Part shown: positions 1 to 48,507 of the stretch, one piece after another
How the letters are laid out: every line of letters begins with the position of its first letter
Position numbering within the stretch: position 1 is the stretch's first letter
Assembly: GCA_004298115.1 (NCBI GenBank)
Contig: SCRJ01000171.1
Span: 1 to 48,507 of the forward strand
Direction: 5' to 3'
Length of the DNA stretch: 48,507 nucleotides
DNA from: Acidobacteriota bacterium
Lineage (GTDB): Bacteria; Acidobacteriota; Thermoanaerobaculia; Thermoanaerobaculales; Thermoanaerobaculaceae
Notes under the pieces: generated by a model
What the model was told of the DNA's origin: nothing
What the model saw: the letters and a program-made list of their open reading frames with translations, nothing else
Database searches by the model: none
Program-made: the position numbers and the translations under genes

Positions 1-73
1 CGCCCAAACCAGCATGGCCAACTGAGCCAACCCTCTTCATTCGGTGGCCTCGTCTTGCCCTTCCCCGGCCACG

Positions 74-1204
74 CTACGCCGCCTTCATCCGAGCGCCTTG
101 CGGCACGCAGTCGAACTCCAGGTAGCGCCACATGGCGACCAGGAGCTTGCGGGCCACGGCAACAATCCCCACTCGTCGTGACCGCGCATTCGTCGCAAAG
201 TGCACCCACCAGCGAGTGAGCTCGCTGTCGGGTTGGAAGCGCACCCAGGACCAGGCGATCTCAATCGCCATGGCGCGCACCCGGGGGTTGCCCGCTTTGT
301 CGATGCCCTGCTCCCTGCGGGTGTCCCCGCTGGCAAAGGGTGTCGGCGTCAGGCCAGCCAAGGAACCCACCTCCCGCCGGTTACGAAACTCCCGCCAGGC
401 GAAGAACTCCATCACCCACAGCCACGCGGCGTTCTCCCCGATGCCGGACAAGCGCATGAGCTTGCGCACCATCTCGATCGTGGGATCGTTCGATCTCCGG
501 ATGACCGCACGCCGCTCGGCCTCCAGCGCGGCAATCTGCTCCTTGACCACGCGCAGGCGTTGGTACTCGCGCGCCAACCGTTCCCGCAGGTGCTCCGGCA
601 CGGCCCGCCCATCCCGCAGTCGCAGCTCGCTCAGCCGCTGGGTAAAATTGCTCGTGATCTCCGCCTTGATCCCGTGGACGACCAATAGGCTGGAGATGCG
701 GTTGCTGTGCTGCGTCCGCTCACGCTTGAGTGCCTCAAGCTCCCGATGCAGCTGCCGCGCGTCTTCCTCCTCCACGCTCGGCACCGCCACCACACTCCAG
801 CACCGCTCGCCCCTGGACCACCTCAGCAGGTGTTCCAAAAGCGCGCGCCCGTCGAGCCGGTCCGTCTTCCGCCGCCGTGCCCGCCGGTCGACCTTGATGC
901 TGCTCGGATCCACCACCAGGTTCTTCACTCCCAGCGCCGTCAGCTCCCGGTCAATCCAAAAACCATCCCGTCCCGCCTCGTAGCAGCTCAACACCACCGC
1001 GTCCTCGCTCAACCCGTGCTTGCTCTTCGCCTTGCGGAACTCCTCCACGACCCCCGCAAGATCACCTGCCGGCACGTTCTTCTCTCGCACCCTGCCATCG
1101 ACCCCGTTCCCCGAGGTCAACTTCCAGGTCCTCGAGCTCAACTCCATCGACACGAACAACGTCTCTCCGTTGCGGTATCCTGTTCCCTGGGCTGTGGCTG
1201 GCAT
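74..1204 (-). CDS. IS110-family transposase
   Basis: Transposase of the IS110 (DEDD plus serine) type, which moves its element through an RNA-guided mechanism in this family. The 376-residue product has an N-terminal RuvC-like domain with acidic residues E21 (ELSSRTW), E76 (SCYEAG), D115 and D118 (KTDRLDGRALLEH), and a C-terminal Tnp_20-like domain with a helix-hairpin-helix-like stretch (LSGIGENAAW) and the serine-containing segment PFASGDTRREQGIDKAGN. The first acidic position is Glu rather than Asp, as I recall for one IS110 subgroup. I chose the ATG at 1204 because AAGGAG lies about 7 nt upstream; an in-frame start at 1282 lacks this. The gene reads towards the left window edge, so only about 73 bp of its 3' flank is visible and the element's ends cannot be placed. 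It appears full length for the family. Confidence 0.9.
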   Translation of the reverse strand: MPATAQGTGYRNGETLFVSMELSSRTWKLTSGNGVDGRVREKNVPAGDLAGVVEEFRKAKSKHGLSEDAVVLSCYEAGRDGFWIDRELTALGVKNLVVDPSSIKVDRRARRRKTDRLDGRALLEHLLRWSRGERCWSVVAVPSVEEEDARQLHRELEALKRERTQHSNRISSLLVVHGIKAEITSNFTQRLSELRLRDGRAVPEHLRERLAREYQRLRVVKEQIAALEAERRAVIRRSNDPTIEMVRKLMRLSGIGENAAWLWVMEFFAWREFRNRREVGSLAGLTPTPFASGDTRREQGIDKAGNPRVRAMAIEIAWSWVRFQPDSELTRWWVHFATNARSRRVGIVAVARKLLVAMWRYLEFDCVPQGARMKAA

Positions 1205-1529
1205 CGCTCTTCTCCTTTCTTCCTCGATTGGACTAAGCGTACCAACCGCAGCCCTCTCCCTTCCCACCCAGACTGCCAGCATAGGATCTGCGAGGAGACC
1301 CGACGACCGCCCGCCCGGCGGTCGCGGCCCACACAGGGTTGTCTGTGGGGCGAGCGCCCCGCCCGCCCCGCGATCGCCTTTCGCACCCGTCCGATCGTTG
1401 TAGGGGCCGATGCTCGCACCGGCCGGCAGGTTGCGACGGGGCCGCGAAACCGCGCGCCATGCACCGGTCCGGGACGGGGTACCCTACGCTGCACACAGGG
1501 GGCGCGGCCCCCGGGAAGGACCGAACGCG
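1205..1529. repeat. GC-rich stem-loop cluster between the IS110 transposase and DinB gene
   Basis: No gene is visible here. Three potential stem-loops stand in a row: 1304-1324 (perfect 8-bp stem CGACCGCC/GGCGGTCG, 5-nt loop), about 1329-1350 (CCCACA/TGTGGG) and 1347-1360 (GGGGCGAGCGCCCC). A TGTAGGGGC motif follows near 1400. A related arrangement recurs at 4239-4397. The stretch is also the 5' non-coding flank of the transposase, where IS110 elements can encode their bridge RNA, but no element end can be fixed. Confidence 0.45.
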
Positions 1530-2042
1530 ATGACGATTCCCGAGCTGTTCCTGGCGCAACTGGAGCGAGAGGCCGACCGGACCCGCCGCACCGTCGAGCG
1601 CGTCCCCGAAGGACGCAACGACTGGCGGCCGCACCCGAAATCGATGCCGCTCGGCTACCTGGCCGCGCACGTGGCGAAGCTGCCGTCCTGGATCGCGATG
1701 ACGATCAACCGGGACGAGTTCGTCCTCGACCCGGCCGTCGCCTCGCCGTACACGCCGAAGGCGCTCGCCACGGCCGGTGAGCTCGTGCAGTCGCTCGACG
1801 CGGCGGTTGCCGAGGCGCGTGCGGCGCTCGCCGGCACCACCGACGAGCACCTGATGAAGCCGTGGCGGCTGATCGTCGCCGGCCGGGTCGTGATGGAGCA
1901 CCCGCGCCACCTCGTCATCAGCGACGTGGTTTTCGCCCACCTGGCGCACCATCGCGGGCAGCTGACGGTCTACCTGCGGCTCAACGACGTGCCGGTGCCG
2001 GGCCTGTTCGGCCCGTCGGCCGACGAGCGCGGTCTCCCGTAG
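1530..2042 (+). CDS. DinB-family four-helix-bundle protein
   Basis: A 170-residue DinB/YfiT-like protein. This fold is a four-helix bundle that usually holds a metal through three histidines; members act as thiol-dependent transferases or as damage-induced proteins of unknown activity. The likely triad is H47 (GYLAAHVAKL), H137 and H141 (FAHLAHHRGQL), and the HHRGQL segment is the most recognisable family signature. It is cytoplasmic with no signal peptide. The ATG at 1530 has GGGAAGGA about 10 nt upstream; longer in-frame starts have no such site. The gene stands alone and converges with the metallopeptidase gene, only 27 nt separating the two stop codons. The exact substrate cannot be inferred. 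Confidence 0.88.
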   Translation: MTIPELFLAQLEREADRTRRTVERVPEGRNDWRPHPKSMPLGYLAAHVAKLPSWIAMTINRDEFVLDPAVASPYTPKALATAGELVQSLDAAVAEARAALAGTTDEHLMKPWRLIVAGRVVMEHPRHLVISDVVFAHLAHHRGQLTVYLRLNDVPVPGLFGPSADERGLP

Positions 2043-2051
2043 CGGACGGTT

Positions 2052-2066
2052 GCGCGGCCGCCGCGC
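2052..2066. terminator. short hairpin between convergent genes
   Basis: GCGCGG-ccg-CCGCGC forms a perfect 6-bp stem in the 27-nt gap between the convergent stops of the DinB and M1 peptidase genes. There is no T-run on either side, so it would be a non-canonical, possibly bidirectional terminator. Confidence 0.35.
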
Positions 2067-2069
2067 GCG

Positions 2070-4103
2070 TCACTCGGGCATCCCGGTCCCCCAGTAGTCG
2101 GCGTCGAAGAACGGCTTCCAGTCCTCCTTCGTGACCGCCTCGAGCACCTTCTCCACCATCTCCGTCGTGCCGAACCTCCACGCCAACGTCGCCTGGCACG
2201 ACCGCAGGAAGTCCAGGAACTTCCGGTCCCCGATCTTCTCGCGAACGGTGTTGAGGAGCCAGGGCCCCTTCGCGTACAGCAGGTACGTCCTGGCGGTCCA
2301 GGCCGCCGAGGGCTTCGTGTGGTTGCGGATCCGGTTGGCGAGCGGGATGGGCGCGATGGCCGTCGCATCGCGGGCGCGCAGCTTCCAGACCGCCTGCAGG
2401 CTCGCGAAGTCGCTCTTTCCGCGCAGGTCGCGGATGACGATCCCCGCGCACATCTCGGCGAACGACTCGGTCAGCCACTGCTCCTCGAAGCTGGGCATCT
2501 TGACGACGTGACCCCAGTACTGGTGCGCGATCTCGTGCGCGAAGCGCTCGTTGATCCCCTTCGAGTACAGCTCGTTCGTGGAATCCCCGATCGGGTTGAA
2601 CGCCTCCGACGTGATGAACATGACGCCCGGCGGCGCCTGGCCCCAGCCGAGGTCGTTGATCTCGATCACGTTGAACTCCGGGAAGGGGAACGGGCCCAGG
2701 AACCACTGGTCGTGGGCGATGATCTTCTGCGCGAGGGTCATCAGCTTGCGGATCGCCCGCGGGTTCTTCATCGCGTACGAGGCCACGCGCACGGTCACGC
2801 CGTCCTTCGTCGCCTCCTCGAAGGCGTACTTGCCCGCGAGGACGACCATGAACTGCACCGGCTTCTCGACCCTCGTCTCGAGGACGTTCCAGTCGCCCTC
2901 CTGGACGCGGCGGACGGTCGTGCCGGGCATCAGCGGGATGAACGGCTTCTTCACCTTCACGGTGGCGTGCACGGTGTAGTACTGGCCGCTCAGGTCGGGT
3001 TGCGGGAACCACGCGTCGGTGCCGAGCATCCAGTAGCTATCGCCCTCGGGCCGGTACAGGACGTCCCCTTCGAGCTCGAAACGCAGCGTGATCGTGGCCC
3101 CGGGCGCGAGCGGCGTGCGCAGCCCGATCGCGATCTCGTTCTTGGCATGATCGAACGCTACCGGCGCACCGGTCTCGTCGAAGACGCCCTTCACCCGCAG
3201 GTGCCTCGGGTCCAGCTCGCTGCGGCCGAAGGTCGTCTCTTCGAGGTCGAGGAGCACGACGCTGGTCGGGCGTTCCCCGCCGGCGAGCGTTTCGGTCACG
3301 GAGAGGGCCATGTCCTTCCCGTCCGATGCCGTCAGCGTGAAATCTACGGCCGTCAACATGACCGTCGGGAAGACCGGCGTGCGCCAGTCGCTGCCGAACG
3401 GGCGGCTCGACAGCACCGTGCGGTAGAGGCGGTCGGGGAGCGCGTCGCCCTTGCGCAGCGAGTAGAGCGACTCGGTCTTTCTCCTCGCGCCGTCGAGCGC
3501 GTAGAGCAGGTCCTCCGTGCCGCCCGAGACTTCCGCGCGCACGAACGGCTGGTCCGGGGCGTTGAGACGCCACGCCGTGAACTGGTGCGCCAGCGGCGAT
3601 GCCTGGACGCGCCCGAACTTCTCGCGGTGCTTGGCGAAGCGCGCGTCGAGCGCCGCCCCCGCCGCGTCCGGCGGCAGGTTCGGCAGCGCGGCGCTGCCGC
3701 AGAGCCAGAGGACCTCCTCGAAGCGGTCGCGGATCGCCAGCCCCTTGCCCTCGGCCGTCGGGGTCAGGCCGGTGTTCTTCTTGACGTTGTACGCCACGAC
3801 CGGGAGTTCGAGCGGATCGTCCGTGGTGTACTCGAGCGAGCCGGCGCCGGAGAAGAAGAAGCCGACGACGTCGTCGCCCGCCACGACCGGCTCGGCGGAC
3901 CCGCTCGTGAGGGTGAGCACCAGGTGCCCGGCCGAGACGCGCACGTCCCGGACCTGATGGCTCGTCCCCTGGAGCGCGAGCCACGACCAGTCCTTGAGCG
4001 TCTCGGGGAACGACACTGCGGAATGACCCGTCCGAGCGGAGAACACGAGCGCGCAGACGATCAACGCGACCGCCCGACACGACTCACGCGTTGCCTTCGT
4101 CAT
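2070..4103 (-). CDS. secreted M1-type (gluzincin) metallopeptidase
   Basis: A 677-residue exported zinc peptidase. The N-terminus has a Sec signal (ALIVCALVFSARTGHSA). A long beta-rich N-terminal region follows, then the catalytic domain with H523-E-x-x-H527 (HEIAHQYWGH) and the third zinc ligand E546 (LTESFAEM), which is the HExxHx18E spacing of family M1. The probable catalytic Tyr lies in TYLLYAKGPWLL, also M1-like. The usual exopeptidase GxMEN motif is not seen; the corresponding position, about 33 residues before HExxH, reads GQAPPGVMF. The gene may therefore be a divergent aminopeptidase or a non-canonical M1 endopeptidase. The ATG at 4103 was chosen because a GGAGG lies just upstream and the signal peptide follows directly. 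It is monocistronic, with a hairpin-rich gap upstream. Confidence 0.88.
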   Translation of the reverse strand: MTKATRESCRAVALIVCALVFSARTGHSAVSFPETLKDWSWLALQGTSHQVRDVRVSAGHLVLTLTSGSAEPVVAGDDVVGFFFSGAGSLEYTTDDPLELPVVAYNVKKNTGLTPTAEGKGLAIRDRFEEVLWLCGSAALPNLPPDAAGAALDARFAKHREKFGRVQASPLAHQFTAWRLNAPDQPFVRAEVSGGTEDLLYALDGARRKTESLYSLRKGDALPDRLYRTVLSSRPFGSDWRTPVFPTVMLTAVDFTLTASDGKDMALSVTETLAGGERPTSVVLLDLEETTFGRSELDPRHLRVKGVFDETGAPVAFDHAKNEIAIGLRTPLAPGATITLRFELEGDVLYRPEGDSYWMLGTDAWFPQPDLSGQYYTVHATVKVKKPFIPLMPGTTVRRVQEGDWNVLETRVEKPVQFMVVLAGKYAFEEATKDGVTVRVASYAMKNPRAIRKLMTLAQKIIAHDQWFLGPFPFPEFNVIEINDLGWGQAPPGVMFITSEAFNPIGDSTNELYSKGINERFAHEIAHQYWGHVVKMPSFEEQWLTESFAEMCAGIVIRDLRGKSDFASLQAVWKLRARDATAIAPIPLANRIRNHTKPSAAWTARTYLLYAKGPWLLNTVREKIGDRKFLDFLRSCQATLAWRFGTTEMVEKVLEAVTKEDWKPFFDADYWGTGMPE

Positions 4104-4464
4104 GCTGGCCTCCGTGACCGAGTCGAGGCTAGCAAAGCTCGTGCGCCAGCTCAAAGATCGCTGGGCGGCGCGGCGAATCCGTCGCAAGTGGACGCGCCCA
4201 GGACCCCGGGCGGTTTCGCCCTGGCTGCGGGTTTCCGTCGGGCGGGCGCCCCGCCCGCCCTGCGGCGGCAAGCCAAACCCGCGTGATCCTCGTGACGGCC
4301 GCTGTGTCGCCCGTTGTGATGTAGGGGTGGCTTGCCCCCGCCCGCGTTGGCCGCGCCCGAACCTCCATCCGCTGGCGGGCGGCCGCAAGGGCCGCCCCGA
4401 CGCGAGAGACCGGCGGTCGCGCCCGATGTCCGCACGGCGCGCGCGCGGGGGTGGCGGCGCGCCC
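4104..4464. repeat. intergenic region with several GC-rich hairpins
   Basis: No coding region is visible. Hairpins: 4239-4257 (8-bp stem CGGGCGGG/CCCGCCCG, 3-nt loop), 4377-4397 (8-bp stem GGGCGGCC/GGCCGCCC, 5-nt loop) and a weaker GGGCG-gttt-CGCCC near 4208-4221. A GATGTAGGGG motif lies near 4320. The core GGGCGnGCGCCCCGCCCGCCC is shared with 1348-1368, so this looks like a dispersed repeat family rather than a single terminator. Confidence 0.45.
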
Positions 4465-4980
4465 TCAGTTGTTCGAGATGTTGGACTTCGGCCGGACGAC
4501 GGTGCCGTTGAGCGGGTGCCGGCCGTCGGAGTTCACGACGACCTCCCCCGGCGCGCCGCCCCGCATCGCGGCGCTCGTCCCGGTGTCGAGCCGCCTGGCG
4601 TTCGCCAGGTCCCAGCCGATCACCATCGGTCCGCCGACCGCGCCGTCGATCTCGATCAGGCACGTCTGCGGCGCCGCGCTCGACGCGGCGCTCCCGCGCT
4701 GCAGGGCCTGCGCCGGCGGTGCGATCCCGGGGGCGCCGTGCAGCGCGACCGTCAGGACGTACGTCCCCTTCGGGACCACGCCGAAGTCGAAGGCCCCGCG
4801 GTCGTCCGTCGTGCGGGCGGCGGCGCCCCCGCCGGGAGGCTTCCCGAGCTTCACGTCGACGCCCTTGAGCGGGGCGCCCATCACTCCCGCCTGAGCCCTT
4901 CCGGGCACGAGCGCCGCGAGCAGAGCGAGCCCCGCGATCGCGACGGTGGTCGTCCTCGAGGCCATGGTTGCGTGGCGCAT
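4465..4980 (-). CDS. small secreted carboxypeptidase-regulatory-like protein
   Basis: A 171-residue exported protein. A signal peptide (TTTVAIAGLALLAALVPGRAQA) is followed by one Ig-like fold resembling carboxypeptidase regulatory domains: MGAPLKGVDVKLG, then TDDRGAFDFGVVPKGTYVLTV, the typical 'G-x-F-x-F-x-x-V-x-x-G-x-Y-x-L-x-V' pattern. The C-terminal half is a less typical extension with an IDGAVGGPMVIGWDL segment and ends in SNISNN. The start at 4980 has AAAGGAG 8 nt upstream. No enzyme motif is present; a surface-binding or structural role is likely. It is transcribed away from the SIMPL gene across a 275-bp divergent promoter region. Confidence 0.75.
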   Translation of the reverse strand: MRHATMASRTTTVAIAGLALLAALVPGRAQAGVMGAPLKGVDVKLGKPPGGGAAARTTDDRGAFDFGVVPKGTYVLTVALHGAPGIAPPAQALQRGSAASSAAPQTCLIEIDGAVGGPMVIGWDLANARRLDTGTSAAMRGGAPGEVVVNSDGRHPLNGTVVRPKSNISNN

Positions 4981-5224
4981 GTGAAACTCCTTTCCCGGAG
5001 CGGGATGGTCGAGCCGGTGCGGCGTGGATGCCCCAGGATCGAGCCCAGCGGCAGGCGGTGGGAAACCAGTTCTCGTGCGTGTCGTCACGGCGTCACCGTA
5101 TCCGTGGCAACCCTCCGCCGCGCCTTCTTCTTCCCGCGGGTCGGAGAGGCCGGCCGGCCGGATGGTCGGGGCTGCCCGCGTCGCGCGGAGGGGCGGTCCG
5201 ACGCGCCGGCGCCGCGCGCGGCCG

Positions 5225-5230
5225 TACAAT
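5225..5230 (+). promoter_or_regulatory. candidate -10 element for the SIMPL gene
   Basis: TACAAT (five of six matches to the sigma-70 consensus) stands in an otherwise very GC-rich stretch 25 nt before the ATG at 5256, with AAAGGGGG as ribosome binding site between them. No convincing -35 hexamer is seen. Confidence 0.3.
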
Positions 5231-5255
5231 CGAACTCAGACAAAAGGGGGCAGGC

Positions 5256-6023
5256 ATGTCCGCTGAGAAAGGGTCGTCCGTCGTGCTCGCGCTCGGCCTT
5301 TGCGTGGGGTTGATCGGGGGCGCCGCCATCCTCGGCCGGTCGCTGCAGGAGATCCGCAAGGGCGAGCGGTACGTGACCGTCAAGGGCGTCGCGGAGCGGG
5401 ACGTCAAGGCCGACCTTGCGGTGTGGGGGCTGAAGGTGCGGGTGGCGGGGAACGACCTCGTCGAGGCCGGCCGGTCGCTGGAGGCCACCCGGGCCAAGGT
5501 GCTGCAGTTCCTGTCCGAGAAGGGGTTCTCGGCCGAAGAGGTGTCGAGCCAGGACCTCAAGGTCTCGGACCGTCAGGCCAACGACTACGGTTCGGGCAAC
5601 ACGAGGGACATGCTGCGCTACGTCGTCGAGGCCACCGTCCTGCTGCGTACCAGGAACGTGGACCTGGCGCAGCGGGTGAGCCGGATGACGGACGAGCTGG
5701 TGCGCGCGGGCGTCGTCCTCTCGACGAAGGACGACTGGCAGAGCGCCGGACCCAGGTTCATCTTCACCCAGCTGAACACGATCAAGCCCGCGATGCTGGC
5801 GGAGGCGACGAAGAGCGCGCGGGCGGCCGCGGCGCAGTTCGCCGCGGACAGCGGCAGCGCGGTCGGCTCCATCCGACGGGCGAGCCAGGGTCTCTTCTCG
5901 ATCACGAACCGCGATCAGAGCGCGCCCGGTCAGGGCGAAGGCGGCGGCGGCTCCGAGGACGAATCGGACCTCAACAAGCGGGTGCGCGTCGTCGTGACGG
6001 TCGACTACGTCCTCAAGGGGTAG
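5256..6023 (+). CDS. membrane-anchored SIMPL (DUF541) protein
   Basis: A 255-residue SIMPL-domain protein. One N-terminal membrane segment (SVVLALGLCVGLIGGAAIL) anchors a periplasmic domain. The domain starts with the family hallmark YVTVKGVAERDVKADLAVW and contains the internal repeat of beta strands and helices typical of DUF541 proteins (SLEATRAKVLQFL, SSQDLKVSDRQA, and VRVVVTVDYVL at the end). The function of SIMPL proteins is poorly defined; oligomeric periplasmic rings and stress-related roles are known for some. A low-complexity loop GEGGGGSEDE lies before the final strand. The start at 5256 is set by the RBS AAAGGGGG. The gene stands alone. Confidence 0.85.
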   Translation: MSAEKGSSVVLALGLCVGLIGGAAILGRSLQEIRKGERYVTVKGVAERDVKADLAVWGLKVRVAGNDLVEAGRSLEATRAKVLQFLSEKGFSAEEVSSQDLKVSDRQANDYGSGNTRDMLRYVVEATVLLRTRNVDLAQRVSRMTDELVRAGVVLSTKDDWQSAGPRFIFTQLNTIKPAMLAEATKSARAAAAQFAADSGSAVGSIRRASQGLFSITNRDQSAPGQGEGGGGSEDESDLNKRVRVVVTVDYVLKG

Positions 6024-6341
6024 TGTTGATACCCGACGATTGAGATCTGTTGACGGGTCGTGCGCGAGTCCGCGCGCCGGAAGTCAAATGGGCGGTTCGG
6101 CAGAGCCCTCAGCCGGCTGGACGAGTCAATCGCCTGCCTCACTCCACACAGTTGGCAAGAGTGTCAAGAGTGCCGGACCTGGCACCCTTGGACGTGCGCG
6201 CGTGCTCCTCGGCGGCTCGGCGGCGCGGCGGCGGGCGGCGAGGAACAGTGGGCTGGCCGGGTCGTGCTGTGCGGGTCGGCCTGGCCGCCGCGTTTCTCCC
6301 CATAGAGGCGCTGTCTGCTTATGCGCGTCCACGAGGAGGAC
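6024..6341. other. intergenic, no feature recognised
   Basis: About 318 bp with no convincing coding pattern. A weak inverted repeat (ACCCG...CGGGT, long loop) follows the SIMPL stop, and the stretch TTGAGATCTG near 6041 resembles part of the repeat described at 19522-19572. Confidence 0.4.
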
Positions 6342-6860
6342 ATGGGTACACATCGACCGCTCCTCTTTCTGGCCCTGCCTGCCGGCCTGATTGGTTTGCT
6401 GGCGGCCGGGGCGAGCATTCCGAACGCCGAGCGCCCGGCCTCGCCCCTGACGTGCAACCTGATCATGTCCAGTGGGTTGCCGTACGTACCCTCGAGCGGC
6501 CTGGGGCGCGCGCTGGGCGGGGCAGGAAGGTATGACCCGGCCGGGCGCCGGCTGAAGATCCAGCCCGGGGCCGGCGGCGCACCGGTGGCGAACCCGGGGC
6601 CGCTGGCCGCGTTCGCCGCCGCGTCGCGCGCCGCAGGGGAGCCCCTCCGCAGCATCCCTCAGACCCCGTTCGTGTTGTGGCTCGCGGGTCAGGAGATCGC
6701 TGTCGCGAACCCGGCAGGGGTTCTCTCGGCGTCCGCGGCCCCCGCACTCTCCTTGAACTTCATGGCCCGTCCGCTCGGCGGCCAGGCGACGTTCGACGCC
6801 GGCAGGGCGTCATGGGTGCTGCCGGCGGGCGGCGCGGCCTCGCCGCTCGCCTTCCGATGA
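6342..6860 (+). CDS. hypothetical exported protein
   Basis: A 172-residue protein I do not recognise. It begins with a hydrophobic leader (LLFLALPAGLIGLLAAGASI) compatible with a signal peptide or anchor. The rest is rich in Gly, Ala and Pro, with two conserved-looking strand segments (TPFVLWLAGQEIAVANPAGV and ALSLNFMARPLGGQATFDAG). The ATG at 6342 was preferred to the one at 6321 because GAGGAGGA lies 3-10 nt upstream. The next gene starts 183 nt downstream in the same direction. It could be a small periplasmic or surface protein; nothing supports an enzyme. Confidence 0.6.
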   Translation: MGTHRPLLFLALPAGLIGLLAAGASIPNAERPASPLTCNLIMSSGLPYVPSSGLGRALGGAGRYDPAGRRLKIQPGAGGAPVANPGPLAAFAAASRAAGEPLRSIPQTPFVLWLAGQEIAVANPAGVLSASAAPALSLNFMARPLGGQATFDAGRASWVLPAGGAASPLAFR

Positions 6861-7043
6861 ACGTGGAGAGCGAAACATGAGCGCTGCTCCCCATCGCCAT
6901 TCCTCCCCGAGAGAACACCGCAGCGAGAAGGCCGACACATTGCTGACCCCATCGCTCGGGCGCTGCGGTCAGACGCGTCCAGCCCGGCGTCGCCGCTTTC
7001 CGATGTCGCTCACAACGACAATCAACAGGGAAAGGAGACTCCC

Positions 7044-8390
7044 GTGAAGCACGCCCCCCTCGTCGCCGTCTTCTTCCTGATGTGCGCTCTCCCCGCAGCC
7101 GCCCAGTCGATCGCGGTCACCAAGCCCGTGGCGGGCACCACCTGTACCAAGGGACAAGCCTGTGCGATCGCCTGGACGGTCGTCGGGCAGCCCGGCGGCA
7201 CCGGCATCATCGAACTGCTCGAGGAGACCACCACCAACGTCGTCCGGGTGATCAAGTCCAATGCCCAGATCGCCAACCTCCAGTACTCCTGGACGGTGCC
7301 CGACGACGTCACCGCCGGCAAGTACCGAGTGCGGGTGCGTGTCGCCTGGTTGACCGCCTCGCTGCCTGGCGCCGTCTTCACGATCAAGGCTCAAACCGGG
7401 GGATCCCCGGTGCAACCGGGGCCGAGCGCGAAGAAGGCCGTCACGGTCAACGCACCCGGCTTCCAGGTCGCAAACGCCCTGCTGCCGGTCAAGATTCTCT
7501 CCCCGCACGGCGGGGAGACATGGGAGGTCGGCCATCAGTACCTGGTCAAGTGGACCGCCGACACCAAGCCGGACGACGCGTTCACCGTGGACCTGTGCAA
7601 CGCGGCCGACGTGAAGGTGCACACCCTCCTCGAAGGCGGCGCGCAGCACAACCCGGACGGCTCGTGGCAGATCATGGCGGGGGTGGCCTGTAACGACCCC
7701 GAGGGCGGCTACAAGATCCGGGTCACGAGCTGGTACGCCAAGAAGGGTGCAACGAGCGGGCTCGTCACCGCCGTGATCAAGACCCGGAAGATCGTCAAGA
7801 ACGTGGCGGTCCATCACGAGAACGGGCTCCTCGAGTGGGCCAGCAAGCCGGGTGGCCACTGGTGCGAGCCGACCGGCAAGGCGCGGGTCGGTTACCTCTC
7901 GGCGACGTTCTCCGGCACCTTCGAAAGCCCCTATACGTTCCATGTCCTCCGGACTCGCCTCACCTTCGATTTGACTGAGTTCAAGAGCATGCACGGAGTT
8001 GTCGAGAAAGCGACCCTGATGTTCGGAGACAACGAGAACTGTTCGGGCCTGGGTTCGATCGGCGGGATCTGCGCAGGACCGGTCGTCGTGTTGCGCGCGA
8101 ACGATGTCAACACGTGGAACAAGTTCGCGCATCCCGGCATCAACGGCGAGCTCTACCCGCTCGCGGGGTGGGCGGGTTCGCCCGCCGCCGGCGGGGTTGA
8201 CATCACGGTTCCCGTCCAGCGCTGGGTCAACGGGGAGTGGCCGAACCTCGGCTTCGTCGTCAAGTCCCCGAACGAGAGCTTCGCTTGCCCGAACGGTGCC
8301 ACGGAATGCAACGTGAACTGCATTTCCAAGTTCAACCCGATCATGTACGTGACATTCCTCGAGAAACCCGATCCGTGCGGTCCGCAGTAA
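7044..8390 (+). CDS. secreted protein with two Kre9/Knh-like Ig domains and a DNRLRE-like C-terminal domain
   Basis: A 448-residue exported protein. The signal peptide (PLVAVFFLMCALPAAAQS) is followed by two beta-sandwich repeats of the Ser-Thr-rich Kre9/Knh-like type: ITVTKPVAG-like start, CAIAWTVVG, YSWTVPDDVTAGKYRVRVR (about residues 22-115) and ILSPHGGETWEVGHQYLVKWT to GGYKIRVTSWYAK (about 150-240). The C-terminal 200 residues carry RTRLTFDLTEF, ATLMFGD, VNTWNKF, VDITVPVQRWVNGEWPNLGFVVKS, the pattern of DNRLRE/disaggregatase-related modules found in extracellular carbohydrate-linked proteins. Several cysteines near the end could form disulfides. It starts with GTG at 7044, with AAAGGAGA 5 nt upstream. 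The role is probably adhesion or polymer binding on the outside of the cell. Confidence 0.78.
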   Translation: MKHAPLVAVFFLMCALPAAAQSIAVTKPVAGTTCTKGQACAIAWTVVGQPGGTGIIELLEETTTNVVRVIKSNAQIANLQYSWTVPDDVTAGKYRVRVRVAWLTASLPGAVFTIKAQTGGSPVQPGPSAKKAVTVNAPGFQVANALLPVKILSPHGGETWEVGHQYLVKWTADTKPDDAFTVDLCNAADVKVHTLLEGGAQHNPDGSWQIMAGVACNDPEGGYKIRVTSWYAKKGATSGLVTAVIKTRKIVKNVAVHHENGLLEWASKPGGHWCEPTGKARVGYLSATFSGTFESPYTFHVLRTRLTFDLTEFKSMHGVVEKATLMFGDNENCSGLGSIGGICAGPVVVLRANDVNTWNKFAHPGINGELYPLAGWAGSPAAGGVDITVPVQRWVNGEWPNLGFVVKSPNESFACPNGATECNVNCISKFNPIMYVTFLEKPDPCGPQ

Positions 8391-8673
8391 TGTTGGGTGC
8401 CAGAATGATAGGTCCGGCATCGTCGACAAGTCGAAGAACGGTGGGCACGGGATGAGTGCCGGGTTCGGCACAGTCTTCGCGGCTGGCCCGCGAGCCGGGC
8501 GTGCGGTGAGCGGGTGGGTTGCCGAGGGCCGGTTGGCCGCAGGGGCTTCCCCGCAGTATCACGCCACACTTTCCTCGAGGCCAGTTTGCGACGAAAAGGA
8601 TCCGCCGCTGCCTCGCCCCAGCCGAACACCGGCGGGCCGCAGCGACCGAAAGAGCTGAAGAGGGGAGCCGACC

Positions 8674-9357
8674 ATGCCCGCGCCATCCGCTCTGGAGCGG
8701 TTTCTGCGGTTGATGGAGACGTACAACGACGCCGTGTGGCCGCTGCAGCTCGTCGCCTATGCCCTCGCCATCACGGCCGTGCTGCTTGCCCTCAAGGGCA
8801 GCCGCCGTTCCAGCCAGGCGGTCCTGGTGATCGTCGCGCTGTTCTGGCTGTGGGTGGGGCTCGTCTTCAACGGGATGTACCTCGGCGCCATCACCCGCGG
8901 CGCGGTCGTCGCTGCCGTCGTGTTCGTGCTGCAGGGCGTCGTGCTCGTGCGGGCCGCCTTCTCCGCAGGGGGCCTCGGCTTCCGGGCGCGGGCGGATGCG
9001 TACGGCATCACGGGCGGCGCGCTCGTGCTCTACGCCACGCTCGGGTACCCCGCCGTCGAGTACCTCTTGGGGCGGGGGTTCCCCCGCTCGTTGCCGTTCG
9101 GCCTCGTGCCCTGCCCGACGACCGTCTTCACCCTCGGGGTGTTGTTGTGGAGTACCACGCGGGTGCCGAGGCACGTCCTCGCGATCCCGTTCCTGTACTC
9201 GCTCGGCGGCGTCGGTCCGGTTTCGAACGGGATCGTGGAGGACGCCGGACTGGTCGTGGCTGGCGTCGTCTCGACCGGCATGATCCTCTACAGGGACCAC
9301 CGGCAAGGCGGGCATGTAGTGCACCCCTCACCTCAAGCCGCCAAGGGTTCTCGGTAG
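8674..9357 (+). CDS. DUF6064-like integral membrane protein
   Basis: A 227-residue protein with about six membrane helices and a short polar C-terminus. I recognise the DUF6064 pattern: an N-terminal FLRLMETYNDAVWPLQLVAYAL, the helix-loop with FNGMYLGAI, and the loop GYPAVEYLLGRGFPRS followed by FGLVPCPTTVFTLGVLLW. The function of this family is unknown. The ATG at 8674 has AGGGGAG 7 nt upstream. It stands alone between secreted-protein genes and ends 9 nt before the stop of the convergent M28 peptidase gene. Confidence 0.82.
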   Translation: MPAPSALERFLRLMETYNDAVWPLQLVAYALAITAVLLALKGSRRSSQAVLVIVALFWLWVGLVFNGMYLGAITRGAVVAAVVFVLQGVVLVRAAFSAGGLGFRARADAYGITGGALVLYATLGYPAVEYLLGRGFPRSLPFGLVPCPTTVFTLGVLLWSTTRVPRHVLAIPFLYSLGGVGPVSNGIVEDAGLVVAGVVSTGMILYRDHRQGGHVVHPSPQAAKGSR

Positions 9358-9366
9358 GCGCGGGGC

Positions 9367-10986
9367 TCAGCGGTCGGCGAGGAGCCAGGCGGTCGCGAGG
9401 GCGAGGCGCGCCACGCGCTGCACCTGCGACGCGTCGAGCTTGTCGGCGGTGTCGCCGGGCTCGTGGTACGCGGGGAAGAAGTTCCCGAAGAAGCGGACGA
9501 ACGGGACGCCGGCGCGGGCGAAGGCGCGGTAATCGCTGCCGCCGTGGGTGCCGTCGGTGCGGTCGAGGTGGAGCGCGAGCCCGGTCATCCCCGCGGCCCG
9601 GCGCAGCGCGGCCGCGAGCTCGGGCGCGTCGAGCGGCAGGCCCGGCTCGACGAAATCGGCCGGCTCGACGCCGGCGAGAAACGCCTCGCCGTCCGGGAGG
9701 CGCGAGTCGGTCACCAACTTCTTGATCTCCTCGGCCAGCCAGGGGTGGCCGATCATGTCGAGGTTCAGGTACGCGGTGGTGCGCTCGAGCGGCCAGAGCG
9801 GGTGGCGCACCCACCAGCCGGAGCCGAACTTGCCCTCCTCTTCGCCGGTCCAGAACGCGAACACCACCGTCCGCTGCGGCGGCTGCGGCGCGGCCGCGAA
9901 CGCCTTGGCGATCTCGAGCAGCGCGGCGACGCCGGAGGCGTTGTCGTCGGCGCCGGGGTAGACCGTGTCGCCGACCTTGCCGAGATGGTCCATGTGGGCG
10001 CCGATCACGACCGCCTCGTCGCGCAGCTTCGGGTCGGCGCCGGCGAGGACGGCGATCACGTTGCGGCTGACGACCGCGCGCTCCGTGCCGGTCGTGCGGA
10101 GGGTGACGGTCGTCCCCGGCAGCGCGCGCAGCGCCGGCCGGGCCGCCGGATCGGCGCCCGCCAGGAGTGCGTCCGCGACGGCGCGCGAGACGCGCACGAG
10201 CGGCGGCGCGGCGTTTGCGCCCGCCTCGAACGGGAGGAAGAACGCGGCCTGCGGCGCCTCCTTCGCGAGGACGCCGGAGGGGAAGTCGCCGGCCTCCACC
10301 GCGAGCAGCGCGACCGCGCCGAGCGTCCGCGCCGTCTCGAGCTTCGCCGCCCAGCGCTCGCGCGCCTCGGCCGCGGCGTACTTCTCGACCATCTTCGGCG
10401 TCCTCCACTCGGCGCCGTCCGGGGCGCCGGAAAGCACGAGCACGACCTTGCCGCGCACGTCGAGCCCCTCGTAGTCGTCGCGCAGTTTGGGCTCGCGGAT
10501 CCCGTAGGCGGCGAAGACGACGCTCGCCGACAGCGCACCCGGCGCGATCTCCGGGAGGATGCAGTCCACCCCGGAGCTGAACGCGCGGCTGGAGGTCCCG
10601 CCGGGGAACGTCCGCTCGACGGTCAACTCGCCCGCGAGGCCGCTGATCTCCCGCACCGGCACCGGCTGGAAGTAGCTGCCGCCGGCCAGCGGCGGGATCC
10701 CGGCGAGCGCCAGCGTGGCGGCGGCGTACTCCGCGGCCGCGTCGAGGCCGCGGCGGCCGAGGCCGCGCCCCTCCAGGGCGGGGGAGGCGAGGAAGGCGAC
10801 GTGCGCGGCCAGCGCCGGCGCCTTCACGCCGGCGAGCGCGGCGGCGAGCGGCGGCGGCGCCGGTTGCGCCGGCCGGGCGCTGACGAAGTCGTCGGCGACG
10901 GGTGTCGGCTTCGGCGCCTGGGCGCGCGCGGCGAATGGAACGGCGACGGCCAGGAGCAGGTTCAGCGGCAGGGCGAGTCGTCGCAT
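9367..10986 (-). CDS. secreted M28 family aminopeptidase with PA-like insert
   Basis: A 539-residue exported di-zinc exopeptidase. The signal peptide (RLALPLNLLLAVAVPFAARAQA) is followed by a helical segment and a PA-like domain (about residues 130-320: YEGLDVRGKVVLVLSG, AVALLAVEAGDFPS). The catalytic domain has the M28 metal motifs in order: GAHMDHLG (H331, D333), GADDNASG (D347-D348), FWTGEEEG, YLNLDMIG, then GGSDYRAF and YHEPGDTADKL near the end. Such enzymes release N-terminal residues from peptides outside the cytoplasm. It is the second gene of a pair: its ATG lies 12 nt after the stop of the M14 carboxypeptidase gene. The two would attack peptides from opposite ends. Confidence 0.92.
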   Translation of the reverse strand: MRRLALPLNLLLAVAVPFAARAQAPKPTPVADDFVSARPAQPAPPPLAAALAGVKAPALAAHVAFLASPALEGRGLGRRGLDAAAEYAAATLALAGIPPLAGGSYFQPVPVREISGLAGELTVERTFPGGTSSRAFSSGVDCILPEIAPGALSASVVFAAYGIREPKLRDDYEGLDVRGKVVLVLSGAPDGAEWRTPKMVEKYAAAEARERWAAKLETARTLGAVALLAVEAGDFPSGVLAKEAPQAAFFLPFEAGANAAPPLVRVSRAVADALLAGADPAARPALRALPGTTVTLRTTGTERAVVSRNVIAVLAGADPKLRDEAVVIGAHMDHLGKVGDTVYPGADDNASGVAALLEIAKAFAAAPQPPQRTVVFAFWTGEEEGKFGSGWWVRHPLWPLERTTAYLNLDMIGHPWLAEEIKKLVTDSRLPDGEAFLAGVEPADFVEPGLPLDAPELAAALRRAAGMTGLALHLDRTDGTHGGSDYRAFARAGVPFVRFFGNFFPAYHEPGDTADKLDASQVQRVARLALATAWLLADR

Positions 10987-10998
10987 GGCGCGCCTCGC

Positions 10999-12504
10999 CT
11001 AGCGGGCCGTCGCCGCGACGACGCGCAGCACGGGGAGCGGCGTGCCCGGCGTCACGAGCGCGCGGAAGCGCGGGTACTGGTACGGCCCGTACATCGCGGC
11101 GGGCTCGAGCACGAGCGCGGCCCGCACCGCGGCCTCGCCCGCGAGGGGCACGAGGAGCGTTCCGGCGGGCAGCTCGCGCGGCGCCGCGACCTCGCGGCGG
11201 ACGATCTGCCGCCCCTCGTAGCGCGAGTAGACGTCGTCGAAGGCGTCCTCGATGCGCAGCAGCGTGCACGCCTCGGCGGTGACGGTCCGCGCCGCGGCCA
11301 GCTCCTCGTAGGGGATGCCCTGGCGCTCGAGCAGCAGCTTGAAAGCCGCGGCGGCGCGCGGCTCGATCGCGTAGGCGAGCGGCGCCGGCACCGCGGACTT
11401 GACCGCCATCACCGTCATCATGTTCGGTGTCGGGATCTCGAGCACGCGCCCGGTGGCGGCCTCGACGACGGGGAAGCGCGTGATCGTCATCCCCGGGTTG
11501 ACCCAGAGGTAGTTCGTCGGGATGAACGCCGGCAGCGGGCGCCGCCGGGCGTGCTCGACCGCCGCGAGGTCCTCGGCGCGGTGGCCGTCGCTGTTGACGA
11601 ACCGCCGGAGCAGCACGAGGTACGCGTCCACCCGCCGGGCCAGGTCGGGGGCCGGCGGCGCATCGGAGCGCATGACCGCCGACTCGATGATGAACGACAG
11701 CCCGCCATACGCGCCGACGGCGTTGAGGCCGCCGTCGAGGTCGGGCGCGGAGTGGCGCTGCTCCTCGTTCGGGGGCATGCCGCCGACCGAGTAGCGCAGG
11801 AACGGGTGCCCGGCCGCGGCCTCGACCGCCGCCGACTCGTCCACCCAGCGCTGCGAAGCCGCGATCACCGCGGGGTCGAACAGCGGGTTGTCGACGCCGT
11901 CCATGGTGATGTCGGGGTAAGCGATCCACCCGCGCGCGCGGCGCTCGTCGGAATCGCGGCCGAACTCGTGGCAGTCAACCGCGAGGTGCGGCCGGACGCG
12001 GCGCACGACGCGGTAGAGCGCCTGCGTCTCCGGCTGCTCGAGGACGATGTGGTCGCGGTTCAAATCGGCGCCGGCGCCGTTGCGGCGCGTGCCGGCCTCG
12101 CCGCCGTCCGGGTTCATCATCGGCATGATCCAGAGGTCCACGTCGGCCGGCAGCAGCTCGGGCTTCGCCGCGATGTCGCGGATCATGTAGAGGAGGGCGA
12201 CCTTGCCGGCGGGCTCGTCGCCGTGCTGCTGGGCGTAGAACAGGATCCGGAACGCGGGGTGCCCGCCGCGCGTCGCGTGCACGAGGTAGAGCGAGCGGCC
12301 CTGCGCCGTCTTCCCCTCGACCGATACGGTGATCGGCCCCTTGCCGTCCACGCTCGCCAGGAACGCGGACATGTCGGCGTAGGAGATCGCCCGGGTGAGC
12401 GTGCGGTGGTCGGCGGGGAAGGCGGCGGCGGGGGCTTGCGCCCGGGCCGCGAGCGGGACCAGGACGAGGCCGGCCAGCCAGAGGCGCGCGATCGGGAAGG
12501 TCAT
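10999..12504 (-). CDS. secreted M14 family zinc carboxypeptidase
   Basis: A 501-residue exported metallocarboxypeptidase. The signal peptide (RLWLAGLVLVPLAARAQA) precedes the M14 domain. Zinc ligands are H94 and E97 in AQQHGDEPAGK and H179 in VDCHEFGRD; a substrate-binding Asn-Arg-like pair lies in GADLNRDH, and the likely general base Glu is in SFIIESAVM. About 200 residues after the catalytic domain form a C-terminal extension of unknown role. The start at 12504 has AAGGAG 7 nt upstream. It is the promoter-proximal gene of a two-gene operon with the M28 peptidase, and its promoter would lie in the 290-bp divergent region shared with the collagen-like gene. Confidence 0.9.
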   Translation of the reverse strand: MTFPIARLWLAGLVLVPLAARAQAPAAAFPADHRTLTRAISYADMSAFLASVDGKGPITVSVEGKTAQGRSLYLVHATRGGHPAFRILFYAQQHGDEPAGKVALLYMIRDIAAKPELLPADVDLWIMPMMNPDGGEAGTRRNGAGADLNRDHIVLEQPETQALYRVVRRVRPHLAVDCHEFGRDSDERRARGWIAYPDITMDGVDNPLFDPAVIAASQRWVDESAAVEAAAGHPFLRYSVGGMPPNEEQRHSAPDLDGGLNAVGAYGGLSFIIESAVMRSDAPPAPDLARRVDAYLVLLRRFVNSDGHRAEDLAAVEHARRRPLPAFIPTNYLWVNPGMTITRFPVVEAATGRVLEIPTPNMMTVMAVKSAVPAPLAYAIEPRAAAAFKLLLERQGIPYEELAAARTVTAEACTLLRIEDAFDDVYSRYEGRQIVRREVAAPRELPAGTLLVPLAGEAAVRAALVLEPAAMYGPYQYPRFRALVTPGTPLPVLRVVAATAR

Positions 12505-12694
12505 GCTCGGCTCCTTGCGTGCGGCGTTCGGCGAGGGCCGTCCGGCGCGCGCGACCGGCGCCGCGCCGCGCCCCCGTGTCGCGCGCCAGCTTCACAGACT
12601 CGCGCCCGACAATCAACCCACCCGCGAGCGCGGTACGGCACGAATGCAGCACCGTGGACCGCATCGAGACGATGCAAGTCGGCGCGTGCGTCCC

Positions 12695-12723
12695 TTGACA
12701 CAGCCGGCCGGCGCCCCGAGAAT
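12695..12723 (+). promoter_or_regulatory. candidate sigma-70 promoter for the collagen-like gene
   Basis: TTGACA (12695-12700, perfect consensus), a 17-nt GC-rich spacer and GAGAAT (12718-12723, four of six) lie about 70 nt upstream of the ATG at 12795. A GAAGGAG ribosome binding site sits between them and the gene. Confidence 0.45.
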
Positions 12724-12794
12724 GCGTGGTCGGTCGCCCACGATCCGCCTTTTCCAACGCAGGTGGTTGGTCGAATACGCGAAGGAGTCCCCCC

Positions 12795-15356
12795 ATGGCC
12801 TATCGGATGCGAAACAGCGTGGTCGCCGCGGTTGCGGTGCTTGTGAGCCTGGTCTCGGTGGCGGCGTTGGCGGCCATTGCGGGGACGGACGTGGTGATCC
12901 CGGTGGTGGCGCGGATCCAGGGGCTGGGGACGCCGGCGTCGCAGTACTACACGACGCTGTGGCTGTCGAACCAGTCGAGCACGGACTCGGTGTCGGTGCT
13001 GCTCGAGCTGTACCAGCGCGACGCGGCGACGAACCCGACGGCGACGGCGAGCGTCACGCTGGCGCCGGGCGAGACGCAGCGCATCGACAACTGCGTCGAG
13101 CAGCTGTTCGGACTGCAGAGTGCGGCGGGGTCGTTGCGGGTGCGGGCGACGGAGCAGGTGCTGGCGTCGACGCGGACGTACAACCTCCCGCCGGGGGGGA
13201 CGGAGAAGGACACGACGGGGCAGTACTTCGCCGCGGCGCCGGTGAGCTTCGCCATCGGTCTGGGGCAGACGACCCGCGTCCAGGGCGTCAGCCAGGACGG
13301 GGAATCGCGCAGCAACTTCGGCGTCGTCGAGGTGGCGGGCGCGCCGGTCACCGTGCACGTCGTCTTGAAGAACGCCCTGGGCGTGGTCATCGCGGCGAAG
13401 GACTACCCGCTGCCGGCGCACGGTCAGATGCAGAAGCCGGTGACCGACGTGAGCGGCGCGGTCCAGGGTGACTCGAACGCGGTGCTGGAGGCGTCGGTCA
13501 CGGCGGGTGACGGCAAGGTCCTCGCGTACGGCACGCAGAACACCAACGTCTCGCAGGACGGCACGGGGTTCGAGATGGCGTACCCGGAGAACTGGGTGAC
13601 GAGCCTCAATGCGGTCAGGGGGGACATCACCCTACAAGCCGGGGAGAACGTCCAGATCACGTCGGGGGCGAGCGTGCAGGGGCTGGCGACGGGCGGCGGG
13701 AGCGGGGCGCAGACGATCACGATCTCCGCCCCCGGCGCCGTGGGTCCGACGGGGCCCACCGGGCCGGCGGGGTTGCAGGGCGCGGCTGGTCCGGCCGGTG
13801 CGACCGGCGCGCGCGGTCTCACCGGCGCCGCCGGTCCGATCGGTCCGATGGGGCTGACCGGCGCCACCGGGGCGGTGGGCACGACCGGGCCGATCGGGCC
13901 GCAGGGGCTGACGTGGCAGCAGGAGTGGGCGGTGGGGACGACGTACGCGCGCAACGATGCCGTGGGGCGGTTGGGGTCGTCGTACGTCGGTCTCGCCGAC
14001 GGCAACGCCGGCAACCCGCCGGAGACGAGCCCGGGGCAGTGGAGCCTGGTGGCCCAGGCCGGCGCGGCCGGACCGATCGGTCCGACCGGCGCGGCGGGGC
14101 CGAGCGGCCCGAGCGGTCCCATCGGGCCGAGCGGCGCTATCGGTCTGACCGGCTCGACCGGTGCGGCCGGGCCGAGCGGCGCCACGGGGGTCGCCGGACC
14201 GCAAGGGGTCGCGGGCGCGACCGGTGCGGTGGGCCTGGCCGGGCCGGCTGGGCCGACCGGCGCCACGGGGGTCGCCGGGCCGCAAGGGGTCGCGGGTGCG
14301 ACCGGAGCGGCGGGCGTTGCCGGTGCGGCGGGGCCGACCGGCGCCACGGGGGTCGCCGGGCCGCAAGGGGTCGGGGGCGCGACCGGTGCGGCGGGCGTTG
14401 CCGGGCCGGCGGGGCCGACCGGCGCTACGGGCAGCGCCGGACCGGCGGGCGCCACGGGCGCGACCGGTCCCGCGGGATCCCCGGGCATCTACGGCAACGG
14501 CTCATCCGGGGCGATGACCGTCGCGGGCAGCTCCGACTGGGTGGCGAGCCCGCCGGCGAACGGCACCTTCTTCACGACCTTCACCGTCAGCGGGACGCTC
14601 ACGGTTCCGAGCGGCCTGATCATCCGCGCCACGGGCGACGTGACCATCACCGGTACCATCGTCGTTCAGAACAACCCGAGCACGAGCCTCAACCCGGAAA
14701 TTGGGCTGTGTTCGGCCGTGCCGCCGACCCTCAGCACGTCGGCCTCCATCGTCGGGAACGGGGGCGTCGCCATCAACTCGCTCCTGGCCAGACAGCTGCT
14801 CGTGCCCGCGGTCCAGCGCGGCGGCGGCCAGGGGGCGGGCAACGCCGCGGGCTTCGGCGTCGGAGGAGGAACGCTGGTGATCGTTGCCGGCGGCAACCTC
14901 ACGATCAACGGCGGCGCCATCCACGCCGACGGAACGCTGGGCAACGCCCCGACCTCCACCTCGTACGCCGGCGGCGGCGGCTCCGGCGGTATCGTCACGC
15001 TCGCATCCGCCACCTCGATCACCATCTCCGGGGGCGGCGTCGTCACGGCGGTCGGCGGTGCCGGAGCGAACGGCGGGGCCGCCAGCACGCCCGCCGAGTC
15101 CAGCCCAGCTGGCGGGGGCGGCGGGGGCATCATCGACCTGATCGCGCCATCGATCACCGGCGCCGCTTCCGCCAACGTGAGCGGAGGCGCGGCCGGCACC
15201 GGCGGCGTGTTGACGACGGGCTTCGGAGGTGGCGGCGGGGCGTGCGGCGGCAACGGCGGGTACTCGAAGCCCACGGCCACGGCCGGGGTTACCGCAGGAG
15301 CGACCGGGTTGCTGCTGCAGTACGCGTTCGACCCCGCGACCGTGCTGCTGCAGTAG
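12795..15356 (+). CDS. secreted collagen-like repeat protein with Gly-rich C-terminal domain
   Basis: An 853-residue exported protein. After a signal peptide (VVAAVAVLVSLVSVAALAAIAG) comes a conserved N-terminal beta domain (about residues 30-270: TDVVIPVVARIQG, YYTTLWLSNQSS, LAPGETQRIDNCVEQLFG). Two Gly-X-Y tracts follow (about 315-371 and 420-565), rich in GPTG and GATG triplets. They are split by a module of about 45 residues (WQQEWAVGTTYARNDAVG, SYVGLADGNAGNPPETSPGQW) resembling chitin- or carbohydrate-binding CBM5/12-type modules. The C-terminal third is Gly/Ala/Ser-rich (GGGGSGGIVTLAS, GGGGGGIIDLIAPSI), as in beta-helical surface proteins. The second Gly-X-Y tract contains an 81-bp tandem repeat. 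The start is set by GAAGGAG at 12780-12787. A surface fibre or adhesin is likely. Confidence 0.85.
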   Translation: MAYRMRNSVVAAVAVLVSLVSVAALAAIAGTDVVIPVVARIQGLGTPASQYYTTLWLSNQSSTDSVSVLLELYQRDAATNPTATASVTLAPGETQRIDNCVEQLFGLQSAAGSLRVRATEQVLASTRTYNLPPGGTEKDTTGQYFAAAPVSFAIGLGQTTRVQGVSQDGESRSNFGVVEVAGAPVTVHVVLKNALGVVIAAKDYPLPAHGQMQKPVTDVSGAVQGDSNAVLEASVTAGDGKVLAYGTQNTNVSQDGTGFEMAYPENWVTSLNAVRGDITLQAGENVQITSGASVQGLATGGGSGAQTITISAPGAVGPTGPTGPAGLQGAAGPAGATGARGLTGAAGPIGPMGLTGATGAVGTTGPIGPQGLTWQQEWAVGTTYARNDAVGRLGSSYVGLADGNAGNPPETSPGQWSLVAQAGAAGPIGPTGAAGPSGPSGPIGPSGAIGLTGSTGAAGPSGATGVAGPQGVAGATGAVGLAGPAGPTGATGVAGPQGVAGATGAAGVAGAAGPTGATGVAGPQGVGGATGAAGVAGPAGPTGATGSAGPAGATGATGPAGSPGIYGNGSSGAMTVAGSSDWVASPPANGTFFTTFTVSGTLTVPSGLIIRATGDVTITGTIVVQNNPSTSLNPEIGLCSAVPPTLSTSASIVGNGGVAINSLLARQLLVPAVQRGGGQGAGNAAGFGVGGGTLVIVAGGNLTINGGAIHADGTLGNAPTSTSYAGGGGSGGIVTLASATSITISGGGVVTAVGGAGANGGAASTPAESSPAGGGGGGIIDLIAPSITGAASANVSGGAAGTGGVLTTGFGGGGGACGGNGGYSKPTATAGVTAGATGLLLQYAFDPATVLLQ
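14181..14440 (+). repeat. 81-bp in-frame tandem repeat in the collagen-like gene
   Basis: The anchor GCCACGGGGG recurs at 14181, 14262 and 14343, exactly 81 bp apart, with a degenerate fourth unit starting at 14424. Each unit encodes 27 residues (nine Gly-X-Y triplets, including GATGVAGPQGV). Expansion or contraction would change fibre length without a frameshift. Confidence 0.85.
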
Positions 15357-15844
15357 CGCCGGAGCGAAACGGGGGCGACGTCGGCGGCGCCGACCCGCGG
15401 GGCGCGGCCCCGGTCGGGACGACCGTGCGCGGGCGTTCGCGCTCCACGTTCGAAGTGGCCCCTGTGACATTCGCCGTCCCCAATCGGCTCGGCAAGGTGC
15501 CGATGGGGCGATCGAGCACGACGGACCCGGCGCCTCTCGGAGAAGCAGAGGGGCGATCGCGCTCGCGGCCGGAGGCGCCGTCACGATCGTCGTCCTCGCC
15601 TGCGTCGCGGTCGCCGGCGGGTCCGGCGGCCTCACGGCGAACCGCGCGATCCTCCGGGTGCAGACGCGCCCCGGCGCCGCCGGTCTCGCGTCGATCCTGC
15701 CGGCTTGCGCCCCGGGTGCGGCGCCCACGACCGTCCCGCGCCATCGCCCCGGGGTTTGCGCTAGGCTGGCATTTGCGGCACGGCGGTTGTATGATGCGCT
15801 TGTGAAGGAAATGTACTTGGATATTGAGAAAGGACAACTGAAAT
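15357..15844 (+). promoter_or_regulatory. intergenic region with candidate malic enzyme promoter
   Basis: The first 400 bp are GC-rich, with no convincing gene. The last 70 bp become AT-richer and hold CTGGCA (15766-15771, four of six) with an 18-nt spacer and TATGAT (15790-15795, five of six), about 50 nt before the ATG at 15845. An AAAGGA ribosome binding site lies near 15829-15834. Confidence 0.45.
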
Positions 15845-17566
15845 ATGAAGACATTCTCGTTTCAAGTTGACGCCCTCACCGGCGAGGAGTACTACGAGGT
15901 CTACCTGCGCGGGCAGCAGCTGTTCGCCGACCCGCTGCTCAACAAGGGCTCCCACTTCACCGTGAACGAGCGGGCGAGCCTCGGCCTCGTCGGCCTGCAC
16001 CCGTACGGGGTCTCCACCCTCGAGCAGCAGGTCGCGCGCACCCTGGAGAGCTACCGCCGCAAGCCCGACGACATGGAGCGCTACCTGTTCCTGCTCGGCC
16101 TGCTCAACCGCAACGAGACGCTGTTCTACCGCCTGCTGACCGAGAACCTCACCGAGATGATGCCGATCGTCTACACCCCGACCGTCGGGCAGGCGTGCCT
16201 GCAGCTCTCCCACATCATGCGGCGGCCGCGCGGCGTCTACATCCACCCCGAGAACATCGCCAACATCGACCAGATCTTCGCCAACGTCTCGCTGCCGCAG
16301 GTGCGCCTGATCGTGGTCACCGACGGCGAACGCATCCTCGGCCTCGGCGACCTCGGCTCCGACGGCATGGGAATCCCGGTGGGCAAGATCAGCCTGTACG
16401 TCGCCGCCGGCGGCATCCACCCGGCGTGCTGCCTGCCGGTGTGCCTGGACGTCGGCACCAACAGCCCGCGCCTGCTCGACGACCCGCTCTACATGGGCAT
16501 CCGCAAGCCGCGCCTGGAAGGCGAGGAGTACGACCGCTTCATCGAGCGCTTCGTCGTCGGCGTGCGCCGCAACTTCCCCGACGCCCTCCTGCAGTGGGAG
16601 GACTTCGCCAAGCACAAGGCGTTCAAGCTGATGAAGCGCTACCGCGACCGCTGCCTCTCGTTCAACGACGACATCCAGGGCACGGGCGTGACCGCATCCG
16701 CGGCGCTGCTGGCCGCCATGCGCATCAAGAAGAGCAGCTTCGCGGCCGAGCGCTTCGTCATCGTCGGCATGGGCCAGGCGGGCACCGGCACGGCGCACGC
16801 GATCCGCGCCGTCCTCCGCGAGGATGGGCTGCCGGAGGACGAGATCCGCCGCCGCATCTTCGCGGTGGACATGCAGGGGCTGCTGGTCGAGGACGACCCC
16901 AAGCTCGAGGACGAGCAGAAGCCGTTCGCGCAAGCCCGCGCCGCGGTCGCCGGATGGACGCTCGCCGCGCCCGGCCGCATCGACCTGAAGGACGTGCTGC
17001 GCAACGCCAAGGCCACCGCGCTCATCGGCTTCACCGCCAAGCGCGGGATGTTCGACGAGGAGATCCTGCGCCAGATGGCGGCGAACGACCCGCGGCCGGT
17101 GATCCTGGCGCTGTCCAACCCCACGACCAAGAGCGAGTGCACCGCCGAGGAGGCACTCGCCGCCACCGGCGGGCGCGCCCTGATCGCCACCGGCAGCCCG
17201 TTCGCGCCGGTGCGGGTGGGGGAGCGCGAGGTCGCCGTCGCCCAGTGCAACAACCTCTACATGTTCCCCGGCGTCGGCCTCGGCGCCCTCGTCTCGCAGG
17301 CGTCCAAGGTGACCGACCGCATGTTCATCCGCGCCAGCAAGGCGCTGGCGGAAATGGTGAGCGACGCCGAGCTGCAGATGGGCCTGCTCCTGCCCGGCAT
17401 GGAGTCGATCCGCGAGGTGGCGTACACGGTCGCGAAGGCGGTGGCGATCGAGGCGCGCGATTCCGGCCTCGGCCTGTTGCGCAGCGACGAGGAGCTCGGC
17501 GAGTTGATCCGCAAGGCGCAATGGGAGCCGCACTTCTACTCCTACCGCCCGGGTGTGCCACACTGA
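15845..17566 (+). CDS. maeA: NAD-type malic enzyme (oxaloacetate-decarboxylating malate dehydrogenase)
   Basis: A 573-residue cytoplasmic enzyme that oxidatively decarboxylates malate to pyruvate, linking the TCA cycle to pyruvate. It is full length for the large prokaryotic/eukaryotic-type malic enzymes. Visible motifs: IVYTPTVGQACL with the catalytic Tyr, LGLGDLGSDGMGIPVGKISLY with the catalytic Lys, the metal site in QWEDFAKHKAF and FNDDIQGTG, and the Rossmann motif VGMGQAGTGTA. NPTTKSECTAEEA and the C-terminal GVGLGALVSQASKVTDRMF segment are also conserved. The length and overall similarity to the E. coli MaeA class favour NAD, but cofactor choice cannot be proven by eye. It has its own promoter candidate and is followed by two hairpins. 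Confidence 0.93.
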   Translation: MKTFSFQVDALTGEEYYEVYLRGQQLFADPLLNKGSHFTVNERASLGLVGLHPYGVSTLEQQVARTLESYRRKPDDMERYLFLLGLLNRNETLFYRLLTENLTEMMPIVYTPTVGQACLQLSHIMRRPRGVYIHPENIANIDQIFANVSLPQVRLIVVTDGERILGLGDLGSDGMGIPVGKISLYVAAGGIHPACCLPVCLDVGTNSPRLLDDPLYMGIRKPRLEGEEYDRFIERFVVGVRRNFPDALLQWEDFAKHKAFKLMKRYRDRCLSFNDDIQGTGVTASAALLAAMRIKKSSFAAERFVIVGMGQAGTGTAHAIRAVLREDGLPEDEIRRRIFAVDMQGLLVEDDPKLEDEQKPFAQARAAVAGWTLAAPGRIDLKDVLRNAKATALIGFTAKRGMFDEEILRQMAANDPRPVILALSNPTTKSECTAEEALAATGGRALIATGSPFAPVRVGEREVAVAQCNNLYMFPGVGLGALVSQASKVTDRMFIRASKALAEMVSDAELQMGLLLPGMESIREVAYTVAKAVAIEARDSGLGLLRSDEELGELIRKAQWEPHFYSYRPGVPH

Positions 17567-17570
17567 CGCG

Positions 17571-17601
17571 TCGGGCGAACCCGATCCGCGCGTCGGCGCG
17601 G
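17571..17601 (+). terminator. double hairpin after the malic enzyme gene
   Basis: Two adjacent stems follow the stop codon: TCGGG-cgaa-CCCGA (17571-17584) and CCGCGC-gtcg-GCGCGG (17586-17601). There is no T-run, so factor-independent termination is uncertain; they may instead stabilise the mRNA end. Confidence 0.4.
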
Positions 17602-17638
17602 CCGCATCGGTAAAACCCACCCAGGGGAGGGAGCCGTG

Positions 17639-18718
17639 ATGAAGCGGACCTTGGTTGTCGTCGGTGCCGTCCTGCTCGTTGCCGCGGCCGCGTTCGGTCA
17701 GGCCAACGGCAAGCTCCAGCTCCACTTCATCGACGTGGGCCAGGGCGACGCCGAGGTGCTCATCTCGCCGCACGGCGAGGTCGTTCTTTTCGACGACGGC
17801 GTGCGCGACCACTGCGGCAAGCCGCTCGCGTACCTCGCGAAGATCGGCGTCACCAAGGTGGACGTCCACATCGCCAGCCACTACCACGACGACCACATCG
17901 GCTGCGCCCAGGAGGTCCTGACCGCCTTCCCGCTCCAGGGCGAGGCGTACGACCGGGGCGGCAGCTACACCACGACCAGTTACACGAAGTACGTCGACGC
18001 CGTCGGCTCCCACCGCGCCACCGCGACCACCTCGACCGTGATCACGCTCGACCAGGAGTGGCCCGACCCGGTCACGATCTCGATCGTCGCTTTGAACGGC
18101 AACGGCGTCGCCACCACGAACGAGAACGACCTCAGCGTCGTCGCCGTCGTCCGCTACGGCCACTTCCGCGCCGAGCTCGGCGGCGACCTCTCCGGCTTCG
18201 ACACCGGCAGCTACGCCGACATCGAGACCTCCGTCGCGCCGCTGGTCGGTCGCATCGACGTCTACAAGGTGCACCATCACTCCAGCCGCTACAGCACCAA
18301 CGACGCCTGGCTCGCGACCACCGCGCCGCGGATCGGGATCGTCTCGGTCGGCGACGGCAACAGCTACGGTTACCCGACCCCGGACTGCCTCGCCCGCCTG
18401 CACGCGCGCGGCGTCCGCACCTACTGGACCGAGGCCGGCGCCGGCGTCGCCCCCGACGCGGCGTTCGACGAGGTCGCCGGCAGCACCGTCGTCGAGGTGG
18501 CGAAGGACGCCGCGGAGTACACGGTGACGATCGCCGGCGGCGCCGTGGACACCTACCCGACGTGGGAGCGTCCGGCCACCCCGACGCCGACCCCGACGCC
18601 GACCGAGACCCCGGTCCCGGCCTCCACCGGGCGCGCCCGCCGCCACCTCGGAGCGGAGCCGTCCCCAACACCCACGCCGACCCCGACCCCGGCGCCCGCG
18701 GCCCCACCCGGCCTCTGA
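17639..18718 (+). CDS. exported ComEC/Rec2-like metallo-beta-lactamase-fold protein
   Basis: A 359-residue exported protein. The signal peptide (TLVVVGAVLLVAAAAFGQA) is followed by an MBL domain with LHFIDVGQGDAEVL and the metal motif SHYHDDHIG, then ENDLSVVAVVRYG, LGGDLSG and VYKVHHHSS, all typical of the hydrolase domain attached to ComEC competence channels. Here it stands alone and secreted, so nucleic-acid, nucleotide or phosphodiester cleavage outside the cytoplasm is possible but unproven. The C-terminus is two Pro-Thr repeat stretches (PTPTPTPTETP and PTPTPTPTPAP) flanking GRARRHL. Such linkers usually cross the cell envelope. GTG at 17636 and ATG at 17639 are adjacent; the ATG was preferred, with GGGAGGGAG upstream. 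Confidence 0.82.
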   Translation: MKRTLVVVGAVLLVAAAAFGQANGKLQLHFIDVGQGDAEVLISPHGEVVLFDDGVRDHCGKPLAYLAKIGVTKVDVHIASHYHDDHIGCAQEVLTAFPLQGEAYDRGGSYTTTSYTKYVDAVGSHRATATTSTVITLDQEWPDPVTISIVALNGNGVATTNENDLSVVAVVRYGHFRAELGGDLSGFDTGSYADIETSVAPLVGRIDVYKVHHHSSRYSTNDAWLATTAPRIGIVSVGDGNSYGYPTPDCLARLHARGVRTYWTEAGAGVAPDAAFDEVAGSTVVEVAKDAAEYTVTIAGGAVDTYPTWERPATPTPTPTPTETPVPASTGRARRHLGAEPSPTPTPTPTPAPAAPPGL

Positions 18719-18764
18719 CCTGTCCGCGCCCATGCGGGGCGCAGGCCGCTGGCCGAACGGTGAC

Positions 18765-18815
18765 CGCGCCCGCCGCGCGCTCGAGATCCGGGAGTGATCC
18801 TTGCGGCCGCCCGCG
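18765..18815 (+). repeat. 51-nt diverged direct repeat, copy A
   Basis: Matches 19522-19572 at about 41 of 51 positions without gaps, including CGCGCCCGCCGC at the start, GAGATC in the middle and GGCCGCCCGCG at the end. The two copies flank the MBL hydrolase gene at 18825-19505. Confidence 0.6.
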
Positions 18816-18824
18816 CAGCGCCGG

Positions 18825-19505
18825 CTACGCCGCCAGCGCCCGGCGCAGGACCTCGGCCGGGAACGGCTCGCCGTGCGCCGGGAAGATCGTGGTTGCCCCG
18901 GCGTCGAGCAGCGTCCGCCAGCCGGCACGCACCTGCTCGAAGTCGTCGGCGAAGATCGGCACACCTGGCCCGCGCCGCATCGGGAAGCCGTTCATCGCCA
19001 GGTCGCCGACCAGCGCCTCGCCGCCCGGCAGCAGCACGCTCACCGACCCGGCCGTGTGGCCCGGCGTGGGGATCACCCGCCCCGCGAGTCCGAACGGCGC
19101 GAGGTCGAGTCCCTCGTCCCCGATCGCGATCTCCACCGCCGCGGGCTCGATCCTCACTAGCGGCGCGAGCGCCCGCAGGCCCACCAGCATGATCCGGCCC
19201 CACGTCGTCCCGCCGGGGGGCAGCGGCGCCCGGCCGCGCTCCAGCCACCCGCGGTCGGGCTCGCGCATCGCGATCGGCGCGCCGGTCATCGCGGAGATCG
19301 CGCGCGCCGACCCGACGTGGTCGAAGTGCCCGTGCGTCATCACGACCAACCGGATCTCCGCGGGGACCACGCCGAGCCGGGCGAGCGCCCGCGCGAACGC
19401 CGCGCCCTTGCCGGGCACGCCGGCGTCCACCAGCACCGCGCCCTCGCCCCGGATGAGGGCGCAGCGCGTCACCCCGAGCCTGATCGGATCGATCCGTACG
19501 CCCAT
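18825..19505 (-). CDS. cytoplasmic metallo-beta-lactamase-fold hydrolase
   Basis: A 226-residue MBL-fold protein of the glyoxalase II-like type with no signal peptide. Metal-binding motifs are MTHGHFDHVGSA, TPGHTAGSVSVLLPGGEALVGDL and the final FPAHGEPFPAE. The middle, between THGHFDH and TPGHT, is longer than in glyoxalase II. The substrate is not evident; hydrolases of this subgroup cleave thioesters or lactones. The ATG at 19505 has AAGGAG about 8 nt upstream; longer in-frame starts upstream lack an RBS. It is convergent with the exported MBL gene and lies downstream of the NHL-like gene on the same strand, separated by about 130 bp that contain repeat copy B. Confidence 0.85.
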   Translation of the reverse strand: MGVRIDPIRLGVTRCALIRGEGAVLVDAGVPGKGAAFARALARLGVVPAEIRLVVMTHGHFDHVGSARAISAMTGAPIAMREPDRGWLERGRAPLPPGGTTWGRIMLVGLRALAPLVRIEPAAVEIAIGDEGLDLAPFGLAGRVIPTPGHTAGSVSVLLPGGEALVGDLAMNGFPMRRGPGVPIFADDFEQVRAGWRTLLDAGATTIFPAHGEPFPAEVLRRALAA

Positions 19506-19521
19506 CGCCGCGCTCCTTCCC

Positions 19522-19572
19522 CGCGCCCGCCGCACGCTTGAGATCTGGGGTCGGGCCTCGTGGCCGCCCGCG
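19522..19572 (+). repeat. 51-nt diverged direct repeat, copy B
   Basis: Partner of 18765-18815. It contains TTGAGATCTGGGGTCGG, a motif also partly seen near 6041 and near 19617, so a dispersed intergenic repeat family is likely. Confidence 0.6.
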
Positions 19573-19635
19573 TCCTGGTTCCTCGGCGCGAGCATACCGC
19601 CGTCCCACCCCGCCTTTGAGATCGACCGCCAGCTC

Positions 19636-22575
19636 TCAATGCACCGACGACCCGATCGTCCGAGGCGGTTCGGGTGCGCGATGGCGAGCGCTCACCGCGG
19701 CTCGGCCGGAGGAGGACGCCGCGAGGTGCCGCCGGACCCGCCGCGAGGCGTTGGCCAGCCAGGACCCGTCGCGTGCGAGATCGATCCCCAGCACGCGATC
19801 CCAGGTGTGGTCCTGGATGAGCAGCAGCCCGTGCGAGTCGAAGGTCACCTCTCCGGGGGCGCCCATCGGCACGGCGACCGAGAAGTCGGGCTTCTGCCCC
19901 GTCGTGTAGCGGCCGTCGGGATCGCGGCGAAGGGGGTCGCGATAGATCCAGATCTGTCTCCACGGGCGTTCCGACCAGTCGCCGTAGTAGCCGTCGTTGC
20001 TGACGACCATCTCGCCGGCGCGATCGAAGGCCACCGAGATCGGGGAGCCCGGCTCGCCGACGGTCTCGAACGCCCCTGGTCCGGCCTCGTCCAGCGCGCC
20101 GACGAACGCCTTCGCCGCGGGAATGAGGGCGCAGAGAACGGTCGTCGAGTCGGCGCACCGGGTCGTCACGCCATCGAGGTCGGCGCGCGCGAGCATCACG
20201 ATGCGCACGTTGCCGTGCCCCTCGTAGTCGTTCTCGACGACGAACAGGTTGCCTTGCCCGTCGAACTTCAGCTCGTTGTTCACCCACATCGAGAGCCCGT
20301 CCGACTGGGGCGTCGCCGCGCCGTGGTTGGGACTGGAGTTCGTGGTGTCGCTCTGGCCGATGACGGCGTCCACCGTGAGCGCCTGGCCGGGAGTCGCAAA
20401 GTCCGACACGTTCGAGACGCGCAGGATCCGGTTGTGGTAGGGGTCCGCGAGGTAGAGGCGCGCCTTCCCCTCGTCGTAGGCCAATCCGCCGCGGATAGGG
20501 CCGATCGGGGTCTGGTCGTTCCACTCCAGGTGCAAACCCACTGGCGAGGAACTCTCGGTCAGGGGCAGGGGATAGGCGGCAAGGGGGGGCTCCGAGTTGG
20601 TCCACAGCAGGAGGTTGCTAGAGCCTCCGGCGGTCACCAGGTTCGCCTGCCCGAAGATGCCGGTCGCGACGCCCTCCAGTACGAAGGTTGGCGGCGCCCC
20701 CGGGGGCGTGTGCGTGTAGTCGTTCCAGACCTTGACGCGACCGCCGTTCCCGAGGACGATGAGTTGCTCCTCTCGAGGATCGTCGTCCGGGCCGTTGTAC
20801 ACGGCCATGCCGGCGCCCGGAGTCTCGCCGACCTGCATGTCGATCGCCGGCTGGTAGCCAGCGAGCGCCGCCTGTAACGCCGAGGATCCACGCTCGTCGT
20901 TGGAGCTGACATTGGCGTCCGTTCCGGGGAAGAGCCCGCCGATGGGATCGGGGGGACAGCCGCTCCCGGCGTACGCGCTCAGCTCGTGGCTCGCGACGCG
21001 GTGGTTCTCTTCGTCCGCGGTGAGGATGTGGTCGTACGGATCGAAGGCCGGCGATCCCATCGGCGTGAACGGCTGGAATGGGCTGTCCGACGCGCACTGA
21101 AAGTAGGCAGCCGCGCGGGTCTCGTTGACGGAGCGCGGTCCGAGGACGGCGAGGATCGTGCCCTGGGGATCGAGGAGCGTCGTCCGGTGCGCCGCCATCG
21201 TCTCGTTGATCCACACGATGCCGCTCGCGTAGCGTGCGAATCGGGGGTCCGAGCTGCCGAGGTAGGGGTTGAGCGCGAACCCCGTCGCCGCCATCACGTA
21301 CTGGCCCTGCCAGTCCACCGCGCCACATTCCCAATCGGCAAACGGCTGGGACGTGCACATGTAGTCGAGCGAAGGCACGTGGGGAACGAACGGCTGGTCC
21401 GGCACGAGCGCGCGCCTGGTGGCGCCGCTGAACGAGGGGTTCCCTTTGGAATCGAACGAGGTCGGGGAAAAGACCTCGATCCGGGCCGCCCATTGGTCGG
21501 CGACCAGGTTGAGGACGTAGAGCCTCTGGGTCCTGGAGTCGTAACGAGCGAGGAGCGGGCGGCTCCACGGCTCCGTGGGAAATCGCAGCGACGTGTCGAT
21601 CGCGCGTTCGCCGCGCGGGAACCGAACCACCCGGTGGTTGGAGGTATCCGCGACCCAAACCGAGCCGAAGTCATCGACCGAGACGCCGTGGGCGGAGACG
21701 TAGTTGGCCCAGCCATCGGTGGCCAGGTCAAGGCCGGTGACGGAGGCGGGAGGCACCCGGTCTTCGAAGTACTGAGGCCACGTCCCGCCGTTGGGGCCGT
21801 TGCTCGCAAAGTCGTCGCGCGCGCCGTCCCCCTGGCCAAGCTCGAAATCGGCGACGGTGTCGCCCGCGCCGGGTTCGCAGCCGCTCGTGCAGAACGGTCT
21901 CCTGTACTCGACCACCCGGTTGTTGTAGATGTCCGGCACCCAGAGGTTGCCCTCGCCGTCCACGTCGAAGTTGAGTGCCGTCCAGTCTTCAGCGCGGTTG
22001 TTCGTGAAGTATGGCTGGCCGGTCAGACAGAGCGTGTCCGGGCGCGCGGCGCCGCCGAACCCGACGTTGTCGTCGCCGTTGCAGGCGCCGCTGGTGAAAT
22101 CGGGCTGGCCGAAGACCAGCGCGGGCATCCTGGTGCCGTCCATGACGCACGCGTCCGACGCCAGCGGGCAGTCCGCCGGGTCGTTGCATCCGTTGCTCGG
22201 GCTCTTCCGGCAGTAGCCGATCCCGTCGTACCCGAGGATCCGGTTGTTGCCGCGGTCCGCCACGTAGACCTTGGCCGGCCGGTTGTCCGCGCTGGTGCGG
22301 CGGTCCACGGCAACTCCCGAGGCGTGGTCGACGCCGAACGGAGTGGTCGCGTTGCGCTGCGTCTGGGTGCAGTCGCGCTGTCCGAACAGCAGGTAGAAGC
22401 GGCCACCGAAACACCCGGGCGACGCCGGTGACGGCTCACCCTCGGGCGGCGACCCGGCCGGATCGAGCGCCGCCGCGGAGGCACAAAATGTTGCGGCCGA
22501 AGCGAGGATCAGGAGGATCGCCGCGCCCGTGGGGCACGCCCGAAGGGTCCTTGGAACGCCGGTCGTCTTGATCAT
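19636..22575 (-). CDS. large secreted NHL/beta-propeller-like protein
   Basis: A 979-residue exported protein. The signal sequence (AAILLILASAATFCASAAA) is followed by many NHL-type strand-loop motifs: GVAVDR...KVYVADRGNNRILGY, NLWVPDIYNNRVVEYR, FGSVWVADTSNHRVVRF, ILTADEENHRV, ARLYLADPYHNRILRV and NLFVVENDYEGHGNV. The FGQRDCTQ and FGQPDFTSG segments recur ('VFGQ' motifs), and about a dozen Cys may form disulfides. It probably folds as one or two beta-propellers used for binding on the cell surface. The C-terminus carries the basic motif SRRVRRHL about 40 residues before the end. The start at 22575 is chosen from the signal peptide; its RBS is weak, and an alternative start at 22617 is no better. 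It is divergent from the ELWRSDGT repeat gene. Confidence 0.78.
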   Translation of the reverse strand: MIKTTGVPRTLRACPTGAAILLILASAATFCASAAALDPAGSPPEGEPSPASPGCFGGRFYLLFGQRDCTQTQRNATTPFGVDHASGVAVDRRTSADNRPAKVYVADRGNNRILGYDGIGYCRKSPSNGCNDPADCPLASDACVMDGTRMPALVFGQPDFTSGACNGDDNVGFGGAARPDTLCLTGQPYFTNNRAEDWTALNFDVDGEGNLWVPDIYNNRVVEYRRPFCTSGCEPGAGDTVADFELGQGDGARDDFASNGPNGGTWPQYFEDRVPPASVTGLDLATDGWANYVSAHGVSVDDFGSVWVADTSNHRVVRFPRGERAIDTSLRFPTEPWSRPLLARYDSRTQRLYVLNLVADQWAARIEVFSPTSFDSKGNPSFSGATRRALVPDQPFVPHVPSLDYMCTSQPFADWECGAVDWQGQYVMAATGFALNPYLGSSDPRFARYASGIVWINETMAAHRTTLLDPQGTILAVLGPRSVNETRAAAYFQCASDSPFQPFTPMGSPAFDPYDHILTADEENHRVASHELSAYAGSGCPPDPIGGLFPGTDANVSSNDERGSSALQAALAGYQPAIDMQVGETPGAGMAVYNGPDDDPREEQLIVLGNGGRVKVWNDYTHTPPGAPPTFVLEGVATGIFGQANLVTAGGSSNLLLWTNSEPPLAAYPLPLTESSSPVGLHLEWNDQTPIGPIRGGLAYDEGKARLYLADPYHNRILRVSNVSDFATPGQALTVDAVIGQSDTTNSSPNHGAATPQSDGLSMWVNNELKFDGQGNLFVVENDYEGHGNVRIVMLARADLDGVTTRCADSTTVLCALIPAAKAFVGALDEAGPGAFETVGEPGSPISVAFDRAGEMVVSNDGYYGDWSERPWRQIWIYRDPLRRDPDGRYTTGQKPDFSVAVPMGAPGEVTFDSHGLLLIQDHTWDRVLGIDLARDGSWLANASRRVRRHLAASSSGRAAVSARHRAPEPPRTIGSSVH

Positions 22576-23090
22576 CGCGCCCCGATGGCGTCGGGGCGCG
22601 CCTGGGGAGCGGGACATCTCGGCGCGCGTCGGATGTACGTCCGGTACGCCAGGACGGTCACTGGCAGCATCGAAGCCTGCATTCGGCAAGAGAAGTTCGC
22701 TGCTTCCTCATCGTTGACGTTCCGCCTTTCGGCCCGCCGCACACCGCGCGGACCACGAGGGGCCCCCTGAGGCCGGCCCAAGAACCGAAGTCTGGCCCAA
22801 CCCTCCCGGGCGCGTCAATCGAAACTTGGAGCGAGCGATTGGCGCAACGACGCAACGAGGTCACGGCGCATCGCTTCCCTGGAACCATGGCCCGCACCTG
22901 CCGGTGATCGGTGTCACGTTGCGCGACCCCGATGCCGCCGTTGCGATCGTCCAGGCTGAACTTGCTGCTGCTATCATCACCAGGAGGCTGCGGGACGACA
23001 CGGGGGGCAGAGACGCGGACCGCTGGTTTCCGCTGAGGCTCGTCGTCCGTTTGGCCGCGGCAAGCATTGTTGTTGGAGGAATCAACACTC
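22576..23090. other. divergent intergenic region, about 515 bp
   Basis: It must contain the promoters of the two large secreted-protein genes. No strong sigma-70 pair was found; TATCAT at 22972-22977 is an isolated -10-like match. TTGGAGGA at 23073-23080 is the ribosome binding site of the right-hand gene. No small gene is evident. Confidence 0.4.
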
Positions 23091-26000
23091 ATGCCGTCAA
23101 TCCCGACTCGTGGCTGGTTCCTGTTCAGATCCGTCTGCGCCATGCTGTTCGTCGCCACCGCCGTTCGGGCTGCCGAACAGGTCCGACTCGTCAAGTCATT
23201 CGATTGGGTCGCCAATCCGCCCTGGGGCGGCTGCGGCCTGCAACCGACCCTGCCGACGGACGGCCTCGGCTTCGCGGTCTTTCTCGGCAGGCCCGGCGGC
23301 CTGAGTTGGCGAACGGATGGCACCGCGGCGGGGACCTACGTGTTGTCGGACGGTTGCGTCGGCGCCTGCCAGGGCGGCCCGATGACCGAAGTCGCGATCG
23401 TGGGAGGCGAGGCGTACTACGTGGGAGGTCCGGACGGCACCCTCGTGCTCCGGAAGACGGACGGAACGGTCGAAGGTACCGGGGTCGCGATGCTCCTGGA
23501 CGAATCGGCACAGACGAGTTCGCCGCCCCATGTTGCCAGCCTGGCCGGACGCCTGCTCATTCTCGGCAGGTACCTGGGCAACGACGGCGTTTGGCTCAGC
23601 GATGCGACCCCTGGCGGCACCACGCTCCTGAGTCAAGCCGGCGGCGCCGACGCTCCCCTCGTCGCGGGCAACCAGGCGTTCTTCTCGGCAACCGACCCGA
23701 GCCTCGGCAGGGAGCCGTGGGTGACCGACGGCACGGCCGCCGGGACGCATCCGTTGAAGGACATCTGCCCGAACGATTGCTCGTCGGACCCGTACGGCAT
23801 GGTGCAGGCCGGAGGGCTGGTCTACTTCCTCGCCAACGACGGCGTTCAGGGTGTGCGCCTTTGGCGGAGCGACGGCACACCGGACGGCACCTTCCGTCTG
23901 CGTGACGACTTCCCGAGCGGCACCCTCGGTTACCCCTACTCGATCCAGCCGATCGGGAGCAAGCTCGTGTTCTTTCTCGGCGGGTTGGGTCAAACGAGCC
24001 ACATGTGGTCGAGCGACGGCACCGCCGCCGGCACCACCGACATCTACGACTTTCCGACCCCCGGAGTCGGGACGCCCAGGGAATCCGGCGCGGCGTACGG
24101 CGGGCTCGCCACCACGGGACGAGAACTGTTCTTCAGCGCCGACGATGGGGTCCACGGACCCGAGCTGTGGGCCACCGACGGCACGCGCGACGGTACGCAC
24201 CTGGTGCGCGACATCACGCCGGGCGCGTACGGCACCTCGATCGCGTTGGCCGCGTCGTCGCCGCAGGCCGTCCTGATGGTGATCGACGACGGCGTCCACG
24301 GCCGCGAACTCTGGCGGTCGGACGGCACTTCCGCCGGGACCTTCATGGTGGGCGACGTCTGCCCGGGGTCGTGCTCGTCGGACCCGGGCAACGTGACCGT
24401 CATCGGCAGCGCCGCGCTCTTCACGGCCGAGAGCTACGCTCCGGACCGTATGCTCGGTCGCCAGCTATGGAGAACGGACCTGGTGACGGGCGCGACCGAA
24501 CTCGTCGCCGATATCTGTTCCGGCGGGTGTTCGTCCTTCACCTGGTCCGGTTCCCCGTTCATCGTCGAGGGAGGCGCGGCGGTCTTCTCGGCGATGTCGA
24601 ACGACGGGTACTGCCGGGTGTGGCGGAGCGACGGCACGACGGCGGGCACGCTCCAGTTGCTCGACTGGGCGCAAGGCCCGATGGCTAATGCCACCGGAAC
24701 GATCGGGCGAATGATCAACGTCAATGGCGAGTTGCTGTTCACTGCGACCGGTTCCTCCGGGGCGCCGGCAGCGTGGCGTTCGGATGGCACCACCAACGGG
24801 ACGGTCCCCTCCGAAGTCCAGTCGCCGTCCGCCTCCTGGACCGTGTCGGGTGGGCGGATCTTTGGGTTGACCTACCTCGGGACCGATCCGGCGCCTTCGA
24901 TCGTCGTCACCGATGTCGCCGGCGGCGGCACTCGAGACCTGGCCACCTGCCAGCCAGGCATGGGCCCGTTCTGGCCCAACGGGTTCCAGCCCTATCGTGG
25001 GGGCGTCTTCTTCCAGAACTATGACCCGGTCCACGGCGCCGAGCTGTGGGCCAGCGACGGGACGTCCGGCGGCACCCGGATGGTGGAGGACATCTTCCCC
25101 GGGCAGGGAGGCTCTCAGCCGGCGGATTTCGGGCGGACGAGGGACGCCGTGCTCTTTTCGGCCGCCACGACAGGCCAGGCCCGGGATCTCTGGAAGAGCG
25201 ACGGCACCCCCGAAGGAACTTCGCTCGTCACCGCGGGGATCGGCCCATCCCAGCTCGTCAGCGTGGGTGATCGGGTGTTCTTCGACAGCTGCCGCCCCTC
25301 CTGCACGCTGGCGGTTTCGGACGGGACGCCGGCCGGGACCCGGAGCCTTCCCGCCAGGGATCCGAGCGGCATGATCGCGTTCAACGCGGGCGTCCTGTTC
25401 GTCGGGTCGTCGAACTCGGGCTACGAGCTCTGGCGCAGTGACGGCACCCAGTCCGGCACCTACATGGCCAAGGACATCCGGCCGGGGCCGGGTTCGTCGA
25501 ACCCCAGCGATCTCACCGCGGCCGGGGCGCGTGCGTTCTTCGCCGCGGCCGCTCAGCCGGGCGACGTAGAGCTGTGGAGGACCGACGGGACCGCCGCCGG
25601 GACCGCCCTGGTCAAGGACATCGCCCCGGGGCTGCTGGGCTCGGATCCCACATCCCTGGTCGCCGCCGACGGCGTCGTCTACTTCGTCGCTTCGGACGGA
25701 CAACACGGCGCCGAGCTGTGGCGCAGCGACGGGACGGCGGCGGGCACGAGCATGGTGGAGGACCTGTGTCCGGGAGCATGCTCCTCGACGCCGGCGGGGC
25801 TGACCCGAATCGGCTCGACGGTGTTGTTCGCGGCGGACGACTGGCAGCACGGGATGGCGCTGTGGGCTCTCGATCTCGGGCTCGTGGAGGCGAGCGTCAT
25901 GGACGCGACCGTGCGTCCCGGCGAAGCCCAGGCGACGGTGCCGGTCGCGCTGAGCGCCAAGCCGGACCGCCAGGTCACGTTCGGATTCGAGACCGAGGAT

Positions 26001-26249
26001 GGGACCGCCCATGCGGGCTCCGATTACGCGCGGGCCTCCGGGACGCTGACGATCGCCGCCGGGAGCGGGACGGTCGCACCGATCGTCGTGCCGGTCACGG
26101 CCCGCAGCCCCGGCGAGCCGGAGCATTGGTTCTTCGTCAACCTCACGGAACTGTCGGGCGGGACGGTCCGGCGGAGCACCGCTCGGGTGACCCTGAGCGA
26201 CAACTCGACCGCCCGACGCGTGCGCCGGCACCTGCGGGCCGCGCCCTAG
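23091..26249 (+). CDS. secreted ELWRSDGT-repeat protein with Calx-beta-like C-terminal domain
   Basis: A 1052-residue exported protein. A signal peptide ending near AVRAAEQ is followed by roughly 18 repeats of about 50 residues with the core (E)LW-R-S/T-DGT-x-x-GT-x-x-V-x-D (examples ELWRSDGTAAGTSMVED, ELWATDGTRDGTHLVRD, LWRSDGTPDGTFRLRD). Each continues with a strand such as VYFVASDGQHG. This pattern fits multi-bladed propellers. The last 110 residues resemble a Calx-beta domain (TVPVALSAKPDRQVTFGFETEDGTAHAGSDY, split here into its visible strands, then FVNLTELSGG). The protein ends with TARRVRRHLRAAP. The start at 23091 is favoured over TTG at 23067 by GGAGGA 10 nt upstream. It may bind polysaccharide or calcium at the surface; no catalytic motif is seen. 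Confidence 0.8.
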   Translation: MPSIPTRGWFLFRSVCAMLFVATAVRAAEQVRLVKSFDWVANPPWGGCGLQPTLPTDGLGFAVFLGRPGGLSWRTDGTAAGTYVLSDGCVGACQGGPMTEVAIVGGEAYYVGGPDGTLVLRKTDGTVEGTGVAMLLDESAQTSSPPHVASLAGRLLILGRYLGNDGVWLSDATPGGTTLLSQAGGADAPLVAGNQAFFSATDPSLGREPWVTDGTAAGTHPLKDICPNDCSSDPYGMVQAGGLVYFLANDGVQGVRLWRSDGTPDGTFRLRDDFPSGTLGYPYSIQPIGSKLVFFLGGLGQTSHMWSSDGTAAGTTDIYDFPTPGVGTPRESGAAYGGLATTGRELFFSADDGVHGPELWATDGTRDGTHLVRDITPGAYGTSIALAASSPQAVLMVIDDGVHGRELWRSDGTSAGTFMVGDVCPGSCSSDPGNVTVIGSAALFTAESYAPDRMLGRQLWRTDLVTGATELVADICSGGCSSFTWSGSPFIVEGGAAVFSAMSNDGYCRVWRSDGTTAGTLQLLDWAQGPMANATGTIGRMINVNGELLFTATGSSGAPAAWRSDGTTNGTVPSEVQSPSASWTVSGGRIFGLTYLGTDPAPSIVVTDVAGGGTRDLATCQPGMGPFWPNGFQPYRGGVFFQNYDPVHGAELWASDGTSGGTRMVEDIFPGQGGSQPADFGRTRDAVLFSAATTGQARDLWKSDGTPEGTSLVTAGIGPSQLVSVGDRVFFDSCRPSCTLAVSDGTPAGTRSLPARDPSGMIAFNAGVLFVGSSNSGYELWRSDGTQSGTYMAKDIRPGPGSSNPSDLTAAGARAFFAAAAQPGDVELWRTDGTAAGTALVKDIAPGLLGSDPTSLVAADGVVYFVASDGQHGAELWRSDGTAAGTSMVEDLCPGACSSTPAGLTRIGSTVLFAADDWQHGMALWALDLGLVEASVMDATVRPGEAQATVPVALSAKPDRQVTFGFETEDGTAHAGSDYARASGTLTIAAGSGTVAPIVVPVTARSPGEPEHWFFVNLTELSGGTVRRSTARVTLSDNSTARRVRRHLRAAP

Positions 26250-26345
26250 CCGACGCCGAACCCGCTGCTTGCCGCACGAGAGCCCGAGGCGGTTCCTCGG
26301 CCGTCACGAGGACGACGCTCCGTCTTCGCACGGCGACGAGGGTGC

Positions 26346-26388
26346 GCCCTGGGCCAAAGATTGGCGATTGTGCTGACCTTGACATCAG
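26346..26388 (+). repeat. left terminal inverted repeat of the IS1595-type element
   Basis: Without gaps, 29 of 43 positions match the reverse complement of 28724-28766, including the blocks GCCCTGGGC (1-9), GGCGATT (18-24), TGC and TGACA (35-39). It also contains a perfect TTGACA (26379-26384) that could serve as a -35 box for the inward-facing membrane protein gene, although the -10 is weak. Confidence 0.72.
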
Positions 26389-26423
26389 GCCCTTGAGAGA
26401 CGCGGTGGTAGGGTGTTCACATT

Positions 26424-27251
26424 ATGGGACTCCCATTTCGGCGGGTTTTGCTTCGGGCCGGGCGCGATTGGTGGGCTTCGATTAGGCCCGAGGTCGGCCT
26501 CACGCTTGCGTTTGCGCTTGCTGGGGTTCTGGTGCGGATTGGGCAGTTGGCGTTGGCGGGCCCACCCATGACCCTGGCCTCCATTGCCGCCTGCGTTTGG
26601 GATGGGAAGTGGGGAACCCTCGCAACGGTACTGGTCGTGCTTGGGTTGACCTTTGCGTGGTCCGTGTATAGGGCTCCGGGGCGGATCTACAAAGACGAGA
26701 TTGATGACCTCCGGGCCAAAATGGCAAGCATCGAGGAGAGTTGTGCCGCCAGTATTGCGCTGATGCCGAGGCCCGAAAAGCTGGCGACCGCTCTAGTGCG
26801 CGAGAGGGACCGATACCTACTGAGCGTCACGAATGACGGTCCCCCCGCCGAGTTTTGGGGAACCTGGAAACTCACACAAAGCGTCGAATATGCTGACATT
26901 GACATCCCGGATCACGAGGTTATGGCGCGGTGGGATCATGCCCCGGGCCAGTACGCACACATTGCAACCGGGGAGAGTCACCGAATCGTGGTCGGAACCG
27001 TTGTTGGCCCCCTGGAGGGCAGCGGGCTGATTCAGTGGTTCTTGCCTCATTCACATAGCGACACCGACGGCGACGCACAGGCGACGTTCCTCGCGTGGCC
27101 GCCAAGGGCGAGAACCGAGGAGATGATCTCTTTTTGCGCCGTGCGGTTGGAAATCACGCTATTTGCCAAGCCCGGCATTCTTGGGGGGCCGCTCTCCAGG
27201 GTTATTCAGCTGCGGGGAGGAATGGCCGTAGGCGGCGGGGGTGGCGGGTGA
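26424..27251 (+). CDS. passenger membrane protein of unknown function
   Basis: A 275-residue protein I do not recognise. Two membrane helices (VGLTLAFALAGVLVRIGQLAL and WGTLATVLVVLGLTFAWSVY) are followed by a short coiled-coil-like stretch (DEIDDLRAKMASIEESC). A soluble beta-rich domain comes next (RYLLSVTNDGPPAEFWGTW, YAHIATGESHRIVVGTVVG, MISFCAVRLEITLFA), and the protein ends in a poly-Gly tail. The architecture resembles effector-like proteins in which membrane helices carry an Ig-like domain, but that is inference. No ribosome binding site stands before the ATG at 26424; translation may be leaderless from a promoter in the terminal repeat. Codon use is less GC-rich than in neighbouring host genes. 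It lies just inside the left end of the IS1595 element, so it is cargo. Confidence 0.65.
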   Translation: MGLPFRRVLLRAGRDWWASIRPEVGLTLAFALAGVLVRIGQLALAGPPMTLASIAACVWDGKWGTLATVLVVLGLTFAWSVYRAPGRIYKDEIDDLRAKMASIEESCAASIALMPRPEKLATALVRERDRYLLSVTNDGPPAEFWGTWKLTQSVEYADIDIPDHEVMARWDHAPGQYAHIATGESHRIVVGTVVGPLEGSGLIQWFLPHSHSDTDGDAQATFLAWPPRARTEEMISFCAVRLEITLFAKPGILGGPLSRVIQLRGGMAVGGGGGG

Positions 27252-27341
27252 CATTTGAACCTGCCCGGGGGACGGCGGCGATCAATGGGAACTACCCAGT
27301 GCGACCGCTAAGAAGCACTGGCGTTGCGGTTGCCGGAGGAA

Positions 27342-27566
27342 CTACCGGTTGACGGTCGGGCCAATAGACTTCGGCAGAATCAGGCCGTCAGATCCGTTCG
27401 TTTCCTCCGTGGAAATGAGCGGATGTTCCGGCACCCCGATAATGAGGATTGTTGGATCGGTCGGAACCCAGAGATTAGAGTCGGTCCGGACCCATTCGCG
27501 GATCGGGGTTGTAGTAGATTGGCGAGTACCACGACTGAGAAGCTGGTGCTGCAAAGAGTCGGACAT
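27342..27566 (-). CDS. small hypothetical protein in the IS1595 element
   Basis: A 74-residue protein starting MSDSLQHQLLSRGTRQ. The ATG at 27566 has AAAGGAGA five to twelve nt upstream, which is good support for a real gene. The sequence has a WVPTDPTILIIGVPEHPL segment but no motif that I recognise. It lies 69 nt downstream of the coupled 56-residue ORF on the same strand and could be the third gene of the transposase operon. Confidence 0.55.
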   Translation of the reverse strand: MSDSLQHQLLSRGTRQSTTTPIREWVRTDSNLWVPTDPTILIIGVPEHPLISTEETNGSDGLILPKSIGPTVNR

Positions 27567-27635
27567 ATTGTCTCCTTTGTTGACGCCCGGCGGCGCCAAC
27601 AACAACGCTGCGGTTTGCCTGCCGCCCCCGGCAGG

Positions 27636-27806
27636 TTAGAGATCCCCCTTCTTTGGTTTCTTGCTCTTGATGCCCGCTGTTTTCGGTTGTGGGGCAAGAA
27701 GTCCCCGCATGGCATCATCGAAGCCGAGTGGATAGAGGCTAGTCGGCTTGAGTCGTTTCTCGGTTTGCTTGGGCGCGGCTGGTGTCTTGGGTTGTCTGTT
27801 GCCCAT
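27636..27806 (-). CDS. 56-residue protein translationally coupled to the transposase
   Basis: Read directly from the sequence: the start codon overlaps the transposase stop in TAATG, and GGGAG lies about 6 nt upstream inside the transposase gene. The product starts MGNRQPKTPAAPKQTEKRL, has a central SLYPLGFDDAMRGLLAPQP and ends in a Lys-rich tail (GIKSKKPKKGDL). The centre resembles small proteins with a 'PLxFxxALxxLL' core that I have seen beside other genes, where no function is known. A role as regulator or accessory factor of the transposase is a reasonable inference from the overlap. Confidence 0.72.
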   Translation of the reverse strand: MGNRQPKTPAAPKQTEKRLKPTSLYPLGFDDAMRGLLAPQPKTAGIKSKKPKKGDL

Positions 27807-28687
27807 TAAACTCCCGCTATAACGTGGTCGAATATGTCAGCGTCCTTCCTCGCATTATAGCGGAAAGAGAACTCATTGAGGTACAGGGGCAAGTAAGCCT
27901 TGGAAACCTTGTAGAACGTCCCGACCATCCCACGCTTGAGCAGCGACCAAAAGCTGTCAATGTTGGAGGTGTGGACGTTGACATGGACGTACTGTTTTCG
28001 GCTGTGGTTCACTGACTTGTGGGGCAGTCCAAGGTCCTTGTAGTTCTCGTGTTCGTCGGTTGCGACCAGCTTGACCTTCTCAGACACGACGGAGCGGACG
28101 AACCCGACCATCGTGGCCTCTTTGGTGTTCTCGATGAGGCTGGCGACCACGTTGCCCTTGCGGGCGATAGCCCCGATAACGATTGTCTTGCCAGCGGTGC
28201 CCCGGCCACCCTCATACATGTTCTTGCCGCCGCCGATGCCGCCGCCGTGCCGGTTCTTGGCCTTGCCGCCCAGGTAGGTCTCGTGCACCTCAACGACGCC
28301 GGTGAGCTTCTGAAACTCGTCGCTCTGCATTGCGGCCCGAATGCGGTGGCACATGTACCAAGCCGTCCGGTAGGAACCGCTGCCGATGGTGCGGTGGATT
28401 TGGAGGGCGCTGATGCCCTTCTTGCTCTGGCACATGAGGTAAATGACCTGGAACCAAGCGCGTAGCGGGTAATTGGTGTTCTCGACGATGGTCCCGACAA
28501 GGGGGGAGAAGCGGTAGCCGTTGGGCGAGCACTTCTTACATTGCCAAGTCCAGGGGCGGGAGAGTATATGAACTCTCTTGTTGCCACACCGGGGGCACGA
28601 GACGCGCTGCGCCCATCGCATCTCGACCAGGTACGCCTTGCAGGCATCCCCGGTAGCGAACCGCGCCATAAGCTGGTCGAGCGTCAT
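27806..28687 (-). CDS. IS1595-family (ISXO2-like) transposase, probable catalytic substitution
   Basis: A 293-residue transposase. The N-terminal zinc ribbon uses C31, C34, C50 and C53 (SCPRCGNKR, QCKKCSPN). The DDE-type core follows: VVEVHETYLGGK around residue 135, LVATDEHENY with D211, and HTSNIDSFWSLLKRG with N242 and K251, then YLNEFSFRYNAR. In this family the first catalytic residue is normally Asp (VDETY). Here codon 135 is CAC (His), one base from GAC, so catalysis may be lost unless His is tolerated. The ATG at 28687 has CGGAGG upstream. The gene is otherwise full length. It forms an operon with the 56-residue ORF. Confidence 0.9.
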   Translation of the reverse strand: MTLDQLMARFATGDACKAYLVEMRWAQRVSCPRCGNKRVHILSRPWTWQCKKCSPNGYRFSPLVGTIVENTNYPLRAWFQVIYLMCQSKKGISALQIHRTIGSGSYRTAWYMCHRIRAAMQSDEFQKLTGVVEVHETYLGGKAKNRHGGGIGGGKNMYEGGRGTAGKTIVIGAIARKGNVVASLIENTKEATMVGFVRSVVSEKVKLVATDEHENYKDLGLPHKSVNHSRKQYVHVNVHTSNIDSFWSLLKRGMVGTFYKVSKAYLPLYLNEFSFRYNARKDADIFDHVIAGV

Positions 28688-28723
28688 GGTGGCCTCCGAT
28701 GGTCAATCCAAGTTCTGAAATGG

Positions 28724-28766
28724 CAGGTGTCACGTAGGGCATAATCGCCCAAAGATTGCCCAGGGC
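28724..28766 (-). repeat. right terminal inverted repeat of the IS1595-type element
   Basis: Reverse-complement partner of 26346-26388. The outer end is GCCCAGGGC at 28758-28766; matching stops abruptly beyond it. It lies just upstream of the transposase gene and 28 bp from the end of the truncated IPTL-CTERM-type gene. Confidence 0.72.
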
Positions 28767-28794
28767 CACGGACCGCGGGGTGATTCCCGAACGC

Positions 28795-29106
28795 CTACGC
28801 CTTCCGCCCGCCGAGCAGGCACGCCCCGGCCAGCGCCAGCATCCCGACGAACAGCGCGAACGCCCCGCGCGAGAGCAGCGGGATCGGGTCGGAGATGACA
28901 CCGGCGTCGAACCCGGCCGCCGGCCCAGCGTCGGACGCCCCGACGAACGTCGGGCCCGGCGCGCCGCAGCCCCCGGTGAACAGCAGCACGTCGTACGACC
29001 CCGGCGCGGCCGCGGGCCACACCTCAGTGGCTGGAATCACGCCCTCGGCGGCGCTTTCGGCCTGGCTCCCACAAGAGGTGCGGCTAAGTTGAAGTACCGT
29101 GCTCAA
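28795..29106 (-). pseudogene. 3' remnant of an IPTL-CTERM-type secreted protein gene
   Basis: The reading frame encodes a host-like segment (ATEVWPAAAPGSYDVLLFTGG) ending in a typical C-terminal sorting signal: IPLLSRG, one hydrophobic helix (AFALFVGMLALAGACLL) and a basic end GGRKA. This matches the IPTL-CTERM type, in which a short PT-like motif, a membrane helix and arginines or lysines direct envelope sorting. No signal peptide or upstream domain is present. The frame continues only to a TTG at 29106 in sequence of different composition. I read it as the 3' end of a gene cut off near 29050-29090 by insertion of the restriction-modification segment. Confidence 0.6.
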
Positions 29107-29353
29107 ACCAAAATCAGGTGGTCGCGGGATCGGCGACAGGGATCTCCCCAGAGGCCGCGATCTGGCGATGACCGCGTCAGGTTTGCGGTCCGGGTAAAGA
29201 GGTAGTGGCGCGCCGCACGTCTAGTGCCCGTGTGATCTTCTGTTCAGGGGTGGTATCCTCCTCGGAAGAATTTGCTGCGCCTGCTCTTGCGTGGCACGGT
29301 CCTACTCGTTCGGCGTAAGCCAGTAGCTGGGGGTTGGCGAGTCAGCGGAGGAT
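29107..29353. other. upstream region of the type IIG gene
   Basis: AT-richer than the flanking host sequence, with no gene. GGTATCCTCC near 29250 is -10-like but lacks a good -35. The junction between host and imported DNA probably lies near its left end. Confidence 0.3.
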
Positions 29354-32300
29354 ATGGTGGGCGGCGACCCAAGGCTGTTCGACAAAGAGGTCACACCGTA
29401 CTCGGATGCATTCGTTGAGGCGCTTGAGTCCTACTGCGGGCAGATGGCGGAGGCGATTCGTAAGCATAAGCACCACGACCACCGCCGGAATTTGCTCTTG
29501 AACTTCTTTCGCCAGGGGCTGGACTTGGACCCAATCGAGTTCGAACTCGAGCGGAAGGTGCGGGCGGATGCAGTCCGAGGCCGAATTGACGCGTTCTTCC
29601 GCCAACTAATCATCGAAGTCAAGACCGACCTTGAGCGAGAGCGTGGCGACGCCCACGCCGAACTGAAGAAGTACTTTGAATCACAGGCCCGACCGGATGA
29701 TTACGTTGGGCTGGTCACCGATGGGCTGAACTTTGAGGTTTACATTTACGAAGGAGGTTCAGTCCGCCAGATCCGCAACTTTGCTCTCGATTCGGCGTCG
29801 CCGCTGACAACCTTTCGGCACTTGGACCAACTCTTCTTCACCGCCCAACGACTTCACCCAACGCCCGGCGACATAGTTGACCGTTTCGGGCTACACAGTA
29901 CCGCTTACAACGCTGTCCGTCGGTCCCTTCTGGCGGCGTTTGAGGCTGTGCAGAACCAAAGTTCGGTCGAGGTGAAGTTTCGGGAGTGGAACGGGCTACT
30001 TGCCAAGGTGTACGGTAGTGAGGTTGGCGACCGTACGCTCTTCATCACCCACACCTACCTCGCCATATTGTCCCGCGTGATTGTTACCATGGCGCTCTTT
30101 CCAAAGGCCCGGAGAACCCCGCAGATGCTTCGGGGCATTGTGACCGGGGCCTTCTTTCGCCGGAACCGCCTTGTCAATCTCGCCGAGCCAGACTTCTTTG
30201 CCTGGGCACTTGGCAATCCGGCAGAGCCAGTCCTATTGGCGGAGATCGAAAGACTCTTTGCTGGCCTCGAAATCTACAACTTTGAAAGGCTCGACGGGGA
30301 CATCCTAAAGGAACTCTACCAAGGGCTGGTCGGCGCGCCGACACGCCACGACCTTGGCGAATACTACACCCCGGACTGGTTAGCGGAACTGACGCTCGAG
30401 AGGATTGATTACAGGGGTGGGCGCCTGCTCGATCCAGCTTGTGGCTCTGGGACGTTTCTTTATGCGGCGGCACGGAGGCTCCGGCGCGTGGCCCGGCTAT
30501 CGGGCGCTAAGCTAGTCAAGGCGGTGACCGAAGACATCATCGGTATTGACGTCCACCCGGTTGCAGTACTAATGGCAAAGGCAAACCTGCTTTTGAGCCT
30601 GAAGGAGGAAGTTGCCAGTTACGCAGGGGAGATAGGCCTCCAGGTTTACATGGCGGACACCCTCACTACGGGTGAAGATAGAAGCAAGAGTGCTCTCGTG
30701 GTCCCAGTCTCGGGGGACGAGGAGGCGTTTCACATCCCCTCTGAGACGGTCGACAGGGGCGCTGGGACCCTGGATGCACTAATTGACGGGGTCTGCGACT
30801 TTGCCGGGCGTGGCGCGGGGTCTAGCGAGAAGGAGCGCCTTGCGCTCAAGGGTCTGCAGACTAAACTCAGAAGGGATGGTCTGTCGAAGAACGAAGAGTT
30901 CTTTTGGCGGCAGAACTTCCGCCTCCTCGTGAAGCTTGAGCGTGAGGGGCGCAACACAATCTGGGCCTACATTCTCAAGAACGCGTATCGCCCGGCCTAC
31001 GTTCGGCGTGAAAAGGTCGACTACCTGGTTGGTAATCCGCCGTGGCTCGCGTACGCATTCATCAAGAACAAGGCCTATAAGAAGCGAGTCAAGGAGCTCA
31101 CGTTCGAGCATGACCTTCTGAAGAAGACCGACCGGAACCTCTTCACCAGGATGGACACGTCAACGCTCTTCTTTTCACACTGTCAGCGTGACTTTCTGAG
31201 ACCCAACGGCACCATCGCGTTGGTCATGCCGAAGACAGCCATGCTTCCTGCCAAGCAGCACCTCCGCTTCCAGCGGAGGGGGTTTTCCGAAGCTCTTGAC
31301 TTCAGCGCTGTGACGCCGCTTTTCAATGTGCGTAGTTGCGTGCTGATTCGCACAAATGAGGTAAGGGCCGCCGGCATCCCGTGCACCGGTTTTCGTGGGG
31401 ACCTCAGGGCGGAGCACAACATGCCTTGGGCCAAGGCTAGGCAGCTTCTCACCACCGAAATCAGAAGACTGACCTTTGCTCCAGCGAATGTCGAGTATTC
31501 GCCCTACCATCCGAAGTTCTTCCAGGGTGCGACGCTGGTACCTCGGTGTCTATGGTTCGTCGAGCTAGCCGGCGCGGGGCCTGCGAACCCAATGGCGCCC
31601 TTTGTCCGCACCTCGAGGGCGGCGCATTCGAATGCGAAACAGCCGTGGACTATGGAAGTTGAAGGGCAAGTCGAGAAGGACTTCCTCTTTGCTACTGTGT
31701 TGGCAAAGGACCTTTTGCCCTTTGTTGTTCGTAAGTTGAGCCTAGTTGTTCTGCCCGTAAGGATTTCGCGAGACGATCGACTCGCCATGGTGGACGCGGA
31801 GGCGGCACTAGCAGATGGCTTTGTGCATGCTCATGACTGGTTCGAGAGGGCTGAGGCGATTTGGGAGGCACATCGAAGCAGCGAGTCTCGCACCGCGTTC
31901 CAGTGGTTGAACTATGACAACAAACTTACGAATCAGCCCTTTAAATGCCCGTTCTTTGTCCTTTTTAACCAGTCGGGGACGAATGTATCTGCCGCAATGG
32001 TCCCAGTCGCCGACGCCCAGGTGGTCGGGGCGTTAGGAATTCGAGGTTTGGTGGTTGATTCGAAGTGTTATTGGTTTGCTACCAAGTCCGAGGACGAAGC
32101 CCACTACCTCACGGGCATTTTGAACTCTGAAGTCGTTAATGCGGCGATTAAGCCACTGCAGACGCAAGGCCTACAGGGGGAGCGCGACATCCATCGCCGA
32201 CCTCTTGAGGCGTGCAATATTCCAATCTACGATAGTGGCAATCAACGCCATCAACGGATAGTGGAACTGGCGAGGGAGTGCCGGGCGCGGCTAATTGCCT

Positions 32301-32470
32301 TGGTCCCGAAGATGCAAGCGGCCGCGGGCAGGATACGCGGCGAGGCGCGCCGGATTGTCCGTGACCCGTTGGCCAGGCTGGACACGGAGGTGGAAGCGCT
32401 CTTGGCAACCGCTAGTGATGCGGATGGAACCGACGGGCGAGGCGCGAGCCAAGGCAAGCTTTTCGATTAG
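29354..32470 (+). CDS. type IIG-like restriction-modification enzyme (fused nuclease and N6-adenine methyltransferase)
   Basis: A 1038-residue single-chain enzyme predicted both to cut unmodified DNA and to methylate adenine in its target. N-terminal PD-(D/E)xK nuclease: D79, E88 and K90 in RGRIDAFFRQLIIEVKTDL. A helical linker follows, then the methyltransferase: GEYYTPDWLAELTL, SAM motif I DPACGSGTF (D360), and the catalytic NPPW (N561) in DYLVGNPPWLAYAF. The C-terminal 350 residues would be the target recognition domain (NYDNKLTNQPF, ILNSEVVNAAI, HRRPLEACNIPIYD). No helicase domain is present, which argues against type I or type ISP. The ATG at 29354 is only 1 nt from GGAGGA; the next codon, GTG, would be better spaced. 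Composition is clearly lower in GC than in host genes, which suggests transfer. It is convergent with the SDH protease gene. Confidence 0.85.
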   Translation: MVGGDPRLFDKEVTPYSDAFVEALESYCGQMAEAIRKHKHHDHRRNLLLNFFRQGLDLDPIEFELERKVRADAVRGRIDAFFRQLIIEVKTDLERERGDAHAELKKYFESQARPDDYVGLVTDGLNFEVYIYEGGSVRQIRNFALDSASPLTTFRHLDQLFFTAQRLHPTPGDIVDRFGLHSTAYNAVRRSLLAAFEAVQNQSSVEVKFREWNGLLAKVYGSEVGDRTLFITHTYLAILSRVIVTMALFPKARRTPQMLRGIVTGAFFRRNRLVNLAEPDFFAWALGNPAEPVLLAEIERLFAGLEIYNFERLDGDILKELYQGLVGAPTRHDLGEYYTPDWLAELTLERIDYRGGRLLDPACGSGTFLYAAARRLRRVARLSGAKLVKAVTEDIIGIDVHPVAVLMAKANLLLSLKEEVASYAGEIGLQVYMADTLTTGEDRSKSALVVPVSGDEEAFHIPSETVDRGAGTLDALIDGVCDFAGRGAGSSEKERLALKGLQTKLRRDGLSKNEEFFWRQNFRLLVKLEREGRNTIWAYILKNAYRPAYVRREKVDYLVGNPPWLAYAFIKNKAYKKRVKELTFEHDLLKKTDRNLFTRMDTSTLFFSHCQRDFLRPNGTIALVMPKTAMLPAKQHLRFQRRGFSEALDFSAVTPLFNVRSCVLIRTNEVRAAGIPCTGFRGDLRAEHNMPWAKARQLLTTEIRRLTFAPANVEYSPYHPKFFQGATLVPRCLWFVELAGAGPANPMAPFVRTSRAAHSNAKQPWTMEVEGQVEKDFLFATVLAKDLLPFVVRKLSLVVLPVRISRDDRLAMVDAEAALADGFVHAHDWFERAEAIWEAHRSSESRTAFQWLNYDNKLTNQPFKCPFFVLFNQSGTNVSAAMVPVADAQVVGALGIRGLVVDSKCYWFATKSEDEAHYLTGILNSEVVNAAIKPLQTQGLQGERDIHRRPLEACNIPIYDSGNQRHQRIVELARECRARLIALVPKMQAAAGRIRGEARRIVRDPLARLDTEVEALLATASDADGTDGRGASQGKLFD

Positions 32471-32564
32471 GGCCGCAGAGGCGCCAATGTCCTCTGTTGG
32501 GGATGGGGTAGACGTGGACCGCGCAAGCGGGCGCGATACTCAATGTCGCGGTCTACGTTTCGAG

Positions 32565-32798
32565 CTATCGCTGCTCTTCTGTTGCAGCCTCGCCGTTCTC
32601 AAGGGCGCAGGGCTGGGTTGCGCCCTGTGGTGTTGTGACGAAGATGGTCGTCAGGCCATAGGCGACTCGGTTGTAGGTCGTGCTTGCGAGGTATCGCACG
32701 GTCCCGCTTGGTCCGGCGGCCCCGCTCGCATTCCTACTCGAAGGCGTCGGTCTAAGGAGAGAACGCTCCGCATCCGAAGCGTAGATGGGCTCAATCAA
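32565..32798 (-). CDS. 77-residue protein coupled to the SDH protease gene
   Basis: Starts with TTG at 32798, inside the last codons of the protease gene (8-nt overlap). A near-perfect ribosome binding site AGGAGGTG lies 5 nt upstream of it, itself within the protease coding region. The product starts MIEPIYASDAERSLLRP and has TVRYLASTTYNRVAYGLTT and a polar end (ENGEAATEEQR). No family is recognised. The strong RBS and overlap point to coordinated synthesis with the protease, possibly as partner, inhibitor or substrate; that is inference. Confidence 0.6.
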   Translation of the reverse strand: MIEPIYASDAERSLLRPTPSSRNASGAAGPSGTVRYLASTTYNRVAYGLTTIFVTTPQGATQPCALENGEAATEEQR

Positions 32799-33918
32799 GA
32801 TGCACCTCCTGGGTGGCGGTCCTGGTGTAGGACCAGCCAGCTGTCACCGGAAGGACGTTTATCGCCAGATTCATGTCAGGCTGACGTACCGCGTTGATCC
32901 TCCCACGTGTTTCAAACCGCGCGGAGGCGCGCACGCTTTCCAAGGCCGCTTGGAAGAGGGTGTACTCGATGTGCGGGGTTGCAACTACTTGTACCTGCTG
33001 AAGCACGTTGCTCAGAACCTGTTGCGCAAGCTGCGCCGGCAGATTGGCTGGCATTTGGACTTGTGGCACGGTTGACAGCATCGCAGCGAGGTTAGGGTCG
33101 GAAAAGACGAGCTCGACGGGGGTGAAGGGGCGCCCACATTGCATCTCGCTCTCGATGTCCTCCCAGGCCGACCACATGGCACCTTCAAGTTCGGGCTGGG
33201 GATGGATAACAGGGAGCCCGATACCCGCCGCCTCCACCCGCGCAACAGGGTAGCCGTGGTGGAAGAAGGACTTATTGAGGGCCTCTGCGATAGCTCGGGC
33301 GCGCCCCTTGTCTCCCATGTGGAGGCTCAGTAGCTTCTCTCCAAGCGATAATGCCAGCTGTGCGCTACGCTTGGCGACCCCAATTGGTATCGAGCCTACG
33401 TCTTTACACACGAGCTCGAATGCCCGCTCAAGCTGCTCCTGATCGGAGATGCCAACATCCGTGCGCACGAACTCGAGGAAGTTGCGAAGGTCTTCCGAGC
33501 CGAAGTGAATCGTCTCAGGGTCTTGGCCCGGCAGGCGCTTCTGGTAGGTGAGTTGGGGGTCTACGGGCCCCATGTTAGAGAACGGGTGCATCACAATCTC
33601 GTCTGCTCCAAGCGCCAACAACGTTGCGGCACTGTAGGCAGCATAAGGCAGCAAGGCCCCAACCTTCTCGAATCGGTCACGAAGCATGCTGGCAACCCTC
33701 CATGACACCATGGGGTCGCCACCGGTACTAACGATCAATAGGTCGATTGCCTTTGCGGTACTATCGATCTCAAGCAGCTGGCGCGCAAACAGGGGAAGGA
33801 CGTCCGCGGCCATCATCCCGCCGCCGTTGGCCCGGGAACTCGTGACGTAGGCCACGAGAGGTCGCCCTCTAAGGGTTTCGATGTTCCTGTAGATAGCGAC
33901 TCGATCCTGGAAGCTCAT
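32791..33918 (-). CDS. SDH-family Clp-fold serine protease
   Basis: A 375-residue protein of the SDH (serine dehydrogenase proteinase) branch of the ClpP/SppA fold. The N-terminal domain has LVAYVTSSRANGGG, DLLIVSTGGDPMVSWRVA, then the probable nucleophile S96 in YAAYSAATLLALGADEIVMHP and the conserved GPVDPQ with D120. The helical middle (RAFELVCKDVGSI, LALSLGEKLLSLHM) is typical. About 150 further residues form a C-terminal extension that may bind a partner. No signal peptide is present, so it is cytoplasmic. The start at 33918 has only a moderate AAGG upstream. Composition resembles the neighbouring type IIG gene, not the host. The function could be cleavage of membrane or signalling proteins; no substrate is evident. 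Confidence 0.85.
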   Translation of the reverse strand: MSFQDRVAIYRNIETLRGRPLVAYVTSSRANGGGMMAADVLPLFARQLLEIDSTAKAIDLLIVSTGGDPMVSWRVASMLRDRFEKVGALLPYAAYSAATLLALGADEIVMHPFSNMGPVDPQLTYQKRLPGQDPETIHFGSEDLRNFLEFVRTDVGISDQEQLERAFELVCKDVGSIPIGVAKRSAQLALSLGEKLLSLHMGDKGRARAIAEALNKSFFHHGYPVARVEAAGIGLPVIHPQPELEGAMWSAWEDIESEMQCGRPFTPVELVFSDPNLAAMLSTVPQVQMPANLPAQLAQQVLSNVLQQVQVVATPHIEYTLFQAALESVRASARFETRGRINAVRQPDMNLAINVLPVTAGWSYTRTATQEVHLD

Positions 33919-34278
33919 GGCCCCGCCTTGGCTGGTAACGATAGCATAGCGCAGGTGGCAGGGGGTGTAGGGCCGACCCCATCCGGCGACCCAGATGCGA
34001 AGGCGAACGCTTAGCGCTAACGTGTTTCCTACTAATGTGTTGTACCCACAGGTGCCCCCCCGGGATATAGGGCGCAGCCCCGGTGGGGGCCGATAGTGTC
34101 TGGGTTCGCGCTCGTACGGGGGTGACGACGGGGCGCAAGCCTCCTATCGCGCCGAGGGGCCGGATGTGCGCCCGGCGTCTCTCGCGGTAGGCACCGGCAC
34201 GCGGGCCGCGCCCGTCACCCGGCCGGCGGCGCGGATTCGACTGGGCGGCGTGTCCCTCCGAGCGGTTGGAGGGCCTCG
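33919..34278. other. intergenic region with palindrome, probable right edge of the accessory block
   Basis: No gene is visible. TTAGCGCTAA (34011-34020) is a perfect 10-bp palindrome about 93 bp upstream of the protease start and could be an operator. Beyond about 34060 composition returns to host-like GC, with a TGTAGGGCCGACCCC motif near 33967 similar to the dispersed repeats at the left of the window. Confidence 0.35.
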
Positions 34279-35052
34279 TCAGCGCAGCCGCGTGATGAGG
34301 GCGACGCCCAGGAGCGCGATGACCGCGATGAACAGCGACAGGCCGATCCCGCCCAACGCCGGTATCGCCTCGACGGGACCCAGCGCGCAGCCTCCGGCCC
34401 ACGAGATGGCGTTGGAGAGCAGGCGCGTGTCGTTGGGGCCGGCGGCGCTGCCGTACACGTTGAAGCCGATGTACACCGCCCGGCCGCTGCCGACCAGCTC
34501 GGAGCTGACGACGCGGGTATAGGTGGTCTCGCCGAACTGAGCGTGCGCGACGTCCGGCAGGGCGGCGTTGGTGACCCACCCGATGTAGTCGTCGGAAACG
34601 TCGTAGGCCCAGAAACCCCGGCCCGTCCAGGACGCGGCCAGGCCGGCCGCGAGCGGGCTGGCGGCATCGGTGATCGTGACCGTGATCGGGGCGCCGTTGG
34701 TGATGTTGGTGTAGGTGTTGGGAAAGTACTTGGGCCAATCGCCGAGCTCGATGTACCCCTTGCCCGAGTTCAACCAGGTCGTGACATCAGCGCTCGGCAG
34801 GTTGTCGGCGTCGTAGCGGTCGATGATGACGCTGGCGTGCGCCGTCTGGGCTTCGGCCAGCGAGGTGACGTCCACCCAGGGGACCCCGAGCGCGGTGAGC
34901 GTCGCGTGCAGCTGGGGCAGCTCGATCCCGCCCCCGCCCGCGACGACCGCAACGGTGCAGCTCGGAGCCGGTTGCGCGTTGGCGGCCAGCGGGGCCAAAC
35001 CGAAGGCGACGAGCATGGACAGTAGGGACAACACCAGGCGGCGACTCTTCAT
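34279..35052 (-). CDS. secreted protein with IPTL-CTERM-like sorting tail
   Basis: A 257-residue exported protein. The signal peptide (LVLSLLSMLVAFGLAPLAANA) is followed by a compact domain (CTVAVVAGGGGIELPQLHATL, ASVIIDRYDADNLPSADVTTWL, GYIELGDWPKYFPNTY, GRAVYIGFNVYGS). This resembles the glutamine-amidotransferase-like 'ThuA/LbtU' style of extracellular alpha/beta domain, but I cannot assign it firmly. The tail IPALGGIGL, hydrophobic helix (SLFIAVIALLGVALI) and TRLR end fit the IPTL-CTERM class of envelope-sorting signals. No exosortase-like gene lies in the window. The start at 35052 has AGGAGG upstream, and a good promoter lies about 80 bp further. Confidence 0.75.
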   Translation of the reverse strand: MKSRRLVLSLLSMLVAFGLAPLAANAQPAPSCTVAVVAGGGGIELPQLHATLTALGVPWVDVTSLAEAQTAHASVIIDRYDADNLPSADVTTWLNSGKGYIELGDWPKYFPNTYTNITNGAPITVTITDAASPLAAGLAASWTGRGFWAYDVSDDYIGWVTNAALPDVAHAQFGETTYTRVVSSELVGSGRAVYIGFNVYGSAAGPNDTRLLSNAISWAGGCALGPVEAIPALGGIGLSLFIAVIALLGVALITRLR

Positions 35053-35134
35053 GGCGACTCCTCCTCATCCTCCGACGCCCGAGCGACCGGTGCCCGCTCC
35101 GGGCGAGATTGGGAATGCAACCGCACTTCGGTGA

Positions 35135-35162
35135 AGGATAGCGTTCCGCAACGGTGTGTCAA
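35135..35162 (-). promoter_or_regulatory. sigma-70-like promoter of the IPTL-CTERM protein gene
   Basis: On the minus strand TTGACA (35157-35162, perfect), a 16-nt spacer and TATCCT (35135-35140, four of six), giving a leader of about 75 nt before the ATG at 35052. Confidence 0.5.
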
Positions 35163-35290
35163 GGGAGACTCATCTGCGACCGAAGCCGCCGCAGGTCATG
35201 CTCCGCAGCCGACGGCCGTGGGGTGCGGCGGGCGGCCGTGGCTGCCCACGCAGCCGCCTGTGAAGCGCACCGGCTTGGCCGGCGCTGGGT

Positions 35291-35419
35291 GGGGCGGGCG
35301 AGCCGCTGCAGGAGCCGGTCGCGTGGAACGGCCCGATCGTGATGAACGCTCAGGAACAGCTCCGCCAGGCGTTCGGCGAGCTGGAGAAGGGGACGTTCGT
35401 GAAGAACAAAGGTTGGTAA
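35291..35419 (+). pseudogene. C-terminal remnant of a pirin-family gene
   Basis: Too short for a normal gene, but the 42-codon frame ending at TAA 35417-35419 reads EPVAWNGPIVMNAQEQLRQA followed by FGELEKGTFVKNKGW. This is the highly characteristic C-terminal end of pirin-like cupins ('GEPVxWxGPxVMNTxEEL'). Nothing pirin-like is found upstream of about 35285, and the cupin domains are missing. A clean hairpin follows the stop at once. I read it as the surviving 3' end and terminator of a deleted gene. Confidence 0.7.
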
Positions 35420-35420
35420 A

Positions 35421-35441
35421 GGGCGGACGGCCCTTCCGCCC
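35421..35441 (+). terminator. hairpin after the pirin remnant
   Basis: GGGCGGA (35421-35427), 7-nt loop, TCCGCCC (35435-35441): a perfect 7-bp stem one base after the stop codon. No T-run follows. Confidence 0.5.
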
Positions 35442-35888
35442 AGAGACGAGGCCGGTGCCGCGGCGCGCCCCGGCGGAAACGCGAGGCGGGCGCCGCTCGC
35501 TTCGTTGTCGGCAGCGGGGGCCCGACAACGGCGCCAAACCCCTCGGGTCATCGACGTGACCGCGGAGGCGGCGCGCCCAAGGGCGGCGACCGGCCCTGCC
35601 GGCATGGCGGTATCGGGCGCTCGAGCCCGGACGGTCGCCGGGAGCACCCCCTGAGCGCACCTGGAGGTTCGCCGCGCCGTGTGAAGCCGCGGGTTCGATG
35701 CGGTGAAGCGCGAGAAGGACGGACCCGAGCCGCTCGGGCATGCACCCGGGGCAGGCGGTCGTACGGCCGCAGCCGGGGGCCGTTGCACCCCGTGGCGAGC
35801 GCTGTTTCACGCGTCCTTCACACCCTCCGGGTACTGCTGGAGCCGGTGAGCCGGTGGCCAGCGCCGGTCGCGTGCCGCGGGCGGCCGC
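35442..35888. other. intergenic, no feature recognised
   Basis: About 450 bp of GC-rich sequence with no reading frame showing a recognisable protein pattern on either strand; possibly decayed sequence linked to the pirin deletion. Confidence 0.35.
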
Positions 35889-36383
35889 ATGAGCCCGACT
35901 CCGCCCGACGCGCGACTCGCCGCGGCCGGAGAGGGTGATCGTACGAGGCGCATGGAAGTGCTGCGAGCGACCATGAAGCGGCCGACGTCCGGGACGATCG
36001 ACAGGTCGCCGGTGACGGAGGCGCTGTTCGGGCCGATCGAGAGCCGTGCCCGCGCCGAGGATCTCGCGCGCCTGTTGGGCATCGCCGTCATCCTCCTCGC
36101 CGGTGTCGAGACGGTCTTCGTGCCCCGGTTCGGGCCGGGCGCGATCGCGACAGCCGTGCTCGAGGCCGGGCTCGGGTGCCTCGTGTGGTGGAGGAAGAGC
36201 GTGGTCGCGGCCGTCGCGCTGCTCGCCGTCGCGCTCGCCGCGAGCATCTTCGTCCTGCTCGAGATCCTCCGGGCGGGGGACTCCGTGGCCGCCTGGGCGC
36301 TCTTCGTCGCCCAGGCCGGCGTCTGGCTCGGCGGCCGGGCGGTGCAGTGCGTCATCTCGCGGCGCCGTCTCTCAGGATCGTGA
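35889..36383 (+). CDS. small integral membrane protein, unknown function
   Basis: A protein of up to 164 residues. After a polar N-terminal stretch (SRARAEDLARLLG) there are about four hydrophobic helices (GIAVILLAGVETVFVP, AIATAVLEAGLGCLVWW, VVAAVALLAVALAASIFVLLEIL, AWALFVAQAGVWLGG) and a basic end (RRRLSGS). The codon pattern is host-like. The start is uncertain: 35889, 35952 (MEVLRATM) and 35973 are all possible ATGs and none has a good ribosome binding site. No family is recognised. It is the gene before the hybrid kinase, separated by about 380 bp. Confidence 0.55.
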   Translation: MSPTPPDARLAAAGEGDRTRRMEVLRATMKRPTSGTIDRSPVTEALFGPIESRARAEDLARLLGIAVILLAGVETVFVPRFGPGAIATAVLEAGLGCLVWWRKSVVAAVALLAVALAASIFVLLEILRAGDSVAAWALFVAQAGVWLGGRAVQCVISRRRLSGS

Positions 36384-36761
36384 CGCGCCACCCCTCGCGA
36401 CTCCATCTGCCTCGTCGCGCGGCGCTGGCGGGCCCCAGTCCGCGACGGCTCGGCCGGCTCTGCCGCCGCGGCGGCGCCGCTGGGCCTCGGTGCCGAGACG
36501 CCGCCTTCGATACAGGGATGAGGCAATCAGAGCGCTGCCGCGAGGCGCCGCAGGGCCTCGGTTGGCGGTCGGTGCTCTTGGATTGCTTGAGCGAAGATTG
36601 CGTCTGCGTAGACTGCGTCTGCGTAGACTGCGTCTTGCTTTCCAAATCCTGCTGCAATAGGCTTGTCGCAGAATTCCGAGAGGCGCAACGACACGCCGCG
36701 ATCCCGGCGCGGGGGCAGGCCGGAACACTGGGTGGGTGTGGCAGCACCTGGGAGGGGCGGG
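36384..36761. other. intergenic region upstream of the hybrid kinase
   Basis: No gene is seen. It holds the short tandem repeat at 36599-36635 and the GGGAGG ribosome binding site near 36750. The stretch 36580-36665 is locally AT-richer than its surroundings and could contain the promoter, but no clear hexamers were found. Confidence 0.35.
36599..36635 (+). repeat. 15-bp tandem repeat, about 2.5 copies
   Basis: TGCGTCTGCGTAGAC occurs at 36599-36613 and 36614-36628 and is followed by TGCGTCT at 36629-36635. It lies about 130 bp upstream of the kinase start. Confidence 0.7.
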
Positions 36762-38861
36762 ATGGACAGGCCGTCGATCACGTTGGAGCGCACGTCTTCC
36801 TCGTTCCGCCGGCAGTATTTCCGTCTCGCCGTCGTCATCCCCGCCGTCCTCGCGGTCTGCTTCCTCGCCGGCGTTGTCGCGTGTTGGGCGGCCATGCGCG
36901 GCCTTCGGGTGCAGGCCGGCCTCCTCCTCGGCTTCCAACTCCTGCTGCTGGCCTGGCTCGCCGCCGGCTACAGGCGGAGCAAGCACACCCGCATCCTCCT
37001 GGGTCCCGGCGGCGGCGACTGGGACCTTCGCGCGCTGCTTGACATGACGCCGGACGGCGTGTTCATGCTCGACCCCGCCGGCCTCATCCGCGCCGCAAGC
37101 AGGAGTGCCGCCGAAGGTCTGGGCGTTCCGCAAGCCGAGCTTGTCGGCCGCCACGTCCTGGACTTCGTGCCGATGGGAGAGGGCAGGAGCTGGGAGCAGA
37201 TTGCCCGGGATGTGACGAGGGCGAGCGCCCCGAGCACCCTCGAGTATGAGCGCGATGGCATCTGGTTCGAGGCGGCGTTCGGCCCGGCCTGCAACGCGCA
37301 GGGCGACCTCACCGGCTTCGCCGTCCATTTCCGCGACATCACCGCACAGCGACACGCCGCCGGGGCGTTGCAGGAGAGCCAGCGAACGTTCGCCGCGGCG
37401 TTCGAGTACGCGCCGATCGGCATGGCGCTGATCGGTGCTCACGGCCCGACCATCAAGGTCAACCGCGCCCTGGAGGTGATCCTCGGGCGCCCGGAGTCCC
37501 AGCTCCTGGAGATTGCGCCAAGGGACCTCCTGCACCCCGACGACCTGCCGTTGGCCAGGGCGGTCATCGCCGAGGCCGCGCGGCTCGATCTGCCGGCCGC
37601 CGAGTTCACGGCCCGGTACCGGCGCGCCACCGGCGAATACGCTCCCGCCCAGTTCAACACCTCGATCGTGCGCCGAGCCGACGGGTCATCCAACTACTAC
37701 GTGGTCCAGGTGCAGGACACGACCGAGCGGCGGCACGCCCAGGAGCAGCTTCTCCAGGCGCAGAAGCTGGAGACGGTCGGCAGGCTCGCCTCCGGGGTCG
37801 CCCACGACTTCAACAACCTGCTCCAAGCGATGCTCCTGCAGATCCAGCTGCTGGGATCGGGAAGGCTCGGGGCCGAAGGCGCCGCCGCGGCGATTGCCGA
37901 AGTCCAGGACGAGGTGCAACGGGGGAAGTCCCTCGTCCGTCAGCTCCTGCTGTTCTCTCGGCATGACCCCGCCATGTCGGAACCGCTCGACCTGAACCAG
38001 CTCGTCGCCAACACGAGCCGCATGCTGCGCCGCCTGGTGCCGGCGAACATCGCCTTCTCAGAGGAGCCCGAACCGGGGCAGCTGTGCGTCGACGGGGACC
38101 GCAGCCAGCTCGAACAGGTCCTTTTGAACCTCGTCGTCAACGCCGCCGATGCGATGCCGGAGGGCGGGACGCTGGTGATCGGCACCGGCCGCGAGGACGA
38201 CGGCTCCCCGTTCTTGTCGGTTCGGGACAGCGGATCCGGCATCCCGGACGAGATCCGCGATCGGGTGTTCGAGCCGTTCTTCACGACGAAGCCGGCCGAA
38301 CGCGGGACCGGACTGGGCCTGTCGCTGGTGCGCGACATCGTCACCGGGCACGGCGGGCGCATCGACCTGGCGACGGGCGTGAGGCAAGGCACGACGTTCA
38401 AGATCGTTCTGCCCGCGGCCAAGTCGCCGCGTGACGCGGCGGCGGCCACCGAAAGGGTGAGACCGATGCCACCGTTGTTCCCAACCCAGAGCACGGGCAC
38501 ACGGATCCTGGTCGTCGAGGACGAGGCGGGCGCCCGCGACGCACTGCAGCAGATCCTTCAGGCGCTTGGGCATGTCGTGACTACGGCGGGCAGCGCCGAG
38601 GAGGCCGGACTGCTGCCGGCGGCGCCTCCCTTCCAGGTCCTGCTGACCGACCTGATGCTGCCAGGGATCCTGGGCACCGAGCTGGCGGCGGGTCTGAGGG
38701 ACCGCTGGCCGGACCTGCGGGTCATCCTGATGTCGGGCTACCGGCCCGACGAGCCCATCCGCCGGGAGATCGAGGCCGGCCGGCTTCGCTACCTGCAAAA
38801 GCCGTTCGACGTCGCGGCCCTGGCCGCCGAGGTCGAAGCGGCGCTTGCGAGCGGCTCATGA
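36762..38861 (+). CDS. membrane PAS hybrid sensor histidine kinase with receiver domain
   Basis: A 699-residue kinase. Two membrane helices near the N-terminus ([20 protein letters not shown] and [18 protein letters not shown]) are followed by two PAS domains (about residues 85-195 and 205-325, each ending in 'F.DIT..R' or 'QDTTERR'). Then come HisKA with H348 ([13 protein letters not shown]), an ATPase domain with the N box ([12 protein letters not shown]), G1 (VRDSGSGIP), F (FEPFFTTKP) and G2 (GTGLGLSLV) boxes, and a C-terminal receiver with D630 (LLTDLMLPG), ILMSGY and LQKPF. It signals by phosphorelay; the input is unknown and no output regulator is adjacent. The ATG at 36762 is set by GGGAGG 6 nt upstream; the frame extends to a TTG at 36663 without support. 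Confidence 0.92.
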
Positions 38862-39201
38862 CGCCCGTGGACCTCCCGCCCCGCGTCCTTGCGGTGTTAG
38901 GGGCGATGACACGGCCCGATCCGCCGCCGCCTTCGCACTCGTCAGCCAGGCGGCTGCCGCCTGCCGGCGCCTGCGCGAGCTCACCGAAATCGAGGCAGCG
39001 GAGATCCTCTGCGCCCTGAACGCGCTCGGCCTCACGACGGTGCCATGCGTCGTGGGTATGGTTGGTGCGGCGGCGACCGCAAACCTCACAAGGCGAATTG
39101 CCGCGGGCGGCTTGGCGACGCCGGGTGTAGGATTGGCCCGCACGGCGAACTGACCACGCCCAGGATCAAACGCACACCAAGGAGTCAGGGAAGGAGGGCG
39201 G
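38862..39201. other. intergenic, no confident feature
   Basis: A frame of about 100 codons crosses the kinase stop (ELTEIEAAEILCALNALG and similar) but has no usable start codon or ribosome binding site. No promoter was recognised. GAAGGAGG near its right end is the RBS of the next gene. Confidence 0.3.
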
Positions 39202-39519
39202 TTGATCGCGACACTGCAGGCGGAAGAGGTGGCCGAGCAACACGTGGCCGCCAGCCTTCGCGAGCTTGGGTTCACGATCATCCGCTCGGGCGCCAGGGCC
39301 CCCGTGGCCGAGCTCATCGAGGCGTGGAAGGCCAGACAGCGCGTCGTCGTGCGTGTGAACACGACGGTCTCCCCCGCAGAGCCCCGGCCGCTCACGCTCC
39401 AGGAGGAGCATGAGCTTCGGCAACGCGCCAAGAGAGCTGGCGGGCAGGCGTGGGAGGCCCGGGTCTCCGTGGGGCCGGACCTGGAGTTGATTCGGCTGGA
39501 ATGGCGGCCGCTGGAGTAG
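39202..39519 (+). CDS. small PD-(D/E)xK-fold-like protein, probably degenerate
   Basis: A 105-residue protein starting with TTG at 39202, with GAAGGAGG 4 nt upstream. The arrangement EEVAEQHVAASLRELGFTII, then a strand VVVRVNTTVSP, then a helix with EEHELRQRAKRAGGQAWEA and a closing strand LIRLEWRPL follows the alpha-beta order of Holliday-junction-resolvase or restriction-like PD-(D/E)xK folds. There the corresponding strand normally reads 'V-x-V-K'. Here the Lys position is Asn (VRVN) and no clear Asp is present, so catalysis is doubtful. It may bind DNA or act as a structural partner. It begins a run of three small + strand genes up to 40223. Confidence 0.55.
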   Translation: MIATLQAEEVAEQHVAASLRELGFTIIRSGARAPVAELIEAWKARQRVVVRVNTTVSPAEPRPLTLQEEHELRQRAKRAGGQAWEARVSVGPDLELIRLEWRPLE

Positions 39520-39571
39520 ACGGACTCGGTGTGTAGGGGCCCGTTGCCAGCCGGAAGAGAGGTTGCAGGAC

Positions 39572-40051
39572 ATGAGATTGATTTCGCAGGGAGAGCGGGA
39601 GGGTCTCGACCAGGTCCTTGCCGCGAACGGCTATCGGTCGGACGATTTCGACGCCACCGCGGAGGACGACCCGGCCCCCACCCACGGTCCGTTCTTCCTG
39701 TACGCAATCAGGAGCACGATCACTGTGCGCTGCAAGAGCACGGACCAGGTGCGCCAGTACCGGGACGCTCCATTTTCGGCATGGATCCTTGATGGATTTC
39801 AGCCTGACTTGAAGGCCGGCCTGTTTGGTCAGCCGGAACCGGCAGCGTCGCGAACGGAGCCGAGCGAGGAGAGGGGCGGGAAGACGGAAGAGGCCGACCT
39901 GTTCTGCGCGAACTGCGGCCACAAGCGGACCAGCCAAGAGCCGGCTGCCCAGGAGGAGAAACGGGAGGCAGGAAGGGGAGCGAGGCAGGTGATCCCCGTC
40001 TGCCCCGCTTGCGGCTCGAGGAGATGGACGTACAAGAAGCCGAAACTCTAG
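39572..40051 (+). CDS. small protein with C-terminal zinc-ribbon motifs
   Basis: A 159-residue protein. The N-terminal half starts MRLISQGEREGLDQVLAANG and has an FFLYAIRSTITVRCKSTDQV segment. A charged linker follows, and the end has two Cys pairs, FCANCGHKR and VCPACGSRRWTYKKPKL, which together can form one zinc ribbon split by about 35 residues. The ATG at 39572 is preceded by CAGGA. It lies 52 nt after the preceding gene and 43 nt before the basic 42-residue gene, so the three may be one operon. The function is unknown; nucleic acid binding is plausible from the ribbon and the basic tail. Confidence 0.6.
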   Translation: MRLISQGEREGLDQVLAANGYRSDDFDATAEDDPAPTHGPFFLYAIRSTITVRCKSTDQVRQYRDAPFSAWILDGFQPDLKAGLFGQPEPAASRTEPSEERGGKTEEADLFCANCGHKRTSQEPAAQEEKREAGRGARQVIPVCPACGSRRWTYKKPKL

Positions 40052-40094
40052 GGTTCGCCCCGGTGGGAGCCGGGAAGGCTGAAAGAAGAGAGCG

Positions 40095-40223
40095 ATGGCA
40101 ACGACGAAGAAGATCCATCGAGACTCCGGAACCCGGAGGTTCACGACAAAGAAAGACACCGAGCGCAGACCCCGCGAGACCGAGACGGAGACAGTGAAGG
40201 TCGGCAAGCCGAAGAAGAAGTAG
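40095..40223 (+). CDS. 42-residue basic protein
   Basis: Read directly from the sequence: ATG at 40095, TAG at 40221-40223, with AAGAGAG a few nt upstream. The product starts MATTKKIHRDSGTRRFTTKK and ends with ETVKVGKPKKK. It resembles widespread short proteins with an 'HRDSGTGxFVTKK' core whose function is not established; that recognition is from memory. It is the last gene of the three-gene + strand cluster. Confidence 0.62.
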   Translation: MATTKKIHRDSGTRRFTTKKDTERRPRETETETVKVGKPKKK

Positions 40224-40572
40224 GGTCGCGCCGGGCACAGGCCGGGCGCGGCGGCTGGAAAGGCGAGCACCAACTCGGCGAGCGAGGTCATCCTGTCGGC
40301 GACATCCCCACCAGGCTCGATAGGCGATTGACCGGTCGCACAAGCGAGGCCCCCATCTTGGTGAAGGTGGGAGCGGCCCGAGGAACGGCGCGGGCCTTTG
40401 GTGCCCAGTACGGTACGCGGTGCGGTACGGCCTGCGTTTTCCGGCGGCCTGCGGTCGGCGGTCCGAACCGTGCGCAGTGTTGTCGCCGGAACTGATGCGA
40501 CACCTTCAAGAGGGGGCGGCGCCCTTGCCTTTCCAAGATGTCGGAACCATTAGCGCACCGCTCAGGGCCAGG
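40224..40572. other. intergenic region with one hairpin between convergent clusters
   Basis: No gene is recognised. CCCATCTT-ggtg-AAGGTGGG (40352-40371) forms an 8-bp stem with one G-T pair and could end transcription from either side. GTACGGTACGCGGTGCGGTACGG near 40409-40431 has short repeated GGTACG units. Confidence 0.35.
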
Positions 40573-41346
40573 CTAATTCCCCGCGCCAAGGTACTTCAAG
40601 AGCAACGCTGCGCCGCCCGCCAATTGCTGGAGGTGGGCCGCGGTCGCGGTGAGCTTTTCGACGGTTACGAGAATTCCCGCGAAACGCGTAAGCTCTTTGG
40701 CCCCTTCGGGCCCTTTCAGGCCGGCGCGACCAAGAACGCCCGCCCCGACGACGTGTTTGAGCGCGTCTCGAAGCCCGGAAGCGCCGTGGATCTCGTAGGT
40801 GTCGATCGCCAGCTGAATCCTGCGAAGTTCAGCCACAATGAATGCCTTGAGATCGGGGGGCAGCGGTGACTTTAGGGCCTCGCCTAGGAGTCCCTCGACG
40901 TCCTTTCGCAAATCGGCGAGCTCGCTAGGCGGGATCTCCCTCTCTGGGGAAAGGCGAGAAAGTAGGTCTTCGCAAAACTCGACTCTCGCCAGAGTGGAAC
41001 CGTCAAGCCACTCCTTCACGGTGTCCCAGGCGGCATCAAGATTCCCATAGGTCAAGATCTTCTTTACGTTGGGGAACGGTCGCAGGTACAGCTCACGCTT
41101 GCCGTATTCCTCGGGCGCCGTCTCGATCCTGGTTTCGATATCAAGGACGAGGCGATGAAGATCCACGAGACGCCACTGAATACCCGCGTAGTCATTCTCT
41201 TGGATTGCGAAGGCAGCTGCCCATGCCTGCCTTACCACCGCCACTCTCGTCTGGGAAGCCTTCAATAGGACGCGGTAAAGGCGAGCCGCTGGATTGAAGT
41301 CCCGGAGTTCGTTGGCCACGGGGTCGCTCCCTACTTGCGTAACCAT
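40573..41346 (-). CDS. helix-rich hypothetical protein
   Basis: A 257-residue protein, cytoplasmic or membrane-associated, that I cannot assign. Predicted from composition to be largely helical: AIQENDYAGIQWRLVDLHRLVL, NLDAAWDTVKEWLDGSTLARV, LADLRKDVEGLLGEAL, LKAFIVAELRRIQLAIDTYEI, GLRDALKHVVGAG. The C-terminal 50 residues (GILVTVEKLTATAAHLQQLAGGAALLLKYLG) are amphipathic to hydrophobic and might insert in a membrane. The ATG at 41346 has AGGAGG 7 nt upstream. It is the last of three - strand genes of unknown function. Base composition is lower in GC than in the kinases nearby, which suggests an accessory cassette. Confidence 0.62.
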   Translation of the reverse strand: MVTQVGSDPVANELRDFNPAARLYRVLLKASQTRVAVVRQAWAAAFAIQENDYAGIQWRLVDLHRLVLDIETRIETAPEEYGKRELYLRPFPNVKKILTYGNLDAAWDTVKEWLDGSTLARVEFCEDLLSRLSPEREIPPSELADLRKDVEGLLGEALKSPLPPDLKAFIVAELRRIQLAIDTYEIHGASGLRDALKHVVGAGVLGRAGLKGPEGAKELTRFAGILVTVEKLTATAAHLQQLAGGAALLLKYLGAGN

Positions 41347-41475
41347 TCTACAACCTCCTCTTGGCACGGACCTATCACACGATCAGGGGGGCGCCCTGCG
41401 GCCGCCGGTCCCGCCTGCATCATTGGAGGGGAGTGTCGCTTGTCGTCTGACTCGGTGCCGATTCCCGTGGCGGGG

Positions 41476-42204
41476 CTACAGTACCGGGGGCCCTGGCGGC
41501 GCTCCGCTGGTAGATTCGTGGCTCTCAGGTGGAGGAAGGAATTCGTGGCATCGAGCACACTTCCGCGCCGCCTGCGGAATGAGTTCTCCACAGAACGGGC
41601 ACGGTCTCTTCCCCAGCCCCAGGAAAACCGACCTCAATGGGTCCTTCCGATTCATCCCCCGGTCCAGGGCTTTCAGCGCCTCAGCCACTGCCCAGTTCGA
41701 ATCTCGGTACGAATCGAAGCGGACTTCGCCGAAGAGCTTGGTGTCGATCGTCACGTCACGACTAAGTTCCCTGCCGGCCTCATTATCGTACCTCACCTTC
41801 ACCTGCAAAGTCCCTTCAAACATCCCGGTCTTGTGTAACTGGAATCGATCGGCTGAGAACCTCAGGGACCTCCCCGGGGTGAGATAGCGAACGCCGTTGC
41901 GGATCACTGGCCACGAGGCGAGACCGGGGCCCTCGCCGCCCACCGGTTGGAGCCAGTCGACGTCGTGGAGCACCTCAAAACGCACGTTCCGTGCGACGCT
42001 CTGGCCGATGTTGCTGATTACGAGGTGTAGCTCCCCAACGTCGGGTGCCTCGAGATCAAGTAGGACGCACGGATCGCGCGACGCTCTCATCTCGGCCAGC
42101 ATCTTCGAAGTGATTCTGGCGTACCAGGCTGTCAGTGCCGCCAGGACGAGAGTCGCACCGGCAACCACGACGGTCGAAACGGCGTTTATGGCCTCTGGCG
42201 TCAT
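41476..42204 (-). CDS. single-pass membrane protein with C-terminal zinc ribbon
   Basis: A 242-residue protein. One N-terminal helix (NAVSTVVVAGATLVLAALTAWYA) is followed by a beta-sandwich-like domain with HLVISNIGQSVARNVRFEVL and MFEGTLQVKVRYDNEAG, a pattern common in uncharacterised anchored proteins. A helical linker (WAVAEALKALDRGM) leads to a zinc ribbon, CPFCGELIPQAARKCARCHEFLP (four Cys). The ATG at 42204 has GGAGGG about 9 nt upstream; the reading frame continues upstream to 42420 without an RBS. It lies in the middle of the three-gene cassette, with 158-bp and 129-bp gaps. The function is unknown. Confidence 0.65.
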   Translation of the reverse strand: MTPEAINAVSTVVVAGATLVLAALTAWYARITSKMLAEMRASRDPCVLLDLEAPDVGELHLVISNIGQSVARNVRFEVLHDVDWLQPVGGEGPGLASWPVIRNGVRYLTPGRSLRFSADRFQLHKTGMFEGTLQVKVRYDNEAGRELSRDVTIDTKLFGEVRFDSYRDSNWAVAEALKALDRGMNRKDPLRSVFLGLGKRPCPFCGELIPQAARKCARCHEFLPPPESHESTSGAPPGPPVL

Positions 42205-42362
42205 AGGGATTCCCTCCACCCACTCAAGGTCGCAACACATGGATCGGTCCGTCGGCGCCCTTCTCCTCGTGGAGATCGTGCGCGACCCTGGAAACGTAGG
42301 TGTCCCACTCTGGCCCATGCACCATTGGCGGTGCGAGAGGCCGGACGGCGGAGAGACGGTGC

Positions 42363-43094
42363 CTATCCACTGGGTGCTCCCACCTTGATCGCCAAGAGAG
42401 TTTGGAGGATTTCCAAGCATTTCTCTCTTGTTAGGGTGACAACACGCGGGCCGGCCAAGCCAAACTCGCGTCCAATGTCCTCCGAGCGGAACGAATGAAC
42501 GGCGACATTTCGCGCTCTGTTGAGCTGTTCAGCGAGTGCAAACCATCTCTGGTCAAGGGCCTTTGCGACCTCCACCCACTCGGGCTTGAGCCTTGCGACC
42601 ATGGGTTCGTTCGTCGAAAGATCGGGGGGGGCCTTCACTGTCGGGCTAGCGCTCATGTCGGGACTCTTGGAGCGAACGTACTCAAGTTCCACCTCTTTGA
42701 TCCTTTGTGGCAGTTCCGGCGCCCGGTCGTTCACAAATCTCCAGAATTCATGGTTGGCCCTAAAACCCGCAGTGTCAGGAGGAGCGGGAGGCAATGCAAC
42801 ATTGAATTCAACCGTGACTCTGAGAAGCCGGAGCAGGTTCGGGAACTGCCGTGGCAGCAGCCTGTATCGGAGGTCGAAACTCTGGCTGCAGAATCGGGAC
42901 AGTTCAAAGCCAGAAAGGAGGAATTGACGAACGGCATAGTCGACCGTCAGCCACGTCTCCAGAACCATTTCCCGTGGGCGACTCGCCTCCCGAAGTACCT
43001 TGAGGCAATTCGTGACAAGGTCTGACAGTGCGTCCAACTCGCCCCTTGTGCCAAAAAACGGAACGTTTCCTTCTTCGTCGTGGATCCAGTCCAC
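42363..43094 (-). CDS. hypothetical protein with HEPN-like Rx4H motif
   Basis: A 243-residue protein starting with GTG at 43094 (AGGGGAA a few nt upstream); the frame runs further but is not coding-like beyond about 43110. Helical segments: ALSDLVTNCLKVLREASRP, LETWLTVDYAVRQFLLSG, FPNLLRLLRVTVEF, WVEVAKALDQRWFALAEQLNRA. Near the C-terminus R195-N-V-A-V-H200 fits the Rx4-6H signature of HEPN RNases, with the polar Asn after Arg that is usual there. The remainder does not identify a family, and the match could be chance. It is the first gene of the three-gene - strand cassette. Confidence 0.6.
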   Translation of the reverse strand: MDWIHDEEGNVPFFGTRGELDALSDLVTNCLKVLREASRPREMVLETWLTVDYAVRQFLLSGFELSRFCSQSFDLRYRLLPRQFPNLLRLLRVTVEFNVALPPAPPDTAGFRANHEFWRFVNDRAPELPQRIKEVELEYVRSKSPDMSASPTVKAPPDLSTNEPMVARLKPEWVEVAKALDQRWFALAEQLNRARNVAVHSFRSEDIGREFGLAGPRVVTLTREKCLEILQTLLAIKVGAPSG

Positions 43095-43600
43095 TAGCGT
43101 TCCCCTGTCTTCTTCCGCAAAGAGTATAGACGGGTGTCGGCGTCGCGGCCCTGCTGGCGCCTGACAGACGATCAAGGGGCCGCCCACAGGGCCTGTCGCC
43201 GAGCAGCGCGCAGGATGGTGGGACGCGGGCCAGGGGGCTGCGCCTGCGTGGCCGACCGATCGCTCTTTGATGTGGCCGTCACGCCCCACGAGCAGCCCTT
43301 GTTTGCCGTTGCGTCCCGTCCGATCATCCGGGCATTGTCGGCCGCAAGCGCCGATCCGCGCCGACCTACCTCGTCCAGCGCCGCGGGAAGTGGCACGGCC
43401 GCTCTTTTTTACGTCGACAGTCTCGGCGACGAGCATTGGCCACGCGAGGTCTCGCTCAGCCCGCTCGACCACCAGCGCTCCCTCGCCTGGGCGGCGGCTC
43501 GGCGCTTCGACTGGTTCCCCGATCACAAGGCGGCGCTGCGAGCCGCCTTCCGCGAGCAGGAGCGCCGGCGGGGCGCGGCCCGCGCCCGGCGCCCCCGGCG
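43095..43600 (+). other. gap with a coding-like strip, possible gene remnant
   Basis: No complete gene. From about 43408 to 43600 the + strand frame encodes FYVDSLGDEHWPREVSLSPL and then DWFPDHKAALRAAFREQE, with GC-rich third positions typical of host genes. It has no start codon with an RBS, begins just after a T-run and runs into the 3' end of the opposite kinase gene. It may be a decayed fragment. Confidence 0.28.
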
Positions 43601-46999
<3,399 letters not shown>

Positions 47000-47361
47000 C
47001 GGAGCTTCTCTCGACGCACCGCCCTGTGAGCTGCAAGCCAAACTTGAACAACGATGCTCCTATCGATGCTACGTCCGATGTCAAGGCGCGGCAACGCGAC
47101 GGGGGCGCGAACCGGGGGAGGCGGAGCGCCAGCGAGCGCGCCGCAGCGCTGTTCGTGGTCGGGCTCGAGGGACGGATGTTGAGCGGATGCCGATTGTTGC
47201 GACGGCGGTGAGGGGGACCGCCGGGCCACGGCGTCGTTCGTGTCATGTCGCGACGTCGCCTCGGCCGGCTCGCGCCGGGCGTGCGCGTGCCGGCCGGACG
47301 GGGATCCGGTTCCTGCTGGTGTGGGCCAAGCCGCAGGACGGACACGGTCAGGGGGGCGGTG
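47000..47361. other. intergenic between two - strand kinases
   Basis: About 360 bp. TTGAACAACGATGCTCCTATCGATG near 47043-47067 is locally AT-richer and may belong to the upstream region of the kinase at 43601-46999, but no clear promoter was found and no gene is seen. Confidence 0.3.
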
Positions 47362-48507
47362 TCACGGTCGAGGGGCGCTCAAGACGCGCGCGACCGTCCG
47401 GGCAAGCTGGTCCACGCTCGCGGGCTTCGACAGGATTTCGTCGGCGCCGCTCTCGCGCAGCTTCGCCAACACCCCCTCCGCTGAGTACCCGGTGAGGGCG
47501 AGGACCTTGATCTGCGGCCGCAGGCGGCGCGCCGCGACGATCAGCTCGGCCCCGCTCATTCCCGGCATCGTGCTGTCGGTGAGCAACAGGTCGGGCCGCT
47601 CGCCCGCCTCGAGGTGCGCGAGCGCGGCCCTACCGTCGGGTGCCTCGAGGACGCGGTAGCCGAGGACCTCGAGCATGGTCCGCAGCGCCCCGCGCACCTC
47701 GGGCTCGTCTTCGGCCAGCAGAATCGTCTGACCGGCGCCGCCCGGCGTCTCGACCGCGGCGGCCGGCTCGAGACTGGCCTCCGCCGGGACGATCGGGAAG
47801 TAGAGATTGAAGGTCGTGTGCCGGCCCGGCGTGCTGGCCACCGCGATGAAGCCGTCGTTCTGGCCGACGAGGCCGTACACCTGGGCGAGGCCCAGCCCGG
47901 TCCCTTTGCCCTTGGGCTTGGTGGTGAAGTACGGCTCGAAGATGCGGTTGAGATGCTCCGGCGCGATGCCGCAGCCGGTGTCCGCGGCGGCGATGTGAAC
48001 CCACTCGCCGGGCGGCATCCGGACGACGGGCGGCGTGGCGTCGGGCGCCACGTGCAGCGGCTCGACACTCAGCTCGAACGTTCCACCCTGGGGCATCGCG
48101 TCGCGCGCGTTGAGCGCCAGGTTGAGGAGGATCTGCTCGAGCTGCGTCGGATCGGCGCTGATATGGAGGCAGGGTGCCGGAGCGCCGGCGAAGGAGACCG
48201 CGACGGTCTCGGGCAGCGCTCGGCGCAGCAGCTCGGCGATCGCGGCGGCGAAGGGAACGACGTCGACCGTCCGCCGCTCCGTGGCCGAGCGGCGGGAAAA
48301 GTCGAGGATGCGGCGGATCAACGTCGCGCCGCGCTGCGCCTGGTCCGCGACGACGTCGAGGACCTCTTGGACCTTGGGATCCACGGGCCGGCCCCGCACG
48401 CCCTCGGGGAAGACCATGATCGCCTGGAGGATGTTGTTGAGATCGTGGGCCAGGCCGCCGGCGACCTCGCCGACGACGGCCAGCCGCTGCTGCGTCTCGA
48501 GCTGTGA
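47362..48507 (-). CDS. hybrid sensor histidine kinase, C-terminal part (runs off the window)
   Basis: The open frame reaches the right edge, so the N-terminal sensor part is missing. Visible: the H box GGLAHDLNNILQAI with its His codon at 48445-48447, a dimerisation helix (RRILDFSRRSA), and an ATPase domain with QILLNLALNARDAMP, AADTGCGIAPEH, FEPYFTTKP and GTGLGLAQVYGLVGQ. A receiver domain follows, with LLLTDSTMPGMSG, LALTGYS and LSKPAS. It belongs to the same kinase class as the two others in the window but to a distinct branch (VYGLVGQNDG after the G2 box). An apparent start at 48417 is an internal Met and should not be used. Confidence 0.9.
   Translation of the reverse strand, partial: SQLETQQRLAVVGEVAGGLAHDLNNILQAIMVFPEGVRGRPVDPKVQEVLDVVADQAQRGATLIRRILDFSRRSATERRTVDVVPFAAAIAELLRRALPETVAVSFAGAPAPCLHISADPTQLEQILLNLALNARDAMPQGGTFELSVEPLHVAPDATPPVVRMPPGEWVHIAAADTGCGIAPEHLNRIFEPYFTTKPKGKGTGLGLAQVYGLVGQNDGFIAVASTPGRHTTFNLYFPIVPAEASLEPAAAVETPGGAGQTILLAEDEPEVRGALRTMLEVLGYRVLEAPDGRAALAHLEAGERPDLLLTDSTMPGMSGAELIVAARRLRPQIKVLALTGYSAEGVLAKLRESGADEILSKPASVDQLARTVARVLSAPRP

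Follow-up and report, generated by a model that had tools for sequence, protein, structure and literature searches.

In the window, the whole 48,507-nucleotide stretch analysed here, the gene of an SDH-family Clp-fold protease runs into an overlapping small open reading frame (ORF), a two-gene arrangement that recurs among relatives of the protease, some of which carry a Doc or MazF toxin gene alongside. Computation supports the pair itself, its recurrence, the selection acting on the relatives, the toxin linkage, the similarity of the tails, and the covariation of the small protein's head with the protease and of its tail with Doc. We see about an even chance that the pair is a modular, protease-gated toxin-antitoxin (TA) system with toxin-linked relatives, of which the window would hold the two-gene form.

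Protease, small partner and surroundings in the window

The locus consists of the following features:

27806-28687, minus strand: IS1595-family transposase (NCBIfam 1e-58), adjoining the restriction-modification (R-M) gene on the margin of the low-GC block
29354-32470, plus strand: type IIG R-M enzyme gene, 1038 aa (PADLOC 3.7e-81), convergent with the pair
32565-32798, minus strand: small partner ORF, 77 aa, TTG start, directly after the protease gene
32568-32708, minus strand: C-terminal part of the small protein, without a Doc-antitoxin-type tail and with no relative found
32709-32798, minus strand: first 30 residues of the small protein, its head, resembling the heads of ten archaeal small proteins
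32791-33918, minus strand: SDH-family Clp-fold serine protease gene, 375 aa, recognised by its PF01972 profile match and AlphaFold fold
32803-32810, minus strand: Shine-Dalgarno (SD) sequence of the small ORF, exact AGGAGGTG, within the protease gene
From about residue 317 of the protease: C-terminal beta strands

The protease scores 57.6 bits against Pfam PF01972 (SDH_protease), above the gathering threshold of 31.3, and stays short of the equivalog cut-off of NCBIfam NF047768 (Clp_like_SDH; 62.9 vs 250 bits). In the AlphaFold model of the fused chain, which joins the protease and the small protein, 272 of 450 residues have a pLDDT of at least 90, and the best PDB matches of the model are ClpP, SppA and 1510-N (E 2e-6 to 4e-5); a PDB sequence search with the protease alignment gave no match at 0.001. 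The profile score and this fold likeness bear out the SDH/Clp-fold identity put forward in the original prediction. Residues S96, D120, E142, H221 and W362 show no variation across 20 aligned sequences, and the putative catalytic residues may lie among the first four.

The small ORF begins inside the end of the protease gene, the two overlapping by 8 nt (32791-32798), with the SD positioned 4 nt from the TTG start. A near-perfect AGGAGGTG in the protease gene end, a TTG start and an 8-nt overlap had been predicted, and all three are present, the SD match being exact. Dinucleotide shuffles of the small-ORF stretch yielded an equally good ORF, by the SD-led criterion, in 2 of 100 cases, on which ground a chance SD was rejected. 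The codon-position composition is atypical (GC1 0.58, GC2 0.61, GC3 0.66) and does not clearly show coding character; GC2 exceeds GC1 in 10 of the 57 small ORFs collected behind SDH proteases. A promoter and terminator scan returned nothing exceeding shuffles.

Within the small protein, the head matches the heads of ten archaeal small proteins with p = 0.001, the reference set excluding L004, L104, L105 and L007, and one residue having been taken out of L098 and L099. The same test gives p = 0.0003 for both G869 and L003 and p = 0.19 for L044, and an archaeal-type head is not supported in ten other small proteins (p at least 0.42), including L005 and L007 of the window's clade. The remainder of the chain shows no Doc-antitoxin-type tail (anchored tail test, p = 0.35) and no MazF-type tail by eye, and hhalign joined the small protein to no other small-protein family. 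The small part of the fused AlphaFold chain stays below a pLDDT of 50 and is not docked onto the protease; as modelled, the small protein is probably disordered.

Around the pair, the GC content drops to 56-64% at 27-34 kb, against 65-78% in most of the remaining window (40-43 kb is also lower, at 59-64%), and the predicted lower-GC block containing the pair together with an R-M gene is confirmed, the type IIG gene lying inside it. This gene is separated by 94 nt from the small-ORF stop and occupies the same side and strand as Doc in the archaeal loci described below. The other neighbour, an ORF at 34279-35052, reached no family above its cut-off, and with these two neighbours the pair has no toxin gene beside it; the single Fic-family match in the window's genome is located on another contig, behind an ORF that appears RhuM-like by eye. 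PADLOC 2.0.0 assigned no family at E<=0.1 to the protease or to the small protein. Further along the window, a 1060-aa protein encoded at 23067-26249 (plus strand) contains a Calx-beta domain and numerous repeats of the 'LWRSDGTxxGT' type.

A search of 297 genomes of the phylum gave 21 with a match to the window protease at E<=1e-15, the window's own genome counted. None of the others comes from the same family, order or class; the protease gene was probably acquired. The window's genome also contains a second, distant SDH-like match (L002, G000:C198:2192-2536), with 37% identity over 117 aa.

Recurrence of the pair

The nearest relatives found for the window protease are archaeal: G869 reaches 60% identity and another eleven genomes 54-58%. 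They are placed in the phylum, and all but G869 in the class, of a Methanoregulaceae archaeon genome (L004, G298). Further relatives are found in Bacteroidota, Chloroflexota (a plasmid), Clostridia, Planctomycetota and viral contigs.

An SD-led small ORF, defined as 40-125 aa with an SD match of at least 5 nt and a start between 60 nt before and 40 nt past the protease stop, follows the protease in 35 of 75 nearer relatives (window counted), compared with 1.7 expected from dinucleotide shuffles, and in 3 of 35 more distant relatives, compared with 1.2 expected. Relatives count as 'nearer' when at least one of three tblastn queries scores 190 bits or more against them; the group is score-based and not tree-based, and takes in some branches that have no small ORF. 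The test excluded loci whose downstream sequence was short or masked, duplicate records, and near-copies from E. coli (L050, L058-L064). The collection of 57 small ORFs behind SDH proteases (43-111 aa) was chosen by eye among candidates; L145 and L147 contain a similar frame with no start in the set range, and L158 stops at the contig edge. Of the 22 small-ORF pairs with the highest similarity, 20 have a dN/dS of 0.06-0.57, and dS is saturated in the other two. The recurrent small ORFs are real proteins, with purifying selection on the similar ones.

Lack of conservation of the small ORF, the first ground for refutation given in the original prediction, was rejected on the count of 35 in 75 and on the 57 ORFs collected: the place behind the protease is kept, the ORF being conserved as a partner and its sequence hardly at all. 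Profile comparison (hhalign) did not unite the small-protein families, the only signal linking the archaeal set with L003, L044 and L083, and a PDB sequence search with the archaeal small proteins gave a best E of 0.2. Additional small-partner families behind SDH proteases are marked by 'LAGQWN' (L134, L116, L117), 'VPFG' (L088, L089, L106) and 'GNLxxxMKN' (L074, L075, L135); the flanking DNA searched for these three holds no match to the Doc and MazF queries.

Toxin-linked relatives and the two-part small protein

Fifteen archaeal loci fall in the window's clade: 13 from the class of G936, G869, and L007, a Methanomassiliicoccaceae record. All except G869 (14 of 15) carry a Fic/Doc gene directly downstream on the opposite strand, as detected by tblastn. 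Four tested Doc genes match PF02661 at 37.7-46.3 bits, and plasmid relatives are mostly annotated as death-on-curing toxins. The distance from the small-ORF stop to the Doc stop is 0-2 nt in 11 of the 14 loci, and -7, -20 and +50 in the remaining three. A Pfam DNA-binding domain is absent from 13 archaeal small proteins, and in the range searched upstream of Doc there is no convincing Phd-like partner. In L121, however, an ORF that looks Phd/YefM-like by eye lies ~470 nt upstream of Doc, and the end of an additional frame, preceded by an SD match of 7 nt, falls at the frame of Doc.

The Doc-linked small proteins share a conserved C-terminal stretch, e.g. LMQRHKKTLELLAE. In a C-terminally anchored test, devised after inspection of the tails and run with a final His stripped, Doc-type tails compared with plasmid Doc antitoxins gave p = 0.0002 for Asticcacaulis, 0.004 for Acidiphilium, and 0.018 and 0.066 for two from Acetobacter, three of these four antitoxins looking closely related; the controls, four MazF antitoxins and 17 Doc-less small proteins, gave p of 0.054 or more. 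With local alignment, tried earlier, one of the four reached significance. The comparison suggests that the Doc-linked relatives carry a tail like those of canonical Doc antitoxins, with toxin neutralisation as its putative role.

Three bacterial loci (L127, L128 and L118) have a PemK/MazF gene behind the small ORF, both reading in the same direction. The three MazF-linked small proteins also have no Pfam DNA-binding domain, and two of them, L024 and L026, display a C-terminal WDN..D..W..L stretch. Five antitoxins, those beside the nearest plasmid MazF genes, were compared with these two tails. Three of them (L211-L213), whose heads are of the AbrB type, of the ribbon-helix-helix type or of no recognised type, gave p of 0.001-0.013 in five of six comparisons and 0.089 in the sixth, and the remaining two matched poorly (L214, p 0.064/0.042; L215, 0.25/0.36). 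The third MazF-linked small protein, L078, shows a weak tail match (p 0.024-0.73), and no antitoxin emerged when MazF-type tails were run against plasmids by tblastn. In other SDH loci, archaeal sister branches among them, there is no Doc/MazF match in flanks that mostly extend only ~1.5 kb.

Head and tail vary with different partners. Across 13 Doc loci (L100, with a truncated Doc, excluded), partial Mantel values are 0.67-0.70 for tail and Doc given the protease (p = 0.0005) and -0.03 to 0.07 for tail and protease given Doc. The head follows the protease given Doc (0.57-0.70, p<=0.0015) and, given the protease, still correlates with Doc above zero (0.30-0.39, p<=0.008). After removal of the three most distant loci (n = 10), tail-Doc is 0.60-0.76, head-protease 0.63-0.69 and head-Doc 0.01-0.07, with tail-protease given Doc at 0.06-0.35, the value of 0.35 (p = 0.012) arising with longer tails. 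This is the pattern expected of a protease-facing head and a toxin-facing tail, observed in 13 related loci and not in itself proof of contact. In the protease tree, from which L103 was excluded, the window is placed inside a 22-row clade that takes in every one of the 13 Doc-linked rows, with a support of 100/100; the branching inside it would fit a loss of Doc on the window's lineage as well as a gain elsewhere.

Defence genes identified by PADLOC are located near 8 of the 15 loci of the window's clade having longer flanks: type IIG near the window and L119, type I R-M near L108 and L109 (which have near-identical small ORFs), BrxL near L107, AbiA near L123, PDC-S20 near L124 and a DpdJ-like helicase near L044, ten neighbour proteins in this comparison having been selected by eye. 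Inspection by eye added HipBST-like genes for L003 and the end of a type IIG gene for L004, L111 contains a MazF-like gene by tblastn, and L113, which belongs to a sister branch, has a ThsB-like gene nearby. A neighbour scan found 188 PADLOC families at 1e-10 in the case set vs 20 in the control, a difference that we do not claim as statistical enrichment of defence genes: many of the 188 hit the same two type I specificity proteins, and the scan took in every one of the 95 case genes but, of the 133 control genes, only the first 95. The setting originally proposed, that of TA modules or proteolytic defence, is supported as TA for the Doc-linked and for two of the three MazF-linked relatives; for the window, where no toxin gene is adjacent, it is only a putative reading, and proteolytic defence, an activity that we do not claim, would be conjectural.

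Proposed gate, its alternatives and known systems

In the proposed mechanism, an SDH-family Clp-fold protease would be co-translated with a two-part small protein consisting of a variable C-terminal part and a protease-partner head, the latter replacing the usual DNA-binding domain of an antitoxin. In toxin-linked loci, the C-terminal antitoxin-type tail would neutralise the Doc or MazF encoded next door, and in the resting cell the small protein would hold the toxin. Once triggered, e.g. by infection or stress, the protease would remove the small protein through its head, freeing the toxin and thereby stopping growth. In the two-gene form of the window, with protease and head, no tail and no toxin, the small protein would most likely restrain or steer the protease itself. 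Binding, cleavage, the trigger, a role in defence and all function of the window's copy are what we infer from the computed patterns.

We class the Doc- and MazF-linked relatives as a variant of TA systems, and the window, placed outside TA systems, as a toxin-less member of their protease-partner clade. With type II TA systems (Doc with its antitoxins, MazEF/PemIK), the relatives share the Doc and MazF toxin families and similar C-terminal antitoxin tails. They differ in a head that has no Pfam DNA-binding domain and covaries with the SDH protease gene, and in a convergent Doc; the window copy differs further by having no toxin.

The gate is favoured, and two systems offer precedents. The orthocaspase MaOC1, encoded beside a ParDE-like module, is described in the available text of its report as cleaving that antitoxin (PMC7935541). 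There too a protease gene adjoins a TA pair, whereas MaOC1 is a cysteine caspase-like enzyme and the antitoxin an ordinary one; here a serine protease of Clp fold has a partner of its own, often in toxin-less loci. In the nuclease-protease pairs of Hachiman/AVAST, as outlined in PMC12799240, a protease activates a nuclease effector in phage defence. The switching on of an effector by a co-encoded protease resembles the proposed gate, whereas the protease in those pairs is trypsin-like or a caspase and cuts a pro-nuclease. For the COG2856/Xre three-component systems, a co-encoded protease was proposed to remove an antitoxin or repressor next to a toxin (PMC2701414); it is a zinc metalloprotease acting with an Xre protein, and 'SDH' and 'ClpP' occur 0 times in the main text of that paper. 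Titles and abstract openings, covering few subscription papers, yielded no published description of such a protease-partner module and almost nothing on the broad SDH protease family; the original prediction, too, knew of no named system with exactly this pair.

How TA systems are triggered and which protease removes the antitoxin form a long-disputed question. If the protease-gated reading is true, a locus encoding both its own protease and an antitoxin with a protease-covarying head would make the dispute directly testable in one module, the exchangeable Doc and MazF toxins serving as built-in controls, and a function would be suggested for part of the broad SDH protease family, including the copy in some E. 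coli strains.

SppI-like inhibition and SocA-like delivery would remain alternatives to this gate, chiefly where, as in the window, the toxin is missing. The first is possible, if rather doubtful: the small protein would keep a potentially harmful Clp-fold protease inactive until a signal arrives, the protease being the effector and the toxins later additions. SppI, encoded beside SppA, is reported to bind and inhibit it (PMC7568657), and SppA, likewise a protease of the Clp-fold class whose partner gene lies next to it, ranks with the best fold matches of the window protease. Covariation of the heads with the protease fits an inhibitor, as do the pairs with no nearby Doc/MazF match in Bacillota, E. 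coli, Planctomycetes and the window; the antitoxin-like tails and the toxin genes are left unexplained by it. In the available text of the same report, SppA and SppI are membrane proteins and SppI is an inhibitor with no toxin link, whereas the small ORFs look soluble by eye.

Delivery is unlikely. Here the small protein would act as SocA does and deliver the toxin to the SDH protease to be destroyed, other clients taking the toxin's place in toxin-less loci, and loss of the protease would free the toxin. ClpXP is a general protease and not part of the SocAB module. SocA brings SocB to ClpXP (PMC8832971, in the text available), an antitoxin thus connecting a toxin to a protease, and the head/tail split suits an adaptor, whose variable C-termini would suit variable clients. 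However, the tails resemble those of antitoxins annotated beside Doc/MazF genes with no such protease in the short stretches viewed, so that destruction of the toxin may not be needed.

It is improbable, too, that the pair serves housekeeping proteostasis and that its toxin and defence links are incidental. Such a role finds support in Bacillota, where the curated small ORF belongs to one family by eye in 20 of 23 close loci, no Doc or MazF match lies within ~1.4 kb, and Hsp20-like genes (by eye) are found near the pair in 5 of 12 regions listed, together with dap/dut-like neighbours; a sporulation or proteostasis role is possible there. Elsewhere the spread is patchy, with no match in the window's family, order or class among the 297 phylum genomes. 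In E. coli, the SDH protease version is present in 47 of 5,426 genomes and lies beside the antiterminator Q gene in 30 of 30 records among the matches listed. The pair also occurs on viral contigs, and defence genes lie near it in the window's clade. Mainly housekeeping contexts were named in the original prediction as a ground for refutation; the neighbours look housekeeping by eye in Bacillota, but loci of the window's clade often adjoin R-M, BREX, AbiA, Doc or similar genes.

Decay or chance as the origin of the 77-aa frame in the window, with the protease alone being functional, would accord with its C-terminal half without a homologue, its atypical codon-position GC and its isolation in hhalign, but is made improbable by the exact SD with an 8-nt overlap (2 of 100 shuffles), the head similarity (p = 0.001) and the relatives' small ORFs in the same place.

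A very improbable extension of the protease-gated reading is that the type IIG enzyme of the window takes the toxin's seat, the protease and its partner gating restriction instead of Doc; in that case the family would work as a general switch under the control of a protease, its effectors (Doc, MazF, restriction enzyme) being interchangeable.

Several further contexts were observed. The E. coli version is located between the Q and holin genes in the two contexts examined (L045:7998-9170; L050), where its 59-aa partner ORF, also with an 8-nt overlap, is missing from the gene tables; a terminator-like hairpin then follows by eye. The phage collection holds no match for the window protease and weak matches for the E. 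coli version in 7 records. In Bacillota, L166, L168, L170, L171 and L173 have Hsp20-like genes and coat-like proteins (by eye) near the pair. Two metagenome viral contigs carry a protease with a small ORF (L204:5001-6460 and L205:2817-4182; 39-40% identity), surrounded by phage-like genes, and their small ORFs share a common 'V(R/K)D.PHR.LS' stretch.
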